A stretch of 62,668 nt of DNA from Paenibacillus ihuae (GTDB lineage Bacteria; Bacillota; Bacilli; Paenibacillales; Paenibacillaceae). Position numbers and translations under genes: made by a program. Positions 1 to 62,668 of the stretch are shown here, in pieces. Numbering within the stretch: position 1 is the stretch's first letter; each line of letters begins with the position of its first letter. The stretch covers positions 85,988 to 148,655 of the forward strand of contig NZ_LN831204.1 of NCBI RefSeq assembly GCF_001368795.1. Direction: 5' to 3'. Below the pieces are notes generated by a model. The model saw only the letters and a list, made by a program, of their open reading frames with translations, had not been told where the DNA came from and searched no databases.

Positions 1-52
1 TCTAAGCATAATAATTTTATTATATTGGTATCAATCACAACACAATATTATT

Positions 53-194
53 AAAGCTAGGTGCCGAACCTGAGAGAAAGGTACGGCTTAATAGGGAAAC
101 CCGGTGCAAATCCGGTACGGTCCCGCCACTGTAAACGGGGATAAGACGAAAACCGTCAGAATGTAACCCGTAAGTCAGGAGACCTGCCTAACTT
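53..194 (+). promoter_or_regulatory. cobalamin (B12) riboswitch
   Basis: The segment carries the hallmark aptamer core: AATAGGGAA, then GTGCAAATCC, ACGGTCCCGCCACTGTAA and the 3' B12 box AAGTCAGGAGACCTGCC. The outer arms (about 53-61 and 186-194) can pair as P1. The peripheral GCCACTG...GGGAAGG arm, usually found before the B12 box, is missing from its normal place; a similar arm lies downstream at about 271-299. No cobalamin synthesis or transport gene follows. An intrinsic terminator comes about 220 bases later, so the product may be a short non-coding transcript, or the regulated gene has been lost. The aptamer identity is near certain; its target is unknown. Confidence 0.95.
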
Positions 195-410
195 AACGAG
201 AGACCTTCACATAAAGCTGAAGGCTTGTTAATGTTACGCAAGTTGAATGACTAAAGCTTCACTGCTTGAGCCACTGGAGTATTTAACTCTGGGAAGGTGC
301 AGTGACATTAGTCAAAACCAAGAATAAAATCCGGTTGACTATGTCTTTTTACGCTACCTTTCCAATGGAGGAATCTCTTCAGTTCCTGCCAAATGAATAT
401 ATAGCGTATA

Positions 411-440
411 AAGTGTCCCGTCTACCGGTGGCACTTTTTT
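411..440 (+). terminator. intrinsic terminator downstream of the B12 riboswitch
   Basis: Arms 411-420 and 426-436 form about ten pairs with one bulged T and a five-base loop, followed by six T (435-440). It could be the riboswitch expression platform or the end of a short B12-controlled RNA. It falls inside an open frame (302-565), which argues against that frame being a gene. Confidence 0.75.
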
Positions 441-672
441 GTTTGCTTGGATATTTTGAAAATAGGCACTTCCAAAAAGATTTCGACACGAATATGACAA
501 AACTGAAAAAATATTTTTTATTTAAATACAAAAAACGGCATAACTTATTTCTATTCGCCATATAGTTATAATGTAATCGTCAATAGTGTTATTGCAGCGC
601 ACCTTGAAGGGAGGGATTAAAATGAGGGTTTAAACGAAGGACTCAGATTACAGTAGAAGGGAGGAGAACCCC

Positions 673-885
673 ATGAGCATTATACAGGAAACTATACAGT
701 GGATTGCACACCATACAGAGTCAATTAAGAATGTACATGACACAGTGGTGGACGAGCTCCTAAGATACGGTAATGTATTTGTTGCCTATCACCAGGTACG
801 TGAAGTAAATCAAGAAGAAAAAGAAAAAGAAGAAGAGTCCAACGCTCCCGACCAAGAGAACAATGAGGACTCTTCAAAAAAGTAA
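673..885 (+). CDS. small acidic hypothetical protein, 70 aa
   Basis: A strong ribosome binding site (GGGAGGAG) lies eight bases before the ATG. The N-terminal half is a plausible amphipathic helix; the last 25 residues are a charged tail of Glu, Lys, Asp and Asn, probably disordered. There is no signal peptide or membrane segment. It is the first convincing gene after the B12 riboswitch, but the terminator at 411-440 separates them. I do not recognise the family. Confidence 0.7.
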   Translation: MSIIQETIQWIAHHTESIKNVHDTVVDELLRYGNVFVAYHQVREVNQEEKEKEEESNAPDQENNEDSSKK

Positions 886-911
886 ACAATCTTTTCACAA
901 TACTTAGGCGC

Positions 912-982
912 GTGAACTGTGAATTCACCCGCTGTATTAAACGATATGGTGACTTCTGGAGCTGTGAACTCCACTAGTCACC
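912..982 (+). other. two tandem hairpins with identical 7-base loops
   Basis: Hairpin 1 has stem GTGAA/TTCAC around the loop CTGTGAA (912-928). Hairpin 2 has stem TGGAG/CTCCA around the same loop CTGTGAA (957-973) and is extended by GGTGAC/GTCACC (948-953 and 977-982). Stem sequences differ while the loop is conserved. That pattern suggests an RNA recognised through its loops, or two sites for one protein. No T tract follows. Confidence 0.5.
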
Positions 983-985
983 GAC

Positions 986-1398
986 TTCGTTTATCTTCTT
1001 ATTATATGCTTTACCAATGCTGCAATCTACATACATTTTACTCCTGCTTTTCTCTAATATATGTGATATAGCTATTAGTATGACATTTTTTTGGTGAGCC
1101 TATCCACTTTGAAGGCCAGTTCAAGCGAGGGCGGCCGGCAGTGCAGCAAATCTTCAACTCGGGATCCTGGTTCCGGAAGCACTGAGAATCGGTATTCCAC
1201 CTTGCGAGGCTTTTGTGAATTAGCAACTGGGAGATTCATAATTTGAGGACTGTTTCCCAGTAAAGACAAAAGGGGATCTTTTGTCTATTACAACCGCTTA
1301 CGGTAAACCTTATATTGTGAAGGTCAAACTCTCCAAAGAGATCAGCAATTTTTTGGTCGATGATTTTTTAACTTAATAAAAAATGAGGAGAACTAATA
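986..1398. pseudogene. gap with a probable decayed gene end
   Basis: No intact gene is visible. The plus frame 1242-1376 stays open and encodes a protein-like tail (...TTAYGKPYIVKVKLSKEI...) ending at TAA 1374-1376, 22 bases before the kinase gene. A TTG at 1281 with AAGGGG upstream could start a 31-residue peptide. Upstream plus frames are broken by stops and shifts. It is either a short upstream peptide or, more likely, the 3' relic of a gene. Family not recognised. Confidence 0.3.
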
Positions 1399-2745
1399 AT
1401 GAAGAAAACTAACAATTATGCTCCATTTGAAGTGATAGACCGGAATTTCGCCTCCGGAGGGAACGCGAAAATATTATTAGTTCAAGATAAAAAAGGAAAA
1501 AAGTATGCGTTAAAAAGCATAAAAATTAATTCAATTCAAGATGCTAAAAAAGTGAATCGGTTTTTAAATGAAATCAATATTGTAGAAAAGTTTCAAGATA
1601 AAATACAAGGAATAATCCCCTTACGGTACAAATCTATTCCAGAGAAAATAAAAGACGAATTTGAGTATACAGAGGACCTTAAGGGAAATGAACTGTGGTA
1701 TGTTATGGAGCTTGCTGAACCGATTTTCGAAAAATTAGGTACTTGTGATGATTTAGAAGTTATCATTGATTGTTTGATTTCTTTATCCAAAACTTTAGTA
1801 AAGTTACATAGCCATAGAATTGTTCATAGAGATATCAAGCCCAGTAATATCTATTACCATAGAGGAGAGTGGGCCTTTGGTGACTTTGGTTTAGTTGCAT
1901 ACCCTGATTTCGAAGATAATAAATTAACAGGAAAAGATGAGAGAGTTGGAAACTACGCTACAATTGCGCCAGAGATGAGACGTGCTGGGCAGGTTAAAGA
2001 TGCAAGACCAGCAGATGTATGGTCTCTAGCAAAAACATTATGGATGCTAATTACCAAGAATGAAAGTTATTGTTTTGAGGGTTCTTATAATCGTAAGGAT
2101 GAGGCGATTTCTATCTCTAAATACTGGAAAGAGGTGCCGATAACTCTTTTACATGACATTCTTGAAAGCGCTACTCGTTATGAAGAAAAGGATAGAGTTG
2201 ATATCAACCAATTTTCAATTATGTTAATGGAGTATAAAGAGCTGTTAGTAGAGAAAAAAAGTATTTTGAGCTACGAAGAACTTCAAGCATTAGTAAAACA
2301 ATCCGAAGATGGAAGGATCTATCGTAACTCTGCTGACAGTACGGTTGATACGATCGAATTAATTGAAGATTTTCATTTTCACCGAGTGAACCAAGAACTT
2401 AAGTTTCTTGCACGGGATCTAGCAGACGAGGTAGATATATTAAAGTATATAAAAATGAAATTGGAATTTTTTAGTCCGAAAAAATATATTGTATCTCCAA
2501 TAATTGAACACTTTAGAAATGAAAGTATGCCTGCAATAAAGATTTTTGTTAACTACACAGAAACAAAGTCTAAATTTGTAACATTTATAGTTTGTGCAGA
2601 TAAAGAGGTTCATATCTTTAACCAAGGATATATTATGAGTGATTATTATGATACGGATGGACTAGTTGATTATAGCAAAGTGGATCATTTTATTAATTTA
2701 ATAGATTCAATATCAATGAAATCTATTGGTCGGAATTATAAATAG
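1399..2745 (+). CDS. Hanks-type serine/threonine protein kinase
   Basis: A cytosolic eukaryotic-like kinase of 448 residues. The Gly-rich loop is SGGNAK (about 19-24), the ATP-anchoring lysine is K39, the catalytic loop is HRDIKPSN (143-150), DFG is 162-164, and an APEM motif follows near 195. All catalytic residues are present. The domain ends near 280; the remaining 170 residues form an unrecognised C-terminal domain. There is no transmembrane segment or PASTA repeat, unlike housekeeping PrkC/Stk1. GGAGA precedes the ATG. The gene is much more AT-rich than later parts of the window and stands alone, consistent with horizontal transfer; soluble kinases of this kind occur in phage-defence loci, but the role here is unproven. 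A possible terminator follows at 2907-2947. Confidence 0.85.
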   Translation: MKKTNNYAPFEVIDRNFASGGNAKILLVQDKKGKKYALKSIKINSIQDAKKVNRFLNEINIVEKFQDKIQGIIPLRYKSIPEKIKDEFEYTEDLKGNELWYVMELAEPIFEKLGTCDDLEVIIDCLISLSKTLVKLHSHRIVHRDIKPSNIYYHRGEWAFGDFGLVAYPDFEDNKLTGKDERVGNYATIAPEMRRAGQVKDARPADVWSLAKTLWMLITKNESYCFEGSYNRKDEAISISKYWKEVPITLLHDILESATRYEEKDRVDINQFSIMLMEYKELLVEKKSILSYEELQALVKQSEDGRIYRNSADSTVDTIELIEDFHFHRVNQELKFLARDLADEVDILKYIKMKLEFFSPKKYIVSPIIEHFRNESMPAIKIFVNYTETKSKFVTFIVCADKEVHIFNQGYIMSDYYDTDGLVDYSKVDHFINLIDSISMKSIGRNYK

Positions 2746-2838
2746 AGATGTGACATAATAATATGTCTTAACAAAAAGGTTAAGAATATTGTATCCGCAG
2801 CAGCCGCTACGCTCTTAATGTGTTGAATAAGATAGTAT

Positions 2839-2947
2839 TTCTTTTCCTCCGACATGTGACATAGCTTTCGGAGGAAAAGAACATCGCTAAGTTAACGAGT
2901 GACGATAGAGGAGTAGAGTAGTGCTGCAGCTGCTCCTCTTGTTTTTA
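2839..2947 (+). terminator. 13-bp hairpin followed by a terminator-like hairpin
   Basis: A perfect 13-bp hairpin (arms 2839-2851 and 2869-2881) has no T tract. It is followed by AGAGGAG/CTCCTCT (2907-2913 and 2933-2939) and TTGTTTTT. The second hairpin is a plausible terminator for the kinase gene. Together the two could also be the 3' part of a small RNA. Confidence 0.45.
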
Positions 2948-3144
2948 ACTATTGGTCTGGATAATTTTAAGGGTAAGGCAATTGAACACATGGGATTCAA
3001 AAATGAGAAGTGGCTCTTCTTCTAGAACCAATACTAAATTTATGGAGTCTGATGTTACGGTAACACGAAAAGTCGCGTGGAATATAGAAATCCAGTATAT
3101 AATATTTAATATTTAATTTTCTTTTTAGAGAAACGCTTGTTTTA
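2948..3144. other. gap, possible gene-end relic
   Basis: No complete gene is seen. A short plus frame ending at about 3025 (...KAIEHMGFKNEKW...) resembles the end of a protein without an identifiable start. AT-rich sequence follows. Confidence 0.25.
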
Positions 3145-3167
3145 AACATACGTGTTTGCACGCATTA
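3145..3167 (+). repeat. left copy of a 23-bp inverted repeat pair
   Basis: Matches the reverse complement of 3699-3721 at 22 of 23 positions. Each copy is itself nearly palindromic (ATACGTG...CACGTAT around a 4-base centre), so it may be an operator as well as an element end. See 3699-3721. Confidence 0.6.
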
Positions 3168-3698
3168 TCTCCCCGCGGCCCGCTCCTACGCATTCGATCC
3201 CCATATTTCTACTTCTTTCTCTGTATGCTTGCTCCTATTCTGATCGCTCGATATCGCTGTTTAGTTACATGCATCATCTTCCTTATTTATGTTGTCCTTT
3301 GACACGCTGCACGTACGCATATCCACGAATCTACCCTTCAATCCTGGTAGGACTACGATTCCTGGATCTATCTCTGCACCCATTCCTTCAACCCAGTGGA
3401 TGATGTGCTCCTGCAGGTGTAGCCTGCCGATTTTGATTATTTGGGGTTACCTTTTAACCCGGTTTTTGCCTTGCGCGCCGGCCCGCCCCCCCAAACCATC
3501 TATCATTGTAACTTGATCCGGATTTAGCTGCAGAGTTAAATTTTTCTACTGGATACGTACATAGCAAAAGAATAAACACGGATATAGGTGAAGCGTTTAA
3601 CTCTGTAACTGAGTCAAGTCTAGGTATAGAGAATGTTGAAGTGCGGTATAAAGGTGGGAGATCCGGATAACGAGGGGAATGATGCAACTCAATGAGGG
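3168..3698. other. gap between inverted repeats, no convincing gene
   Basis: About 530 bases, locally GC-rich, with a 6-bp hairpin GGGTTA/TAACCC at about 3444-3460 followed by GGTTTTT. Open frames exist on both strands but lack ribosome binding sites and protein-like composition. With its flanking inverted repeats the stretch resembles a miniature non-autonomous element, but no target-site duplication was seen. Confidence 0.35.
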
Positions 3699-3721
3699 TA
3701 ATACGTGCAAACACGTATGTT
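3699..3721 (-). repeat. right copy of the 23-bp inverted repeat; possible operator
   Basis: The palindromic core ATACGTG-CAAA-CACGTAT sits just upstream of a TATAAT-type -10 box (about 3741-3746). It would overlap the -35 region of a promoter reading toward the PadR-like gene at 3906. An autoregulatory operator is a reasonable inference. Confidence 0.5.
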
Positions 3722-3746
3722 AATAGCACGCGTTTTATGGTATAAT
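3715..3746 (+). promoter_or_regulatory. putative promoter of the PadR-like gene
   Basis: The -10 element TATAAT is perfect; the -35 element is poor (near TGTTAA at 17-bp spacing) and overlaps the palindrome at 3699-3721. The leader to the gene is about 155 bases and contains an imperfect GC-rich hairpin (AACCCGCT...AGCGGGTT, about 3759-3801). Confidence 0.45.
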
Positions 3747-3905
3747 TATGAGTATTAGGAACCCGCTTCCTGACTGTTAAATGGGCGCCGGGAGCGGGTT
3801 TCGGCCCTCCCCCATCGTGCAAGTCACTGACCGGCATTTAGAGATTATCAATAGCGCGATGAGATGAAACTCATAGCAGTTTGAATATAGAAAGGATACA
3901 AACAA

Positions 3906-4298
3906 ATGAGGAATACGGATAAGGTTGAAAAAGAGTCCACCCTTGGTTCTGTCGTTAAAGTGCAGCAAGTTATTGACTTCATGGTACTTGCTGAACTGCA
4001 GAAAGGCGAGCGTTATGGTAAACAAATTGACCAGGTTATCATCCAGTCTCTTGATGGCGTGGGGGTGAATGACTCTTACCTATCACAGCGATTAAAGAAG
4101 CTGGCCGAGAAGGGGCATGCCACAAGTAGGTGGGAGGATGATAACCGGTATAACCGTTACTATGAAATCACACCTTCCGGTGAGGAGTATTTTCAGCAGC
4201 TCGTACGTGAATTACCGGAAAGAGTAAACATGGCCATCCAGGTTTATGAACGTTTTTCTAGAATCATGAAAAAATATGACCAACCGAAAGGTGTGTAA
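3906..4298 (+). CDS. PadR-like winged-helix transcriptional regulator
   Basis: 130 residues. The pattern 'VLAELQKGERYGKQI', a recognition helix around DSYLSQRLKKLAEKG, a charged wing and 'YYEITPSGEEYF' (about 75-85) is that of the PadR family. These are dimeric repressors that often control their own operon. A 16-residue N-terminal extension precedes the domain. The upstream palindrome near the promoter is a candidate operator. The gene is followed after four bases by the Rad52-like gene at 4303, so the two probably form an operon. Confidence 0.75.
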   Translation: MRNTDKVEKESTLGSVVKVQQVIDFMVLAELQKGERYGKQIDQVIIQSLDGVGVNDSYLSQRLKKLAEKGHATSRWEDDNRYNRYYEITPSGEEYFQQLVRELPERVNMAIQVYERFSRIMKKYDQPKGV

Positions 4299-4302
4299 GG
4301 AG

Positions 4303-4983
4303 ATGGACAACTATCAGGAGATCATAGCTTCGCTGAAGCAGCGCTTTCCGGAAGGGACCGTAACACACCGAAAGGATAAGAAAGGGGTTTATATCCCCAA
4401 CCAGGTCTATACAGATCGGCTTGAGTCGGCAACAGGGAGTGAGTGGGATAAGGAGATTAAGGAACTGGATATTAATGTTCCCCACCGCTTTGTAAAGGCG
4501 ATCGTACAAATTCGGATTGGTTCTTATGTTCGTGATGGCTATGGAGTATCGATTATGCACGGAGATCCTGCTGCAGACCCCAAAATTATACGCACAGCAG
4601 TCGATCAGGCGGTAAATGAAGCCTTTATCGATGCGATTGATACTTATGAGATGGGATGGCAGGATCTGGCCCCCTACAAGCTTGAGGATTGGGCAGGAAA
4701 CCCCGCTCTTGCACATTTATTACAAAATGGGCCACCTACCGGAGCGGAGGCGGGAGCCGCTCCTATTCAATCATTTGCGGTCTCCAATCACAAGTGCCTA
4801 AAGTGTAAAAAGAACTTGAGTAGTGCAGAGTGGGAGCTGCTAGGAAGGATTCCCAATTTGAACCGCGAATCCATGGTATATTGCTTCGAGGATATACCGG
4901 CACACTTAAAACGTAAACTTCCAGGAAACGTATTGGCCGATTTTGAAGAGGTTAGGAGAAAAAGGCAATATAACAACCCATAA
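4303..4983 (+). CDS. possible Rad52-like single-strand annealing protein
   Basis: 226 residues from ATG 4303; AAAGGTG lies eight bases upstream. An in-frame ATG at 4276 would overlap padR and lacks a binding site. The N-terminal half ('IASLKQRFPEG', 'HRFVKAIVQIRIGSYVRDGYG', then a helix 'RTAVDQAVNEAFIDAIDTYEMG') resembles Rad52/Rad22-type annealing proteins carried by phages and mobile elements. After a Pro/Gly/Ala-rich linker (about 150-160) there is a Cys module: CLKC near 167 and a lone Cys near 195. The assignment rests on pattern recognition only. An annealing protein would fit the phage-like small genes downstream. Confidence 0.45.
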   Translation: MDNYQEIIASLKQRFPEGTVTHRKDKKGVYIPNQVYTDRLESATGSEWDKEIKELDINVPHRFVKAIVQIRIGSYVRDGYGVSIMHGDPAADPKIIRTAVDQAVNEAFIDAIDTYEMGWQDLAPYKLEDWAGNPALAHLLQNGPPTGAEAGAAPIQSFAVSNHKCLKCKKNLSSAEWELLGRIPNLNRESMVYCFEDIPAHLKRKLPGNVLADFEEVRRKRQYNNP

Positions 4984-5092
4984 AGGAGATTTTGAAATGA
5001 CTATTAGATTTTGAAAATGAAAGGATCAGTCTCACCAATTTTTAAAGTTATCAAAAATTACAAAAAATGAATAGTGAGGGTGTGGAATTTTA

Positions 5093-5272
5093 ATGAGAAA
5101 ACAATATCTTTTTACAGAAATTATTACAGAAAGAAAACTCTCTAATTTCAAAGCAAGACTCGATGCATATATTCAACATTTACAGTCACAAGGTCATCTT
5201 TTTGAAATCCAATTCTCAACTGATGCGATGGGCTATAATGCATTAATACTAGGATATAAACTCCTTGAATAA
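5093..5272 (+). CDS. small protein resembling Cse60-type proteins, 59 aa
   Basis: ATG 5093 follows GAGGGTG at a suitable distance. The pattern (FTE near the start, a central helix, then 'FEIQFSTDAMGYNALILGYKL') resembles the small Cse60-like proteins of Bacillota. It starts a run of small genes with individual binding sites (5.1-7.2 kb), typical of phage or conjugative-element early regions. A five-codon frame with a strong binding site (4997-5014) sits just upstream. Function unknown. Confidence 0.5.
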   Translation: MRKQYLFTEIITERKLSNFKARLDAYIQHLQSQGHLFEIQFSTDAMGYNALILGYKLLE

Positions 5273-5312
5273 CCTTTGCATACACAACTTACAAAATAAA
5301 GAACATGTATTT

Positions 5313-5447
5313 ATGATACTAAATGAAGTACAAAAACTGACCATCGAACAGCTGCCTACCGATGAAAACTATACTATAGGTGGAGTTTCAGTTGGGGAGG
5401 ATAAACGATACGAAGTACATAGAGTGAATATCGAATGTTTATATTGA
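5313..5447 (+). CDS. doubtful small ORF, 44 aa
   Basis: Open from ATG 5313 with only a weak upstream binding site. The sequence is soluble and unremarkable and lies between two better supported small genes. It may be a relic. Confidence 0.25.
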   Translation: MILNEVQKLTIEQLPTDENYTIGGVSVGEDKRYEVHRVNIECLY

Positions 5448-5517
5448 TTGATACAGTTTCCGGAAAATAAACGATGAACACCGTCTTAATATTTTATTTC
5501 CTAAAAGGAGAAAAGAT

Positions 5518-5864
5518 ATGACTCAAAAGTTGAAATTGTTTGGTCATAAGTTAATTCTAGGTATCATTCACTTTTTTGAAATGACATTAGCAGGTATTGA
5601 TGATTTAGCGGGCAAACATAATACGGTTCTGAGGCGTGGCCCAGTATCAAATTTGAAAAGGTCAATTGAGATCAATCGAAAAATCATTAAGGGGGAGCAT
5701 ACAAGTGACGATTTAGTCGAACAATCTATTATCAGAGAAATAAACGGTTTTTGAAAGAGAAGGGTTTAGTGCGAAATACGATCTTCCTTGGACATCCGAA
5801 GAAGAACGGGAAATGGTATTTGATCACGGATGAAGGAATCCAATTAGCAGCAGCCATTGAATGA
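5518..5864 (+). pseudogene. winged-helix-like small protein split by a frameshift
   Basis: The first part (5518-5754, binding site AAAGGAG) ends in 'VEQSIIREINGF' and stops at TGA after a run of five T (5748-5752). The -1 frame continues from 5751 with 'LKEKGLVRNTIFLGHP', 'GKWYLITDEGIQLAAA' and stops at 5864. Joined, the product is about 115 residues with a helix-wing pattern at its C-terminus. One extra T in the run would restore the frame. It is a homopolymer sequencing error, a real mutation, or frameshifting on the T run. Confidence 0.5.
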
Positions 5865-5922
5865 CGAATCATATTGAATACATCAGTTCATTAAGGAAGA
5901 AGAATAAAGGAGGGTGTTTATA

Positions 5923-6162
5923 ATGAGCAGAACAAAACTATTAGTCTTCATGACTAATGAAGGACATCGTTTGATTGGTGAAATTATCGAACCCACGCAG
6001 GACTTTTTGAATATCGTTTCGAAGCAAATCCCCTTTGGTAACGTGGATCAGATGGTAAGGGATGGAGTTTGGATCAAACGTGAGAGACATGTGACCTATT
6101 TGTCCAACGATAACATTAAATTTAAAAGGGCAGCTACAGCTTTTGATCGTGAAGATACTTGA
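5923..6162 (+). CDS. small hypothetical protein, 79 aa
   Basis: ATG 5923 has GGAGGG at good spacing, better than the GTG at 5914. The pattern 'LLVFMTNEGHRLIGEIIEP' followed by beta-rich segments suggests a small barrel fold (Sm-like or SH3-like), which is an inference. Part of the small-gene run; family not recognised. Confidence 0.6.
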   Translation: MSRTKLLVFMTNEGHRLIGEIIEPTQDFLNIVSKQIPFGNVDQMVRDGVWIKRERHVTYLSNDNIKFKRAATAFDREDT

Positions 6163-6218
6163 TGAATAAATCAGAACATTGTAGCTTTATCACAGAAATA
6201 GAAGGAGCGAGCTGAATA

Positions 6219-6491
6219 ATGACAAAGGATGCGCAACTACAAAGCAATTCACCAAAAGGAGATTCTATCGTTCATGTTATAAATGTTTCAAATGAAAAAA
6301 TAGCAGAGTTGATTGATCTACAATCTGGAAAACTCAAATTACGTATTAATGATCAAACAAATATGATCAGAAGGGAATCGTTCTTGGGATTACTCTCGCC
6401 AAACGGAGAAGCATTAACAGCGGTTGTTGTATCTTCAAGGCGTACTATGATTGATAATATGCTGAACTTGATTGTTAAAGTAAGTAATTGA
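6219..6491 (+). CDS. small hypothetical protein, 90 aa
   Basis: GAAGGAGCGAG precedes the ATG. Soluble, mixed alpha/beta, with 'IAELIDLQSGKLKLRI' and a basic 'SSRRTMI'. No signal or membrane segment. Same orientation as its neighbours; family not recognised. Confidence 0.6.
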   Translation: MTKDAQLQSNSPKGDSIVHVINVSNEKIAELIDLQSGKLKLRINDQTNMIRRESFLGLLSPNGEALTAVVVSSRRTMIDNMLNLIVKVSN

Positions 6492-6545
6492 AATCTGACA
6501 GGAGGTTCGATTTGGTCTATATCAGTTTCAAAGACTGGCAACAGA

Positions 6546-6827
6546 ATGAATAAATCCGTTCATAAGGAAAGGGTGACTATCGTGCCGAAATCAATTTGGG
6601 TTGAGGTCCCTGAACGACCTAAAAAATCGCAATTACAAAAAAAAGTGGAAAGACTAATAAAAAAACGTGAAGAAATCGGATCGCCGTTTAATGATCTTGA
6701 ACTTTCTGTATTCAATGCTCTTGGTAACGTAGAATGGGATGAAAGCAAAGTACATTGGCTTATGATGCAGCAGTTTGATTACATGTACCGGAAGTGTTAT
6801 CCAAAGGGCAGAGGCTATAGTATTTAG
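6546..6827 (+). CDS. small basic hypothetical protein, 93 aa
   Basis: A 13-codon frame starting at TTG 6513 after CAGGAGG ends at 6552 and overlaps this ATG (ATGAATAA), so translation could be coupled. A GTG at about 6582, preceded by AAGGAAAGGG, is an alternative start giving 81 residues. The N-terminus is Lys/Arg-rich ('KKVERLIKKREEIG'); the C-terminus is aromatic. Family unknown. Confidence 0.5.
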   Translation: MNKSVHKERVTIVPKSIWVEVPERPKKSQLQKKVERLIKKREEIGSPFNDLELSVFNALGNVEWDESKVHWLMMQQFDYMYRKCYPKGRGYSI

Positions 6828-6892
6828 CTCTAATGATCTTCAATGAATATAGCATTTCATAAGAGCAGATCATAGATTATGGAGGTCTTAAC

Positions 6893-7189
6893 ATGGGGAA
6901 CAATAATGCTTTAAAACCAGTTGACTTTAAAAGGAGTTTCGGTGGTGTATTTGCTCCAGATGGTTATTGGGAAAACGCGGATGGAGAGTTGATAGAGATT
7001 ACTGAGATGGGTCGAACATATAAATCACGTACTATCAAACATATTTTTAAAGCCTTACCTTCAAAAGATGATACAGGTTTAATTGTATTCTCCGGTAGAT
7101 ATGCTGATTCTATTGCAAAAAAACTTAAAGAGTTTGGATGCGAAGTAAATCTTATCGGAAATGAATTTATGGTTGAAACGATAGATTGA
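6893..7189 (+). CDS. small hypothetical protein, 98 aa
   Basis: TGGAGGTC precedes the ATG. Mixed alpha/beta, ending in a helix 'DSIAKKLKEFGCEVNLIG'. It is the last clear gene of the small-gene run; the next terminator on this strand is at 7610-7655. Family not recognised. Confidence 0.6.
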   Translation: MGNNNALKPVDFKRSFGGVFAPDGYWENADGELIEITEMGRTYKSRTIKHIFKALPSKDDTGLIVFSGRYADSIAKKLKEFGCEVNLIGNEFMVETID

Positions 7190-7609
7190 GACTGATTGAA
7201 TGGTATGTCCTGATCAAAACTTTTCACGATCCGTGACGAACGGTGTTCAATCGAATCTCCCTCTAAGGAATATATTGATGTTCAACAGTACATTTATTGT
7301 TCAGGATTTGCGGGAACATGAAAAATGGACCCCCGGCTGGGAGTCCTTTCGAGAACGATTACCTCGCTTACTTGTGTCCACGAGGCGCATTCGGGCTGCT
7401 GGTCCGATCTCTCCGCATGCCATTTACCAGGTACGTATCTACCTGCACCGGGGGCTTGTAAATAATATAGCATGGTTAAATGACAACTGTCTGCCAGCGA
7501 ACAAAAGTTCGTACAACAAAAGATCAAAAGACCTCCGGGGAGTAGCGCTTCACGTTTCGGGCAATGAACAGAATTCCCGTTTCGATCATCAGCTCACCAG
7601 AACAGGCAT
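7190..7609. other. gap without a convincing gene
   Basis: A plus frame is open from 7200 to 7715, but it reads through the strong terminator at 7610-7652, lacks a binding site, and its sequence is not protein-like. Another frame is open on the minus strand. No repeat or known element is seen. Confidence 0.3.
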
Positions 7610-7655
7610 AACGAAGAACCGCCAAAGGTATAATCTTTGGCGGTTCTTCGTTTAC
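7610..7655 (+). terminator. strong bidirectional-type terminator, 18-bp stem
   Basis: Perfect 18-bp arms (7610-7627 and 7635-7652) around a 7-base loop. T follows on the plus strand and a few A precede it. It separates the small-gene run from the minus-strand gene at 7854-8386. Confidence 0.75.
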
Positions 7656-7853
7656 GCAAATTTTGGTCCAACTGTTATAGGAGAGCAAAGTATTAATCTG
7701 AGGATACATCATTGAGTTAATGGTCAGTTATGCTTAATCCGAATGGATCAAGTAAAACAAGCTGTAGATGCCGCCTGGATCACTTTACTTTGAAGAGGTA
7801 TTGTGGCTGGTCGGACATTACGTGCATTGACGGCGTGATTATTGGCAGAAATG

Positions 7854-8386
7854 TCATCGAATCATTTGTGAGATCTTTTTGGCGACTGGAGAGTTGCCTT
7901 TATCTTCATTAAAAGATTGCTCATCATCGTAATAGTACCTAACAAGTCCGAGCTTGTCATCCTCTTTAATTTTATAGTAGGCCATATAGTCCTTTGCAAA
8001 CTCTGTGTCTGGACTGCCTATGCTTTTGATAATACTTCCTTTTTGAATGGTAACCCTTGATTCAATCTTTGTTGAATCATTGAATGAGTAAAGGTTCCAT
8101 GTTCCATAAATGGATTCTATGGAGTCAGAAGGCACGTCCGCAGTATCAGTACTGACCGGTTCAGCATCGGCTGGCGGGTCCGGTAGCACTTCCGGATCAT
8201 AGTTTTCGATTTCTTCTGTAGTTGCCGACTCAACAGTCTCTGCGGCTGCGCTAGTGTTTGCGCTTGCGCGACTGCCGGCGCAGCCTGTTCCTTGGATTCC
8301 GGCATGATGATTAAGAAGCCGACAAAGGCAGCCAGGCCTATCGCAAGCATCATGAGAGTAATGGCCAATCCCTTAATGAATTTCAC
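7854..8386 (-). pseudogene. membrane-anchored extracytoplasmic protein, frameshifted
   Basis: The GTG start at 8386 follows GAGGG. The first frame gives 'MKFIKGLAITLMMLAIGLAAFVGFLI', a signal anchor. The frame then shifts near 8240-8290; the other frame continues with an acidic, Pro-rich linker ('SATTEEIENYDPEVLPDPP') and an 80-residue domain with 'SIYGTWNLYSF' and 'AYYKIKEDDKLGLVRYYYD'. The joined protein would be about 175 residues. The shift equals one missing base and may be a sequencing error. Family not recognised. Confidence 0.5.
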
Positions 8387-8597
8387 TATAATTTCCCTCT
8401 AAACGTATGTACATGCACTTTATATCATTTCGTCTCAGGGGGCAATAAAACAGCACACCTACTTATTTACCCTTTAAGACAAACCCTATCTCAGTGTTGT
8501 AGCGGGAAGAGGGGCGTATGTTCTATTTTTCCATTGATTAAAATAGCGAAAAGTGGTTATAATACAAACAAATGTTCTTATTTCGGAGGCGGTGAAC

Positions 8598-8798
8598 ATG
8601 AAACTGGCAGCAGGTCAAACCATCGAAATCGTGTACATGGATAAAGTCAGGAAGATCACACAGCGGAAAATAGAGGTATTAGGCATTCAAGACGGACGTA
8701 TACGAGCTACTAATCAGATTACTGGCACACCGAGGGTGTTTTTGTTAGACCGCATCCTTGCTTGGCAGTCAGTGGGGGAAGAACGGTATGCTAGATGA
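8598..8798 (+). CDS. small WYL-like domain protein, 66 aa
   Basis: The start is ATG 8598 because GGAGGCGGTG lies just upstream; upstream in-frame codons lack this. The pattern 'IEIVYMDKVRKITQRKIEVLGIQDGRIRA' followed by 'RVFLLDRILAW' matches the short stand-alone WYL-type proteins common in Paenibacillaceae. WYL domains are thought to bind ligands or nucleic acid ends and to regulate. It overlaps the next gene by 11 bases, so they form an operon. Confidence 0.6.
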   Translation: MKLAAGQTIEIVYMDKVRKITQRKIEVLGIQDGRIRATNQITGTPRVFLLDRILAWQSVGEERYAR

Positions 8799-9084
8799 CA
8801 CCCCGCGTAAATTACTTAGAGTAATATCCCAGTTTCGATACCACTTTAAACGAATGCCTACGCTGATGGAGCTGGGAAGATTAAGCGGAAGGCGATCGGC
8901 GGAGATAACGAAGGGTTTCAAGGTTCTGGCAGCCGAACATTACATACAATGGAGCGCGGGTGATCCGATAGAGACAGCCATCATCATAACGGAATGGGAA
9001 AGGAACGTTCCGTATGCAACACAGCAGAAAGGCGCACAGAGGGGCTGTGACGGAACAAATATAGATTACTGGTTGTATCATTAG
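8788..9084 (+). CDS. small helix-turn-helix-like protein, 98 aa
   Basis: ATG 8788 overlaps the end of the WYL-like gene; GGGGGAAG lies upstream. The N-terminal 60 residues ('VISQFRYHFKRMPTLMELGRLSGRRSAEITKGFKVLAAE') have the helix pattern of LexA/winged-helix N-terminal domains that read 'P(T)..ELG...G.....I...L..L'. It probably binds DNA. Middle gene of a three-gene operon. Confidence 0.55.
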   Translation: MLDDTPRKLLRVISQFRYHFKRMPTLMELGRLSGRRSAEITKGFKVLAAEHYIQWSAGDPIETAIIITEWERNVPYATQQKGAQRGCDGTNIDYWLYH

Positions 9085-9096
9085 GAGGCACATATT

Positions 9097-9582
9097 ATGA
9101 GTAAGTTGGATGCCAATGAGCGATGGAAGACAAAGATGGTCATGCCTGAATATGTTGATGAGTTTGAGCAGTCAGATAAAAAAGAGGGAGCTGGAGCCGG
9201 CGGGCAGATGCTTACGATGACGGAACGTACGATGATAAGGGACCTCATTTTGCTACCATATATAGATTCAATGGTGAGCAAAAGTATCGAAGAGATTGAA
9301 CATTCGGGAAACGTTCTGGAAAGAGTGTACTTAATGGCAGGTCGATATATACAAAAAAGAGTGATGCAGGAAACCTACCAACTACAAAAGGAGCTTAGAC
9401 AGAAAAATATAAAAGTGTTGTTGGATGTACAAGAAGACTTTGTGGTGTATTATAAAATATACTTCCGCGGTTACCAGGAGCGTTTTGGCATGACTCGTGA
9501 CGTAATTAGGACCGAGATTAGCCTACGCTTGACCAATTACACGGCCGATCTCGGAGCAACATTAAAAGATAATCTTAAATAA
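9097..9582 (+). CDS. conserved-type hypothetical protein, 161 aa
   Basis: AGGAGGCAC precedes the ATG. The protein is mostly helical: a charged N-terminal segment with a Gly/Ala stretch ('EGAGAGGQ'), then helices of about 25 residues each. No membrane segment. It lies 12 bases after the previous gene, and the transposon begins 178 bases later. Family not recognised; it looks like a protein that works with the two regulators upstream. Confidence 0.65.
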   Translation: MSKLDANERWKTKMVMPEYVDEFEQSDKKEGAGAGGQMLTMTERTMIRDLILLPYIDSMVSKSIEEIEHSGNVLERVYLMAGRYIQKRVMQETYQLQKELRQKNIKVLLDVQEDFVVYYKIYFRGYQERFGMTRDVIRTEISLRLTNYTADLGATLKDNLK

Positions 9583-9759
9583 GTTAGCCCCGAGCCAGCA
9601 GGCTTAGGAACTGATCCTCCATTAATTTCCCTAACTCACCCATGGACTTGAATTTTCTGGAAGTTCCTGCAGCAGCTGCGCGGGATTAAGTTTTGTCCTG
9701 AAGCTAAAAATACCCGTCAGTACTATCGCTGCCTATGGATGAAAAAGTGATCAGTACCA

Positions 9760-9797
9760 GGGGTACCGCCAACATTTTAACGAAAATATACGCTAAG
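9760..9797 (+). repeat. left 38-bp terminal inverted repeat of the Tn3-family element
   Basis: Starts GGGGTACCGCCAACATTTTA. Matches the reverse complement of 19439-19476 except at positions 6 and 36. TnpA binding site by family knowledge. Confidence 0.85.
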
Positions 9798-9827
9798 CCT
9801 TCGGATGTTCCCGGCTTAGCGTTTTTT
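9791..9827 (+). terminator. terminator overlapping the inner edge of the left TIR
   Basis: CGCTAAGCC (9791-9799) pairs with GGCTTAGCG (9813-9821), followed by six T. It would stop transcription entering the transposon from the left. Confidence 0.7.
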
Positions 9828-9842
9828 CTTACTCTAAGAATA

Positions 9843-9864
9843 GTCCGGGCTAAACCGCCCGGAC
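9843..9864 (-). terminator. hairpin just after tnpA
   Basis: A perfect 8-bp GC-rich hairpin (GTCCGGGC/GCCCGGAC) lies seven bases beyond the tnpA stop; no long T tract on the minus strand. Confidence 0.45.
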
Positions 9865-9870
9865 CACCGG

Positions 9871-12840
9871 TCATTCAACTTTCTGCTGTTTCAACGGTCG
9901 CAATGAATTGAGAGACGTATTCTGCTTAAAGTTGAATTTGTATTCGCCAAGAAAATTGATGTGCTCCCATCCAAGGGGGGAAATGTGATTTAGCAGTTCT
10001 TCCTGAAGCTTACCTTGTTTTTTGCGGTGTTCAGTTGCCTGCTGGAGATAGACGGTATTCCAAACACTAATAGCATTGATAATAATGTTCAACGCACTTG
10101 CCCGTTGGAGCTGATCTTGTAGCGCACGTTCCCGCAGTTCCCCATGTTTGCCGAAGAAGATCGCTCTGGCCAATGCGTTCATGGCTTCTCCTTTATTCAA
10201 CCCTCGATGAATTTTTCTCCGCAGCGCCTCGCTCGAAAGGTAATCCAAGATGAAGATCGTTTTCTCGATACGCCCCATTTCTCGCAGCGCGTTAGCCAAG
10301 CTGTTTTGTCTTGCATAGGAACCGATTTTCCCCATAATGAGTGATGCTGAAACGGTTCCTTCCCGGATGGAGTGAGCCAGCCGGAGAACATCGTCGTAGT
10401 TCTCTTGAATGATCTTGGTATTAATTTGTCCGCGAAGCAGCTTCTCCAATTTAGGTAAATCGGAAGGTTTTCCGATAGCGTAGAGCTTGGAATCAGCCAA
10501 GTCGCGTAAGCGCGGCGCAAAGCGAAATCCAAGCAAATGCGTTAAACCAAAGACTTGATCGGTGTAACCGGCTGTATCCGTATAATGCTCCTCGATGGAC
10601 AAGTCCGTTTCGTGGTGGAGCAAACCGTCGATGACATGTACGGCATCCCTAGCGTTCGTATTGATGACTTTCGTGTAGAACGTCGAAAACTGGTCGCTTA
10701 CGAAGCGATATATCGTTGCTCCTTTTCCGGTCCCGTAGTGAGGATTCGCATCTGCGTGAAGCGACGATACACCGATCTGGACGCGCATTCCATCAGATGA
10801 GGAAGTAGTGCCGTTCCCCCAATATGAAGGCAGCGCCAGCTTATGATGAAAATTAACCAGAACAGCTTGCGCTTTATTCATCGCGTCTTCGTACAGCCTC
10901 CATTGAGCTGTATTGGCCATTTGCCGATATGAAATGCTCGGAGTGGCTTCAGCCATCTTCGTAAGACCGATGTTCGTTCCCATTGCCATAAGGGTAGCCA
11001 TAAGGATTGTTGTTTCTTCCTCGTTCGGAGCGCGGTTACTGGAAGCGTGAATAAACTGCTCATGAAAATTCGTCCAGTTGGCTACTTCCATGAGTAGATC
11101 CGTCAGCTTGATTCGTGGTAGCAGCTCATAGAGGGAGAGACTGAAATTCCGTGATTCATCGGGAACATCTTTCTCCAATCGGTCGATGTGCAATTTCCCG
11201 TTCTCCAAATTAACTCCGTCCAGCTCATTGATGTGATCCGAAACCCAGTTTAATCTTTGAAGAAGCGCTTCAATCCGTTCTTCAAGATACTCCTTTGCGG
11301 ACAAGCTGACGGCAAGCTTTGTAGCGTTAGGAGCAATGCCATTCCATTCGTCTTTCGTCACAAGGTATTCCTCGAAATCCTTATGCTGACGGCTTCCGAC
11401 TATGGACACGTCCCCAGAACGAACGTAATTCCGCAACTCTGTCAGGACAGCCATTTCGTAGTAATGCCGGTTGATCGTTCCGTCATCGTCGTAAACGTGC
11501 TTTTGCCAGCGGTTCGAAACGAAGTTCAGAGGCGCGCCCTCCGGAACTTTCCGCTTCCCGGTTTCATTCATATCCCTGATGATATCGACCGCCTTCATTA
11601 GCGGCTCTGCGGACTTAGTTGACCGAAATTCCAACGATTTTAGCAGCGTTGGCGTGTATTTCCGGAGCGTATAGAATTTCTTTTCCAACAAGTCCAAGTA
11701 GTCGTAATCAACGGGTCGCGCCAGCCGTTTAGCTTCCTCCACGGATGCAACGACCTGATCCCACGGCATGACGGCATCAAGAGCAACAAACGGATCAATA
11801 CCTTCGCTTCGGGCCTTAATAAGAGCGGCTCCAAGATCGGCAAAGTGAACAATTTTTTCGTTGATCGACTTACCGTTTTGTTTTTGAAGTTCCTCTTGAG
11901 CCTTTCTTCCTTTGGAAAGCAGTATCATGATCTGCCGGTCATGAATCTCGAATGCCAGGTCTGTCAAATCCTGAATCAACTCCAATAGGTACGCTACTAA
12001 AATCGCGTACTTTTTCGGATCATTAAAGCGGCGGAAGGAATGAGGTTCGTAACGTGAACCGATTTTAGAAAGCTGTCGCAGCCGATTCGGATGAATGCCT
12101 TTCGTATCGACTTGCAGCTGCAGGTCGCGTATGTATTCGAGTTTTTCAATAACCTTCAAAAATGAATCCGGAGAGCATGTACCTGGAATTTCCCTTAACC
12201 ATGCCAAGTAGGTTTTGCTACTTTCCGGCATGGTGGTCAAGATGCGATCCAACTTAGCAATCTGTAATGCTGTCAGTGAATTGCTGAGCAGCTTGAATAT
12301 TTTTTCTTCTGTTCGTTTGCGAGTTTCCCAAACGGATCTTTCAATTGTAGCTATTGAAGGAAGAATGATTTTACGCTTACGTAAATCTTCGAGTGCGAGC
12401 TGAATCAGGTGTAAGGGATTGCCGTTTGCCATTGCATGATTAAAAAGATGCTTGCACAAAGAACGATACTCGCTCAAGGTGAATGTCTGGAAACCATATT
12501 CCTTCCGGATCTCATACAGATGCTCGTATCTCGTGGCTTCTCGGTCGCCGTAAGATGCAAAAGACTCCACATCGGCATTGATTTGTTTTGCAATATAACG
12601 AAGGACTTGAAATGGCACATCTCTTACGTCAGAAAGCGTCCAGCCGAGATAGCGAAGTACGCACAGCTGCACGGCAAAACCGAGGCGGTTATAATCTCTT
12701 CGCCGCTGCTGGATGATTTCAAGGTCGTGCTGGGTAAATGTGAAATAGGTGCCCAATTCCCATTCGCCGAGATCAGGCGGTATTTGCAAATATTGCATCC
12801 TTTCCTCCGGAGTTAGCAGTTCCCTTACTCTCGCGTACAT
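9871..12840 (-). CDS. tnpA: Tn3-family transposase TnpA
   Basis: 989 residues if started at the ATG whose first base is 12840; an AAGGGG site lies nine bases before it, and the start follows the tnpI stop closely. This length is close to the 987 residues of Tn4430 TnpA. N-terminal signatures are 'RELLTPEERMQYL', 'YFTFTQHDLEII' and 'RRRDYNRLGFAVQLCVLRY'. The C-terminal half has 'HVIDGLLHHETDLSIEEHYTDTAGYTD' and 'FRFAPRLRDLADSKLY', typical of the DDE catalytic region of Tn3 transposases. It catalyses replicative transposition between the 38-bp ends; the cointegrate is resolved by TnpI. The reading frame is intact. Confidence 0.95.
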   Translation of the reverse strand: MYARVRELLTPEERMQYLQIPPDLGEWELGTYFTFTQHDLEIIQQRRRDYNRLGFAVQLCVLRYLGWTLSDVRDVPFQVLRYIAKQINADVESFASYGDREATRYEHLYEIRKEYGFQTFTLSEYRSLCKHLFNHAMANGNPLHLIQLALEDLRKRKIILPSIATIERSVWETRKRTEEKIFKLLSNSLTALQIAKLDRILTTMPESSKTYLAWLREIPGTCSPDSFLKVIEKLEYIRDLQLQVDTKGIHPNRLRQLSKIGSRYEPHSFRRFNDPKKYAILVAYLLELIQDLTDLAFEIHDRQIMILLSKGRKAQEELQKQNGKSINEKIVHFADLGAALIKARSEGIDPFVALDAVMPWDQVVASVEEAKRLARPVDYDYLDLLEKKFYTLRKYTPTLLKSLEFRSTKSAEPLMKAVDIIRDMNETGKRKVPEGAPLNFVSNRWQKHVYDDDGTINRHYYEMAVLTELRNYVRSGDVSIVGSRQHKDFEEYLVTKDEWNGIAPNATKLAVSLSAKEYLEERIEALLQRLNWVSDHINELDGVNLENGKLHIDRLEKDVPDESRNFSLSLYELLPRIKLTDLLMEVANWTNFHEQFIHASSNRAPNEEETTILMATLMAMGTNIGLTKMAEATPSISYRQMANTAQWRLYEDAMNKAQAVLVNFHHKLALPSYWGNGTTSSSDGMRVQIGVSSLHADANPHYGTGKGATIYRFVSDQFSTFYTKVINTNARDAVHVIDGLLHHETDLSIEEHYTDTAGYTDQVFGLTHLLGFRFAPRLRDLADSKLYAIGKPSDLPKLEKLLRGQINTKIIQENYDDVLRLAHSIREGTVSASLIMGKIGSYARQNSLANALREMGRIEKTIFILDYLSSEALRRKIHRGLNKGEAMNALARAIFFGKHGELRERALQDQLQRASALNIIINAISVWNTVYLQQATEHRKKQGKLQEELLNHISPLGWEHINFLGEYKFNFKQNTSLNSLRPLKQQKVE

Positions 12841-12853
12841 CGTTCTCATCCCC

Positions 12854-13809
12854 TTATTGCCAAGATATTTTTTCAACTTCCGCTTGCAGATCCGCACGAG
12901 TCGCCTTGACGTAAATCATCGTTGTATCCAGACTATCATGTCCCATAATTTGCGCCAAGCGGTGCAATGGGGTGTTTTCTGCCACCACGTACCCGAACCG
13001 GTGCCGCAGATCGTGGGCGCTTAATCCTTCGAGCCGCGCTGCTTTCATGTATTTTTGAATCACATGGCGTAATGCTCGTTCGGTTAATCGATCGCTAGTT
13101 TTCTCCGATGGAAACAGATAAGGACTATCCGAAGGAAGGAGTGCCAGATATTTTTCTAAAGCAGTTCTGCACGTAGCGTTCAAAGGTACTTCTCGCTGTT
13201 TTTCCGTTTTCCGGATCGAACCGTAAGCTGACCGCTGCGTTTACCGATTTGAATATCTCCGGGAGCCAGATCGCATACTTCCATTGTTCGTAAGCCGGTG
13301 TGAAACATCACGATGAGAATCGTCTGATCCCGAAGGGAACCGCCATGCTCAGCCGCAGCGATCAATGCAGCTTCTTCTTTGTCTGTCATCTGCCTGGGAC
13401 TTACCTTTTCTTCCCGAACCAATTTAACCGGCTTCGAAGGGTTGCGGTGAATCCTGGATTCCGACACGGCCCACTCGAAAAAACGTTTCAGGGTTATAAG
13501 CCGCCGATTAATGGTCGCCGGTTTCAATTCCATTACTTTTTGCGCGGCTTCCCGATATCGTGTTAATGTTGGAGTAGCCACATCTTCAATTCGAAATATA
13601 ACCTCTTCCTCTTGGTGGTTGGCTGTCTCAAACCAACCGATAAAATGTTTCAAGTCGCTTGCGTACTCCTTTAGTGTTTTGGGATTCAAATCTTCGTGGG
13701 TGGTGAGAGCGTGAATGAAGTCCTGAATTATCTGCTCGCCCTGTTCCGAAATCCCCGGTGTCTCTCTCATTAGCAAAGCCTCCAAATCTTGACTTACATT
13801 AGCGGACAT
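12854..13809 (-). pseudogene. tnpI: TnpI-type tyrosine recombinase, frameshifted
   Basis: Two frames together give a 315-residue recombinase. 13180-13809 encodes the SAM-like DNA-binding domain and the first catalytic part, with 'HTGLRTMEVCDL' holding the first catalytic Arg. 12854-13183 encodes the end, with 'LSAHDLRHRFGYVVAENTPLHRLAQIMGHDSLDTTMIYVKA' (HxxR, H and the Tyr nucleophile). The break is at five A on the coding strand (13199-13203); six A would read ...KRKKQREVPLNATC. In Tn4430-like elements TnpI resolves cointegrates at the adjacent site. The gene is either inactivated, misread at a homopolymer, or expressed by slippage. Confidence 0.8.
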
Positions 13810-13897
13810 GGCATTCTTATCTTAACCGAGACATTAGCGGACATCAAGTGTATGCTTTGAAAACACCTAATGACCGCTAATCTTTATTAGCGGTCAT
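13798..13897. promoter_or_regulatory. internal resolution site with four TnpI-binding motifs
   Basis: Four copies of ATTAGCGG(A/T)CAT: direct copies at 13798-13809 and 13833-13844, and an inverted pair at 13870-13881 and 13886-13897. Two accessory direct repeats plus an inverted-repeat crossover core is the layout of the Tn4430 internal resolution site. The first copy includes the tnpI start codon, so TnpI binding may also autoregulate. Confidence 0.8.
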
Positions 13898-13953
13898 TTA
13901 ACCAACTTTAGAATATGATCCGTTTACACGCGTCAACTGAACTCCTCCCTATA

Positions 13954-13977
13954 GATTACCAATTATAATTGGTAATC
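13954..13977. repeat. perfect 24-bp palindrome
   Basis: GATTACCAATTA and its exact reverse complement adjoin with no loop. It lies six bases beyond the stop of the minus-strand glycosyltransferase gene and may act as its terminator, though no T run follows. Confidence 0.5.
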
Positions 13978-13982
13978 CTAGG

Positions 13983-15800
13983 CTACGAGTAATCTTTTAC
14001 GATAAAGTCGTTTAATAAATCGAATGCCTCCATTAGCTTGGGGAATAGACCTATATCTCTTATTTCATCCGCCTCTGCTCTTGATTCAGATATTCGCATG
14101 TTTTTTCCGTCGGCAATGTCGCCCGGTAGTGGCATGTAGATCGCGGCACCGATGGATAGCAGATAACAAAGCTTATCCAGCACGACCAGCATATATTGTT
14201 CGAACCCGGCGTATTTCTCTCCATAAATCGCCCGCAACTTGAATAGCTCTGTCAAATATTCGTTGACAGTCACCATGTCTTTTCGATGGGGGATCATGTC
14301 AAGGACCATGAATTGGACTTCAAAACCCGGGTGTAGCTTAACGAATTCCATAAAGTTCTGGCGCGATTGATTCCAGTTGCTCGTTGGCCTCGGATGCTCC
14401 TGATGGTAGTTGACTACCTCGTCATCGTGTATGAAGCACGCTCCTTTTTTATATAAGCGCAAACCGAGCTCCCAATCCTCCCAGCCGTATCCCTCGAACC
14501 GTTCGTCGAAATACCCGGACCGGTCAAGTAGCGACTTCGGCAATGAAACGTTGCTTGTGATGAAGTTCATCCAGCTATAATGGAATTCCTTGAAATGAGG
14601 ACCGTGCTTCGCGAGGATTCCGTCAAAATAATCATACTCATAGCTGAGCGGATCCAGCTGTTCCCGATCGCCCATCGATTCCAGCGGCAGCAACTGAATG
14701 ACCGTCCGATCTTTTTGGATAAAATGGTCGATCAATGGTTGCGCGGAAGGGCGGTGAAGGTACAAACTTTGCAATTGTGAAATCTGCTGTTCCGAATAAC
14801 AAGGATCGGCCACCGTATAAATTCGTTTCACCTTCATGCTCCCGGAGACAACAAGCGGAATGCCGCTTTGATGATGGCGCATATGCTTCTCGATGAAATC
14901 GGCGGGACAGAGCATCTCGGCATCCAGAAACAACAGGACAGCCCCGGAAGCAATGCTTATGCCGATATTTCGCACTTTCCCCCTTCCGACCGGTTTCTCC
15001 AAACGAACGTATTTGATCGGAAACGGAGGATTCAAATGGTCGATTATGGATGGGGTCGAATCCGTCGAACCGTCATCCAAAAAAATAACTTCCATCTGGT
15101 CGGCCGGATAGGTCTGTAGTTGCAATGTACGCAGAGCGTAATAATTTAACGGACAGCGGTTATGAGAAGGCATAATGACACTGACTTGAATATACTTCGG
15201 GGTGGAATTCGCGACCAACGTTCCTGAAGCTGGGTTCCAATGCCAATAAAGTCCTGGTTCATCGCCTTTTAGATCGGTGAACATGAACGCTTGTATTTCG
15301 GCTTCCGTTCTCGCCATGCTCCAAACTCTTACCTGTGCCGCTTTACCTATAAAATGGCCGTACGTATGCCCCCCCACAGCTAATGAAGGGTAAACATGAT
15401 CATATTTGCTGGGAAGACCTTGTTTAATAAACTTGCCGTTAATATAGAGGCGGGGGAGCTTATTATCATATACGACAGCCACATGCTGCCACTTCGCGAA
15501 CGAGTGCGCATAGACAAGCTTGGCCGGCATATCGTTCACTGTATGCTCGTGAATAGATATGCCGTTCGTTCCGACCGCGATACCAAAACCCGCATTTTCC
15601 GGAAACAGGAAATCAGGACCGATCAAATAGTTTTTTCCTGATACTCCACTTATGCCGCTTATTTGTTCGAATTCAAGCGTTTGTTCCGCTTCCGCTGTCA
15701 CCCAAAACTCGTACGTAAACGTATCGGCCAGGTCTCGGATGTTTTTTTGAAACATAATCGTCTCGTTCCCGCTGAAATGCAAGGCGCCGAGCTCCATCAT
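13983..15800 (-). CDS. LamG-like domain fused to a family 2 glycosyltransferase
   Basis: 605 residues; GGGAGG precedes the ATG. Residues 1-195 form a LamG/concanavalin-like jelly roll ('HFSGNETIMF', 'TFTYEFWV', 'WQHVAVVYDNKLPRLYINGK', 'GKAAQVRVWSMARTEAEI'). Residues about 205-480 are a GT-A fold: 'VSVIMPSHNR', 'LDDGSTDST', 'GRGKVRNIGISIASGAVLLFLDAE' (DxD-like), and a C-terminal 'GYFDERFEGYGWEDWELGLRL' motif as in galactosyltransferase-type GT2 enzymes. No signal peptide. It probably transfers a sugar from a nucleotide donor, with the jelly roll recognising glycan or protein acceptor. It is co-directional with the nucleotidyltransferase gene 19 bases upstream. Confidence 0.85.
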   Translation of the reverse strand: MMELGALHFSGNETIMFQKNIRDLADTFTYEFWVTAEAEQTLEFEQISGISGVSGKNYLIGPDFLFPENAGFGIAVGTNGISIHEHTVNDMPAKLVYAHSFAKWQHVAVVYDNKLPRLYINGKFIKQGLPSKYDHVYPSLAVGGHTYGHFIGKAAQVRVWSMARTEAEIQAFMFTDLKGDEPGLYWHWNPASGTLVANSTPKYIQVSVIMPSHNRCPLNYYALRTLQLQTYPADQMEVIFLDDGSTDSTPSIIDHLNPPFPIKYVRLEKPVGRGKVRNIGISIASGAVLLFLDAEMLCPADFIEKHMRHHQSGIPLVVSGSMKVKRIYTVADPCYSEQQISQLQSLYLHRPSAQPLIDHFIQKDRTVIQLLPLESMGDREQLDPLSYEYDYFDGILAKHGPHFKEFHYSWMNFITSNVSLPKSLLDRSGYFDERFEGYGWEDWELGLRLYKKGACFIHDDEVVNYHQEHPRPTSNWNQSRQNFMEFVKLHPGFEVQFMVLDMIPHRKDMVTVNEYLTELFKLRAIYGEKYAGFEQYMLVVLDKLCYLLSIGAAIYMPLPGDIADGKNMRISESRAEADEIRDIGLFPKLMEAFDLLNDFIVKDYS

Positions 15801-15819
15801 AGGGGCCTACCTCCCATTA

Positions 15820-16791
15820 TTAATCATCCTCCGTTCCCGGTATTGCGAACATCCTGTCCGAAGTAACAATCGTACGCTTGATTTTCCCCATCGGGCGGGT
15901 CAACCAGGCATTTTCGCAAACGACGCTTTTCTCAATGACGCAGCCGTCAAGCTCCGCGCCATCCCCAATCGATACGAACGGACCGATCGTCACATTCGTC
16001 AGACGGCAATTTTTCCCAATTGAAACAGGGCCTATCAACGTACAGTTATCTGCGATCGTTCCGCGATTCATAATGATTCGGGTTCCCTGTTCTAGCTTCA
16101 GCATGTTCAGGTTGGATGCAAGCCATCGCTCCGGCGTGCCGACATCCATGAACCATTCCTTCGTAACGGTGTAAGACATAGAATGCCCATTGTCCAGAAG
16201 CCATTGAAGCGCATCTGTTATCTCATATTCCCCTCGCGACGACGGGCTAACCACATTTTCCGTTAGGAAAATAGCCGGTGAAAAAACATAGATACCTATA
16301 ATTGCCAAGTTGCTCTTGGGATGTGCCGGCTTCTCTTCCAGACTTATAATTTGATCGTTTACGACTTCAGCAACCCCGAATTCCTGCGGATTATTCACCA
16401 TGGCTAGGAAGATGGATGCACGGTGTCCCTGGAAGCATTGAATAAGCGAACTTAACGAACCGTTGAATACATTATCGCCAAGCAGCACGACAAAATCGTC
16501 GTCGCCAACGAAGGATCGGATTTGAAACAGCGCATGCAATATACCAAGCGCTTCGTGTTGAACAATCACACTCACGTTTCGATGCGCATGAAACCGGTTC
16601 AGATGCTTCTTTATTTGCGATTGGGAGGGGTTGATTACGACGGCGGTTTCATTGATCCCCGCCTCGGCCAATTGATCCAGCGCACGGTCCAAAATCGTTT
16701 TATTTGCCACGGGCAGAAGCGTTTTGGGAACGGAATCCGTAATGGGTTTGAGTCTGGTGCCTTTCCCAGCGCACAAAATGATTCCTTTCAT
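15820..16791 (-). CDS. sugar-1-phosphate nucleotidyltransferase
   Basis: 323 residues; GGAGGTGA precedes the ATG. The N-terminus 'MKGIILCAGKGTRLKPITDSVPKTLLPVANK' is the nucleotide-binding signature of glucose-1-phosphate thymidylyl/uridylyl transferases. 'VVLLGDNVFNG' carries the metal-binding Asp, and 'EEKPAHPKSNLAIIGIYVF' is also typical. From about 240 a left-handed beta-helix tail appears ('TIADNCTLIGPVSIGKNCRLTNVTIG'), as in long-form RmlA-like and GlmU-like enzymes. It would supply the activated sugar for the neighbouring glycosyltransferases. Cytosolic. The exact sugar and nucleotide cannot be told from sequence. Confidence 0.88.
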   Translation of the reverse strand: MKGIILCAGKGTRLKPITDSVPKTLLPVANKTILDRALDQLAEAGINETAVVINPSQSQIKKHLNRFHAHRNVSVIVQHEALGILHALFQIRSFVGDDDFVVLLGDNVFNGSLSSLIQCFQGHRASIFLAMVNNPQEFGVAEVVNDQIISLEEKPAHPKSNLAIIGIYVFSPAIFLTENVVSPSSRGEYEITDALQWLLDNGHSMSYTVTKEWFMDVGTPERWLASNLNMLKLEQGTRIIMNRGTIADNCTLIGPVSIGKNCRLTNVTIGPFVSIGDGAELDGCVIEKSVVCENAWLTRPMGKIKRTIVTSDRMFAIPGTEDD

Positions 16792-16937
16792 TCGTTCACC
16801 TCCATGCTTCCATATATACGTCTTGCCGCTCGGTTAAGTTTGGACTTTAATCCAAATCATAATTGTGCGGGTGCCTGTTCCAAAACCTGAAGCGCGGGAA
16901 TATACTGTCTGAAATAGCAACGAGGGAAGGTGCACAG

Positions 16938-17906
16938 TTGAGAATTGTCCAAGTTGCCCCTGATTATGTGACCACCCCGCCCGAAAAGTACGGAGGCATC
17001 GAACGCGTCGTATATGAGCTGACCGAACAGCTTTCGAACATGGGACACGAAGTTTTTTTGTACGCCTTGCCCGGCAGCCGAACAAGCGGACAACTGATTG
17101 CATACAAGCACTGGGGGGACGCGTGGGAAATCGCCCGTTTCGTGCATGCCACACTGCCTCCTTCCGTCGATATCATCCACGATCACACGCACGGCTCCGT
17201 AATCGGAAGAAGCTCACTACCCGTTCCGGTCGTCTGTTCCATCCATGTTCCCTGGTGCGGTGAGGTGGAACATCCTGTTTTTATGAGTGGTATCATGCGC
17301 GCGAAACTGGGCGGGGGTCGGGGACATGTCGTCCATAACGGCCTGAATCCCGGCGATTTCCCTTTTTCGGCCCTCAAATCGGACTATCTATTGTTCCTGG
17401 GCAGGCTGATCGAAAGCAAAGGGGTGCTGAAAGCGATACGCATCGCCGAGGAAACGAACATGCGACTTGTACTGGCGGGACCGGAAACAGACATTGTCGA
17501 ACCAGAAACATCGGCGTTCTATATTCGTCACGTGCTGCCGAAAATTCGAGCAAATCAAAATATCGTCTACGTTGGGGAGGTTGGGGGTACTTACAAACAG
17601 CAATTGCTGAGCCATGCAAAATGCCTCCTGTTTATGTCGGACGACGAAGCTTTCGGTCTCGTGATGATCGAAGCAATGGCCTGCGGAACTCCTGTGCTTG
17701 CGCTCCGGAACGGCTCGGTTCCGGAAATTCTCGAAGCTTTTCCCGAGTTGATCTGCAAGGATGCTGAAGAAGTAGTGCATAAGTTGGACTCGGCTGAATT
17801 CCCAAGCCCGGACCGGCTGCGTGATCATTACCTTTGCTGCTTCACCTCTTCTGTTATGGCCCAAAACTATTTGACCTTGTACAAAAAGGTGCTTGGATTA
17901 AACTAG
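16938..17906 (+). CDS. family 4 glycosyltransferase, internally shortened
   Basis: Start TTG 16938, because GAGGGAAGG lies eight bases before it and 'LRIVQVAPDYVTTPPEKYGGIERVVYELTEQL' is the usual GT4 beginning. The C-terminal Rossmann domain is complete: 'YLLFLGRLIESKGVLKAIRIA', 'FGLVMIEAMACGTPVLAL' and 'GSVPEI' with the donor-binding Glu. Between 'SIHVPWCGEVEHPVF' and 'HVVHNGLNPGDFPFS' about 40 residues usual for the family (containing the 'SxxQR' segment) seem missing, so activity is uncertain. Divergent from the nucleotidyltransferase gene; 12 bases before the next GT. Confidence 0.8.
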   Translation: MRIVQVAPDYVTTPPEKYGGIERVVYELTEQLSNMGHEVFLYALPGSRTSGQLIAYKHWGDAWEIARFVHATLPPSVDIIHDHTHGSVIGRSSLPVPVVCSIHVPWCGEVEHPVFMSGIMRAKLGGGRGHVVHNGLNPGDFPFSALKSDYLLFLGRLIESKGVLKAIRIAEETNMRLVLAGPETDIVEPETSAFYIRHVLPKIRANQNIVYVGEVGGTYKQQLLSHAKCLLFMSDDEAFGLVMIEAMACGTPVLALRNGSVPEILEAFPELICKDAEEVVHKLDSAEFPSPDRLRDHYLCCFTSSVMAQNYLTLYKKVLGLN

Positions 17907-17918
17907 GAGGGGATTAGA

Positions 17919-18779
17919 ATGCCCAAGATTTCTGTCTTAATGCCTGTATATAATGGCGCGGCGTATTTGGAAGAAGCTATACAAAGTATCCTGAATCAAA
18001 CCTATGACGATTTTGAATTTATCATCATAAATGACGGTTCGACAGATCGCAGTGGAGAAATCCTGAACACATATGTTGATCCGAGAATCGTGCGGATTGA
18101 AAACAAGATCAATGTGGGGATCGTCGAAAGTTTGAACGAGGGTATTCGTGCCGCCGGGGGGGAATTCATCGTCCGGATGGATGCTGATGATTTCAGCTTG
18201 CCGAATCGGCTTGGCATCCAATCGGCTTTTATGGACAGTCATCCAGAGATTGGAGTATGCGGTTCCTATGTTCAAGTCATGAATAGGGAAGAGATTTGGT
18301 ACCAACCCGTGCATCCGGAAGAAGTGAAATGCAGGCTTCTGTTCCATTGCTGCCTTGCCCATCCGTCCGTCATGCTCAGAAGAGCGGTTCTGGATCACTA
18401 TTCGCTTCGTTATGACTCTTCTTATGCCCACGCCGAAGATTATCAATTATGGACGTGGCTTTCCCGGGTTACAAAGCTCACGAATGTTCCGGAGGTGCTG
18501 CTGCATTACCGTAAGCACGAGGGACAGGTCAGTATTCGCCGTCAATCCGAGCAGCTTGGGCAGGCGGATCGGATTCGGTATGAACAGCTGCGATGGCTCG
18601 GGGTTGAACCTAGCGAATCCGAGTTTGCCATACACTTGGACCTGTGCTATTCCGGCAGACGATCAGATGCCACGGCGAAGTCGAACTGGATTCGCAAATT
18701 ACTAACGAGCAATATGAAGACTGGAGTCTACGATCAAATCGCTTTGATGAACCTTCTGTCCTCATTGTGTTCCTTCTGA
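17919..18779 (+). CDS. family 2 glycosyltransferase
   Basis: 286 residues; AGGAGGGG precedes the ATG. Signatures: 'ISVLMPVYNGAAYLEEAIQSILNQTYDDFEFIIINDGSTD', 'EFIVRMDADD' (DxD metal site near residue 88), 'HPSVMLRRAVL' and 'AEDYQLWTWL' (catalytic-base ED region). No membrane segments. Cytosolic GT-A enzyme using a nucleotide sugar; it probably works with the GT4 gene in the same operon. Confidence 0.88.
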   Translation: MPKISVLMPVYNGAAYLEEAIQSILNQTYDDFEFIIINDGSTDRSGEILNTYVDPRIVRIENKINVGIVESLNEGIRAAGGEFIVRMDADDFSLPNRLGIQSAFMDSHPEIGVCGSYVQVMNREEIWYQPVHPEEVKCRLLFHCCLAHPSVMLRRAVLDHYSLRYDSSYAHAEDYQLWTWLSRVTKLTNVPEVLLHYRKHEGQVSIRRQSEQLGQADRIRYEQLRWLGVEPSESEFAIHLDLCYSGRRSDATAKSNWIRKLLTSNMKTGVYDQIALMNLLSSLCSF

Positions 18780-18842
18780 CGGTTCAACCATCAAACGATG
18801 CCGTTATCACTTCTTTCAGGGTTGGCGGGACCGGATTAATTT

Positions 18843-19055
18843 TCATTGCAGCTGCTGGCCAGCTGGCGTAGGCATTTCCTCGTACAAGCCGATTTTGATC
18901 CCGTAATAATCGAACAGCATCATGGTCAGCCGGGCGTGCTGCCCCATGACCGTTAGTTCTGCTGCTAGCTTGTTCATGCTCTTGCTGGTCCAGCGCAAAG
19001 CGGATTGAGGCTCTCCGCGGGTAGCCGGATTGATTAGGCTTTCCAGATCCACCAA
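18843..19055 (-). pseudogene. ISAzo13-like transposase N-terminal fragment
   Basis: The minus-strand frame contains 'LESLINPATRGEPQSALRWTSKSMNKLAAEL', the N-terminal signature of ISAzo13-family (Rhodopirellula-type DDE) transposases. It lacks the rest of the protein and lies head to head with a C-terminal fragment on the other strand. Confidence 0.65.
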
Positions 19056-19059
19056 GCAA

Positions 19060-19330
19060 CGGGGGGCCGTATCGTGACCACCGCAGACGGGGGTTTTCGC
19101 GCCTATGGAAGACCGAACTGCAGCGGCTGCCGATGAAACCGGACTCGTGCTTGCCGTGAGTCATCTTCCGCCGGGCACGAGCAAGTGGAACAAAACTGAG
19201 CATCACCAGTTCTCCTACATTACGCAGAATTGGTGCGGCAGGCCGCTGACCAGTTACGATGTCATCGTCAACTTGATCGCGGCAACACTTCAAATCTGTC
19301 TTAGGTTATTTCGTATAGGGTCCTTAGTTG
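19060..19330 (+). pseudogene. ISAzo13-like transposase C-terminal fragment
   Basis: Read through three frames, the stretch gives 'WKTELQRL', then 'ADETGLVLAVSHLPPG' and 'SKWNKTEHHQFSYITQNW', 'LTSYDVIVNLIAAT'. This is the conserved end of ISAzo13-family transposases. It has at least two frameshifts and points opposite to the N-terminal fragment, so this is a scrambled relic. Confidence 0.65.
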
Positions 19331-19438
19331 ATCGGCTACGTACTGTTCTATATTTTCTGTAGGTTCAATCATTTGGTTCAGTCTTCCCCGAAGTATAGGT
19401 TTTGCAAGAAAAACTCGGCGAATACGTATCCGCTAACG

Positions 19439-19476
19439 CTAAGCGTATATTTTCGTTAAAATGTTGGCGGAACCCC
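19439..19476 (-). repeat. right 38-bp terminal inverted repeat of the Tn3-family element
   Basis: The reverse complement starts GGGGTTCCGCCAACATTTTA. It marks the outer transposon boundary; the following sequence is the truncated PLD gene. Confidence 0.85.
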
Positions 19477-20141
19477 CATCTGTATATGATGAACTCCTCG
19501 CCGTTACTTATGTTGCTTCTCCAAGGTTTTTTTTTAACACCACGAAAAAATTCAAAAGTATAAGCCTCATCCTTGGTATTGAGGACGGAGATGTCGCAAG
19601 TCCCTTTACATCCGGCTTAGAATCATTTCTTGATATAGAAAAACGGATTAACTTTATAAAATCCTTACCCCAAGCTGCACAAGAGAGCATTTGTTCCAAT
19701 CAATATCAAATTCGATATGCTAAACAAGGATTCTCAGTACACTCGAAGTTTTATTTATTAAGAGGCCAGAAAGGTAATCGTATCATTCTGGGATCCGCAA
19801 ATTTTACAGAGAATGCGTTCCAAAGCAAAAAACAATTCGAAGAAATCGTCGTCTTTGATGATTCTCCTTTATTTGATATTTATCAGGATCGTTATCACAA
19901 AATTTATGAACAGACGTCTGAATACATACCGGAAGCAATCAAGACAAAGATTATGAAGGAACATGTCTGGGTTTCCGATCCAGAAATAATGAAAGAAATC
20001 CTAATAGATGAAGTAATACGCAACAAGGTCATCGTTCAATTTACAGAGGAAGAAATGGAAGAGATCAAGCTGCTTCCAGGTAAAATTGAGGTTGAGAACT
20101 CCCCAACCACGGAGTTTTTTATGTGGACATACAATCGCTGA
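19461..20141 (+). pseudogene. PLD-family nuclease, 5' truncated by the transposon
   Basis: The frame is open from ATG 19461 inside the transposon end, so the first residues are TIR-encoded. Family sequence begins near 'SVYDELLAVTYVASPRFFF'. 'SVHSKFYLLRGQKGNRIILGSANFTENAF' carries the HxK and GSxN of a phospholipase D-type nuclease motif. Such domains often form the N-terminus of larger defence helicases; here the frame ends after 226 residues with no helicase. The N-terminal piece was not found left of the transposon. Probably a non-functional remnant beside the type I restriction genes. Confidence 0.65.
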
Positions 20142-20336
20142 CATCAAAATGTCTTCAAGCTGATGTATAATAGTGTAGTCGATCTGTCGAATAAAGGATT
20201 TACCAGTAGGATTGTGGAATAAATCCAATCGAACTATTAGGCTGGTATTACGGAGTGATCTTTCATGAAGTTTTATAAATGGAAGGGAAATTTCAAACCT
20301 ATTAGAACTACCACTATAATAATTGGAGGAATAAAA

Positions 20337-21884
20337 ATGTCAAGTGCAGCACAACGTGCCCAATTACAATCCCAAATCTGGAAAATAGCCAATGATGTCC
20401 GTGGCTCAGTAGATGGATGGGATTTTAAACAATATGTTTTAGGAACGCTTTTTTATCGCTTCATTAGCGAGAACTTTTCTAGCTATATTGAAGCTGGAGA
20501 CGAAAACGTCAAGTATGCAGACCTTCCGGATGAGATTATAACGAAAGAAATCAAAGAGGATGCCATTAAAACAAAAGGCTATTTCATATATCCAAGTCAA
20601 CTGTTTGCTAATACTGCGAAAACTGCTAATACAAATGAAAGCTTGAATACTGATTTAGCTGCTATATTTTCTGCTATTGAAAGTTCAGCAAATGGTTATC
20701 CATCTGAACTCGATATTAAAGGTTTATTCGCTGATTTCGACACGACAAGCAATAGACTAGGGAATACTGTGAAAGATAAAAACAGTCGTCTAGCTGCTGT
20801 CATTAAAGGTGTTGGAGGGCTTAATTTTGGTGGGTTTGAAGAAAGTCACATTGACCTTTTTGGTGATGCCTATGAGTTTTTAATCTCTAATTATGCTGCC
20901 AATGCTGGTAAATCTGGAGGAGAATTCTTCACACCGCAATCAGTGTCTAAACTTATTGCTCAATTAGCTATACATAAACAAACAACCATAAATAAGATAT
21001 ATGACCCTGCAGCTGGTTCAGGTTCATTGCTATTACAAGCAAAAAAACAGTTTGATGCTCATATTATCGAAGATGGGTTTTATGGACAGGAAATTAACCA
21101 TACAACTTATAACCTTGCTCGTATGAATATGTTTTTACACAACATAAATTACGATAAGTTTAATATCGCTTTAGGAAATACACTATTAGACCCTCAATTT
21201 GGTGATGAAAAGCCATTTGATGCCATTGTATCGAATCCACCTTATTCCGTAAATTGGATTGGTAGTGATGATCCAACCCTTATTAATGATGAGAGATTTG
21301 CTCCTGCAGGAGTATTAGCGCCAAAATCTAAAGCCGATTTCGCTTTTGTACTTCATTCGCTTAGTTACCTTTCAAGTAAGGGTCGTGCAGCTATCGTTTG
21401 TTTCCCAGGTATTTTTTACCGTGGTGGTGCAGAGCAGAAAATTAGAAAGTACCTGATTGATAATAACTTTGTTGAGACGGTTATTTCATTAGCACCTAAC
21501 CTTTTTTATGGGACTTCAATAGCGGTTAATATCTTGGTTCTTTCTAAGCATAAAACGGATAATAAAACTCAATTTATTGATGCAAGTGGAGTAGATTTCT
21601 ATATAAAAGAAACGAATAATAATGTACTTACAAATGTACATATTGAGAAAATTATGAAAGTGTTTGACAGCAAAGAAGACGTTGATCATGTAGCAAAATC
21701 CGTTGATTATGAATCAATCGTTCAAAATGATTATAACCTGTCTGTGAGCTCCTATGTGGAAGCAAAAGACACAAGGGAAGTCATTGATATAAATGAGCTG
21801 AATGCAGAAATAAAAACGACTGTAGGAAAGATAGATAGGCTTCGTGCTGAAATTGATGAGATTATTGAGGTGATTGAATCATGA
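20337..21884 (+). CDS. hsdM: type I restriction-modification methyltransferase subunit HsdM
   Basis: ATG 20337 is chosen because GGAGGA lies just upstream. 515 residues. N-terminal helical domain ('[32 protein letters not shown]'), then the N6-adenine methyltransferase core with '[13 protein letters not shown]', SAM motif '[14 protein letters not shown]' and catalytic NPPY near residue 300. The C-terminal coiled coil contacts HsdS. With two HsdM and one HsdS it forms the methylase that protects host DNA. The stop overlaps the hsdS start by four bases. Confidence 0.95.
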
Positions 21885-23059
21885 TGAAGCCGAACTTAAT
21901 GGAGAAACTGCTTGATGGGGTTGAGGTGAAATGGGAGTTTCTAGATAAAGTTTCAGATTATGAACAACCAACGAAATATTTGGTAAAATCAAAAAATTAT
22001 AGTGATGATTTTGATATACCCGTTCTAACAGCAGGTAAAACTTTTATACTCGGATATACAGATGAAATAGATGGTGTCTATAAAGCATCAAAGAATCCTG
22101 TTATTATTTTTGATGACTTTACAACAGCAAATAAATGGGTTGATTTTGATTTTAAAGCTAAATCATCAGCAATGAAGATGATTACATCAAAAAATGAATC
22201 AGAAGTTCTATTAAAATATATTTATTATTGGCTAAATACTTTACCTACTGAACTGGTTGAAGGAGATCATAAACGTCAATGGATTAGTAATTTTGCTAAT
22301 AAATTAATCCCCATCCCAGACCTTCAAATCCAAGAGGAAATAGTTCGTATTTTGGACACTTTTACAGAGCTTACAGCAGAGCTTACAGCAGAGCTTACAG
22401 CTCGTAAAATGCAATATAAATATTATCAAGATAAGTTGCTGACTTTTGAAGAGGGTGACGTTGAATGGAAGACGTTGGGGGAAATTGGTGAGTTTGTACG
22501 GGGCAACGGATTGCAGAAAAGTGATTTTGCAGAGAGTGGTGTAGGCTGTATCCATTATGGTCAAATTTATACTTACTACGGGAATTTTGCATATCAAACA
22601 AAATCTTTCGTTTCACCAACATTGGCAACCAAGTTGAGAAAAGCTCAGAAAGGCGATTTGATTATTGCGACTACAAGTGAAAATATTGAAGATGTTTGTA
22701 AACCTCTGGTTTGGCTGGGTGAGGATGAGGTTTGTGTCAGTGGAGAGACTTATATTTTTAAGCATAATCAAAACCCAAAGTATTTGGCTTATTATCTCCA
22801 AACCCCTATGTTTTTTGATTATAAAAAGCAAAATAGAACAGGAACAAAGGTTATTCGAGTACATGGGGATAAACTGGAAAAATTTAAAATTCCGATACCT
22901 TCTCTTACCGAACAAAACCGTATCGTATCTATTTTAGACAAATTCGACGCCTTGACATCCTCAATCACTGAAGGCTTACCTCGTGAAATAAAGTTGCGTC
23001 AAAAACAATATGAATACTACCGTAATATGCTTCTTAGCTTTCCTAAAGGGGAGGTTTAA
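21881..23059 (+). CDS. hsdS: type I restriction specificity subunit HsdS (EcoR124-like)
   Basis: 392 residues; starts ATGATG overlapping the hsdM stop. Two target-recognition domains (about 20-135 and 190-340) are each followed by a helical conserved region ('[17 protein letters not shown]' and '[17 protein letters not shown]'). The first spacer carries tandem TAEL units (residues about 164-173), the hallmark of EcoR124I/EcoR124II-type subunits, in which repeat number sets the spacing of the bipartite DNA target. It decides the sequence recognised by the whole complex. Confidence 0.93.
22367..22402 (+). repeat. three 12-bp TAEL-encoding repeats in hsdS
   Basis: Three tandem units of GAGCTTACAGC(A/T). 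Copy-number change by slippage keeps the frame and adds or removes four residues in the spacer helix. In the EcoR124 pair this alters the length of the non-specific gap of the recognition site. Confidence 0.85.
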
Positions 23060-23061
23060 AA

Positions 23062-26000
23062 ATGGCAGATTTCAAACCCATCGCGGAATCAAACAACTTT
23101 ATCGTTTTGGATAAATACACCAAGATAAATCAACAAGGAGTTGGTTATCAAACAGAAGCTGATTTAGAACGAGAACTCATTCAAGATTTAGTAAATCAAG
23201 GTTATGAACATTTGCCAAAGTTAAACACTCTTGAAAAAATGCTTGCTAATGTGCGTGTGCAACTGCAAACTCTTAACAATGTGCAATTCTCAGATGCTGA
23301 ATGGATTAGATTTTGTGAGCAGTTTTTAGATAAACCCAGTGATAACCACATTGATAAAACCCGTAAAATTCATAACGATTATATTTATGACTTTGTTTTT
23401 GATGATGGGCATATTCAAAACATTTACCTAGTAGACAAAAAGAATATGGCCAACAATAAAGTGCAGGTCATTTCCCAATTTGAACAAAAAGGAACGCAAG
23501 CCAATAGATATGATGTTACCATTTTAGTCAATGGCTTACCTTTAGTACAAGTAGAGCTTAAAAAGCGTGGGATTGCCATTCGTGAGGCCTTTAATCAGGT
23601 TCATCGATATAGTAAAGAGAGCTTGAATTCCGAAAACTCTCTGTTTAAATATTTACAGATTTTCGTGATTTCGAATGGGACAGATAGCCGTTATTTTGCT
23701 AATACGACGAAACGTGATAAGAACAGTTTTGATTTTACTATGAATTGGGCAAAATCGGATAATACCCTGATTAAAGATATAAAAGATTTCACGGCTACAT
23801 TTTTTCAGAAAAAAACTTTATTGAATGTTCTACTGAAATATTCCGTTTTTGATGTCAGCGATAACTTGCTTATTATGCGTCCTTATCAAATTGCCGCTAC
23901 AGAAAGAATTTTATGGAAAATTGAAAGCTCATACCTAGCTAAAAATTGGAGAACCACTGAAAGCGGCGGATATATTTGGCATACAACGGGTTCGGGGAAA
24001 ACACTTACGAGTTTTAAAGCAGCTCGTTTGGCTACTGAACTGGATTTTATAGATAAAGTATTTTTTGTAGTGGATCGGAAAGACCTGGATTTTCAGACGA
24101 TGAAAGAATATCAGCGTTTTTCTCCTGATAGTGTGAATGGTTCAGAAAGTACCGCAGGATTAAAGCGTAACATTGAAAAAGATGATAATAAAATTATTGT
24201 GACGACGATTCAAAAACTGAATAACCTAATCAAAAGTGAAACAGAGTTACCTATATATAATAAGCAAGTGGTATTTATTTTTGATGAAGCCCACCGTTCG
24301 CAATTTGGTGAAGCTCAAAAAAATATCAATAAAAAGTTTAAGAAGTTCTATCAGTTCGGATTCACAGGTACGCCTATATTCCCGGAAAATGCGTTAGGTT
24401 CTGAAACGACTGCTTCTGTCTTTGGTCGAGAGTTACACTCTTATGTCATTACGGATGCCATTAGAGATGAGAAAGTTTTAAAGTTCAAAGTAGATTATAA
24501 CGATGTACGTCCCAAGTTCAAAACAATTGAAACAGAACAGGACGAGAAAAAGCTATCGGCAGCAGAAAATAAAGAAGCATTACTACATCCTGAACGAATC
24601 AGCGAAATTTCTCAATATATTCTTAATAATTTTAGAGTAAAAACCCATCGACTAAATGCGAATGGAAAAGGATTTAACGCCATGTTTGCTGTGAGTAGTG
24701 TTGACGCAGCCAAACTCTACTATGAATCATTAAATAACTTACAACAGGGAAGCAGTAAACCCCTTAAGATTGCGACCATCTTCTCCTTTGCTGCGAATGA
24801 AGAGCAAACTGCGATAGGTGAAATTCTGGATGAAACGTTTGAACCCACAGCTATGGATAGTAGTGCAAAAGAGTTTTTAACTTTAGCCATTAAAGACTAC
24901 AATGCCATGTTTAAAACCAATTATGGCGTAGATAGTAAGGAATTTCAAAATTATTATCGTGACCTTGCTAAACGAGTAAAAGACAAAGAGATTGATTTGT
25001 TGATTGTTGTAGGAATGTTTCTAACTGGTTTTGATGCACCTACATTAAATACTTTATTTGTTGATAAAAATCTTAGGTTTCATGGTTTAATGCAAGCTTT
25101 TTCGAGAACAAATCGTATTTATGATTCCACCAAAACCTTTGGAAATATTGTTACTTTTAGAGATTTAGAACAAGCAACCATAGACGCTATCACTCTTTTT
25201 GGGGATAAAAGCACTAAAAATGTGGTTCTGGAAAAAAGCTACAAAGAGTATATGGAAGGATTCACTGATGTAGCAACGGGTGAAGCCCGTCGTGGTTATG
25301 TAGACGTAGTAAAAGAGCTACAAAAGCGTTTCCCTAATGTTGATGCGATTGTTACTGAAAAGGATAAGAAAGAATTTGCTAAACTTTTTGGTGAATATTT
25401 GCGTATTGAAAATATCCTACAGAACTATGATGAATTTTCAGGATTAAAAGCTTTACAAGCAGTAGATATGACTGACCCTAAAGCTTTAGAAGAATTTAAG
25501 TCTACACACTATGTAACAGATGAAGATATAGCTGCTATGCAAGAGATTCAAGTGTTAGAAGAAAGAGCGATTCAAGATTATCGTTCTTCGTATAATGACA
25601 TTCGTGACTGGCTTCGCCGTGAAAAAACGGGAAAGAAAAAGACAATTCCTCTATTGATTGGGATGATGTTGTCTTTGAAGTAGATCTTTTAAAATCCCAA
25701 GAGATCAATTTGGATTACATTCTTGAACTTATTTTTGAGCATAACAAAAAAGTAAAAGATAAAGCATCCTTGGTTGAAGAAGTTCGTCGCATCATTCGGT
25801 CTAGTGTAGGAAACCGTGCGAAAGAAAGCTTAGTCGTCGATTTTATCAACCAAGCTGATTTAGATAAAATTCAAGATAAAGCAAGTATTATTGATACCTT
25901 CTTCTCATTTGCTCAAACGGAGCAAAAACGTGAAGCAGAAGAATTGATTACTACTGAAAATCTTAATGAAGAGGCTGCAAAAAGATATATTTTAACTTCA

Positions 26001-26159
26001 TTAAAAAGAGAATATGCCAGTGAAAATGGAACGGAGCTTAATGAAATTCTTCCTAAAATGAGTCCTCTTAATCCTCAGTATTTAACAAAAAAGCAGAGCG
26101 TTTTTCAGAAAATCTCTGCCTTTGTAGATAAATTTAAGGGAGTAGGTGGAAAAATATAA
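23062..26159 (+). pseudogene. hsdR: type I restriction endonuclease/translocase HsdR, frameshifted near the 3' end
   Basis: Residues 1-858 are intact: nuclease motif with 'VELKKR' near 163, helicase motif I 'TTGSGKT' near 307, DEAH near 407, 'GFTGTPIF' and 'AFSRTNRI'. At 25636-25640 five A occur where six would continue '...[19 protein letters not shown]'; instead the frame stops at 25683. The rest of the family C-terminus is readable to 26159 ('[16 protein letters not shown]...', '[27 protein letters not shown]'). The joined length of about 1,030 matches EcoR124 HsdR. The lost C-terminus is needed for complex assembly, so restriction may be off, unless this is a sequencing error. Confidence 0.85.
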
Positions 26160-26192
26160 TAATTGTAAGTTGGAAAGGATTAAGGCGAAGAT

Positions 26193-26394
26193 ATGGCAAA
26201 AAAAATATACCATTACCCAGCACATCGGCACTCTATCCGAAGGTGCAAAGGGCTGGAAGAAGGAACTTAATCTCATCTCTTGGAATGACCGTGAGCCAAA
26301 GTTCGATATTCGAGAATGGTCTCCAGATCATGAGAAAATGGGCAAAGGTGTCACATTGCCTAAGGAAGAATCGTTGCGCTTCGGGATTTGTTAA
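26193..26394 (+). pseudogene. PC4/YdbC-family ssDNA-binding protein, frameshifted at an A run
   Basis: ATG 26193 is followed by a run of eight A (26198-26205). With seven A the start would read M-A-K-K-Y-T-I-T and run into 'HIGTLSEGAKGWKKELNLISWNDREPKFDIREWSPDHEKMGKG', the conserved YdbC/PC4-like domain that binds single-stranded DNA as a dimer. As written, the ATG frame is wrong. A homopolymer error is likely. It stands between hsdR and small genes and is complete otherwise (about 67 residues). Confidence 0.7.
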
Positions 26395-26411
26395 ATAAAA
26401 TAATTTAGTTC

Positions 26412-26664
26412 ATGAATATGAAACAATTTCATAACTCAAAAGCCTTGATTTTACTGGATGACTTAAGCATAGATTGTCCACTGGCTCAGGATACGCTTTG
26501 TCATCGAGTTTACAAGATCAAAGTAACGACGGATCTCCGTAAATACACTGCTCTCGCGCACGCGGGTCGCAGTCATGGAAGGAGATCGCAAAGAGGCGAT
26601 CCGGAGGATTACATCCCTTGCGGCGCCATGGGCCGTCTATGGCGGGCAATACACTGACAAGTAA
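26412..26664 (+). pseudogene. small hypothetical protein, probably frameshifted
   Basis: The first frame gives 'MNMKQFHNSKALILLDDLSIDCPL...LRKYTALAHA'; near GGG at about 26563 the frame must shift to continue 'VAVMEGDRKEAIRRITSLAAPWAVYGGQYTDK' to 26664. Removing one G joins them into about 83 residues. No clear binding site precedes the start. Family not recognised. Confidence 0.35.
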
Positions 26665-26678
26665 AGGAGGACCCCTGC

Positions 26679-27032
26679 ATGCACGAAACACTTCAGCCTG
26701 GAGATACGATTAAAGTCACTACCTCGCCCAATGAATATTTCCATAAGAATGAAGAACTGCACGTCAAGGAAGTCCGGCCTTTGGGGGCTGTGGTACATAA
26801 AGCTTGTACGGATATTGTATTATTCTCTCAATATTACGTGAAGCAGGAGAAGCAATGGAAGGGGATCCGTTGTCCACTCTGCCAGTCCATGCTGTTTGAA
26901 GCCGAAGCCAGCCGGTTCGTCCCTTTCTCTGTGCGGGTGAAATGCCGAAAATGCAAGGAAATGATTATTGTTCGGGGGAAAACAAGCGTTCATGAGGTGG
27001 AGGTTTCAGCGGATGCACCTCTTCCTCTATAG
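26679..27032 (+). CDS. zinc-ribbon hypothetical protein, 117 aa
   Basis: AAAGGAGGACC precedes the ATG. N-terminal beta-rich part ('LQPGDTIKVTTSPNEYF'); C-terminal zinc ribbon 'CPLC' (about 67-70) and 'CRKC' (about 91-94), with 'KCKEMIIVRGK' after it. Such ribbons resemble small nucleic-acid-binding proteins of phages and mobile elements (Com-like). Role unknown. Confidence 0.6.
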   Translation: MHETLQPGDTIKVTTSPNEYFHKNEELHVKEVRPLGAVVHKACTDIVLFSQYYVKQEKQWKGIRCPLCQSMLFEAEASRFVPFSVRVKCRKCKEMIIVRGKTSVHEVEVSADAPLPL

Positions 27033-27185
27033 CCTGTTGAACTCGTGCAATCTGCTAATTCTGACGGAGCTGTATGTCTGGCGCTCTTATCGGCGGAGAT
27101 GGGGCAAGCCGCATCTGCGATGATGGCTGAAACGGTTCTGTGAGAAGTCTGTATGTTCATTAACATCTAAACAGGGGTGGCTCGG

Positions 27186-27944
27186 GTGACGGATAGTAAA
27201 TTCATCGTTCAGTTGAAAAACGGCCTTCTGCACGTCCAATGCAAGGTGGACAGCGTACCGCTTGCGGATGCCCTTAAGGCGGGCTTCGTGTCCGCGGAGA
27301 AGAAAGCCCAGGAAAGTGAGTACAGACTGAAATATACTCTCACCAAAAAAATGCGGCAGGCGATACGCGAAGCCGTAAGTTCCGGGAAGACGCACTTTAC
27401 GATTGAACAAGCTCCGGTGATCCTCGCGGTTCAGGCAGATCGGCTTACCTTTGTGTTCAAAGGGGAGATAAATTTCGGCAAGCTCCGAAAAACCGATGGC
27501 GTCTACGAGCTGAAGGCGAGCGGCGCGCCGCAGCTGGAGCTGTTTCTGCGGTTTTCGGAAGCTTTCTACCGGAATGAGCTGGCCCCGGCCAAGAAACCCC
27601 GTCCGGCGGCTGGGCCCAAGCAAGCAGAGCGGCCTGCTGCGAAGTCCCAGGGAACCGCACGCAAGCCGAAGCCGACCAAGAAGAGCCGGAGACAGTCCTC
27701 ACCCGTTTCTTATTGGGCTGCGGACGGCTCCCGGGTCGAAACCGTGGGTGCGGCATCAATGGCGCCGCCCAAAGCGCCGCCGGTGTATCGAACCTATAGC
27801 GAGCTGCGTAATTGCCGAAACTGCCAAAATCTTAACGCCAACAATTATTGTACGGTTCAAAAGGACAAAGTAAACGAGGATGACGTCTGTTCCCGCTTTT
27901 ACCGGATGTCTATCGTGCTGGGCGGGGCAGTTAATCCAAGGTAG
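27186..27944 (+). CDS. hypothetical protein with a C-terminal Cys cluster
   Basis: GTG 27186 (or 27177) after AACAGGGG. About 250 residues. Residues 1-125 are alpha/beta; about 130-180 is a Lys/Arg/Pro/Ala-rich disordered linker ('PAKKPRPAAGPKQAERPAAKS'), probably nucleic-acid binding. The C-terminus holds 'NCRNCQNLNANNYCTVQKDKV' and a further 'VCSRF', a likely zinc site. GC content is clearly higher than in the restriction genes, so the segment has another origin. Family not recognised by name. Confidence 0.65.
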   Translation: MTDSKFIVQLKNGLLHVQCKVDSVPLADALKAGFVSAEKKAQESEYRLKYTLTKKMRQAIREAVSSGKTHFTIEQAPVILAVQADRLTFVFKGEINFGKLRKTDGVYELKASGAPQLELFLRFSEAFYRNELAPAKKPRPAAGPKQAERPAAKSQGTARKPKPTKKSRRQSSPVSYWAADGSRVETVGAASMAPPKAPPVYRTYSELRNCRNCQNLNANNYCTVQKDKVNEDDVCSRFYRMSIVLGGAVNPR

Positions 27945-28258
27945 GCATGAGAATATGGGATAGCCTGTACGGCCGTAGGAATGGTTCCTTGTGCCGCTGC
28001 GTGTTATTGACGAAGCGGTGAGCTGTATTCGAGATGGTTCAATTACTAATTTGGTTTATGACCCGAGGACGGCTAGTTTGACCGGCCTTGCTCAGTAGAG
28101 ATGAAATGCTGTTTAGATGAAAACCTTGATTTTACACACTTTCCTGAATTGTCATAAACAATGTTACAGACTGCAACCCTATGGGCGGCATGATGTAATT
28201 CAAACTGCCCTTTAATATCTAGGATTTAATGAATTAAGTTGCCATCATAAGGTCGAAT
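27945..28258. other. gap with a short gene-end-like fragment
   Basis: A GTG-started frame at about 27989-28096 reads 'PLRVIDEAVSCIRDGSITNLVYDPRTASLTGLAQ' and stops. It looks protein-like but is only 35 residues, so perhaps a relic. The rest shows nothing. Confidence 0.25.
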
Positions 28259-28301
28259 AAAGAAGCTACTTATCAATCCCAGGCTGATGAGAAGCTTCTT
28301 T
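28259..28301 (+). terminator. long hairpin terminator
   Basis: AAAGAAGCT/AGCTTCTTT (28259-28267 and 28293-28301) with an inner 7-bp stem CTTATCA/TGATGAG. Few T follow, so efficiency is uncertain. Confidence 0.55.
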
Positions 28302-28518
28302 GATTTAGTTAATAAACTAATCATAAACATATAATGATTTCTACCTCAGATTTGTTCAACTGTAGGATTATTATGACGAAAGACTGGCTTTAATTTTAGT
28401 TAAAGAAAAGTTATATCAGCTTAAATGTTCCATTGCTCGATAATATGCTTGGTGTGTATTTACCCTATTGTTTTATCAAAACCAATACTATCATAGAGCA
28501 CACCACATTTTGGAGGGA

Positions 28519-28785
28519 ATGAACTATCTGTCGAATACTGAAATAAATAAATTGATACAGAGCTCTCCGGTCAAGTTCTTGTCAAACCTAAGTATTTGGA
28601 ACTTTAGGAAATACGGTAGAGGTGAAATAAAAATCGGGTTACACATAAACACAATCTGAGTTTGAAGATGAATCCATACCGGGATTAAACCTAATTGTTG
28701 GCGAAAATAAAGCCGGAATAAAGCAATTATCGATGCAATCAAGTTAGTTTGGACTACACAGAGTAATGACATTTTTTAAAGTTAA
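28519..28785 (+). pseudogene. OLD-family ATPase/nuclease N-terminal relic
   Basis: The first frame reads 'LSNLSIWNFRKYGRGEIKIGL', then a shift gives 'FEDESIPGLNLIVGENKAGIK', and another shift gives 'IIDAIKLVWTTQSND'. This is the N-terminus of OLD/RecF-type ABC ATPases, including a decayed Walker A (GENKAGIK where GENxxGKT is expected). The rest is deleted. OLD nucleases are defence genes, so this is a dead member of the island. Confidence 0.6.
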
Positions 28786-28831
28786 GCACGATGATTTTCA
28801 GTAAGAAACGAATATGTAGGAGGATACTATC

Positions 28832-30673
28832 ATGGATGTTACGCCTGATAAGCAAAATATAGATAAGGTTTTCTCTAGTACAACATACTATATTGATTTT
28901 TACCAACGTCAGTACAAATGGACAGACGAAGCAGTTCGTAGATTGTTAGATGATATCTTCTACAAATTTAACATTGAATATCAGCGCTATAAAGACAGTG
29001 ATATCGAATTAGATAAACTGGTAGAACGGTATTCCTGGTACTATTTAAATACTTATGTAACTAATAATATTGAAGGTAAAATTTATGTGGTTGACGGCCA
29101 GCAACGACTAACAACGTTAACCCTAATCTTGATCAAGCTGATGCATACCGCAAAAGACGCTAATTCGGAATTAACTGACTGGCTGGCGAACAAAATTGCA
29201 GGTCAATCCGGGTTTAAGAAAGAGTTTTGGATGAATCATGAACAACATAAAGTATCAATGTCAGGACTCTTAGCTGGAAAAAAGCCGGAGGATATCGATA
29301 CTTCCTCGGGAATTACAGCTTTCAATATGGTTAATAACTATAGAGTCATATCGACAATACTGGACAAAGAGTTATTAGATAAGCAAAAGTTGGAGAGCTT
29401 TATCTTCTACTTCCTTAAAAGGTTGGTACTTATTAATTTAAATGTCGAACAAACCGATGTTCCCATGGTATTTGAGGTTATCAATGATCGTGGAGTAAAA
29501 CTCAAACCTTACGAGATCTTAAAAGGGAAACTGCTAGGACAGATTGATAAGGACGAGCTGGATCAGTTGGGATTAAATGAAATCTGGGATACGCAAGTGA
29601 ACAATATCAATCAGTATAATGATGATGAGATTGATGAGTTTTTTATATATTTCTTGCGATCAAAGTTCGCAAAAACGGTTGGTGATACTCGTAAATTTGA
29701 TCGCAATTATCATCGGGCAATATTTCTCCCTGAAGTTGATAGGGAATTAAAATTGCAGCATAGCCCGAAAGATGTAAAACGGTTTTTGCTAAATGAGTTT
29801 AGGTATTATTCAGAGCTATATTGTAAAATCCTTAGTTATTACGATAAACCTCAAGATGATTACTTGAGTGTTTATTATAATGGATTAACTGAGATGGATA
29901 GCCAATTTCAGTTAATATTGTCTGCCTGTGTCTTAAACGACTCTCAGGAACAGGAAAAAATCAAATTGATAGCGCGTGAAGTAGATCGTTTATTTTCGCT
30001 ATTACAATTGCAGAAGAGCTATGATAGCAATGACTTCAATGAGGCGACATATTTGATATCCGCTGAGATTAGAGGACAGGACATTGCAATCATTAAGTCG
30101 GTATTTGATAAATATCTGTTAAGAATGTTATCCGATGCAAGAGGCGTAACTACAATGCAGCCAATTTCATACAGCTATTTTAAAGACACGGGTATCGAGC
30201 TCAATAAGCGCTTTAAAAGATACTTTTTTGCCCGGATCGAACAGTTTATTGCTGATCAGACTAAAATGAATATGAAACATTCTTTTTATGATCTGGTAGC
30301 AAATACAGGTTCAGTGAACGGCTTTCATATTGAACATATACTCGCTAACAATACAGAGAATTTAAACGCATTTGGAGATGATGTAGAGCGCTTTGAGAGT
30401 GAGAGAAATAGATTAGGTGGACTTCTGTTATTAAAAGGAAAAGATAATATCTCCAGCAGCAATGAGCTTTACTTAAACAAGCTAAAAACGTATGCCAACA
30501 CACTATACTGGAACGAAACGCTTCGTCAGGATAACTATAAAACAAAAATCGATTTTTTAAATATGATGAAATCGTTCAATCTTAAGTTTAGACCCATGGA
30601 TCAATATGGTCCTGATGAACTTGAAGAGAGACATATGCTATTGTATAACTTGATTTGTATTATTTGGGCATAA
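28832..30673 (+). CDS. DUF262/DUF1524-type (GmrSD-like) HNH nuclease
   Basis: 613 residues; TAGGAGGA precedes the ATG. N-terminal DUF262 signatures are 'YQRQYKWTDE' (about 25-34) and 'VVDGQQRLTTLTLILIKL' (DGQQR near 87-91), a ParB-like nucleotide-binding fold. The C-terminal part has 'FHIEHILANN' near 498 and 'NRLGGLLLL', matching the DUF1524 HNH endonuclease (HxEHI and NxLGNL variants). This fused GmrS+GmrD architecture is typical of type IV-like systems that cut modified phage DNA. It is followed after 18 bases by the ankyrin/MORN gene, so they are probably co-expressed. Confidence 0.85.
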   Translation: MDVTPDKQNIDKVFSSTTYYIDFYQRQYKWTDEAVRRLLDDIFYKFNIEYQRYKDSDIELDKLVERYSWYYLNTYVTNNIEGKIYVVDGQQRLTTLTLILIKLMHTAKDANSELTDWLANKIAGQSGFKKEFWMNHEQHKVSMSGLLAGKKPEDIDTSSGITAFNMVNNYRVISTILDKELLDKQKLESFIFYFLKRLVLINLNVEQTDVPMVFEVINDRGVKLKPYEILKGKLLGQIDKDELDQLGLNEIWDTQVNNINQYNDDEIDEFFIYFLRSKFAKTVGDTRKFDRNYHRAIFLPEVDRELKLQHSPKDVKRFLLNEFRYYSELYCKILSYYDKPQDDYLSVYYNGLTEMDSQFQLILSACVLNDSQEQEKIKLIAREVDRLFSLLQLQKSYDSNDFNEATYLISAEIRGQDIAIIKSVFDKYLLRMLSDARGVTTMQPISYSYFKDTGIELNKRFKRYFFARIEQFIADQTKMNMKHSFYDLVANTGSVNGFHIEHILANNTENLNAFGDDVERFESERNRLGGLLLLKGKDNISSSNELYLNKLKTYANTLYWNETLRQDNYKTKIDFLNMMKSFNLKFRPMDQYGPDELEERHMLLYNLICIIWA

Positions 30674-30691
30674 GGAAGAGGGGTTCTAGGA

Positions 30692-32059
30692 TTGGGATCG
30701 TATCAATTAAGAGCAAAGTATAAGAAAGCAAATAACAACATCAATTCAGTTTTCTTAGAGGCAACAAAACGCGGAGAACTCCACCTACTCAAAGAACTTG
30801 AAGCCATACAACGTCATAGTCAATATTTTTTTGACTACAAGGATCGAAAAACAACAGAACTTGGCATGTATTTAGCTGCGACGAGTGGGCATATACAGGT
30901 TGTCAGATATTTGAGTGAGCAACATCATGTAAATGTATCTGTGAGACTGGGGAAAAAGCACATTCTTGAAGCTATAATTGAAGCAATCAATAATAATAAA
31001 AATAGGGATAAATATTATAGAGATACGTTAGATTACTTACTCAGCAAGTGTTCTGCCTACGATCTCGACTATGGTACAGTTTTAAACAAAATTATATCGT
31101 TGGATGATGTTCGCTTGATTCAATCAACGATCAAAACTGGGGTCAATATTAATTGTTGTCTAGCAAGGGCCGTTTCCGATGGAAAAAGGTTGATTGCAGA
31201 GTTTTTAATTAATCAACCAATAGATCTAAATTATTCACTATATACAGGTGTCCAAAAGAACCTAAAAGAATTAATCATTGATCGGATGCCTGATTTATTA
31301 ATAAAAGAAAATAAGCATATTAATCAAATGGTTGCTCAAAAAGAGATATTAAACACAGGAAGTCTTGAATCAATTCGGAAGGCAGTAGATGTATTTGACT
31401 CATCGGTAATACAGCAAACTCTCGAAGAAGCAATCAGTGGTAACAAATACCATTTAGTACAAGAACTTTTTTACTCTTCAAAGGGTAAAAATTGTAATCC
31501 CGGTTTATTATCAAGGGCTGCTGAATATTTAAATCAGTTTGTGACTTATTGTAACCAGTGTGTCACTTTTAGTAAGATTATTTCAAATAAAACGGTATGT
31601 TCCATTTGTCATGGAAATTTACACTACTATACATGTCATGGAACATTCAATGGTATTTATCCAAATGGAAAGGTTGAAATAGTAAGCACAGATGGAGGAA
31701 GTCTATATAAAGGAGAAATGAAAAATGGTAAAAGGTATGGCTTTGGTATACTTTACTCTAGAACATGGACTCAAGGGAAAATTAACGAAAAGGTCATCTA
31801 CGAGGGAAACTGGTTAGACGGTAGTTACCACGGGTACGGGAAAACTGAAAATTATGAAGGGTATTTCAACAGAGGGGTACATGATGGCGCAGGTCGTAGA
31901 GTATGGGATTGGGTAGATGATGATTCCATCCCCAATAAGATGTTTAAGGTCATTGAAACAGGTACCTTTAAAGAGGGAGTGTTTATCGCTGGAGTAAGCG
32001 AGAGATACCGATATTTAAATAGAGAGTATATACTAGAGTCCACAACAAAGTACAACTAG
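30692..32059 (+). CDS. ankyrin / zinc-ribbon / MORN repeat protein
   Basis: 455 residues; TTG start after AAGAGGGG. Residues about 20-260 are ankyrin-like repeats ('ELGMYLAATSGHIQVVRYLSEQHHVNVS', 'LARAVSDGKRLIAEFLINQ'). Residues about 286-312 hold 'CNQC', 'CSIC' and a later Cys/His, a probable zinc site. The C-terminus has MORN-like units ('YKGEMKNGKRYGFGILY', 'YEGNWLDGSYHGYGKT', 'YEGYFNRGVHDGAGRRVW'). MORN repeats contact lipids or proteins; ankyrins mediate protein binding. This order in a bacterial protein is unusual. Operon with the DUF262 gene suggests a partner, sensor or regulator of the nuclease (inference). Confidence 0.75.
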   Translation: MGSYQLRAKYKKANNNINSVFLEATKRGELHLLKELEAIQRHSQYFFDYKDRKTTELGMYLAATSGHIQVVRYLSEQHHVNVSVRLGKKHILEAIIEAINNNKNRDKYYRDTLDYLLSKCSAYDLDYGTVLNKIISLDDVRLIQSTIKTGVNINCCLARAVSDGKRLIAEFLINQPIDLNYSLYTGVQKNLKELIIDRMPDLLIKENKHINQMVAQKEILNTGSLESIRKAVDVFDSSVIQQTLEEAISGNKYHLVQELFYSSKGKNCNPGLLSRAAEYLNQFVTYCNQCVTFSKIISNKTVCSICHGNLHYYTCHGTFNGIYPNGKVEIVSTDGGSLYKGEMKNGKRYGFGILYSRTWTQGKINEKVIYEGNWLDGSYHGYGKTENYEGYFNRGVHDGAGRRVWDWVDDDSIPNKMFKVIETGTFKEGVFIAGVSERYRYLNREYILESTTKYN

Positions 32060-32134
32060 TATTTTGTCCAATAGCTATAATTCTGATCAAGGAGAGCAAC
32101 CAAACTTATAAACTCTTTAGTACACAGCATATTA

Positions 32135-32305
32135 GATTTTTTAGTAAATTGGTATTAAAATGATACTTGCCGTAAAACTGCCGTAAAAATAAGTAAGTTA
32201 ATGAAAAAGAATACTGAGGTAACTGACTGCAAGAACTCTGATTCTATGCGAGATTAAGTAATTATAACAGATACCGTAGTAACGGGATTGCTTCCCTCAT
32301 ACAAA
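32135..32305 (+). repeat. direct repeat copy A, about 170 bp
   Basis: Highly similar to copy B at 32505-32668: shared GCCGTAAAA, AATGAAAAAGAATACT, GCGAGATTAAGTAATTATAA and AACGGGATTGCTTCC blocks in the same order, with scattered differences. No gene is seen within. Confidence 0.75.
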
Positions 32306-32504
32306 ACATATGATTAGGATAATTACATGACCACATTTTGACCACGAACACTGCAAACGCATCATTTTATCTTGGAAATATAGGACGGATTTTTAAAGGG
32401 ATTCGGATAGAAAACCTTGATAAGACCTAAAATAACAATAAAACTCACCTGCAATCATAGTCAGCATGATGTAATAAAGCCGCCAACAACTATTTTTTAA
32501 TCTT

Positions 32505-32668
32505 CTCAAGTACATTCAGATTAAAATGGTATCTGCCGTAAAAATTCGTGATAAAGTATAATAATGAAAAAGAATACTAAGATAACCGACTGCAAGAACC
32601 TTGATTCAATGCGAGATTAAGTAATTATAACAGATGCCTTAGTAACGGGATTGCTTCCTGCATACGGT
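32505..32668 (+). repeat. direct repeat copy B, about 165 bp
   Basis: Second copy about 365 bases after copy A. An integrase-gene fragment lies 230 bases further, so the pair may be att-region duplicates left by insertion and decay of integrative elements (inference). Confidence 0.75.
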
Positions 32669-32894
32669 CCATGTGGAGTCGGTTTGTTCCTTGGTATATA
32701 AGGTGTAGACCCCAAATAAACTCGTGCTATTCGTAATAATCTCGTGCTAAAAATCGAATAAAGACGTGATAACAAAGGAATCGGGATGGAAATGCCCTAT
32801 CAATTTATGTCTCTGACCATCCCCCAAATGTTACGATCAAGCCGATTGATCTTCAGGCACTCTCCTGATTTTCTCTCGGCTTTTCTTTTCCTCA

Positions 32895-33015
32895 GGCTAT
32901 CCCATCGATATCCCACTCCGGAATTTCCTCTTTAATCTTCTTCACTGATCGCATTCCAGGCAATGTTCTTCTTGATATCCTCTTCTTCGATACACCAGGG
33001 AAAAAATGATCTGAT
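32895..33015 (-). pseudogene. tyrosine recombinase gene fragment
   Basis: The 120-base stretch is nearly identical to part of the integrase gene at about 35785-35895 (same strand), with small indels that break the frame. It is a second, decayed integrase copy, 2.3 kb from the intact gene. Confidence 0.75.
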
Positions 33016-33163
33016 TGCGGGGAAAATAAATTATATAACTTGAATCTTAAAGGAAATAAATAACTTTCACTTAAATATAGCTATGTTAAAATAAGAAGAT
33101 TATGGATGAAAAGAATCTATTATTATTGGTAATCATCGCTTTAACACATTAGGAGGAGTGCTC

Positions 33164-34687
33164 ATGAAACATTGGTTACACAATAGACGCAGCAGGGCGA
33201 CGTTGCGTAAGACATTACTTCAAACGGTTGTCGCGCTCGTCCTTCTCATTGGTTCGTTCATTCCGGTGCCGCAATCAATTTGGGCAGCACCAAAGTTGAA
33301 TAATATCACGTTGGAGAAGCAACCTTGGGAAATGGCAGTGAATCCGGTCACGAACAAAATCTATGTTGTTAATAATAATGATGAAAGCGTGACGGTTATT
33401 GACGGTGCGAGTAACAAAACGATGGAGGTTGCGGTAGGAAGTCTTCCCCACTCTATTGCGGTGAACTCGATCACCAATAAAATCTATGTAACCAACAATT
33501 GGAGCAACAGTGTGACAGTCATTGACGGTGCGAACAACGAGACGACGACAGTAGCGGTGGGCGAGAGTCCTAGTACACTTGCGGTAAACCCGGTTACTAA
33601 CAAAATCTATGTCGTCAATCAGGGCAAAAGAATCTCTGATGAGCACTACGACCCTGTCTACAAAAAGGGTACCAATAACATAACGGTCATTGATGGTGTG
33701 AGCAACAAGACGACGACAATAGCGACGGGACACCGTCCTACATACGTTGTGGTGAATCCAGTCACGAATAAAATCTATGTCTCCAATAATGACATGGTCT
33801 TTTACAAGGGTAACCTCGAAAAGGGGAGCGACAAAAGTTGCGTAACAGTAATTGATGGTTCAAGTAATAAGATATCAAACGTAGCACTGGGAGGGAGTCC
33901 CGGGCCCCTTACGTTGAATCCGGTCACCAACAAAATCTATGTCTCCATACCCGACAAGCAGACTGTGACAGTCATTGATGGCGCGAGTAACAAGACAACG
34001 AAGGTGAACGTGGGATCATACATTTGGGATATTGCGGTGAATCCGGTCACCAACAAAATCTATACTGCGAACAATTCCAATGCGACAGTCATTGACGGTG
34101 CGAGTAACAAGACAACAACAGTAGCAGCTGGAATTAGGCATAATAACGTTACGGTGAATCCGGTTACCAACAAAATTTATTTTGCCAATCAAAATCGTTT
34201 TGGAAGTTCCTACCGTAATATTAACGACATAAGTGTCATTGAGGGTGCGAGTAACAAAACAACGGAGGTGGCGGTTGGAAATCTTCCTATTGCCATTGCT
34301 GTGAATCCGACTACAAATAAAATCTATACATCCATTCCCAACGACAAAACCGTGACCGTCATTGACGATGGAGGACGCAAAGCGAACCCATTGCAAGTGG
34401 CCATAGCGCCAAAGTCCAGCGCAAATGGAAAAGGCCAGACATTCTCGTTCCGTGTCACCAATACATATTCTTCGGCTGCGTCGCTTGTGCAAGGTGTATA
34501 TTACCAGATCGATAGCACTGAAGGGTTGTGGAAGCCCGCAAGTCGAGCCGGCAAGGATTGGACCTCTACTGTCGCATCATCGACGAGCGGTGAGCATACG
34601 ATCTATGCTTGGGCGCTGGATGGGCAAGAGAATGGGGTTCCGGCAGGTGTGGTCGCTGCCTATACGTTCACCGTTGCAGACTTATAA
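33164..34687 (+). CDS. secreted YVTN-type beta-propeller protein
   Basis: ATG 33164 after AGGAGGAG. A signal peptide with twin Arg/Lys start and hydrophobic core ('LLQTVVALVLLIGSFIPV') ends near AAP. Then eight repeats of about 40-55 residues follow the consensus 'AVNPVTNKIYVxNxxxxxVTVIDGASNKTTxVAVG' (YVTN family), forming a seven- or eight-bladed propeller. The C-terminal 90 residues form a beta-sandwich-like domain with 'SGEHTIYAWALDGQENG'. Exported or surface protein; ligand unknown. Inserts of 10-15 residues occur in repeats 3, 4 and 7. Confidence 0.85.
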   Translation: MKHWLHNRRSRATLRKTLLQTVVALVLLIGSFIPVPQSIWAAPKLNNITLEKQPWEMAVNPVTNKIYVVNNNDESVTVIDGASNKTMEVAVGSLPHSIAVNSITNKIYVTNNWSNSVTVIDGANNETTTVAVGESPSTLAVNPVTNKIYVVNQGKRISDEHYDPVYKKGTNNITVIDGVSNKTTTIATGHRPTYVVVNPVTNKIYVSNNDMVFYKGNLEKGSDKSCVTVIDGSSNKISNVALGGSPGPLTLNPVTNKIYVSIPDKQTVTVIDGASNKTTKVNVGSYIWDIAVNPVTNKIYTANNSNATVIDGASNKTTTVAAGIRHNNVTVNPVTNKIYFANQNRFGSSYRNINDISVIEGASNKTTEVAVGNLPIAIAVNPTTNKIYTSIPNDKTVTVIDDGGRKANPLQVAIAPKSSANGKGQTFSFRVTNTYSSAASLVQGVYYQIDSTEGLWKPASRAGKDWTSTVASSTSGEHTIYAWALDGQENGVPAGVVAAYTFTVADL

Positions 34688-34734
34688 ACCTGCCAACGTC
34701 ACCAGCGATGGTGTGAAGTAGTCTTTTCCGCTCA

Positions 34735-34985
34735 ATCGGTAGTTCTCTCTTGCAAGGGTACACGTTGGTTCCAAAAGAAACGGTTTTTGAAAAACCGAGA
34801 GCCACGATTGGGTGGGATCAAGCGTCCCAAACGGTAACAGCAACCAAAGGTACCACGAAGATCGTCAATCCTCCGTCACATTAAAAGGTAAATCGGTAAC
34901 ACTAGCAACGCTAGCCGTACTAATCAGCGGTAACACAATGGTTCCCCGCCTTTCGTAGATAAACCCATCGGAGCGCAAGTAGGTG
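34735..34985 (+). pseudogene. copper-amine-oxidase-type stalk domain relic
   Basis: Across frames the stretch reads 'GYTLVPKETVFEKPRATIGWDQASQTVTATKGTTKIV', then 'SVTLKGKSVTLATLAVLISGNTMVP'. This is a decayed stalk domain ('copper amine oxidase N-terminal domain'), abundant in Paenibacillus secreted proteins. Several frameshifts; no start. Confidence 0.6.
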
Positions 34986-35070
34986 GGTGAACGCAACGTC
35001 CACAGCAGTCATTAAGAGGTGAGTATGTCTTCCCTGATGGATGGCCAAAATTTAATTCAAAATGACGACC

Positions 35071-35097
35071 CAGGCTGCGTAAACAGCCTGTTTTTTT
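35071..35097 (+). terminator. intrinsic terminator
   Basis: CAGGCTG (35071-35077) and CAGCCTG (35084-35090) pair over a six-base loop, then seven T. Probably ends transcripts from the propeller gene. Confidence 0.8.
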
Positions 35098-35211
35098 GAG
35101 GATAGGCGTCGGCTACTGCACAATTGTAAGCTTGCCTATTACCGGTATAACTAAGCCGGAGTTCGTATATCGTATACTTAATCTAAAGTTTCTTTGAATT
35201 TATCCATCTCT

Positions 35212-36342
35212 CTAAATATCTATATCAACAAAGTCGCTCACGTCTCGCTCCTTCTTCATCTGTCGGCTTAGGTAATTGTCTTTCGTTATCTTAGTCGATG
35301 AATGATCCAGTGTTTCAGAGATCCAATCCAGGGGAGCCCCATTTGCGTAGGCAGCCTGTACGAAGAAATGGCGCAAGAAATGAGGTGTGGCTCGGTCTCC
35401 GTGTACAGTAGTCAGCCCGGCTGCTTGCATATACTTCGAGAGCGAAGTGGATAGGCTCGACAAGTTATGTCTCCTACCCAACCGGTTCGGATAAAATGGG
35501 GTTTTGTCCTCTCTATTTAATTCCGTACTAAGGCCGACTCTTCTTCGGTACTCAATCAGTACAGCTAAGACATAATCTTTTATGTGGACATGTCTAATCT
35601 TGTCCCGCTTCGTTCGAGTAATGAGATAATGCCTCTCCCGTCGGCGATCATAATATAGATCCCCCCAAGCCGGCTGAATCAACTCGTTTAGGCGCATTCC
35701 GCTATTCCCGAGAAGTAGCAAAAGAGACTGCACCTTTGGATTATTTTTATAAAATTCAACGGCCAGCTTCAGGTCTACCTCATCAATATCCCGCTCAGGA
35801 ATTTCCTCCTTAATCTTCTTCACTGACCGCATTCCACGGGCAATATTCTTCTTGATATACCCTTCATCGATACACCAGGAAAGAAATGAACGTATAATGA
35901 TGACCTTCTTAGACAAAGTGGTGGATTTCTTTCCATTCTGCTCCATCTTCGCCTGAAATGTCTCCATATCAAATCGCGACAACTCCCGCATATCGCTCTT
36001 CCCGGATTCCGCTACATCCTGCAGAAAATCGAGCAAAATCCTCGCATAATCCTTCTTCGTTTTATCTTTTCTTATTTTGTCCTTGTTATGAATGTACAGA
36101 TACACCATTCCCAAGTTAGAGACCTGGGAGTAATCATAATTACCTGCTTCATCCTCGCTCATAGTTACACGTTCGCGAAGGCTATAATAGTAATTTTCGT
36201 TTATCAAAGCATAAAGCAGTTCGTTATGATGAGTATCCTTTAAGATAAGTTTATTATCAAACATCATTGTTCCTTCTAATGATTCTAACTCACTCAAATA
36301 CGCTCGCCACCTTATCTGGTATTCATAATTATATTCTAGCAA
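35212..36342 (-). CDS. tyrosine recombinase / integrase
   Basis: 376 residues. N-terminal SAM-like core-binding domain (about 90-180, 'YARILLDFLQDVAESGKSDMRELSRFDMETFQAKM'). The catalytic domain has 'GNSGMRLNELIQPAWGDL' (first Arg near 215), 'ATPHFLRHFFVQAAYANG' (HxxR near 325), 'HSS' and the Tyr nucleophile in 'DNYLSRQ' near 352. An extended N-terminus ('YNYEYQIRWRAYLSEL') is atypical. It probably integrates the element that follows. The divergent gene at 36616 encodes a DNA-binding protein, the usual integrase/regulator layout. Confidence 0.9.
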   Translation of the reverse strand: MLEYNYEYQIRWRAYLSELESLEGTMMFDNKLILKDTHHNELLYALINENYYYSLRERVTMSEDEAGNYDYSQVSNLGMVYLYIHNKDKIRKDKTKKDYARILLDFLQDVAESGKSDMRELSRFDMETFQAKMEQNGKKSTTLSKKVIIIRSFLSWCIDEGYIKKNIARGMRSVKKIKEEIPERDIDEVDLKLAVEFYKNNPKVQSLLLLLGNSGMRLNELIQPAWGDLYYDRRRERHYLITRTKRDKIRHVHIKDYVLAVLIEYRRRVGLSTELNREDKTPFYPNRLGRRHNLSSLSTSLSKYMQAAGLTTVHGDRATPHFLRHFFVQAAYANGAPLDWISETLDHSSTKITKDNYLSRQMKKERDVSDFVDIDI

Positions 36343-36615
36343 ATATAAACTTCAATGGTTATATAAAGATTGAAAAAGTGAAATTAAACGATCAATACAA
36401 AATAACTGTACATTCTTTTGCTTTGAACATAATTATCTAAAACAGTATAAACACAAAACTGTAATTAATATTTTATAATCAGTTATATATAACATATTTA
36501 AGAACGTATAAAATGACAATTACTTTAGTCTGCATTGATACTTTGTGATAAAATTTAATAAAGCATCTACTAATTAGTTTGTTTTACATACGAACATAAA
36601 GGGAGAGTTGTATTC
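36343..36615. promoter_or_regulatory. AT-rich divergent intergenic region
   Basis: About 270 very AT-rich bases between the divergent integrase and helix-turn-helix genes. It must hold both promoters; TAAAAT at about 36550 is a plausible -10 box for the rightward gene, but the -35 is poor. No clear palindromic operator seen. Confidence 0.35.
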
Positions 36616-37629
36616 ATGGAAGATTCAAAGGAATACATAGAAAAGAGTAAAAATGCCGCCACGTATATTAGTATTGTTGAAGCAGCGAATGAAATTGGAA
36701 TTACCACAACTTCTCTATACAAGATTGTTAATCATGAAGATCCCTCAAAAAAACTAGAGCCGGTTAACCGCGGCACTCATCGCGGGGACGGAGGTTATCG
36801 ATTTCGTTTGTCCGATGTGTTGGAATTTAAAAGGAACTATGTGAAGAAAGATTTAACCTCGACAGAGGCAGCCAAGCGATTAGGCAGATCTACCACATTT
36901 GTACATAAGCTAATCCGGGACGGAGTTTTACCACATTATGAAGCGGATTATAGAGGGAAGCGAACGTTTTTTATTAAAGAGGCTGATTTGGAGAAATATA
37001 TTCAGGAAAATCCAAATGCGGGGAAAGTTGAAACGATCTATGACAAGCGAAAAGGGGTCTTTCTGTTTCAACCTTTTGTTAAGGGGGACCAGCTTGCTCG
37101 GGTGATGGAGCTGAAGCGCGTGAATAACCGAAAGATTGAGGCATGGCTTAAAACGATTGATGGTCGACGCCTCTCTTATGACACTGCATTAAACGAAGGA
37201 TGGACTCCTCTTATGGAGATCAACGAACGAAAACTAATCAATGGTTATGGTTATGCCCGTTTTGAGTTTCCTGCAGCTAAATCACCCGACTCTGTAATCT
37301 ATCCTATTATTGAAGAACTCTATAAGCAGGCAGGGCCCGCTAACATGAAAATTACGCAAGAAAGTGAAATAATTAGTGTGGAAGTCCGAAAATGCGTCCT
37401 TTCAGGAGTTATGCCAGATACGCATCCGGATCTTATCGTAAAGTTGGAACGCTTTTTAAAGTCTGGTCAGATTATTCCAAAATATGATGGGACGCTCATT
37501 GATACCGGCATTATGCCAGTAACGATTTATCTGACCGAGGATAAGAAAAACAGGCTTTTGAAGAAGGCAGAAGAGAGAGATATGACGCTACAGGAATATA
37601 TGGAAGAGTGCCTTTCATTTAATAATTAA
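36616..37629 (+). CDS. tandem helix-turn-helix (excisionase/MerR-like) regulator
   Basis: 337 residues; GGGAGAG precedes the ATG. Two helix-turn-helix units: 'SIVEAANEIGITTTSLYKIVN' with 'YRFRLSDVLEFKR' (about 20-75) and 'TSTEAAKRLGRSTTFVHKLIRDGVLPHYEADYRGKRTFFIKEADLEKYI' (about 82-132), both of the excisionase/MerR type. The central part is unknown ('FQPFVKGDQLARVMELKRVNN'). The C-terminus 'VTIYLTEDKKNRLLKKAEERDMTLQEYMEECL' resembles a ribbon-helix-helix module. Probably controls integrase or element genes. Confidence 0.7.
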   Translation: MEDSKEYIEKSKNAATYISIVEAANEIGITTTSLYKIVNHEDPSKKLEPVNRGTHRGDGGYRFRLSDVLEFKRNYVKKDLTSTEAAKRLGRSTTFVHKLIRDGVLPHYEADYRGKRTFFIKEADLEKYIQENPNAGKVETIYDKRKGVFLFQPFVKGDQLARVMELKRVNNRKIEAWLKTIDGRRLSYDTALNEGWTPLMEINERKLINGYGYARFEFPAAKSPDSVIYPIIEELYKQAGPANMKITQESEIISVEVRKCVLSGVMPDTHPDLIVKLERFLKSGQIIPKYDGTLIDTGIMPVTIYLTEDKKNRLLKKAEERDMTLQEYMEECLSFNN

Positions 37630-37664
37630 TAATAAAATGGCTTAATGAGACAAGGAGATAAATT

Positions 37665-38705
37665 ATGTCTAGTATAACGCATACTAAGTTTCCGCACACA
37701 CCCAGGAGACGATCATTTCTTCCATTCCGTATATTGCTATACTTTGTAGCTTTTACTATGGTCATAATATCAATCCTAATTTTTGTCCCGATTAAAGAGA
37801 GGACTTATATGCTTCCCTCAAACCTGGCCCCTTCACAAGAACTATTTCGTAACCCAATCGATAATGGAATCTACATTCCAAGTGTGATTGAAGAAAAAGC
37901 AGATAATTTTCTTGAATATTTTTTCCTAAAGGCAAAATACGGGGAATTACTCAGCGAGTTTGAAGAATTAGACGATCAAGTATTGTCTACTGCATTCACC
38001 ACAACGAAAGATAATCCAGGTCATGTTGAAATCGTAGATAACAATCTTATGACAGATAGTTTACTCTATGTTGCACTGCCGGCTTACATAGCAGGAAGCT
38101 ACGCAGCAGGGCTACCAGCTGACTTTAGTTATGCATTTGAATTTACTAGTACAACTCTTGAGCTTGAAGATCTACTTGGCACAACCATTATCACAATTGA
38201 CAGTGCACCTCCCACAATAGAGAAAGTAAACGAACTGGTTCGTTCAAAAACACCTCATGAATTTGAATTAAGGACCTATAAGGGAAACATTGTGAATAAG
38301 ACAGCATCAATTTATGGAATAACAGTAAGCGCACACTATACCATTAACGATCTTTGGAGATTTAATGAAATGATGCTTTTTGAACTTGGGAATGTATCTG
38401 GTGATTCCGGTGGTGTTGCGACAGCCTATAATGTCTTCTTAAAAATGCAAGGGCTTGGTAATAAAAATGGAAAGTTTGTAATAACTGGTGCAATTAATAT
38501 TGATGGTACTATAAGAAGCGTTGGAAGTATCAAAGCAAAGACATATTTGGCAGTAAAAAAGTCTATGCCGGTTATGTTCGTACCTGATGGCGTTAATTAC
38601 ACTGAGGCGATAAATATGAAAGAGTCAATGAATAGCGACATAAAAATCGTACCGATTAAAAACCTTGATGACATTGAAAGATATTGGAACAATAGAAAGG
38701 GATGA
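37665..38705 (+). CDS. membrane-anchored Lon-like (S16) protease
   Basis: 346 residues; GACAAGGAG precedes the ATG. One transmembrane segment (about 22-45), an outside-facing body, a PDZ-like segment (about 155-205, 'LLGTTIITIDSAPPTIEKVNELV') and an S16 domain. Catalytic Ser is in 'VSGDSGGVATA' near 247, and Lys in 'IRSVGSIKAKTYLAVKK' near 289. The order membrane anchor-PDZ-Lon matches YlbL/SdrC-type proteins and lacks the AAA+ ATPase of true Lon. It lies 35 bases after the regulator gene, an unusual pairing next to an integrase. It may cleave a membrane or exported signalling protein. Confidence 0.8.
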   Translation: MSSITHTKFPHTPRRRSFLPFRILLYFVAFTMVIISILIFVPIKERTYMLPSNLAPSQELFRNPIDNGIYIPSVIEEKADNFLEYFFLKAKYGELLSEFEELDDQVLSTAFTTTKDNPGHVEIVDNNLMTDSLLYVALPAYIAGSYAAGLPADFSYAFEFTSTTLELEDLLGTTIITIDSAPPTIEKVNELVRSKTPHEFELRTYKGNIVNKTASIYGITVSAHYTINDLWRFNEMMLFELGNVSGDSGGVATAYNVFLKMQGLGNKNGKFVITGAINIDGTIRSVGSIKAKTYLAVKKSMPVMFVPDGVNYTEAINMKESMNSDIKIVPIKNLDDIERYWNNRKG

Positions 38706-39182
38706 TGCTTTAGCTTAGCTTTAGTTGCACCGCATCTTAGGTTGCCATAAACTCACTCCATTCAAACAGATGTTTAAACTAATAATAGAATAATTAATTA
38801 ACAAACAGGGGGTTAACACCCCCTGAAGTAGCAGCTTTCCAGATTAGTATATTCAAAAACTAACCTTATAATACATAGTTAAGATTATGATATTTTGATC
38901 ATTAGTTAGGATGTTAGTATGACGTACGCGAATGAACCTATTTTTTCTATTATTATTAAGGTTCTGAGAAAGAACAAAGGCTCCTATGAAAAACAAATCG
39001 GAGGTTGAATAAATGAAAAAAATTATTATCCATCATTTTTAAAAGGAACTGCACTCACTATACACCCCAGAATAGAAAATAAATTACCAAACGGCTTGGT
39101 AAAAACGTAGGAGTAATGTACTATATTAGTATAGTAATATATTAGTTAATATATTAGCGACAATATCAGGAGGCGAAAGAGC
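38706..39182. other. gap with a terminator and a 9-codon ORF
   Basis: A perfect hairpin CAGGGGGT/ACCCCCTG (38806-38825) closes the protease transcript. A 9-codon frame (39013-39042, MKKIIIHHF) follows GGAGG at good spacing and could be a leader peptide for the helicase gene. Otherwise AT-rich with TATTAG repeats before 39170. Confidence 0.4.
38806..38825 (+). terminator. perfect 8-bp GC-rich hairpin
   Basis: Arms CAGGGGGT and ACCCCCTG, tetraloop TAAC; only weak T follow. Confidence 0.5.
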
Positions 39183-41102
39183 TTGGAAGAATTTATCGAG
39201 AGAGCACTTGGCCAGGGAGGCCATTTATCCAAGCTCGTACAAGGTTATAGCCCGAGAGCCCCACAGATTCTCATATCTACTAAGGTCGGCATGGCGCTCG
39301 AATCTGAAAAGCACTTAATGTGCGAAGCCGGTACCGGGACAGGCAAATCTCTTGGTTACTTGATCCCTGCAGCACAATGGGCCGTCAAAAATAAAAAGAC
39401 CGTTGTGGTATGCACCCATACGATCCCACTCATGACCCAAATCGTAAATGTCGAGCTCCCACGGGTCCAGCAAATTCTGAAAATGGAGAATCTGAATCTC
39501 AAATATCAATTGGTTAAAGGCAAGTCTCACTATGTTTGCTCAGCAAAACTGGAGGGATTGTGGCAAGAAATGCTTCGGAGTAACAATCGGGATTCCAAAG
39601 TTGTTCAGCGGATCTTCTCTAAAGTGAACAAAGAGGGTATAGGCGACCGAACGGCCTTGGGTTTTGAAGTAGAAGATGCTCTGTGGAATCGAATTTCTGC
39701 CTCCTCTTGTCTGTCAATCAAGAAGCCTGATAACTGTATGCTGGAAGACTTGAAGGAGAAGATGCAAAAGTCTCACATCATAGTCACTAACCATGCTTAT
39801 TTTTTCAGTGACCTGATCATGAGGAAAAAGACCGGTAACGGTTCTCTCCCCCCATATGATGCTGTTATTTTCGATGAAGCTCACGAGTTAGAGGACGTGT
39901 GCTGTAACATTTTCGAAAAACAGGTGGATTTAACCCGATTTGAGATACTTTTCGATTCTCTCTTCAAACGTGATGCTTTCAATGACCTTGATAAAAGCAA
40001 CCAACTTGCCCTTACGCAGCTGCGCCAGTCGTTCATACAAAAGATGGACGATGTTTACATATCAGTGGGGAAGGGGATGAAGAACGATGCCTTCAAGTTG
40101 TTAGGCGAGAAGATTGATATGAGCAGCGTTTGCTCTATCCTGACGGAGTTTATCGAAAAGATCAAATCGCTAAATGTCCGCGGCGTCTCCGACATCTTGG
40201 AGCGACTTTTCGAAGGAAACGATGACCTTGATTTCATCGGAGAGAATGCGAAACGTTCTTGGGCGTATTGGGCGACGGTTAAAGGACGTGATAATGTCAC
40301 GCTTCACGCGGCCCCGCTCTTTCCCAAAGTGGTTCTAGCCCGTGGTTTATTCGATAAGGTGCCGGTCATTCTCGCGAGTGCCACAATGTCTACCAATGGC
40401 TCATTCGCATTTTTTGCCGGCCGGTGTGGTGTAAAGGACTACGATAGCATCATGGTGGGTAGTCCTTTCGACTATGAGAATAAAACTATGATTATCTGTC
40501 CTGACGACGCTCCTGAACCAGATAGCCCTAACATCATCCAGTATACCGTCGAAAAATTACAGGAAATTCTAATGTATTCCGGTGGGCGGATGCTCGTTTT
40601 ATTTACCAGCTTTGAAACGATGAACCATGTCGCTCGCAAATTTCAGCAGCATTGTATTGATCGGGGTTACAACTTACTCGTTCAGTTCCCAGGATGCGAT
40701 CGAGAAAAGATTATTAGCGATTTAAAGACCAATCCGCGAACGATCGTCCTGGGCTGCTCCAGCTTTTGGACAGGCGTAGACGTCGCTGGGGACGCCTTAA
40801 CCACCCTTGTCATCGCCAAGCTCCCATTCCCGCAGCCGAATGACCCGTTGATCCAGGCACAGCTTGAGTTGATCGAAAAGGCAAAGCGGAACAGCTTCGT
40901 GGATTATATGTTCCCGAAGATGATGATTAAAATGAAGCAAGGTTTTGGACGATTGAATCGCTCCATGAAATGTCAGGGCGCAGTAATCATCCTGGATAAC
41001 CGCATGCGAACGAAGCGATATGGCAAAACCGTCTTGAAAAGCCTGCCGAAGTGCAAATATTCCGAAAAACTTGAAGATATTGTTCGTATTTTACCCATTT
41101 GA
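39183..41102 (+). CDS. DinG/XPD-type superfamily 2 DNA helicase
   Basis: TTG start after AGGAGGCG. 639 residues. Walker A 'EAGTGTGKS' (about 47-55), 'CTHTIPLMTQ' (motif Ia), 'VIFDEAHELEDVC' (DEAH near 230), 'ILASATMS', and motif VI 'QGFGRLNRS'. Cysteines near 118, 183 and 191 lie where the XPD/DinG iron-sulfur cluster sits, though a fourth ligand is not obvious. DinG helicases unwind 5'-to-3', including R-loops, and occur in plasmids and type IV CRISPR loci. Here it heads the element module with a YdjM-like gene 15 bases downstream. Confidence 0.88.
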   Translation: MEEFIERALGQGGHLSKLVQGYSPRAPQILISTKVGMALESEKHLMCEAGTGTGKSLGYLIPAAQWAVKNKKTVVVCTHTIPLMTQIVNVELPRVQQILKMENLNLKYQLVKGKSHYVCSAKLEGLWQEMLRSNNRDSKVVQRIFSKVNKEGIGDRTALGFEVEDALWNRISASSCLSIKKPDNCMLEDLKEKMQKSHIIVTNHAYFFSDLIMRKKTGNGSLPPYDAVIFDEAHELEDVCCNIFEKQVDLTRFEILFDSLFKRDAFNDLDKSNQLALTQLRQSFIQKMDDVYISVGKGMKNDAFKLLGEKIDMSSVCSILTEFIEKIKSLNVRGVSDILERLFEGNDDLDFIGENAKRSWAYWATVKGRDNVTLHAAPLFPKVVLARGLFDKVPVILASATMSTNGSFAFFAGRCGVKDYDSIMVGSPFDYENKTMIICPDDAPEPDSPNIIQYTVEKLQEILMYSGGRMLVLFTSFETMNHVARKFQQHCIDRGYNLLVQFPGCDREKIISDLKTNPRTIVLGCSSFWTGVDVAGDALTTLVIAKLPFPQPNDPLIQAQLELIEKAKRNSFVDYMFPKMMIKMKQGFGRLNRSMKCQGAVIILDNRMRTKRYGKTVLKSLPKCKYSEKLEDIVRILPI

Positions 41103-41117
41103 GAGGAAGTGGTCGTA

Positions 41118-41831
41118 ATGATGGGAAAATCCCATTTGGTTATCAGTACAGGCGTCACCTTGAGTGTGTTAGGAATCATAGATGAGAAGATTACGCTGCC
41201 AGTCATTGCCGTTACTGCAGTCAGCGCTCTACTTCCGGACATTGATGAACCCAATTCGTTACTTGTTTCCCGTGCACTTCCCACCCGCTTCATCCAATTC
41301 TTAAAGCTTGCACTTGTCGGTCTTGGTGGATTCCTCTACTTTTTTGGGCAAGCATTTGCACCTTGGAATATTATCCTTGCCGTCCTCGTTGGTGTAGTGT
41401 CACTCATGCCGACCCGCTCTCTACGAAATATCGTCATGATCCTGATAGGTGCTGGACTTATTCTATTCGGAAATACGTTTATCCCTTGGAATTATATCAT
41501 TGGAAGTTTGCTCGTCATCTGTGCACTCCTTCCGCATCGAGGACTCACCCATACGTTGTACGGAGTGCTTGGATGGACCGCTTTGCTGTACTTTTCGACT
41601 TCTGGATATAGTAATACTCTTTGGATTGCCGGAGGTTTATCCTATCTGCTGCACCTGCTTGCTGACTCACTCACGAATCGCGGGATCCGTCCGATTCCTC
41701 CGCTCGATTGGCGTCTTAAGTTTAATCTAATGAGTACTGGCACCCGGAAAGGATCTTTCGTCGAAGGTGGATTTGTCTTATTAACCTTCTTCCTAGTGTA
41801 CATTGTTTTTTTACGTCATATCGCCATTTAA
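41118..41831 (+). CDS. YdjM-like membrane metal-dependent hydrolase family protein
   Basis: ATG 41118 after GAGAGGAAG. 237 residues. N-terminal 'MGKSHLVISTGVTLSVLG', 'LLPDIDEPNSLLVSRALPTRF' and 'LLPHRGLTHTLYG' are the His/Asp signatures of the LexA-binding YdjM (DUF457) family, with five or six transmembrane helices between. Known members are SOS-regulated or membrane-homeostasis proteins of unclear chemistry. Confidence 0.8.
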   Translation: MMGKSHLVISTGVTLSVLGIIDEKITLPVIAVTAVSALLPDIDEPNSLLVSRALPTRFIQFLKLALVGLGGFLYFFGQAFAPWNIILAVLVGVVSLMPTRSLRNIVMILIGAGLILFGNTFIPWNYIIGSLLVICALLPHRGLTHTLYGVLGWTALLYFSTSGYSNTLWIAGGLSYLLHLLADSLTNRGIRPIPPLDWRLKFNLMSTGTRKGSFVEGGFVLLTFFLVYIVFLRHIAI

Positions 41832-41857
41832 AAACCATTAGAAGGAGCCGATGAAAC

Positions 41858-42196
41858 ATGATCGTAGATCGATCCCTTTTACATCAAAACCCAATCATCC
41901 GAGGTTACTTTGAAGTCATCAAGGAGAAGTTCAGCCTTACCAGACGGGAAGGAGAGATTCTACAGCTGCTTATGCTTATGGGTGGTAGCAACCGTGAAAT
42001 TGGTTGTTCCATCAACATTTCGGAGAAAACCGTAAGGAATCATGTAGCCAGCATCCAAAGTAAGCTTCACGTGAAGTCGAGTAGGGGGATACAGGCAGTC
42101 GTTTTCCGTGATACGTTGCTGCCGGTTTTTCTGGAAGCATTACAAACACCACATAAAGCAACCGCGGTTCATGATCCTGTTACTTCATTCCATTAA
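41858..42196 (+). CDS. LuxR-type helix-turn-helix protein, 112 aa
   Basis: AGAAGGAGCC precedes the ATG. The domain 'FSLTRREGEILQLLMLMGGSNREIGCSINISEKTVRNHVASIQSKLHVKSSRGIQAVV' (about 25-85) is a GerE/LuxR DNA-binding domain. No receiver domain, so it resembles single-domain regulators such as GerE. It may control the operons of the element. Confidence 0.8.
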   Translation: MIVDRSLLHQNPIIRGYFEVIKEKFSLTRREGEILQLLMLMGGSNREIGCSINISEKTVRNHVASIQSKLHVKSSRGIQAVVFRDTLLPVFLEALQTPHKATAVHDPVTSFH

Positions 42197-42314
42197 GTGT
42201 GCAATATGACGTATAACCGGCGTTAACTACAAAGGAAATCGACGAAACCTTGAAACAACTTGAACAGAAATCCACAGAAAATAGGAAACCTGAATCAAGT
42301 GGGTGAGATTGCAC

Positions 42315-42629
42315 ATGTTTAATCTAGGAGTGAAAATTGTGAAAAAAGAGTTAGAATCACGCGGATACAGAGTACATGATTATGACTTAGAAATAAATCT
42401 GATGTTTTTACCTTTTAAGAAGTATTGCCGGCGCAAAAATAAGGATGTTTTTACGACTTTGGATGGGTGGATGTATATGTATCATCACCCATCTGGTCTC
42501 TATTATTATAAAGATTCTATTACACGAAACTACATATGTATTCATGAGAAAGGTATTAAAATAAACTTCGGTTTTTTGGAAAGATTAATAGCATTAATCC
42601 ACAAGCTACGTACCGCATTGAAAAGGTAA
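42315..42629 (+). CDS. small basic hypothetical protein, about 104 aa
   Basis: ATG 42315; GTGGGTGAG upstream is a weak binding site. Rich in Tyr, Lys and Arg ('KKYCRRKNKDVFTTLDGWMYMYHHPSGLYYYKD'), with a hydrophobic C-terminal helix. AT-rich relative to neighbours. Family not recognised. Confidence 0.5.
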   Translation: MFNLGVKIVKKELESRGYRVHDYDLEINLMFLPFKKYCRRKNKDVFTTLDGWMYMYHHPSGLYYYKDSITRNYICIHEKGIKINFGFLERLIALIHKLRTALKR

Positions 42630-42776
42630 ATCCTTTGGGATCGATGGCAGGGATTTAGGTGCCTATACCGTCAACATTATTCTTTATCTGTACTTTCCCT
42701 TGTGCTATACTAAATTCATTACAATGCATAATTTATTTTCTTCGCAGTCATATTTTCTGCAGAAGAACGGGTGAAG

Positions 42777-42878
42777 ACGGCAGATTGCCGTTAATAAAAA
42801 TTGAGGCGTTATTAACCAGGAGAACATAAGTGTACCTTATTTAGGTGCGCTTTTTTTGTTCTTCCTGGTTTTTTTTTC
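42777..42878 (+). promoter_or_regulatory. leader 1: nested-terminator hairpin before gene 42905
   Basis: A small hairpin ACGGCA/TGCCGT (42777-42791) is followed by an outer stem (42814-42825 with 42858-42870, one bulge) that encloses a complete inner terminator (AAGTGTACC/GGTGCGCTT, 42828-42836 and 42844-42852, then seven T). The outer stem is itself followed by eight or more T. The binding site AAGGAGG comes 20 bases later. The same layout recurs at 47630-47726. A TTGTGC...TATACT promoter lies near 42700. Confidence 0.65.
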
Positions 42879-42904
42879 GCCTAAACCAAGGAGGAAGTTT
42901 GAAC

Positions 42905-43231
42905 ATGCGCATAAACCTGTCTCGCTTAACGGCAAATTTACCGCAGAGGGAAGAGTACCAGCAGAGGTATACACCTGGTCTCTTTCGCGCTATTGAAGCC
43001 GCTCATTTTGAGACTAACAGTGCGAGCATTGATTGGAACGGGTTTACATTAGCGGAAGCACAACAGGCATTGGATATGGCAATGAACTATGTAGATACTG
43101 AGTATGTGGAAGAAATGGATGGTTCTCCGAATGAAGGGAATGCCATTCACGAGTTTCTTCACAACAATGAATTTATCTATCATTTCAAGAGAGCCAAGCC
43201 TATGCCGTCCGAAGATGTAGATTTCTTTTAA
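42905..43231 (+). CDS. hypothetical protein heading the ubiquitin-like operon, 108 aa
   Basis: ATG 42905 after AAGGAGGAAG. Mostly helical, ending in 'EFIYHFKRAKPMPSEDVDFF'. No recognised domain; size and position would suit an accessory protein of a PRTRC-type cassette. Ten bases before the next gene; expression is probably gated by leader 1. Confidence 0.6.
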   Translation: MRINLSRLTANLPQREEYQQRYTPGLFRAIEAAHFETNSASIDWNGFTLAEAQQALDMAMNYVDTEYVEEMDGSPNEGNAIHEFLHNNEFIYHFKRAKPMPSEDVDFF

Positions 43232-43240
43232 GAAAGGTGC

Positions 43241-43996
43241 GTGGAGACATTGGAACAATCGTATATGTGTCAAGAGCAGATCGGCCAGATGCAGGCGACT
43301 TATGATGCTTTTCTACTCATCAAAATCGCCCATGACGCTGGCATTGATGTAGTGAGCGATTCTATCGACTTTTACTGCTATGACTTTGGGAGTCAGGCTG
43401 ATACCTTTTGGGTGTGCATGAAAAGGATCTTCGGAGAAGTGGTTCTTACAAGTGAGAAGCTGAGTGATTGGGGTACGTCAAAGTGTACATACCGCGTACC
43501 GCTTCCTGAGCTTTGTGATTTTTACCCTCTTTTGAAGGATGCTGAACGTAGCCGGTACATCAACAAGTTTAATGCTATGCTCCGCTCGGAGGACGATTTT
43601 TTTGGCGAATTCGAGATGGAGGGCATGATGGCTGGGAACTGTTTTCACATCACGCTATCGGGTGATTATGGCTTGTATTCTCCGCTGCTTGCACAAATGG
43701 TGGCAATTCGTAACGAGGTTCATGAGCTCGTACGGACCCGGAGAGCGCAGCTTGTCAACGGACTGCGGGGTATTGTAATGGCGAAGATGGTTTATGACCG
43801 ATCCGGTATCGTTGTGGATGTGTCATTGGAGGACCAACTCGATGTGGTATTCTCCAGCATCATGCAGCAATGCGATAATCCTAGGATTTCGCTTGCTACT
43901 GACCATTCGCTCTCTTTCGAGACAATGATTACAACGCTAACCAGCACGCTTGATCAGGCGGTAATAAATACAAACCGAGAGGATGTGCCAGCATGA
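43241..43996 (+). CDS. hypothetical protein of the ubiquitin-like operon, about 250 aa
   Basis: GTG 43241 (or TTG 43250) after AAAGGTG. Alpha/beta N-terminal half ('DFYCYDFGSQADTFWVCMKRIFGEVVL'), helical C-terminal half. It overlaps the start of the E2-like gene by four bases, indicating coupled translation. Not recognised; conserved synteny would be needed to name it. Confidence 0.6.
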   Translation: METLEQSYMCQEQIGQMQATYDAFLLIKIAHDAGIDVVSDSIDFYCYDFGSQADTFWVCMKRIFGEVVLTSEKLSDWGTSKCTYRVPLPELCDFYPLLKDAERSRYINKFNAMLRSEDDFFGEFEMEGMMAGNCFHITLSGDYGLYSPLLAQMVAIRNEVHELVRTRRAQLVNGLRGIVMAKMVYDRSGIVVDVSLEDQLDVVFSSIMQQCDNPRISLATDHSLSFETMITTLTSTLDQAVINTNREDVPA

Positions 43997-44694
43997 GTAC
44001 AGCTGCACAATTAGACAAAGATACCGGAACAAAAGTGGTCATTACAATGCGCGATTATGGCTTGCCAACGATTGAGGAGTTTCATGAAGGAGTAAGCTTG
44101 GGAGTCGGCTCCTATACCCACGAGACCATCGCACGGAGTGTGATACAGTCTCTGGATTATACAGCCATAAAGACACCCATCTTGCCTCGTAATGCGATCT
44201 ACTATTCGGAGGGGCCCTCGAAGCGGTATATCATTCTGGAGATCCCGCCGCATTGCCGAAAAGTCTTTTACCACAATGCGGAGATTGAGGATGTTCCGTT
44301 CCCACGTCTTTTGTTCTGTTTCGAATTAATGGTGCGAGAAACAACTATGGACATTACTGATGTGTATATTGCGGCGCTGGAAGACCAACTCATTCTTAAT
44401 GAAGAATCAAAGGTCTATTTCTACCCGTACACGAACGTCGCTAATTCATTTTCGGTATGCTGGGGCGGTCAAAAACTGCCATCCATCGAACGAGTTTCCC
44501 AGCTGGCAACCATTCCTGAGATGTTCTTTAACTCGCCGAATTCAGACTGCTATTACACAGGGTCGAATATCAGCAAGTTGCCGTACCGAGAGCTCGTCGA
44601 ACAGATCAAGGGAACTTCGTTTCCGGATGAGTATCTGAAAGAGACTGGATATAAACTCCAGGAGTGGATCCAGAAGATGACCAGTTCGATTTAA
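43993..44694 (+). CDS. E2-like (PRTRC protein B-type) ubiquitin-conjugating fold protein
   Basis: 233 residues. The order 'TPILPRNAIYYSEG', 'VPFPRLLFCFEL', 'VYFYPYTNVANSFSVCWGGQKLPS', 'IPEMFFNSPNSDCYY' and 'FPDEYL' matches the PRTRC protein B family, predicted to have an E2-like fold. The Cys in 'SVCWGG' near 155 is in the position of the conserved conjugating Cys. It would accept the ubiquitin-like protein from the ThiF/E1 enzyme encoded two genes downstream. Function in bacteria is unproven; assignment is from pattern recognition. Confidence 0.65.
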   Translation: MSTAAQLDKDTGTKVVITMRDYGLPTIEEFHEGVSLGVGSYTHETIARSVIQSLDYTAIKTPILPRNAIYYSEGPSKRYIILEIPPHCRKVFYHNAEIEDVPFPRLLFCFELMVRETTMDITDVYIAALEDQLILNEESKVYFYPYTNVANSFSVCWGGQKLPSIERVSQLATIPEMFFNSPNSDCYYTGSNISKLPYRELVEQIKGTSFPDEYLKETGYKLQEWIQKMTSSI

Positions 44695-44754
44695 ACAGCG
44701 TTAGTGCATATGGAGCATATAAAAATCTAAATTATTATCTGGAGGTATTTGGAA

Positions 44755-46146
44755 ATGTCTAACAACAACGATCAGTTTGACTTGTTCTCTTACTTTGGAG
44801 GCAGTGATGCTTTTACTACCCCCTCGCAGAAGACTCATGAAGTGAAGCAGGAGCAGAACGCTTCCCTTTCTTCAGAACCATCCGCAAGCACCGAAACGAC
44901 AATCATTTCCGCTACGTCCCGAGTTTCCGAAGTCGACCAGAATGACAACAAGGTCATACATCTCGCTTCGAAACGCTTACGGGAGCAGCAGGAGAAGGCG
45001 CGTCCGGAGGATGCTTGTGAGGACGCCTGTGAGGGTGCTGACACCGAGGATGAGAATGAAGCGAACAATTTGAGCGATGAAGAAAGCGAAGCGCTCGCTG
45101 ACGACGTTGATCCAGATGAAGCTGCGGCCAACAAAGCCGAGCTTGCAGGTGGACAAGCCAATGCGGAAGTTAAAGCCGATGATAAATCGGCCGTCACCAC
45201 TGGTGCAGCAGCTGCCAAAAAGGAAGAGAAAAAGCCGGAGTTTAACCATGCTACGTTTATCGCGTATGCTGGACACACTCTCTCCATCACAAAGTTTTTC
45301 GATGCGGAGCAGTTGGCCGGACTCGACCTTGAAGCTGTTCGGAAGCGGTTGGAGAGAGACTTCCCGGAATTGTCTAAACAGCGGACCAAAATGGATTGGG
45401 ATGAGAAGAAAAATCTCATCTGTCCTATGGTCACCGGAGGGAAGAAAGGAGCCTATTTCAGCCAAGGGCTGAAAGGCTTCTTTTTTCGTTCAAAGGACCT
45501 TTTCGCAAACAGGGAGCCGATCAACATCCTGGCTGCCCGTGACGGATACTACGAAGTCCGTGAGAATGCGATTGGAGTATTCGTTGCCCAAGTTGAAGTC
45601 ATTGAGGAACTGGAGCCTTGCCGTGAAGGGTTTAAATTGAATCTCCCGAAGATTCCGGAGAACCTATTCGCCCAGCTTGTTTCCTTTTTTAGTGATTATG
45701 CCATGAACGAAGTCGAAGTGATGGGCGTTTTCTACTGGGACACGGATTCGAAGAGCTATGTGCTGGATGTGCCGTACCAGGAAGTTTCCAAGGTCAAAAT
45801 CGACGTACATTATAGTGATTATCCGGCTAATTTCATTAAGGTGGCCGAGATTCATTCACATAACACGATGAGCGCATATTTCAGTGAAGTCGATAATGCC
45901 GACGAGCTTGGAACCATGCTATATGGAGTAGTCGGCCGCCTGCAGCAAGGACTTTGTGAAGTCACCTATGATTTACGAACTCGCGCAGGAGTTGCCGGCC
46001 GCTTCATTCCTCTGGAACCTAATACCTTCATCGAGGGGGACTTTTCGAGGGATAAGGTCAATAGCCTCGCTCCCATGAAGTATCCAGAATCCTGGCACAA
46101 CCGCGTTACAATCATCAGCTCAAAAAAAAATGGGGGTAATAAATAA
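44755..46146 (+). CDS. ubiquitin-like domain fused to a JAB/JAMM peptidase
   Basis: ATG 44755 is nine bases after GGAGG. 463 residues. Residues 1-160 are acidic and disordered. About 165-230 resembles the small PRTRC protein C/ubiquitin-like family ('FIAYAGHTLSITKFF', 'AVRKRLERDFPELS', 'DEKKNLICPMVTGGKKG') and ends in GG near 228-229. About 230-440 is a JAMM domain with 'VAEIHSHNTMSAYFSEVD', i.e. HxH...SxxD (about H367, H369, S377, D380), the zinc isopeptidase motif. It may release or recycle its own ubiquitin-like part. It overlaps the E1-like gene by one base. Confidence 0.75.
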   Translation: MSNNNDQFDLFSYFGGSDAFTTPSQKTHEVKQEQNASLSSEPSASTETTIISATSRVSEVDQNDNKVIHLASKRLREQQEKARPEDACEDACEGADTEDENEANNLSDEESEALADDVDPDEAAANKAELAGGQANAEVKADDKSAVTTGAAAAKKEEKKPEFNHATFIAYAGHTLSITKFFDAEQLAGLDLEAVRKRLERDFPELSKQRTKMDWDEKKNLICPMVTGGKKGAYFSQGLKGFFFRSKDLFANREPINILAARDGYYEVRENAIGVFVAQVEVIEELEPCREGFKLNLPKIPENLFAQLVSFFSDYAMNEVEVMGVFYWDTDSKSYVLDVPYQEVSKVKIDVHYSDYPANFIKVAEIHSHNTMSAYFSEVDNADELGTMLYGVVGRLQQGLCEVTYDLRTRAGVAGRFIPLEPNTFIEGDFSRDKVNSLAPMKYPESWHNRVTIISSKKNGGNK

Positions 46147-47117
46147 TGATCAAATTAAGCGACTATCATACAAAATCGTCAGGCTATGGTACGCCCAAGG
46201 TTTCCAACATCCTCTACTACTGCGTTTTGCTCGGCTGCGGAGGTAATGGCGGATATGCGGTGCAGCGCATTACAAAAATGCTGTATGCATTTAACAATGT
46301 CCGGTCGTTCCTTATGCTGGCCGATCCAGACACGGTAGAGGAAAAGAATCTTTTGCGGCAGCCCTTCATTCCTTCCGATATTTCCAAGAAAAAATCGGAG
46401 GTTTTGGCAAAACGCTACGGATCCACTTATGGGCTAAAAATCGGTTCTTACTCCGACTCTTATGTTGAATCAGTGGAGCAGTTAGAAAGCCTTTTTTCCC
46501 ATACGGATTATTTGTATGAAGAAGGCCAAATTATCCAAAAGGTTCTTATTGGTGCAGTGGACAATGACTTCTCCCGCAAGATCATGAATGATTACTTCGA
46601 GAAGACGGACGACATAATTTACATCGACGCCGGCATCGAAGGAGTGTATCTACCGGAGGGTGGTCAAAAGCCAGAGCATCTTTGGTCAGAGGAAGAGAAA
46701 CTGGAGCACCTGGATAGCGGGTATTCGGGCCAAGTCGTTGTGGGGGTCAAGAAGCAGGGAGCGGTTATCTTACCACCGCTCGATAGGGTCTATCCGATCG
46801 ACACGAAGGATGCAATCCCACCATCCCACAGCTGCGGCGTTGAGCCGTATCAACCACAACGGATGATCGCTAATGAGATGGCGGCATTTCAAATCACAAC
46901 AATCATGAATGAACTCTTTGCCACAAATTCAATTCTTGTGAATGTTCTTAATTTCAATGCCCGCACGAGTAACTGCCGTCCTATCTATGCAGAGGACGTG
47001 TTAACCGCTCCGTTTGTAGTAGAGAAGGCTGCTTCGATAACCAACTCCGCTAACGAACCGGAGAAAGGGGATGAAGATGATTTTGAAGAACACGACGAAG
47101 AGGAAGTGGAAGAGTGA
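46146..47117 (+). CDS. ThiF/E1-like ubiquitin-activating enzyme
   Basis: 323 residues. Nucleotide-binding 'LLGCGGNGG' (29-36), 'ADPDTVEEKNLLRQPF' (metal-binding Asp and the Arg finger), 'GAVDN' near 140, and a candidate catalytic Cys in 'HSCGVEPYQPQRMIANEMAA' near 230. This is the E1/ThiF fold of PRTRC-type cassettes. It would adenylate the C-terminal glycine of the ubiquitin-like partner and pass it on through a thioester. The acidic C-terminal tail ('EPEKGDEDDFEEHDEEEVEE') is notable. Last gene of the operon; a palindromic terminator follows at 47177. Confidence 0.82.
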   Translation: MIKLSDYHTKSSGYGTPKVSNILYYCVLLGCGGNGGYAVQRITKMLYAFNNVRSFLMLADPDTVEEKNLLRQPFIPSDISKKKSEVLAKRYGSTYGLKIGSYSDSYVESVEQLESLFSHTDYLYEEGQIIQKVLIGAVDNDFSRKIMNDYFEKTDDIIYIDAGIEGVYLPEGGQKPEHLWSEEEKLEHLDSGYSGQVVVGVKKQGAVILPPLDRVYPIDTKDAIPPSHSCGVEPYQPQRMIANEMAAFQITTIMNELFATNSILVNVLNFNARTSNCRPIYAEDVLTAPFVVEKAASITNSANEPEKGDEDDFEEHDEEEVEE

Positions 47118-47176
47118 AGGTATCTCGTGGCCACCGATTGCCTGATAAGGAAGTAAAGTAACAGGAGGTAATTAGA

Positions 47177-47208
47177 GGGAACGCTTATAAGCGTTCCCCT
47201 ATTGTTTT
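47177..47208 (+). terminator. perfect 22-bp palindrome plus T run, just before the next gene
   Basis: GGGAACGCTTA and its exact complement adjoin (47177-47198); CTATTG and five T follow. The next binding site AAGGAGG starts directly afterwards, so it is a terminator or attenuator between the E1-like gene and 47225. Confidence 0.75.
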
Positions 47209-47224
47209 TAAGGAGGTAATCGAT

Positions 47225-47452
47225 ATGTATAATTACTCGATATTGAAGTCTATGCCGGCAGTGCTGCAGGCTCAGGACGATGCTCTCCATCAAGAGCAAC
47301 TGGATGCACTTGATCGTTACGACTTTGCAGAAGCCCTTTTACTTAGCCAACAGCAACGTATGCTTAGGGAGAAGTGGTACATTCAATTCATTCAGGAGCA
47401 GGCCTCCTCCAGTGTTACCACTAAGGAAGTGGCCTTACGTCATGATGACTAA
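47225..47452 (+). CDS. small helical hypothetical protein, 75 aa
   Basis: AAGGAGGTAAT precedes the ATG. Gln/Glu/Leu-rich, almost wholly helical. Directly preceded by a terminator-like palindrome, as with other small genes here. Family unknown. Confidence 0.6.
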   Translation: MYNYSILKSMPAVLQAQDDALHQEQLDALDRYDFAEALLLSQQQRMLREKWYIQFIQEQASSSVTTKEVALRHDD

Positions 47453-47629
47453 GATTGAGAAGGACAGGGGGTTCGTGAACGCCGCCGGCACCTGTTCAGG
47501 AGGGGGAAGAGCGATAACTTCTTGAACCCTTTTTTATTGACGAAATTTGTAGATCGGTGGTAATATGGGGTTACTACGAAACACACTATTTTTCTTTGTC
47601 GTTACGATTATTTCGACAGAGAAGGGGCA
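47453..47629. other. gap, leader region
   Basis: No gene. Probably the promoter region of the leader that follows. Confidence 0.3.
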
Positions 47630-47726
47630 TGCCGAAATTCGGTAATCATTCATATAGGGCTTATTTAGCTATGGAGACGTAAAACACCAGTTGGGTGTTT
47701 TTTTGCGTTTCCATAGCTATTTTTTT
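47630..47726 (+). promoter_or_regulatory. leader 2: nested-terminator hairpin before gene 47751
   Basis: A short hairpin CCGA/TCGG (47632-47642) is followed by a 14-bp outer stem (47666-47679 with 47706-47719, one G-T pair) enclosing an inner terminator (AACACC/GGTGTT, 47683-47699, then about seven T). The outer stem ends in seven T (47720-47726). The binding site AAGGAGG lies 10-15 bases beyond. Architecture and spacing mirror leader 1, though the stem sequences differ, which points to conserved structure. Confidence 0.65.
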
Positions 47727-47750
47727 GCCCTAAAACAAGGAGGAAATTGA

Positions 47751-47927
47751 ATGTCGTCTTCTAAGAGGTTTAAAAAAACGGTGAATTACTACCTGCAAAA
47801 GACAACTGGAGTATTCACGTTAAGTCCTACTGCTACGAAGGCCACTTCAAAAAAGGGCATCGTCGGCGTTTTTTATCTCTGTTCCTTCTTTTTTGGGGAT
47901 AGATATGTTCAATGGCAATTAACGTGA
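47751..47927 (+). CDS. small basic protein, 58 aa
   Basis: ATG 47751 after CAAGGAGG. N-terminal 'MSSSKRFKKTVNYYLQKTTG', a Lys-rich middle and a hydrophobic segment 'GIVGVFYLCSFFFG', possibly membrane-associated. Its end overlaps the start of the PAPS-reductase-like gene, so it may be a translational coupler. Controlled by leader 2 if real. Confidence 0.4.
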   Translation: MSSSKRFKKTVNYYLQKTTGVFTLSPTATKATSKKGIVGVFYLCSFFFGDRYVQWQLT

Positions 47928-48751
47928 TGGGTTTAAAACGAGGTGCAGAAGCCTTTGTAATTCCACAACTACCGTCTGAAATGCTCCCGCTCCACGAATA
48001 TGATGAAGTCCATGTAAACGTCTCTGGAGGTGCGGATAGCGTGGCCACTGTCCTTGTGGCTCTCCACGGCTATAATATTCCGAAGGAAAAGCTCAAACTG
48101 GTTCATATGCGCGTAGACGGAGACCCTAACGATCCGACAAAACGGCAATTGTTTGACTGGCCACAGACGGACGGTTACCTGGAGTACATGAGCAAGGTAC
48201 TAGATCTACCCCTGATCGTTTTATGGGGCGATCTAAGCCTGGAAGAGCGAATCCGTGAGCGTGAGATGTTTCCATCTTCTCAATGCCGCTTCTGTACATC
48301 GTATATGAAGAGGGATGTGTACGCAAAATGGGTGCGTCAGTTCGATAACGTCAAAATCCTGCTCCTAACCGGCGAACGTTCCGAGGAATCAAAGGAACGG
48401 GCACAGAAGCCAATTTTCAAACTTCATTCGGCCCATGCTACGGGACGGAAGAACCGGATTGTTCATTGGCTTAAACCGATTAAGGCCATGCTTAAAACCG
48501 AAGTTAAGCAACTCTGCGCGGATTACGGCATCGATCTCCACCCTTGTTATGAATGGGTCAGCCGCTGCTCCTGCAAATTTTGCATTTTCAATACGTCTGC
48601 CGAAATGAGCCGCACATCGCAGCTTTTCCCGGAGGATTGGGCGTATCTGAAGCAAATGGAACGTGAGCTCGGACACACCCTGAAGAGCAAGAATGGAATC
48701 TCTCATTCGCTTAGCGCCTTCATCAAAGAGGATCAGATTCCCCTGTTTTGA
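47912..48751 (+). CDS. PAPS-reductase-like PP-loop protein
   Basis: 279 residues. PP-loop 'VNVSGGADSVATVLVAL' (about 33-50) and Cys motifs 'CRFCTSYMKRD' and 'SRCSCKFCIF' are those of phosphoadenosine-phosphosulfate-reductase-family proteins, related to DndC and to phage-borne members. Such enzymes adenylate a substrate and handle sulfur or bind an iron-sulfur cluster. No DndB/D/E partners are present. In mobile elements the family's substrate is unknown. Confidence 0.85.
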   Translation: MAINVMGLKRGAEAFVIPQLPSEMLPLHEYDEVHVNVSGGADSVATVLVALHGYNIPKEKLKLVHMRVDGDPNDPTKRQLFDWPQTDGYLEYMSKVLDLPLIVLWGDLSLEERIREREMFPSSQCRFCTSYMKRDVYAKWVRQFDNVKILLLTGERSEESKERAQKPIFKLHSAHATGRKNRIVHWLKPIKAMLKTEVKQLCADYGIDLHPCYEWVSRCSCKFCIFNTSAEMSRTSQLFPEDWAYLKQMERELGHTLKSKNGISHSLSAFIKEDQIPLF

Positions 48752-48791
48752 TGATCAACCCTTATAAATAACAATATGGAGGTAATTCCTT

Positions 48792-49184
48792 ATGTCCATT
48801 TTCAAAGCACCATCTGCACAAAATGCTGTCGGTGCATTATTAGTAAAGATGAGAGAAGTTGTCTTAAGCATCGTCAAGTGGGAAAAATTTCGATCGGATT
48901 TCGAGATTAACGACAAGACAACGCTGCAGCGATGTGAGGGCTCCGGCACGTTTGCCTGGTATGTATACGAGTCCGGTACTCACCTGATTCCTCTGAACAA
49001 CATCGAGGAGGTCAGAAACTTCCAGCGTGATTGGCTCGAAAGCCTTAAAAAGATTGAGGGTAAGAAGCCGGGTATGGACGATGCACTCTATGTCCTAAAT
49101 GTGCATACTGGTGAATTACTAAGCGTGGATAACTTTAGAACGTGCAATAACTTATCCGAACGTTTACTAAAGACAGTTTGCTAA
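48792..49184 (+). CDS. hypothetical protein, 130 aa
   Basis: TGGAGGTAATT precedes the ATG. Alpha/beta; 'ALYVLNVHTGELLSVDNFRTCNNLSERLL' at the C-terminus. No recognised motif. Follows the PAPS-reductase-like gene by 40 bases. Confidence 0.6.
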   Translation: MSIFKAPSAQNAVGALLVKMREVVLSIVKWEKFRSDFEINDKTTLQRCEGSGTFAWYVYESGTHLIPLNNIEEVRNFQRDWLESLKKIEGKKPGMDDALYVLNVHTGELLSVDNFRTCNNLSERLLKTVC

Positions 49185-49191
49185 GTACGGA

Positions 49192-49259
49192 AGCCTTGAG
49201 GGGAACTGAAGCGATTTGCAGGTAACTACCTGATTCGGCTTCGGTTCTCCAACTAGGCT
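49192..49259 (+). ncRNA. long structured RNA element upstream of hicB-like gene
   Basis: A multi-stem hairpin: AGCCT/AGGCT (49192-49196, 49255-49259), a 13-bp stem (49200-49212 with 49238-49250, including G-T pairs) and an apical CAGGT/ACCTG stem. No T tract follows. Paired arms use wobble pairs, more typical of RNA than of DNA palindromes. A cis-regulatory structure or a small RNA. Confidence 0.5.
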
Positions 49260-49309
49260 AACTGTACGTACAGCCGAAAAACATACATCATCTATTAGGA
49301 GGACTTATC

Positions 49310-49555
49310 ATGCAACATAATGAACTATATTTCCAGGTTTTAATTGAAGAGGACACATTGGAAGGAGACTTCATTGCCTACATCCCGGCAATTCGGCTCG
49401 GGGCGCGCGGGGACAGCTTGGAAGAGGTCCGCGAGAACGCAAGAGATGTACTTCAAATGGAGGTCGAATCTCGACTTCAGCAAGGCAAGGATATTCCGTC
49501 CGATAACACAGCAACGATGGAAAAGCTCTCGATCCTTTTGCCTGCCATTAGATAA
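49310..49555 (+). CDS. HicB-like antitoxin-family protein, 81 aa
   Basis: TTAGGAGGAC precedes the ATG. The pattern 'YFQVLIEEDTLEGDFIAYIPAIRLGARGDSLEEVRENARDVLQMEVESRL' is the HicB partial RNase H fold. No HicA toxin gene is adjacent, and no C-terminal DNA-binding domain is evident. It is therefore an orphan HicB-like protein; its role may be regulatory. Confidence 0.7.
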   Translation: MQHNELYFQVLIEEDTLEGDFIAYIPAIRLGARGDSLEEVRENARDVLQMEVESRLQQGKDIPSDNTATMEKLSILLPAIR

Positions 49556-49750
49556 CTCTTAAAAACACACCTTGAAATCAAAGATCGAATATTATCTCCG
49601 CAGAGAGCCGCAGCCCCCGGTTAAAGGGGCTTTATTTATTTCCTCTCCATTCCCCGAAAAAACCCTCTTTAATCCACATAATCATTGGTGACATTTTCAC
49701 CACATTGTTATATTATGGTTGTAAAATCAAAATCGAATCGAGGTTTTTTG
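49556..49750. other. short intergenic region
   Basis: Contains AGCCGCAGCCCCCGGTTAAAGGGGCT-like hairpin (about 49604-49631) followed by TTTATTTATTT, a weak terminator for the hicB-like gene. Confidence 0.4.
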
Positions 49751-51298
49751 ATGACACTGACGTCTCAATCTTCTTTGCACTACGATGGTCAGTATTTTGA
49801 GTTCAACGAAATCGCTTCATTTTTCGCATATATAAAACACGAGAAATTAGTAAGGTGCTGGACAAAACTACAATCGACAGAGGATCAGAATAATGCTTGG
49901 AGAGAAGATATCGGAGAAATGGGTGAGATTACGAAGCTCGACCTGACAATTGCACAGATCCATCAGAGCGGTTCTAATCCGGACAGGCTTCTTCAGTTGG
50001 TAAAACAGTATCGCTCTCTTCACGCTAATAATTTTTGGAATTCTTGGTGCAGAGAAATTGAGGAACTATTATTTGATCTACAATCAGCTCCACCATGGAT
50101 TCAATATGAACATTTGGTTGGTGACCTGATGTTTGTTTATAATGAGCAGTTTTATCGTTTACATCGTCGAATTGGTTTAAAAGAATTCGCTGAACTTATA
50201 GGTTGGAGCAACCGTCAATTATCAGCATTTCGATCAAAAAATAAACCATTTCCTTTACCGGTCGATCAACTGGCTGCAACGCCCCTTTGGACAGTTGGGC
50301 AAGCTGAGGACTTCCGTCGTGTACTGGAGAGTCGATCAATTCATGGTATCAGGGGAGATTGGACGAGCACTGAAAAAAAAGATGATTGGCATCGCGTTCA
50401 ATTATTACCGTTAGAAGACAGCGAAGAGGAACTTGATGAAAAAACGGTTTATGCGTGGCAGGAAACCGGCAGTAGATATTATTACGGACATCGATTAAAG
50501 ATGAGTATCCTTAATGTACCTTTTATCGAATACGAACGAGCTTGTATCTATTTAATAAAGCGGCTAAGTAATCCTGCACGTCTCCAGTATGCGGTAGGGA
50601 GCGCTGCTATTAACGCGGGGGAATTTCAAAAAGCAGAAGAATATTTGCTGGATTCCATCGACAATTTCGAAAAAGTAATCCCACCTTCATTTGTAGGGCG
50701 AATTGATGATAGGGTGGAGGATTATTACTATGCCTATTTATACTATTCCTTTATTCTTGCTCGGAAAGGTGAGACCGATGAAGCTATTGAGGTTTTGGAG
50801 TATGCCCAATCTCGATTACCGGAAACAAACGAATATATTGATTTCCAAGAGCTGATCGACCTTTTGATAGAGAGTCCTACCCATTTTGTTGCATGGTTTT
50901 TTGAGGTACATTCTGATGACATGCCTGATCCGACAGTTCCCATTTTCCCAGCTGGCAAGCAGCTTTCCATTCCAGAAACCCGAGGATTATTATGGGAGTT
51001 ATTGAAAAAAAGCAACTATAAGGTAAATGATTTTTATTTTGGCAACTTTCAGAGGACGATAGATACACACTCTGTTCAAGGGACTGAAGACTACTTTTCA
51101 CTTGGCCTATACCAAGTAGGTTATGAGGATATATCTGTATCTCATTTTACTTACTCCCAAAAGCCCGTCCTTGTATTACATATTGAAAAGACACCAAAAC
51201 GATGGTTTATTGTTGGATTAAGCCGCGAAAATGAAGTAGAAGATTGGTTGAATACTTTGGGGATCACTCTATTAGATGAACTATCCAATATTGGTTAG
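49751..51298 (+). CDS. hypothetical protein, paralogue 1, with HTH and TPR-like parts
   Basis: ATG 49751 with GAGG eight bases upstream. 515 residues. Residues about 10-150 are helical. Around 145-190 'EFAELIGWSNRQLSAFRSK...FPLPVDQLAATPLWTVGQAEDF' is a helix-turn-helix of the kind found in phage/AlpA-like DNA binders. The middle has TPR-like helices ('FQKAEEYLLDSIDNF', 'DEAIEVLEYAQSRLPE'). Next to a similar gene in tandem ('FFAYIKHE', 'LWTVGQ' shared). Family not known; could be a sensor/regulator. Confidence 0.6.
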   Translation: MTLTSQSSLHYDGQYFEFNEIASFFAYIKHEKLVRCWTKLQSTEDQNNAWREDIGEMGEITKLDLTIAQIHQSGSNPDRLLQLVKQYRSLHANNFWNSWCREIEELLFDLQSAPPWIQYEHLVGDLMFVYNEQFYRLHRRIGLKEFAELIGWSNRQLSAFRSKNKPFPLPVDQLAATPLWTVGQAEDFRRVLESRSIHGIRGDWTSTEKKDDWHRVQLLPLEDSEEELDEKTVYAWQETGSRYYYGHRLKMSILNVPFIEYERACIYLIKRLSNPARLQYAVGSAAINAGEFQKAEEYLLDSIDNFEKVIPPSFVGRIDDRVEDYYYAYLYYSFILARKGETDEAIEVLEYAQSRLPETNEYIDFQELIDLLIESPTHFVAWFFEVHSDDMPDPTVPIFPAGKQLSIPETRGLLWELLKKSNYKVNDFYFGNFQRTIDTHSVQGTEDYFSLGLYQVGYEDISVSHFTYSQKPVLVLHIEKTPKRWFIVGLSRENEVEDWLNTLGITLLDELSNIG

Positions 51299-51316
51299 AG
51301 TTTGGGAGGGATATAC

Positions 51317-52984
51317 GTGAGGGATAATATGGAACGATTAGATATTAGGGATGGCAAGGAGATTGCTCGTTTTTTTGCATACCTGAAGCATGAACTTCAG
51401 GTGGTTAGGGTGACCGAACAAAGCTCCGTCTGGACCTCAGGATATGAAGGAGCTTTGGACAAGGCAATGATGCTTTATGAGCAAGAAGGAGAATTTGATG
51501 AATTGGTTCAGCTCATGCATATTTGCTTGGATACATCATTTTCCGTCGTGCAGTCACCGGTCTTCTGGGAGTGGGGGAAGTATATCGAGGAACTTCTAAA
51601 CGATATCGCAAAGTTGCCTATCAATTATTGGCAAGGAAACGTGCAGAATGATCTGTATATGTTATACTCCATAGAGCTTTCAATCATTTCCGAACTCATC
51701 GAAGCAGATCACTTTGCAGAGTTGATCCATATTAGTAACAATGAGTTCCTTCAGGAGCTCACTAAAAACCCTCTTACCCCTCCCCCTATTCGGGTCCTTA
51801 AGGATGGCACGATGCTTTGGACTTTAGGACAAACCGTGTGTTATAAAGCCAGTTTAAACTACGCTCGGACAGGCGAGTGGCTTCCTTCGGTACTCGATCG
51901 CCGTCAGCAAACCTTTATCTTATATCCTGTTACAGACCCGCTTGAATCTGAGGAGTCGGAAGTCTGGTATGAATTTGACAACAATGCCTATGATTTGCTA
52001 AGGAATAATTTCTATATCCAGCGATCCGCGGCAGAGCATTCAGATATCATCAGACATCTGGAGAAAAAAGTTCGTATTATACCGGAGCTCTACTTTCCGT
52101 ATGCTTGCCAATTACTTAAAGAAGGACAGTTGGAGGAAGCGCTTAGTGCGTTTTTGAAGATCGATGCCTGGTGCAAGGCATCTATACCTACTAACTTCAA
52201 AGGTAAGCTACCTGATGGCAATCAAGATATGTATCACTTTTCTCAATGCTATCTTAGCTATTTCTCTTATTTGAAGGGGGACCAAACAGCAGCACTCCGT
52301 TACTTGGAGGAGTTGCAGCCCTATCTTACCTTAGATTATATGGACAACAGTGATGGGATCGAGATCCTGCATCATCAACCGGAGAATTTCAAGCGCTGGT
52401 TTCAAGTGAACTATATGACCAACTACGAAGACTTAACCCATACAGATAAAGAGTGGCTCTCTGAACCTAAAATTCGTGAGATCGATTTGAGCATTCCGGG
52501 GCAAATTCAAATAGACTCAAACTATAACAGGCAGTGCGAATTTCAGGTTCCTCATGAAATACGGAATGAAATCAGACCCGAGCGGATTGTATTCGCCGCT
52601 ATTGTTGCGACTCTGGTGACCCTGGATCCTTTTGCCGTTAAGAATGACCCAGAAAGACAGTGGAGGGGGCTTGGGCGCCAGGAAGGGGGACTCATATTTA
52701 AGGGAGCTGCTATAACTTTCCAAAGCAACGGGGTCCGTGTAAAAACAAGTGAGATACCTCTGGAAAATCAGAACTTAATCTACCCTCTGTTGACCGCTCA
52801 GATGATTAACCGTGTTTGCGATTATTATGTTGCAGCCCAGGGAAATACGGTCCGAGAAAAGCTAATTCATGCTGCAAGTCAGTGCCTCTTTATGTCCAAC
52901 AAGAGAACCATACTTGATGAGATCGAACGGTCAACTAGAGAAAGGTATATTGACTCATGGAACGGATTTTTTGACAGTCATTGA
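51317..52984 (+). CDS. hypothetical protein, paralogue 2
   Basis: GTG 51317 after GGGAGGG (ATG 51329 also possible). About 555 residues. Shares 'ARFFAYLKHEL' and 'MLWTLGQ' with the upstream gene; its helix-turn-helix region is degenerate ('HFAELIHISNNEFLQEL'). The C-terminal third is new ('RPERIVFAAIVATLVTLDPFAV'). A tandem duplication that diverged. TPR-like helices 'GQLEEALSAFLKIDAW', 'DQTAALRYLEELQPYL'. Confidence 0.6.
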   Translation: MRDNMERLDIRDGKEIARFFAYLKHELQVVRVTEQSSVWTSGYEGALDKAMMLYEQEGEFDELVQLMHICLDTSFSVVQSPVFWEWGKYIEELLNDIAKLPINYWQGNVQNDLYMLYSIELSIISELIEADHFAELIHISNNEFLQELTKNPLTPPPIRVLKDGTMLWTLGQTVCYKASLNYARTGEWLPSVLDRRQQTFILYPVTDPLESEESEVWYEFDNNAYDLLRNNFYIQRSAAEHSDIIRHLEKKVRIIPELYFPYACQLLKEGQLEEALSAFLKIDAWCKASIPTNFKGKLPDGNQDMYHFSQCYLSYFSYLKGDQTAALRYLEELQPYLTLDYMDNSDGIEILHHQPENFKRWFQVNYMTNYEDLTHTDKEWLSEPKIREIDLSIPGQIQIDSNYNRQCEFQVPHEIRNEIRPERIVFAAIVATLVTLDPFAVKNDPERQWRGLGRQEGGLIFKGAAITFQSNGVRVKTSEIPLENQNLIYPLLTAQMINRVCDYYVAAQGNTVREKLIHAASQCLFMSNKRTILDEIERSTRERYIDSWNGFFDSH

Positions 52985-53089
52985 AGAACAATCATTTATA
53001 AGTCAGTCATTCAGGGTTTTTGTGAGCCCAATACTTACCTCCACCATCTTAAGTGGCCAAGAGCTATAATGGATGAAGGAGGTTTTTTT

Positions 53090-53956
53090 ATGTTTATATC
53101 CCCAATGTTACTTAAATCAGCTATTGGCCCTTATAGTCATAGCGATTATATATTCGAACCAAAAATTGACGGTCACCGGTTGATTTTCTCCCAGCAATCG
53201 GGTGGAACGATCCGTTTGTATACCCGTCACAACAACGAATGCACACAGCAGTATCCCGAACTACAAATACCGTTTGCAGAGGATGTTATTCTAGACGGCG
53301 AAGTGGCCTGCGTCGATCCAGCAACTGGTGTATCTGATTTCGAATCCGTTATGAGCCGGTTCCAGGCACGTAAGGAAGGCAAGATACAGCAACTTACAGC
53401 AACTTTACCGGCCTATTACGCAATCTTTGATATCTTACAGTACAAGGGGCAGGACCTGCGAGGATTACCACTGATGCGCCGTAAAGAGATACTGGCTGGA
53501 TTGAATCTACCTTCTCGTAGTTTTGGAATTGTACCTCACGTAGAGGGTGCTGGTGAAGCCCTCTTTGAACAGATTAAGGCGCGTGGTATGGAGGGAGTCA
53601 TAGGAAAACGCATGAACAGTCTGTACGAGACGGGCCGGCGATCTGCGGTATGGCAAAAGGTTATCAACTGGACTTACGCCGATATTTACATCAGTGGTTA
53701 CAGGAAAAAGGAGTTTGGCTTGCTGGCTTCGGTTCCGTCCGGAACACCCGGTAGGCTTCGACCGGCTGGGATTATTGAGCTTGGCGCTTCACCGGTTCAT
53801 AAGAGTGCATTTAAAGGAGTAGCTTCGCAACTGGTGAATGGCGAGGATAAGGAGTTTGTCTACATGGAACCACGACTGCGTGCTCGGGTTCGAATGAGGA
53901 ACTGGACTAAATCAGGGATGCTGCGGAGTCCGGTGTTTACGGAGTTTATCATATGA
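53090..53956 (+). CDS. ATP-dependent DNA ligase (nucleotidyltransferase and OB domains)
   Basis: ATG 53090 after AAGGAGG. 288 residues. Motif I 'FEPKIDGHRL' with the adenylated Lys near 25, motif III 'VILDGEVAC' and 'YYAIFDILQYKG', motif IV 'MEGVIGKRMNS', motif V 'VWQKVINW'. No polymerase or nuclease domain, unlike full LigD, so it resembles the minimal LigB/YoqV-type ligases of Bacilli and phages. Seals nicks with ATP. Terminator follows at once. Confidence 0.9.
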   Translation: MFISPMLLKSAIGPYSHSDYIFEPKIDGHRLIFSQQSGGTIRLYTRHNNECTQQYPELQIPFAEDVILDGEVACVDPATGVSDFESVMSRFQARKEGKIQQLTATLPAYYAIFDILQYKGQDLRGLPLMRRKEILAGLNLPSRSFGIVPHVEGAGEALFEQIKARGMEGVIGKRMNSLYETGRRSAVWQKVINWTYADIYISGYRKKEFGLLASVPSGTPGRLRPAGIIELGASPVHKSAFKGVASQLVNGEDKEFVYMEPRLRARVRMRNWTKSGMLRSPVFTEFII

Positions 53957-53958
53957 CT

Positions 53959-53996
53959 AAAATGCGCCACCAAACATCAGGTTTGGGGTGCATTTT
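53959..53996 (+). terminator. terminator after the ligase gene
   Basis: AAAATGC/GCATTTT with an inner CCAAAC/GTTTGG stem; A and T flank both sides, so it may act in both directions. Confidence 0.75.
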
Positions 53997-54000
53997 AAAT

Positions 54001-54284
54001 TACAAATTGATTCAAAATAATTTGATAATTAATACAGATAGTCTTTCAGATATTTGATAGTGCTGATTAAAAGGATTGAATAACACAGCTTATAATAAAT
54101 TTATTATTGATGATATTATATTTTCTATGGTACGATGCTAAAAAGCGTCTAAGACGTATACAGAGATAAACAAAACAGCTTTTGGAGGAATTCAAATGTT
54201 AAGTCACGACCCTGAAATAGGGTGGTTTCTTTTCTGATTCCTTCAGAAGCTTTTTTTTCGTGTATCCATAATTATGATAGGACG
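54001..54284 (+). promoter_or_regulatory. leader with a 13-codon ORF and hairpins before gene 54285
   Basis: A 13-codon frame (54196-54237, MLSHDPEIGWFLF) follows TTGGAGG at good spacing. It is overlapped by ACCCT/AGGGT (about 54210-54224) with TTTCTTTT, and followed by CTTCAGAAGC and eight T (54241-54258). This is the layout of a leader-peptide attenuator. AT-rich sequence before it probably holds the promoter (TTGATG...TACGAT near 54110-54135). Confidence 0.4.
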
Positions 54285-54881
54285 GTGACTAATTTGACTA
54301 ATCTTCGACAAATCAGGGACTTCATTAACTGGGAGAAGAAAGGAAAGAAAATACTTCTTTGGATAGGAGAAGAAGTAGTGGCTAAAGTGGACATTGCCAT
54401 TGATTATGCAAGTAGGAATCCTAGATATGAATACTCCTTCGGCACTAAGTCCCAATACTTTTGGATATACAATAAAAATGACGCAGCGGATTGGGTAATA
54501 CAGGAATTAAAGAAAATCTTGAGATCGGAGGATCTAGAAGAATATACGCTTGCATTTGAGAAATTCAAAAAACGTAATAATATTAGATGGAGTTTCCCGG
54601 AAAAGTTAATTCTAATGCTGAAGATGAATGAAGCTGGTGAGAAAAATGATGAACAGTTAGCAGCTGAAGCAACGCTAACTTTTCGGAGAGTACGGTCTAA
54701 GTATGCCTGTAAAATCCAAATAAGAAAAATAAGAGAAGAGCTAAGAGCAAGCGGAGCAGACTTTGATTCTCATCTAGATATACTTATCGATCACGTAGGA
54801 GGATTTTCACTTTATAAGAACCAGTTCCTAGACTTATACCCCCCAGGTAAGGAATATTTAAAGTCAGGGAACATGGTCTAA
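54285..54881 (+). CDS. hypothetical protein, about 198 aa
   Basis: GTG 54285 or TTG 54294, both after TAGGACGG. Basic, alpha/beta: 'WEKKGKKILLWIGEEVVAKVDIAIDYA', then helices 'EKLILMLKMNEAGEKNDEQLAAEATLTFRRV'. The second half looks like a DNA-binding helical domain. Downstream of a possible attenuator. Family unknown. Confidence 0.55.
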   Translation: MTNLTNLRQIRDFINWEKKGKKILLWIGEEVVAKVDIAIDYASRNPRYEYSFGTKSQYFWIYNKNDAADWVIQELKKILRSEDLEEYTLAFEKFKKRNNIRWSFPEKLILMLKMNEAGEKNDEQLAAEATLTFRRVRSKYACKIQIRKIREELRASGADFDSHLDILIDHVGGFSLYKNQFLDLYPPGKEYLKSGNMV

Positions 54882-55699
54882 TGACGGCTCCAGTGCAGAC
54901 CTTAAGAAGATAGCGATCATTCTGGATGCCAGAGGAACAAATAAATAAAAGGCACAGCAATCACCAAGGGGTTAGCGAAAATAAGTATTCCATTGTCCAA
55001 ACATATTCGAGTGAAAATAATAGCTGCTGCTTGGGGTACGAGGGGGATAAAGGCTAGACCGATTATCAACATACCGCCGTTTCCGTATGCATGCTGGCAC
55101 GTCCGGGAGCAACGTCCTCTTTTTTTGCTGTACGACGCGACGGACCCAGCCGGGCAGCGCGAACGTTTCACCTTTTGTCCGGCTGCCGCCGGATCGCCGG
55201 GATACCGGCGCGCGGCCAGCTGCAGCATCGGCTCACCCGGCTACGGGCCGTGAGAAAGTCGAAGCAGCGCGCCGCCGGAGAAATCAGGAAAGGCGGTAGG
55301 AGCCGGTGGCGGACGGACCACCGCAGCAGGGGGGCGTGCCCGGGCAACGTCCTCTTTGTCGTCTCAGCATACCGCCTGGCAGCGAGGGCGCCGTAGTCGG
55401 CATACCGGCGCGCGGCCAGCATCAGCGGAAGCATCCCTTCGTTACCACGCTGGGATGAAGGAAGTTAAAAGAATGGACATCACTCCCCGGAGCAACCAGG
55501 AAGGGCAGTGAGAGCCGAGGGTGGCCGGAATGCTGCAGCAGGTACGTGCCCAGAGGGCAGCGCCCTCTTTGTCGCCGTTGTCAGAAGAAAATATTTGTAT
55601 TAACTGCCTCAGAAACCCTTCTAAATGCTTTCCTGGGTCTTGTACACACTACCTGTCACACTAAGAAGACCCTCCGCAACGGGCGCACCTAATGCGGAA

Positions 55700-55717
55700 G
55701 TCTAGTACTTTATTTTC
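55700..55717 (+). repeat. 18-bp interspersed motif, copy 1
   Basis: GTCTAGTACTTTATTTTC; copies 2 (55844-55861) and 3 (59043-59060) read GTCTAATACTTTATTTTC. In copies 1 and 3 a GCAGTTCG follows about 30 bases later. Confidence 0.6.
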
Positions 55718-55843
55718 CACACACAATTGGTTAACAAAGCGTTTGCAGTTCGGACACCTCCCCCTCAAATGACCAGTCTACAACTTATTACTCAATACCT
55801 GACGATTTCGTAACCAAAAAACTGCGTCAGATCAACAACTCCA

Positions 55844-55861
55844 GTCTAATACTTTATTTTC
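55844..55861 (+). repeat. 18-bp interspersed motif, copy 2
   Basis: Identical to copy 3 at 59043-59060. It directly precedes a GC-rich block beginning near 55870. Confidence 0.6.
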
Positions 55862-55870
55862 TCTGAACAG

Positions 55871-56245
55871 CCGTGACGGACTCCGCCGGGCAGCGCGAAC
55901 GCCGCACCTTCCGACCTGCTCCCGCAGGAACGCTGGGATGCCGGCGCGCTGCCTGCTGCACCATCAGCGGATGCATACACATGAGGGGATTCGGCAATGG
56001 GACCAAGTTCTTGTCCTACAAGGGACTATGTTCTTGTCCACCAACAGAGATATAGTGTATAACGACAGCAGCTTGGTAACATGTTTACAGAGCGACAGCA
56101 ACATGGTAACATATTAGAAAATATAACCATTTTTGTTCATCTGAATATTTGGAGGGTTTTCATGTATACTCCTGTCCCTATGAAAAGAAGCTATCATTGG
56201 TGGGGAAATCGTTGAATTTACATTATGGAATGGAGGGGATTATTT
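55871..56245. other. gap with GC-rich block and a 30-bp direct repeat
   Basis: The 55875-55975 block resembles that at 55139-55230 (shared GCCGGGCAGCGCGAACG). CGACAGCA(G/A)C(T/A)TGGTAACAT occurs twice at about 56060-56112 with a spacing of about 31. No gene seen. Confidence 0.4.
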
Positions 56246-56404
56246 ATGCCAAGAGTAAATGTTGATGAAGTTGATGAATATATAGAAAAACATAAAAGTT
56301 CGTTTTACTCTAAAATGCTTGAAGATGAGAAAAAAGAACTTGCTAAAGCGAATGCGATCCGAAAAGGCCTAGAAGACGCAAAGAATCTTAATGACAAAGG
56401 ATGA
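56246..56404 (+). CDS. small charged helical protein, 52 aa
   Basis: TGGAGGGG lies at good spacing before ATG 56246. The sequence (MPRVNVDEVDEYIEKHKSS..., then Lys/Glu-rich helix) is probably a coiled coil. Not similar to any family I recognise; could be an antitoxin-like small protein, but no toxin is adjacent. Ends 22 bases before the Tn7-like end. Confidence 0.5.
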   Translation: MPRVNVDEVDEYIEKHKSSFYSKMLEDEKKELAKANAIRKGLEDAKNLNDKG

Positions 56405-56457
56405 ATATCAGAAATGAAGAGAATAGTGTACAGTGACACAAATATTACCCGGTTTAA

Positions 56458-56485
56458 AAACCTTGTTTAATAAGGTTTTTTTTAA
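56458..56485 (+). terminator. intrinsic terminator inside the Tn7-like element
   Basis: AAACCTT/AAGGTTT around a 7-base loop, followed by eight T in total. Confidence 0.65.
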
Positions 56486-56620
56486 TTTCAAGGGAAACTT
56501 AGTGTCATAAAACTGCGACACAAAGTTTATCCCTTCGAAGGAAAATGACACAAAAGTTCCCCTGTTAGAAGCGAATGCCACAAAAGTTATTCCTATAGGA
56601 GAAAATGACACAAAGATTAC

Positions 56621-56667
56621 CTCTCTAAAGGAAGGCTCAAATATGATTTGAGCCTTCCTTTAGAGAG
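56621..56667. repeat. perfect 22-bp hairpin with a 3-base loop
   Basis: Arms 56621-56642 and 56646-56667 are exact complements around ATG. It overlaps the inner edge of the fourth 30-bp repeat. Long enough to extrude as a cruciform; no T run. Confidence 0.8.
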
Positions 56668-56753
56668 AGCAACTTAATTCATTAGTTTTCTTATTATATA
56701 GGGGTAAACTTTGCGTCATTCAATTTTAAGAGGTAAGTTTGTGTCACTGTACA

Positions 56754-57212
56754 ACAACAATATACCCGTAAAACGGCGATAAACAGTGATGTTCGCCCAG
56801 ACATCTGCACAAAATCCGTATTTTAATCAAATGTAATAAGTCTTAGACTAGGTATAATTATAAACTAATTATTGTCCGATCGTTAATTAATCCTTCAAAC
56901 GATACCAGATAAAAAGCATAGTGATGTTCTTTATGATTACTGTGACGGGTTTGTTAGTCTGGTGAAAGCTGTCAGAATGCTACTATAATTTACGTTTTTC
57001 AGGAATTTGGCGTTCTAATCCTAAAGTTGATAACCATCAGCCACAAAAAATCTACTAATACAAATGAACTGAGATCACCAAACGGCAGCCAGTCACAAGC
57101 CTGTAGCTGCTCGAAGCTCTACTCACCCTCCTGGTTTTCTCTGAACGTACTAGGTGCCGTGATTGACCACCGACTATGGCCGGGATCAGCGCCACATTCG
57201 CAGCAGTTTAAA
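56754..57212. other. gap without a convincing gene
   Basis: Open frames lack binding sites. Sequence changes from AT-rich to mixed near 57050. Nothing recognised. Confidence 0.3.
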
Positions 57213-57247
57213 AAGCCGCTTACAGAATGATTCTCTGCAAGCGGCTT
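57213..57247 (-). terminator. terminator of the propeller gene
   Basis: AAGCCGCTT/AAGCGGCTT with an inner CAGAA/TTCTCTG-like stem; on the minus strand it is followed by TTTAAA. Lies 36 bases beyond the gene's stop. Confidence 0.7.
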
Positions 57248-57282
57248 GAAACTATTAATTTATTATCCTCACAATTAGCTCT

Positions 57283-58464
57283 TCATTTCAGCACATACTT
57301 AGAGATCCTATTTTCTTGCCATGAATAAACTATTATATTATTCTGCCAGTAATCCAATATAGTCCCTTTTATTTGACTAAATTCGTGTATAGTGGACAGT
57401 GTATTAGCGTCGAAAATATACTGTTTGCTAAGCAAATTCACAAGCAATTTTCCATCTACTGTTTTACTCGCTGTAGGTAGACTGTCTCCCTCTGGAAAAA
57501 TTAAATTTGTTAGTACCCGTTCCTTTACTAACCCCTTCTGATTATATAAGCTTATTTTCTTGTTTTGAGTGTTAAATACCAAATATTCAGATCCAGCTTT
57601 AAAAGCAAATCCAAATTGATCGATAGTTCTCCCCCAAGTGGTAATTCCTTTTGGTGATACAGCTATAAGTTTTTGTGTTTTAGGTTTAGGAATTACGGAA
57701 AAAATAAAGGTACCATCATCGAGTGCAAAGGTTGTGTAGAAGTTAACATATGTTGCTTTGGGGAAGATGTATTGAAATGAACGCTGTATAGACGAATTAT
57801 ATACATTCACTTTTTGGGTATCGCCTTCCTTTGTTACAACTTCTATGGCGATCTGATTCTTCGTCACTATATTTAACTTTCCGGATACCACCTTACTCAC
57901 TTTCTGTTTACCACTTTTATCGAAAGATAGGAATTGAACCGTTTCTGCACCGGCCTTCATTGATTTCTGAGCTGCAATAATTAAGGTCCCATCCCCCATA
58001 CGATATAACTTACCGCCGTAGGGCAGCAGCTCTTGTCCTATGCGTTTGCTCCAGTTTTCCTTCCCTTCAGGACTCACGGAATAAAGAAGTCCTTCAGACG
58101 AAAAATAGGCGTATATCGTGCCATCCGGTGCATAAGCAAAAGGATCTTCTGTACTTGGCCATCCGTAGCCCGCCTTAGCAAAGGAGAATACCCATTTAAC
58201 CTTTCCCGTTTTCGTATCTACTGCTCGAACTGTATCAGGCGACCAAACCTTAGTCTCTGAGGCTCTTTCTTCTCCCACATGTAGATACAGCGTTTCCTTA
58301 CCAGGAACAAAAAAACTTTCTTCCTGTATAGGTATGTAATCTGCATTCGCCGTCTGAGTCCAAACTGCTTGTGGTAGTGAATCGTAGTTCTTAGCAGCAA
58401 TCACCCCAGCCACATTTGCAAAAACGAGGGTTGCTGTAATGAAACTGATTATCTTCTTTTTCAC
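57283..58464 (-). CDS. secreted PQQ-type beta-propeller protein
   Basis: 393 residues. Signal peptide 'MKKKIISFITATLVFANVAGVIA' at the start. Repeats with 'VRAVDTKTGKVKWVFSF', 'YAPDGTIYAYFSSEGLLYSVSPEGKENWSKRIG', 'LIAVSPKGITTWGRTI' are PQQ/YncE-like propeller blades. No cofactor-binding residues can be assigned. Upstream TGAGGTTTTC is a weak binding site. Probably a cell-surface or secreted binding protein. Confidence 0.8.
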   Translation of the reverse strand: MKKKIISFITATLVFANVAGVIAAKNYDSLPQAVWTQTANADYIPIQEESFFVPGKETLYLHVGEERASETKVWSPDTVRAVDTKTGKVKWVFSFAKAGYGWPSTEDPFAYAPDGTIYAYFSSEGLLYSVSPEGKENWSKRIGQELLPYGGKLYRMGDGTLIIAAQKSMKAGAETVQFLSFDKSGKQKVSKVVSGKLNIVTKNQIAIEVVTKEGDTQKVNVYNSSIQRSFQYIFPKATYVNFYTTFALDDGTFIFSVIPKPKTQKLIAVSPKGITTWGRTIDQFGFAFKAGSEYLVFNTQNKKISLYNQKGLVKERVLTNLIFPEGDSLPTASKTVDGKLLVNLLSKQYIFDANTLSTIHEFSQIKGTILDYWQNNIIVYSWQENRISKYVLK

Positions 58465-58629
58465 ATGAAAACCTCAACTTTCATTTTTTGATATTACATA
58501 TGATGAAGTGGATTTTGACTTTTTACTCCCCCTATCAGATGGTATAAAAGAAGTCAAAGTCACTCACTTACATGTACTGTCCGACTAACATAAGGTTCAT
58601 GGTAAATGGTAACATAATTTCATGATGTT

Positions 58630-58655
58630 AAAAGCCACCTTTTGTGGCTTTTTTT
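58630..58655 (+). terminator. intrinsic terminator
   Basis: AAAAGCCAC/GTGGCTTTT with a short loop, then T run. No plus-strand gene directly precedes it, so its transcript is unclear. Confidence 0.65.
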
Positions 58656-59167
58656 CAATTTCTCTAAAAAAATATTTTTCCTTGCTACCTCATACGATCC
58701 CTTTAATGAAAAGCTTGAAACCTCTACTTTCTCACACTAATCATCACCGGTAGACGTATTAATCGCTGCGTGTCGATCGCAGCTTGAAGAACATCCGAAG
58801 CGCCAGTTCTGTACGATCCTACGCCGGCGAAGTCGGAAGCCAGCTGCACAAGCCAATTCGCACCATACTCCTGATTGGCCTTGGAAGCACCTGATCCGCT
58901 GTTAAAACTCCAGTAGATTGAAGACTCATGCTGCGCCAGAAGATAAGAATCAACTCCCGTATGGAAGCACCGGTTCGGCCCGTTCGGCACGCTGGCGACG
59001 ACGCGGCCAGCTGCTCCGGCGGATCTGCACTAGGCTTGCCAGGTCTAATACTTTATTTTCATATTTACAGCAGTCTCCGTTGAAAAAAAGCTGCAGTTCG
59101 TGCTCCTGGTTGTTCTTACGGATGTGAAACTTCACCTAATATATGATTCGTTCCCCGGCTGCAGCTC
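58656..59167. other. gap with a doubtful minus frame and repeat motif 3
   Basis: A minus frame at 58724-58990 ('SSIYWSFNSGSGASKANQEYGANWLVQLASDF') has a protein-like stretch but no binding site; it could be a gene relic. Motif copy 3 (59043-59060) lies next to a GC-rich block similar to those at 55.1-56.0 kb. Confidence 0.3.
59043..59060 (+). repeat. 18-bp interspersed motif, copy 3
   Basis: GTCTAATACTTTATTTTC, identical to copy 2, 3.2 kb away. Confidence 0.6.
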
Positions 59168-59665
59168 TTACGTCATTATTCTGTCCTCGATCCAATCAAC
59201 ATCTAGTAGTTCTTGGTAAGGGTCTATTTTCATTGTTACACTCAAATGTTCTATATCATATACTTCCATAACCCCACTGTTAAGAACGTTTAAGATTTTG
59301 TGTGCCGATTTACCGATGTCCATGACAATGGAGCGCTTTTCACGATAATTCAAATCAGAAAACAGATCACATATGCACCCAGCTGCTGTTTCCATAATCG
59401 ATTCTATGCTCCACTGCACTCCTTCTAACACGACCGCTTCCGCAAAATGAGTATCTTCATTTGCTAGTGCAACAATAAAATTTGCCGAGGCTCCAGTATG
59501 AATGGCGTGGATCCACATTTTCCAGCTGTAAATAGAAGGTTCTTGAATTATGGTACTTCGGGCGTCCTCTCCCGCTTCTGCCAGTACCGGTCGTGTCGTA
59601 ATAAACTCCTTAATTACCGACCATACCTCTTCCTGATGCCCCTGAGTTTTTTGAACGATTATCAT
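59168..59665 (-). CDS. hypothetical protein, 165 aa
   Basis: ATG at 59665 after GGGAGG. Soluble alpha/beta: 'VWSVIKEFITTRPVLAEAGEDARSTIIQEPSIYSWKMW', then 'EDTHFAEAVVLEGVQWSIESIM'. No known motif. It stands alone next to the IS110 element. Confidence 0.6.
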   Translation of the reverse strand: MIIVQKTQGHQEEVWSVIKEFITTRPVLAEAGEDARSTIIQEPSIYSWKMWIHAIHTGASANFIVALANEDTHFAEAVVLEGVQWSIESIMETAAGCICDLFSDLNYREKRSIVMDIGKSAHKILNVLNSGVMEVYDIEHLSVTMKIDPYQELLDVDWIEDRIMT

Positions 59666-59719
59666 GAATGTTATCCTCCCACTATAAATTAATAAAATCT
59701 CTTGTTTCCTCACTCGTTC

Positions 59720-60069
59720 TTAGATTTTCAGCCAATGACAGATTAAGAGTTGGAGAAGTCATGTAAGGATGACATTATTTTCTGGAAGAGCCGGTGGCGG
59801 GAATAGAGGTTGGGGGAAATTGTCCCCAGCCCATGGATCGTTCCTGTGATCGCACTTTGGATATCCACACCTGTCTCTTGACGGCTTACCCTCCCATGTC
59901 ACGCGGGGTCTTCGCCCTTACATTCCTTCGTTCGGCCTCTCAAGAGGTGGACGCCGTTTTTTGCTCCTTTACAGGGTCGTTGCCCTTATGGATTATTTTC
60001 CTGCGGCTGCTCCGTGCTTCCTTTGTCTTGGTTCTTCTCTTCCGGTGAGAAACGTGATTTCGGTTTTAC
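59720..60069. other. non-coding right part of the IS110-family element
   Basis: About 350 bases downstream of the transposase with several GC-rich stems (e.g. GGGG-AAATTGT-CCCC near 59813-59827) and no gene. IS110-family elements have a non-coding end that can encode a structured guide (bridge) RNA. The exact element end was not determined. Confidence 0.35.
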
Positions 60070-61365
60070 TTAAGCTGCCATCTGGATCTGGGCCTGACGT
60101 ACCGGCCCTAACACGTCGTTTGCATCGTATGGAATGTGCTTCGTCCCGAGCGTATGAAGCACTCGAATGAGCTTCCCGCACAGCGCCACAAGCGATTGTT
60201 TTTTCTTCAGTGGATTCTGACTTCGTGTCGTAAAATACTGGTGTAGTGCCTTAAATTCAGCATTCTTTGCTACCATGGGCATGACCGCCCGGAACAGCAG
60301 GGCCCTCAGCCTTGCACGTCCACGTTTGGTAATACTGGACTTGCCTTTTTTCTTTCCCGAACTATTCTCTTTGAGATTCAGTCCGGCCAGCCGAATGATC
60401 TGCTGTCCATGCTCGTAACCACTCAGATCGCCCACTTCCGCCAGGAATCCCGCCAACGTCACTACAGCCACACCGGGCACGGTAAGCATCTCTTTCGTGC
60501 CTGGAATTTGCCCCAGTAGACGTTCCACTTCCGACAGAATCTCTTCAAGCTGTCTGGCGAACATGTTGTATTGCTCCAGAAGTGTTTTAATCTCTATTTT
60601 TGCTGCAGGAAGACCTTCGGTCAGACCGATGGAGTTTCTCGCCGTTTCGACCAGCAATTGGGCTCGCTTCGTTCCCACGGCTCGTTTCACGTCTTTCTTC
60701 CACCGCTGAGCGATGGCTTCTGCACCGAGTCCTACAATCTCACCCGGCGTCGGAAACTCGTCCAGAGTAATGAGCGAGGCTTTTCCTTCCCAGTCTTTAA
60801 ACACCTCAGCGTATTCCGGAAAAAAGCGATCCTGCCAGTTCTGCACCCGCCTTTGCACCTGCCCGAGGTTCACCATGATCTTCTCTCGAAGATTCATGAG
60901 AATTCGCAGATCTGCGTAGATACTCGTTGGCAATTTAGGTTCGCTGTATTTCCCGTTCCGCACTAAATCGGCAATGACTTTAGCGTCTTTATAGTCGTTT
61001 TTCGTGGGTGAGTTATCTTCCAGCTCTTTGCTTTTGTGTACGTGATGCGGATTAACAATGACCAAAGGAATGCCTTGTTGTCCCAAATACTCCGCCAAGG
61101 TGAACCAGTAGTGTCCGGTAGGTTCAATACCGAAGAGGACGTCGCTCTTGGCATGCTCCTGCTGAAGCTCCTTCATCCACTGAACCAGTTGCTCGAGTCC
61201 AGTACGGGTATTTGAGAACACACAATCCTTTCCGAGTTCAATCCCCCGATAGTCGATGGCCCGGGCTACATGGGTTTCTTTCGCAATGTCTGCGCCTACG
61301 ACAAGGGTCTTGTCGGAAATTCGTGTAATCCGTTGATTCTGTTTCTTCGATTGTTTATACTTCAT
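60070..61365 (-). CDS. IS110-family transposase/recombinase
   Basis: ATG at 61365 after AGGAGG; 431 residues. N-terminal DEDD domain 'VVGADIAKETHVARAIDYRG' (Asp), 'FGIEPTGHYWFTLAEYL' (Glu), 'NSPTKNDYKDAKVIADLV' (Asp pair). The C-terminal IS116/IS110/IS902 part has 'IPGTKEMLTVPGVAVVTLAGFLAEVGDLSGYEHGQQIIRLAGLNLKENSSGKKKG' and 'RGRARLRALLFRAV' with the Ser region. This family transposes with an RNA guide in characterised members. Intact frame, so likely recently active. Confidence 0.93.
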   Translation of the reverse strand: MKYKQSKKQNQRITRISDKTLVVGADIAKETHVARAIDYRGIELGKDCVFSNTRTGLEQLVQWMKELQQEHAKSDVLFGIEPTGHYWFTLAEYLGQQGIPLVIVNPHHVHKSKELEDNSPTKNDYKDAKVIADLVRNGKYSEPKLPTSIYADLRILMNLREKIMVNLGQVQRRVQNWQDRFFPEYAEVFKDWEGKASLITLDEFPTPGEIVGLGAEAIAQRWKKDVKRAVGTKRAQLLVETARNSIGLTEGLPAAKIEIKTLLEQYNMFARQLEEILSEVERLLGQIPGTKEMLTVPGVAVVTLAGFLAEVGDLSGYEHGQQIIRLAGLNLKENSSGKKKGKSSITKRGRARLRALLFRAVMPMVAKNAEFKALHQYFTTRSQNPLKKKQSLVALCGKLIRVLHTLGTKHIPYDANDVLGPVRQAQIQMAA

Positions 61366-61495
61366 GTTGAGTGCCTCCTGCGCTGGAATTTGTTCTTTGG
61401 TCGGAACGTTTCCCAGTATACAGTTGGCGCTTTTTTCTTTCAAACCTCAAATTAATTCATTACAGGAATGGCTCCTTATATCCGTAAACCAAAAA

Positions 61496-61539
61496 AAGCA
61501 CCGAACAAATAGGGGTACTCCCCTATTCGTTCGGTGCTT
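61496..61539 (-). terminator. strong hairpin upstream of the IS110 transposase
   Basis: About 20-bp nearly perfect stem (61496-61514/61520-61539) followed on the minus strand by seven T. It would shield the transposase from outside transcription, or it may mark the edge of the element. Confidence 0.7.
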
Positions 61540-61646
61540 CCGATACGGTCTCGCCTATTGGCTTTCTTCCATTTTAATATAGTTTAATGTTAATGTCGAT
61601 ACAGAAACACGATTAATGCCGCTAATCTAATTAGATTTTAAAGCTC

Positions 61647-61817
61647 TTAATCACCATTTGATACTTCTGTATTTTTCGTATTTGTCGTCTTATATTTTTC
61701 GCCATCTATTACATGCTCCTTGAAATTAACTCTACCCATGAAGAGTGGGCAATTTTTTTTATGGGCTAACTTCCCTATAATCACAGTATTAGATTTACAA
61801 AAATAACACTTAACCAA
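61647..61817 (-). CDS. small zinc-ribbon-like protein, 56 aa
   Basis: TTG at 61817, eight bases after AGGGAGAG (GTG at 61826 is too close to it). Begins with 'VKCYFCK' and later 'HKKNCPLF', a possible partial zinc site, then a Lys/Thr/Asn-rich tail. Short and AT-rich. Confidence 0.45.
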   Translation of the reverse strand: MVKCYFCKSNTVIIGKLAHKKNCPLFMGRVNFKEHVIDGEKYKTTNTKNTEVSNGD

Positions 61818-61876
61818 AATCTGCACTCTCCCTATCTAAATATATTTTTAAGTCTAAATTTTCAACAATTCATATC

Positions 61877-61918
61877 ATTTATAGTAGTATGTTAATTAAT
61901 TAACATACTACTATAAAT
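61877..61918. repeat. perfect 42-bp palindrome
   Basis: 21-base arms without a loop, centred at 61897/61898 (core GTTAATTAATTAAC), followed by six T on the plus strand. A terminator, or a cruciform or operator in front of the small minus-strand gene. Confidence 0.75.
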
Positions 61919-62042
61919 TTTTTCTTTTATTCCTATCTTAATTATACCTCTCATGTAATTTCTGCAATGTATATAATTAAAGCGCCTGTATACCTTGGGG
62001 TATTCGACGTTCTTTTGGACTACAATAAGCTAATTAAAAAAT

Positions 62043-62090
62043 CTTGGCTCGTGGCCCCACTTCGTATGGAATTTAGATTCACAAGCCAAG
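62043..62090 (-). terminator. hairpin after the secreted protein gene
   Basis: CTTGGCT/AGCCAAG with a further GTG/CAC pair; lies 40 bases beyond the stop at 62130. On the minus strand ATTTTTTAATT follows. Confidence 0.55.
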
Positions 62091-62129
62091 AGAATTAAAT
62101 TTCATGATGAAACCAGGTTTGGACTATTG

Positions 62130-62668
62130 TTACTTGATACGATGGCTTCGGAAGTAGTCATTCCAGTTTCCACTAATGATTACTGTTACTTCATCCGTCT
62201 TGGTTAGATATTCATTTTTTGCTGTAAACGTAAATTTCACCGGGCCATCTGGTAAATACTGAAATGAATCGTCATAAAGTGAACCGGTCCATAGCTTTTT
62301 ATCTACATCAATGGCTGTAAGCTGTGTGCTAAATCCTCCGTTCATGGTAACTTCAATTGTATCCGGCAGCCCAGTAGCATCAGCCTGAAGCATGAATTTT
62401 TCTCCTGCCCAAAATACATTGTACCCTCTTGGACTTTCAGCATCTCCACTCAACTTCAAATTAAAGTCCTGCCGGTTTTTGTTCCATTCCTCAGTGTGTT
62501 TTACCCCACCCCTTACACTCAAGAGATTGACCATAAAGTATTTGCGCGGTGATACAACACCCCAGTCGAATCCATCAAAAACTTCGACTTCTACAGCATA
62601 CTTCTCATTTTCAGCCAGCACACCTGCAGGGACCTGCCATTGTTTTGTACTGGATATTTGTTCTCCGG
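62130..62668 (-). CDS. secreted-type protein with beta-sandwich repeats, partial
   Basis: The frame is open to the window edge, so the 5' part is missing. The visible 179 residues have two beta-sandwich (fibronectin/Ig-like) segments: 'LAENEKYAVEVEVFDGFDWG' and 'DTIEVTMNGGFSTQL', 'PDGPVKFTFTAKNEYLTKTDEVTVIISGNWNDYFRSHR'. Probably the C-terminus of a large exported protein of the kind common in Paenibacillus. No enzymatic motif seen. Confidence 0.65.
   Translation of the reverse strand, partial: GEQISSTKQWQVPAGVLAENEKYAVEVEVFDGFDWGVVSPRKYFMVNLLSVRGGVKHTEEWNKNRQDFNLKLSGDAESPRGYNVFWAGEKFMLQADATGLPDTIEVTMNGGFSTQLTAIDVDKKLWTGSLYDDSFQYLPDGPVKFTFTAKNEYLTKTDEVTVIISGNWNDYFRSHRIK

Follow-up and report, generated by a model that had tools for sequence, protein, structure and literature searches.

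A PRTRC-like cassette of Paenibacillus ihuae encoding a ubiquitin-like tag fused to its probable maturase, with a predicted link to the DNA sliding clamp

PRTRC stands for a ParB-related, ThiF-related cassette, represented in NCBIfam by TIGR03734–TIGR03742. Operon type 6d of Iyer et al. 2006, as described in the corresponding passages of PMC1779556, combines a small stand-alone Ub-like tag, a JAB with an N-terminal alpha+beta region, E1-like and E2-like proteins and a rapidly diverging, largely helical extra protein, and was already placed there in Gram-positives (Bcer, Bthu) and cyanobacteria. In the phage tail TAPI/TAPK genes (type 5 of the same account) the JAB is predicted to release a Ubl at its last Gly, and in one prophage Ubl and JAB are fused, as they are in the cassette described here; E1 and E2 are unlisted in the entry for that type. 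The BilABCD and Bub systems likewise bring together a Ubl, an E1, an E2 and a JAMM. Since 2006 type 6d and PRTRC-like cassettes have been known at the sequence level, with relatives on hundreds of plasmids; among the matches listed in our literature searches none gave a published function for them or a link to the clamp, and 'PRTRC' in Rhizobium tropici papers proved to be the plasmid name pRtrC.

The cassette, its relatives and its genomic setting

In a 62,668-nucleotide stretch of DNA (the window) from Paenibacillus ihuae, a likely spore former, the ORF list, profile searches and a structure model delineate five co-directional ORFs at 42905–47117, coding for proteins X and Y, an E2, a ubiquitin-like/JAMM fusion and an E1 (Table 1). 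The original prediction of a five-gene cassette at this place is confirmed, with all five ORFs present, and its interpretation is supported; as to the gene starts it used, database versions of the proteins keep 42905 for X and move Y from 43241 to 43265 (243 aa).

Table 1. Positions of the cassette genes and their features in the window
Feature	Position	Strand	Remarks
LuxR/GerE-type HTH regulator	41858..42196	+	directly upstream of cassette; Pfam
Protein X, 108 aa	42905..43231	+	first cassette gene; unrecognised; ORF opens 42845
Protein Y, 251 aa as ORF	43241..43996	+	between X and E2; unrecognised alpha+beta protein
E2-like conjugating enzyme (Prok-E2_D / PRTRC B-like)	43993..44694	+	Pfam, NCBIfam
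Candidate catalytic Cys156 of E2	44458..44460	+	E2 alignment
Ubiquitin-like/JAMM fusion protein	44755..46146	+	463 aa (database version); ORF opens TTG 44749, 465-aa numbering
Clamp-binding-like motif QFDLF	44773..44787	+	low-confidence (disordered) N-terminus of fusion; residues 9-13, 465-aa ORF
Ubiquitin-like (beta-grasp-like) segment ending KKG	45223..45450	+	alignment, model, profiles
KKG, where JAMM is inferred to cut and E1 to activate the tag	45442..45450	+	final Gly conserved; JAMM-less tags end there
Small alpha+beta region at Iyer's JAB-N position (partial account in PMC1779556)	45475..45594	+	before JAMM; modelled secondary structure, block pLDDT 72-75
JAMM metalloprotease domain	45625..46125	+	E323, HSH 369-371, S379, D382 (465-aa numbering)
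E1-like activating enzyme (PRTRC ThiF-like) with an acidic tail at its C-terminus	46146..47117	+	Pfam, NCBIfam, alignment
E1 Cys230	46833..46835	+	E1 alignment

Within Bacillota, the cassette represents a relative of both operon type 6d and PRTRC. It shares with PRTRC the relatives of A, B and ThiF in the order B-A-ThiF; we call it PRTRC-like because the PRTRC ParB gene is absent and A, B and ThiF miss the NCBIfam cut-offs (48.0 of 101.8, 46.4 of 131.45 and 60.9 of 144.75 bits, respectively). The ParB model TIGR03734 was matched on none of five Bacillota plasmids tested versus three of three proteobacterial ones, and ParB_N was not found on the contig bearing the window, its two matches both lying on contig C2. 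PRTRC has a separate C gene for the Ubl, whereas in this cassette Ubl and JAMM form one protein. Like PRTRC E and F, X and Y precede the E2 gene, but profile comparison detects no similarity to these (hhalign probability 0.1 or less), and their assignment as E and F was rejected.

We take Trichormus to be a synonym of Anabaena variabilis (Avar). Both Avar and Rhodoferax, which were matched here, stand in the type 6d list (PMC1779556), and the E1-like, E2-like, JAB and Ub-like components listed for that type are likewise encoded together here. Unlike in the type 6d description, the tag is fused ahead of JAMM and carries at its N-terminus a long segment bearing a clamp-like motif, the helical character reported for the extra protein sets it apart, and the His after the E2 Cys, absolutely conserved there, is found neither among the invariant nor among the nearly invariant columns of our 15-row E2 alignment. 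Of the conserved Arg and Trp described for JAB-N, the alignment of the region at that position has, by eye, the Arg and not the Trp, and the Cytobacillus and Sutcliffiella rows are missing this region. Since type 6d was reported from Bcer and Bthu in 2006 (PMC1779556, in the part on that type), the Gram-positive setting, which had been singled out as unusual, stands as a location and is not itself new. From BilABCD and Bub the cassette differs in that its Ubl precedes JAMM within one protein and that replication genes lie near it in several plasmids, and from BilABCD also in its E2, BilB being characterised by a CEHH motif in the relevant part of PMC11354881.

The order X-Y-E2-tag/JAMM-E1 is repeated on many large Bacillota plasmids and is re-ordered or interrupted elsewhere. 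The contig bearing the window (187,553 bases) has no match to DnaA or ParB; because the gene order is shared with a 246,230-base Paenibacillus rhizovicinus plasmid, we regard the contig as plasmid-like by analogy, and the claim of a mobile element stands only to this extent. An HTH gene precedes the cassette in P. rhizovicinus and Thermobacillus too. Because a one-genome-per-species scan with the fusion alignment gave just 7 loci, most of our survey material comes from PLSDB plasmids and genomes chosen for diversity, a non-random base with 29 plasmid records. The Rhodoferax E1 matched 393 plasmid records; in viral contigs the E2 query found no match and the fusion alignment two distant cassettes.

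Conjugation enzymes, the tag and its KKG end

The E2-like protein passes the cut-off of Pfam Prok-E2_D (PF14460; 43.6 bits against 25), so the assignment to E2-like enzymes holds, with Prok-E2_D as the family and not Prok-E2_B, as had been suggested; the cysteine expected near residue 155 corresponds to Cys156, invariant in all 15 aligned E2s. The glycine loop and candidate cysteine (Cys230) proposed for the E1-like enzyme are both invariant in 14 of 14 aligned sequences. Its score of 60.9 bits with PRTRC_ThiF versus 24.8 with the ThiS-adenylyltransferase model argues against a grouping with MoeB/ThiF biosynthetic enzymes, and it passes none of the ThiF-biosynthesis models (best 24.8 of 159 bits). 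X and Y, put down as unrecognised in the original prediction, are still so: X has no Pfam match and only chance-level NCBIfam matches, and the fold of Y, modelled with a pLDDT of 84 (AlphaFold2), has no PDB match at E<=0.001. All 23 aligned X proteins end in F-F or F-I, the penultimate Phe being the sole invariant column.

Read from its N-terminus, the sequence of the fusion protein shows a low-complexity segment, then a ubiquitin-like domain with KKG as its end, and a JAMM domain. Where a beta-grasp fold had been expected (residues 160–235), residues 161–230 were modelled as strand-strand-helix-helix-strand-strand (block pLDDT 81–92), and pLDDT is below 50 at residues 231–234. The Ubl is related to PRTRC C by profile comparison; alone, the window Ubl gave no Pfam or NCBIfam family match and only chance-level matches to PDB sequences, and a structure search with the whole model was uninformative on its fold because the JAMM domain occupies the match list. 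The claim of a ubiquitin-like segment followed by JAMM stands, except for its GG end: the upstream GG is unconserved in relatives, whereas the last Gly is invariant in a 50-row alignment, which makes K(K)G the conserved end. The JAMM domain has both the Glu, H-x-H, Ser and Asp signature (in 50 sequences, 463-aa numbering, E321, H367 and S368 are invariant and H369, S377 and D380 are conserved in at least 90%) and the fold, its model resembling a bacterial Ubl-deubiquitinase (8tyx; best Foldseek match 8tyx_B) and BubCD (9ea4).

The distribution of JAMM among cassettes suggests how the tag matures. Counting stretches of at least 5 kb, with duplicates of one cassette set aside (L033, L034, L035, L037, L061, L068) as well as loci with no single detected Ubl (L021, L036, L039, L040, L067, L086, L089, L090, L091), the tag ends at the KKG glycine in all nine JAMM-less cassettes, and in 36 of 38 JAMM-bearing ones the glycine is followed by at least two further residues or by a fused JAMM, the 38 including close relatives (Brevibacillus-type L069–L073; L080–L082), split or interrupted genes used unrepaired (L062, L063, L081) and Sphingobium L100, added by eye and contrary to the rule. 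Because no extended tag occurs without JAMM among the cassettes counted, JAMM is probably the tag's maturase, and because the JAMM-less cassettes counted all encode tags ending at KKG, it would strip all that follows; a cleavage point after KKG, not GG, is likely. This JAMM/extension rule lends independent support to the proposed self-processing precursor, and the KKG end together with the rule is new. Among the loci set aside, L036 is extended according to the first profile, and L089 is JAMM-less, a 122-aa ORF before its E1 ending, by eye, in NKG. Some JAMM absences may be misses, since TIGR03735 scores of Bacillota and cyanobacterial JAMMs reach just 38–49 bits. The exceptions, Peribacillus L088 and L100, are JAMM-bearing with tags already ending at Gly, and they raise the possibility that JAMM acts in deconjugation as well, or even chiefly.

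A clamp-binding-like motif and plasmid-encoded DnaN

On balance we lean towards a model in which the tag is freed by JAMM after KKG, attached by E1 and E2 and, as we predict, active at the DNA sliding clamp. JAMM would cut the fused tag free, and E1 and E2 would then attach it to proteins; the mature tag would retain an N-terminal Q-x-D-L-F motif by which, judging from motif and context, it may dock on plasmid-encoded or host DnaN, either marking the clamp or tying tagged proteins to it, with X and Y as possible partners (adaptors or substrates). A more specific version would be bacterial signalling comparable to that by ubiquitin and SUMO on PCNA: a tag with its own clamp-docking motif, released after KKG, would be conjugated at the replication fork to the plasmid clamp or to proteins that it then ties to this clamp. 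We offer it tentatively and regard it as rather doubtful. It is also possible, if somewhat unlikely, that Ubl conjugation and JAMM maturation operate with no clamp role: the LF motif would then bind a different partner, such as X, Y or E2, and the nearness of dnaN would reflect only the clustering of replication genes on large plasmids.

The putative motif in the disordered N-terminus of the tag is new. QFDLF fits the general clamp-motif consensus QxxLF as given in part of PMC12309361. It departs from Q-aliphatic-x-[LM]-[FL], the E. coli form for which PMC11139829 gives an aliphatic second residue and Leu or Met in the fourth place, by its Phe at position 2, and relatives, in which Ile is common at position 4, depart there as well; this favours docking on another partner, as does the [DSTNA][LI]F core, found in 15 of 21 clusters versus 1.6 in shuffled sequences and commoner than the Gln form. 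Gln is absent from the motif in P. rhizovicinus, P. sonchi and others. On the side of the clamp, Q..[LIM]F occurs in the tag N-terminus in 11 of 21 clusters versus 0.27 in shuffles (the strict Q..[LM]F form in five), and some tags carry canonical forms (QLSLF in L065; QLALF in L025 and L095). Because the proteobacterial and cyanobacterial C proteins inspected have no N-terminal extension, the motif is missing from those tags.

A DnaN clamp is encoded on 20 of the 24 cassette plasmids examined (four have no match; proteobacterial L096–L100 are the remainder of the 29 records), sometimes beside the cassette, a further new observation, versus 344 of 72,556 plasmid records overall, a rarity that argues for the clamp. 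The two rates come from plasmid sets of unmatched size, and a shared lifestyle could be enough for large plasmids that bring their own replication genes to have both clamp and cassette. More in line with docking elsewhere, dnaN lies over 20 kb from the cassette in 12 of 21 records; on the P. ihuae contig, with DnaN at C7:71839–72828, the distance is 59 kb. Nine dnaN matches lie near a cassette, three of them weak (24.7–54.7 bits), which tells somewhat against the clamp link, and in several plasmids the cassette adjoins dnaN or dnaX or sits a few kb from holB.

Other proposed roles and implications

Defence against phage by an operon akin to Bil, Bub or CBASS, which would tag phage proteins, is suggested by the E1, E2, Ubl and JAMM content shared with BilABCD (as described in part of PMC11354881), by the likeness of the JAMM model to 8tyx and 9ea4 and by restriction systems within the same window. 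We consider it improbable: PADLOC (2023) models match neither E2 nor the fusion at E<=0.1, E1 matches the PADLOC E1-E2 models weakly (best 1.2e-4), and replication genes adjoin the cassette in several plasmids, as described above. A sulfur-carrier (ThiS/MoaD-type) pathway, in which adenylation of the Ubl by E1 would serve thiocarboxylate chemistry and the carrier, released by JAMM, would not be conjugated to proteins, would suit the PAPS-reductase-like gene (47912) that lies 0.8 kb downstream of the cassette and is found again in P. rhizovicinus and Thermobacillus, and the sulfur operons with JAB-Ubl-E1 sets known from part of PMC1779556, but is very hard to credit given a dedicated E2-family enzyme with its invariant Cys, an E1 closer to PRTRC_ThiF than to biosynthetic ThiF, the absence of a rhodanese match among 30 window proteins (a subset of ORFs) scanned with Pfam, and a best PADLOC score of the PAPS-reductase-like protein with the SspD model.

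Returning to a tag released by JAMM and predicted to act at the clamp, the KKG rule would give an exact cleavage site and a defined mature tag, and the putative clamp motif and the DnaN linkage offer a first concrete place to seek substrates. The cassettes thereby provide a bacterial setting for asking how replication clamps can come under ubiquitin-type control. If clamp docking holds, the system could parallel ubiquitin control of DNA replication, and large plasmids would steer which proteins work at their own replication forks.

The cassette and its relatives

All five genes of the conjugation cassette predicted in the window are present on one strand, in the order X-Y-E2-tag/JAMM fusion-E1. 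X and Y are unrecognised proteins; the tag is a ubiquitin-like (Ubl) segment ending in KKG and fused to the N-terminal side of a JAMM (JAB) metalloprotease. Profile searches matched the last three genes to the E2, JAMM and ThiF/E1 families claimed for them in the original prediction. The E2 (Prok-E2_D, 43.6 bits) and the E1 (ThiF, 35.4 bits) scored above cut-off; the E1 with PRTRC_ThiF (60.9 bits) and the C-terminal half of the fusion with PRTRC A (48.0 bits) and Prok-JAB (19.1 bits) scored below it. The window occupies positions 85988-148655 of a 187,553-base contig, which also encodes spore-germination genes, SpoVAD, dipicolinate-synthase genes and its own sliding clamp, DnaN.

Coordinates of the cassette, neighbouring genes and related features
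Record	Position	Feature	Remark
Window	20265-25683 and 28832-30673	HsdM, HsdS, HsdR and GmrSD-like genes	Type I restriction-modification; restriction protein
Window	37665-38705	Lon-protease C-terminal (S16) domain	Weak match, 22.4 bits
Window	39183-41102	YoaA/DinG-type helicase	Upstream of cassette; ATP-dependent helicase gene likewise in P. rhizovicinus and Thermobacillus
Window	42905-47117	Five-gene cassette	
Window	42905-43231	Protein X	
Window	47912-48751	PAPS-reductase-like protein	Downstream of cassette, also in two related plasmids; best PADLOC score, SspD model
L086 (B. velezensis plasmid pAD3)	3259-3993	Four-Ubl tag gene	Part of the plasmid's second cassette; genes for E2, JAMM, E1 and DNA polymerase III alpha close by
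L040 (244 kb IMG/VR contig)	6203-6580	Two-Ubl tandem protein	E2, JAMM and E1 genes follow about 1.6 kb downstream
L030 (Trichormus variabilis)	2483-2965	Protein just upstream of Ubl gene	C-terminus QLSLF, canonical clamp motif

The core make-up is that of type 6d of Iyer et al., but the histidine described as conserved in the E2 of that type is not among the invariant or nearly invariant columns of 15 aligned E2s. By definition the cassette is not a PRTRC one: ParB is absent, the relatives of A, B and ThiF fall below NCBIfam cut-offs, the counterpart of C is not a separate gene, and no E or F can be recognised. With these defining features missing we name the cassette PRTRC-like, a Bacillota variant. 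The PRTRC literature as available to us in part, with subscription journals largely outside scope, dealt with genomes, plasmids or transcriptomes or matched the term without relation to it.

Among PLSDB records, 85 matched the E1, 75 the fusion, 47 the E2, 9 Y and 10 X; the matches listed are 40 for the E1, 60 for the fusion and all for the E2. The E2 records (111-387 kb) are Bacillales nearly throughout, plus Thermoanaerobacterium and Clostridioides, and the E1 and fusion matches listed add Rubrobacter, cyanobacteria, Chlorohelix and Rhodoferax. When neighbours picked by position served as seeds, the resulting profiles of X and Y recovered both proteins in the non-seed cassette loci L035, L036, L038, L069-L075 and L092-L095, but not in L067, L068 or L077-L082. 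The cassette's gene order recurs in most loci where these profiles match; E1 comes first in B. licheniformis and B. halotolerans (E1-X-Y-E2-tag), and in Alkalihalophilus and Lysinibacillus E2 and the fusion have several genes between them. Counting its own genome, the E1 was matched in 12 of 295 Paenibacillaceae genomes (E<=0.001, some fragments only) and in 15 of 398 across the class (E<=1e-20).

Tag ends, tag extensions and the JAMM protease

Tag relatives encoded as free-standing proteins terminate at the very point past which fused tags continue. In nine of them, all from JAMM-less cassettes (Bacillus velezensis, B. halotolerans, B. licheniformis, Thermoanaerobacterium, Pseudomonas putida pWW53, Marinobacter, Alteromonas and two further genomes), a stop codon directly follows KG or NG. 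For eight of these cassettes, searching the rest of the record or genome with the TIGR03735 model turned up no JAMM; for the ninth, on a B. velezensis plasmid, a JAMM lies within a second cassette on the same plasmid. The tag continues 2-257 residues past this end in 36 of 38 JAMM-bearing cassettes, the exceptions being Peribacillus and Sphingobium. Thus, in our sample an extended tag always comes with a JAMM and a JAMM sometimes without an extension, the pattern that a maturase also acting as a deconjugase would give. The self-processing precursor originally predicted agrees with the restriction of extensions to JAMM-bearing cassettes; the Gly-Gly end assigned to it is not conserved among relatives, the conserved end being K(K)G.

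The tag gene of the second B. velezensis cassette encodes four head-to-tail Ubls, each ending in AGTKG, with a JAMM nearby. Iyer et al. (PMC1779556) described poly-Ubl operons (6e) and predicted that phage Ubls and fused Ubls are freed by JAB; no rule relating JAMM presence to tag extension was seen in the passages covered.

A clamp-binding-like motif and sliding clamp genes

The segment preceding the Ubl diverges fast, yet one short motif is kept near its start: QFDLF in the window, QMDLF in Thermobacillus, QTDIF in Cytobacillus, QETLF in Brevibacillus-type loci, QLSLF in locus L065 and QLALF in B. licheniformis. A Q.[DST][LIM]F match lies within 60 residues of the start in 21 of 43 tag proteins, the 43 including two that lack this segment, versus 7 of 1813 other ORFs of at least 100 aa. 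When tags were clustered at 50% Ubl identity and the first 80 residues scored, Q..[LIM]F was found in 11 of 21 clusters (shuffled mean 0.27; other ORFs 59/1811) and Q..[LM]F in five (shuffled 0.12; other ORFs 40/1811). Clamp motifs are given in the literature as QL[S/D]LF or QxxLF (PMC12309361) and Q-aliphatic-x-[LM]-[FL] (PMC11139829). Free-standing Bacillota tags retain LF (IF in Peribacillus), with the Gln present in B. licheniformis, B. halotolerans and B. velezensis; thus, the motif travels with the tag and not with the protease.

Protein X ends in F-F or F-I in all 23 aligned proteins, mostly behind acidic residues (for example EDVDFF and EDDFI), and its penultimate Phe is the sole invariant column. 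This end is possibly a docking tail, reminiscent of an SSB tip.

DnaN was found on 20 of 24 cassette plasmids (E<=0.001; 16 above the curated cut-off) versus 344 of 72,556 plasmid records of all sizes with a match to Cytobacillus DnaN by a different method, tblastn. All five DnaN-bearing Bacillus records occur among the E1 matches listed (best 40 of 85). dnaN lies within 7 kb of E1 in 9 of 21 cases (expected 1.9), or in 6 of 21 (expected 1.7, P 0.005) once matches below 60 bits are left out. It is the immediate upstream neighbour of X in Cytobacillus, Sutcliffiella, Virgibacillus and Niallia; dnaX follows E1 in Lysinibacillus, overlapping it in L. sphaericus, where delta' comes next, and in Alkalihalophilus and Peribacillus there is a delta' gene about 5 kb further downstream of the cassette. 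These links are associations, from counts that ignore relatedness and plasmids that are not size-matched. Among the papers listed, with subscription journals largely outside scope, none linked bacterial ubiquitin-like conjugation to the sliding clamp, or plasmid DnaN to ThiF.

We propose that the JAMM would cut the fused tag after KKG, that the glycine so exposed would be activated by E1 and transferred by E2, and that the tag may dock on the clamp.
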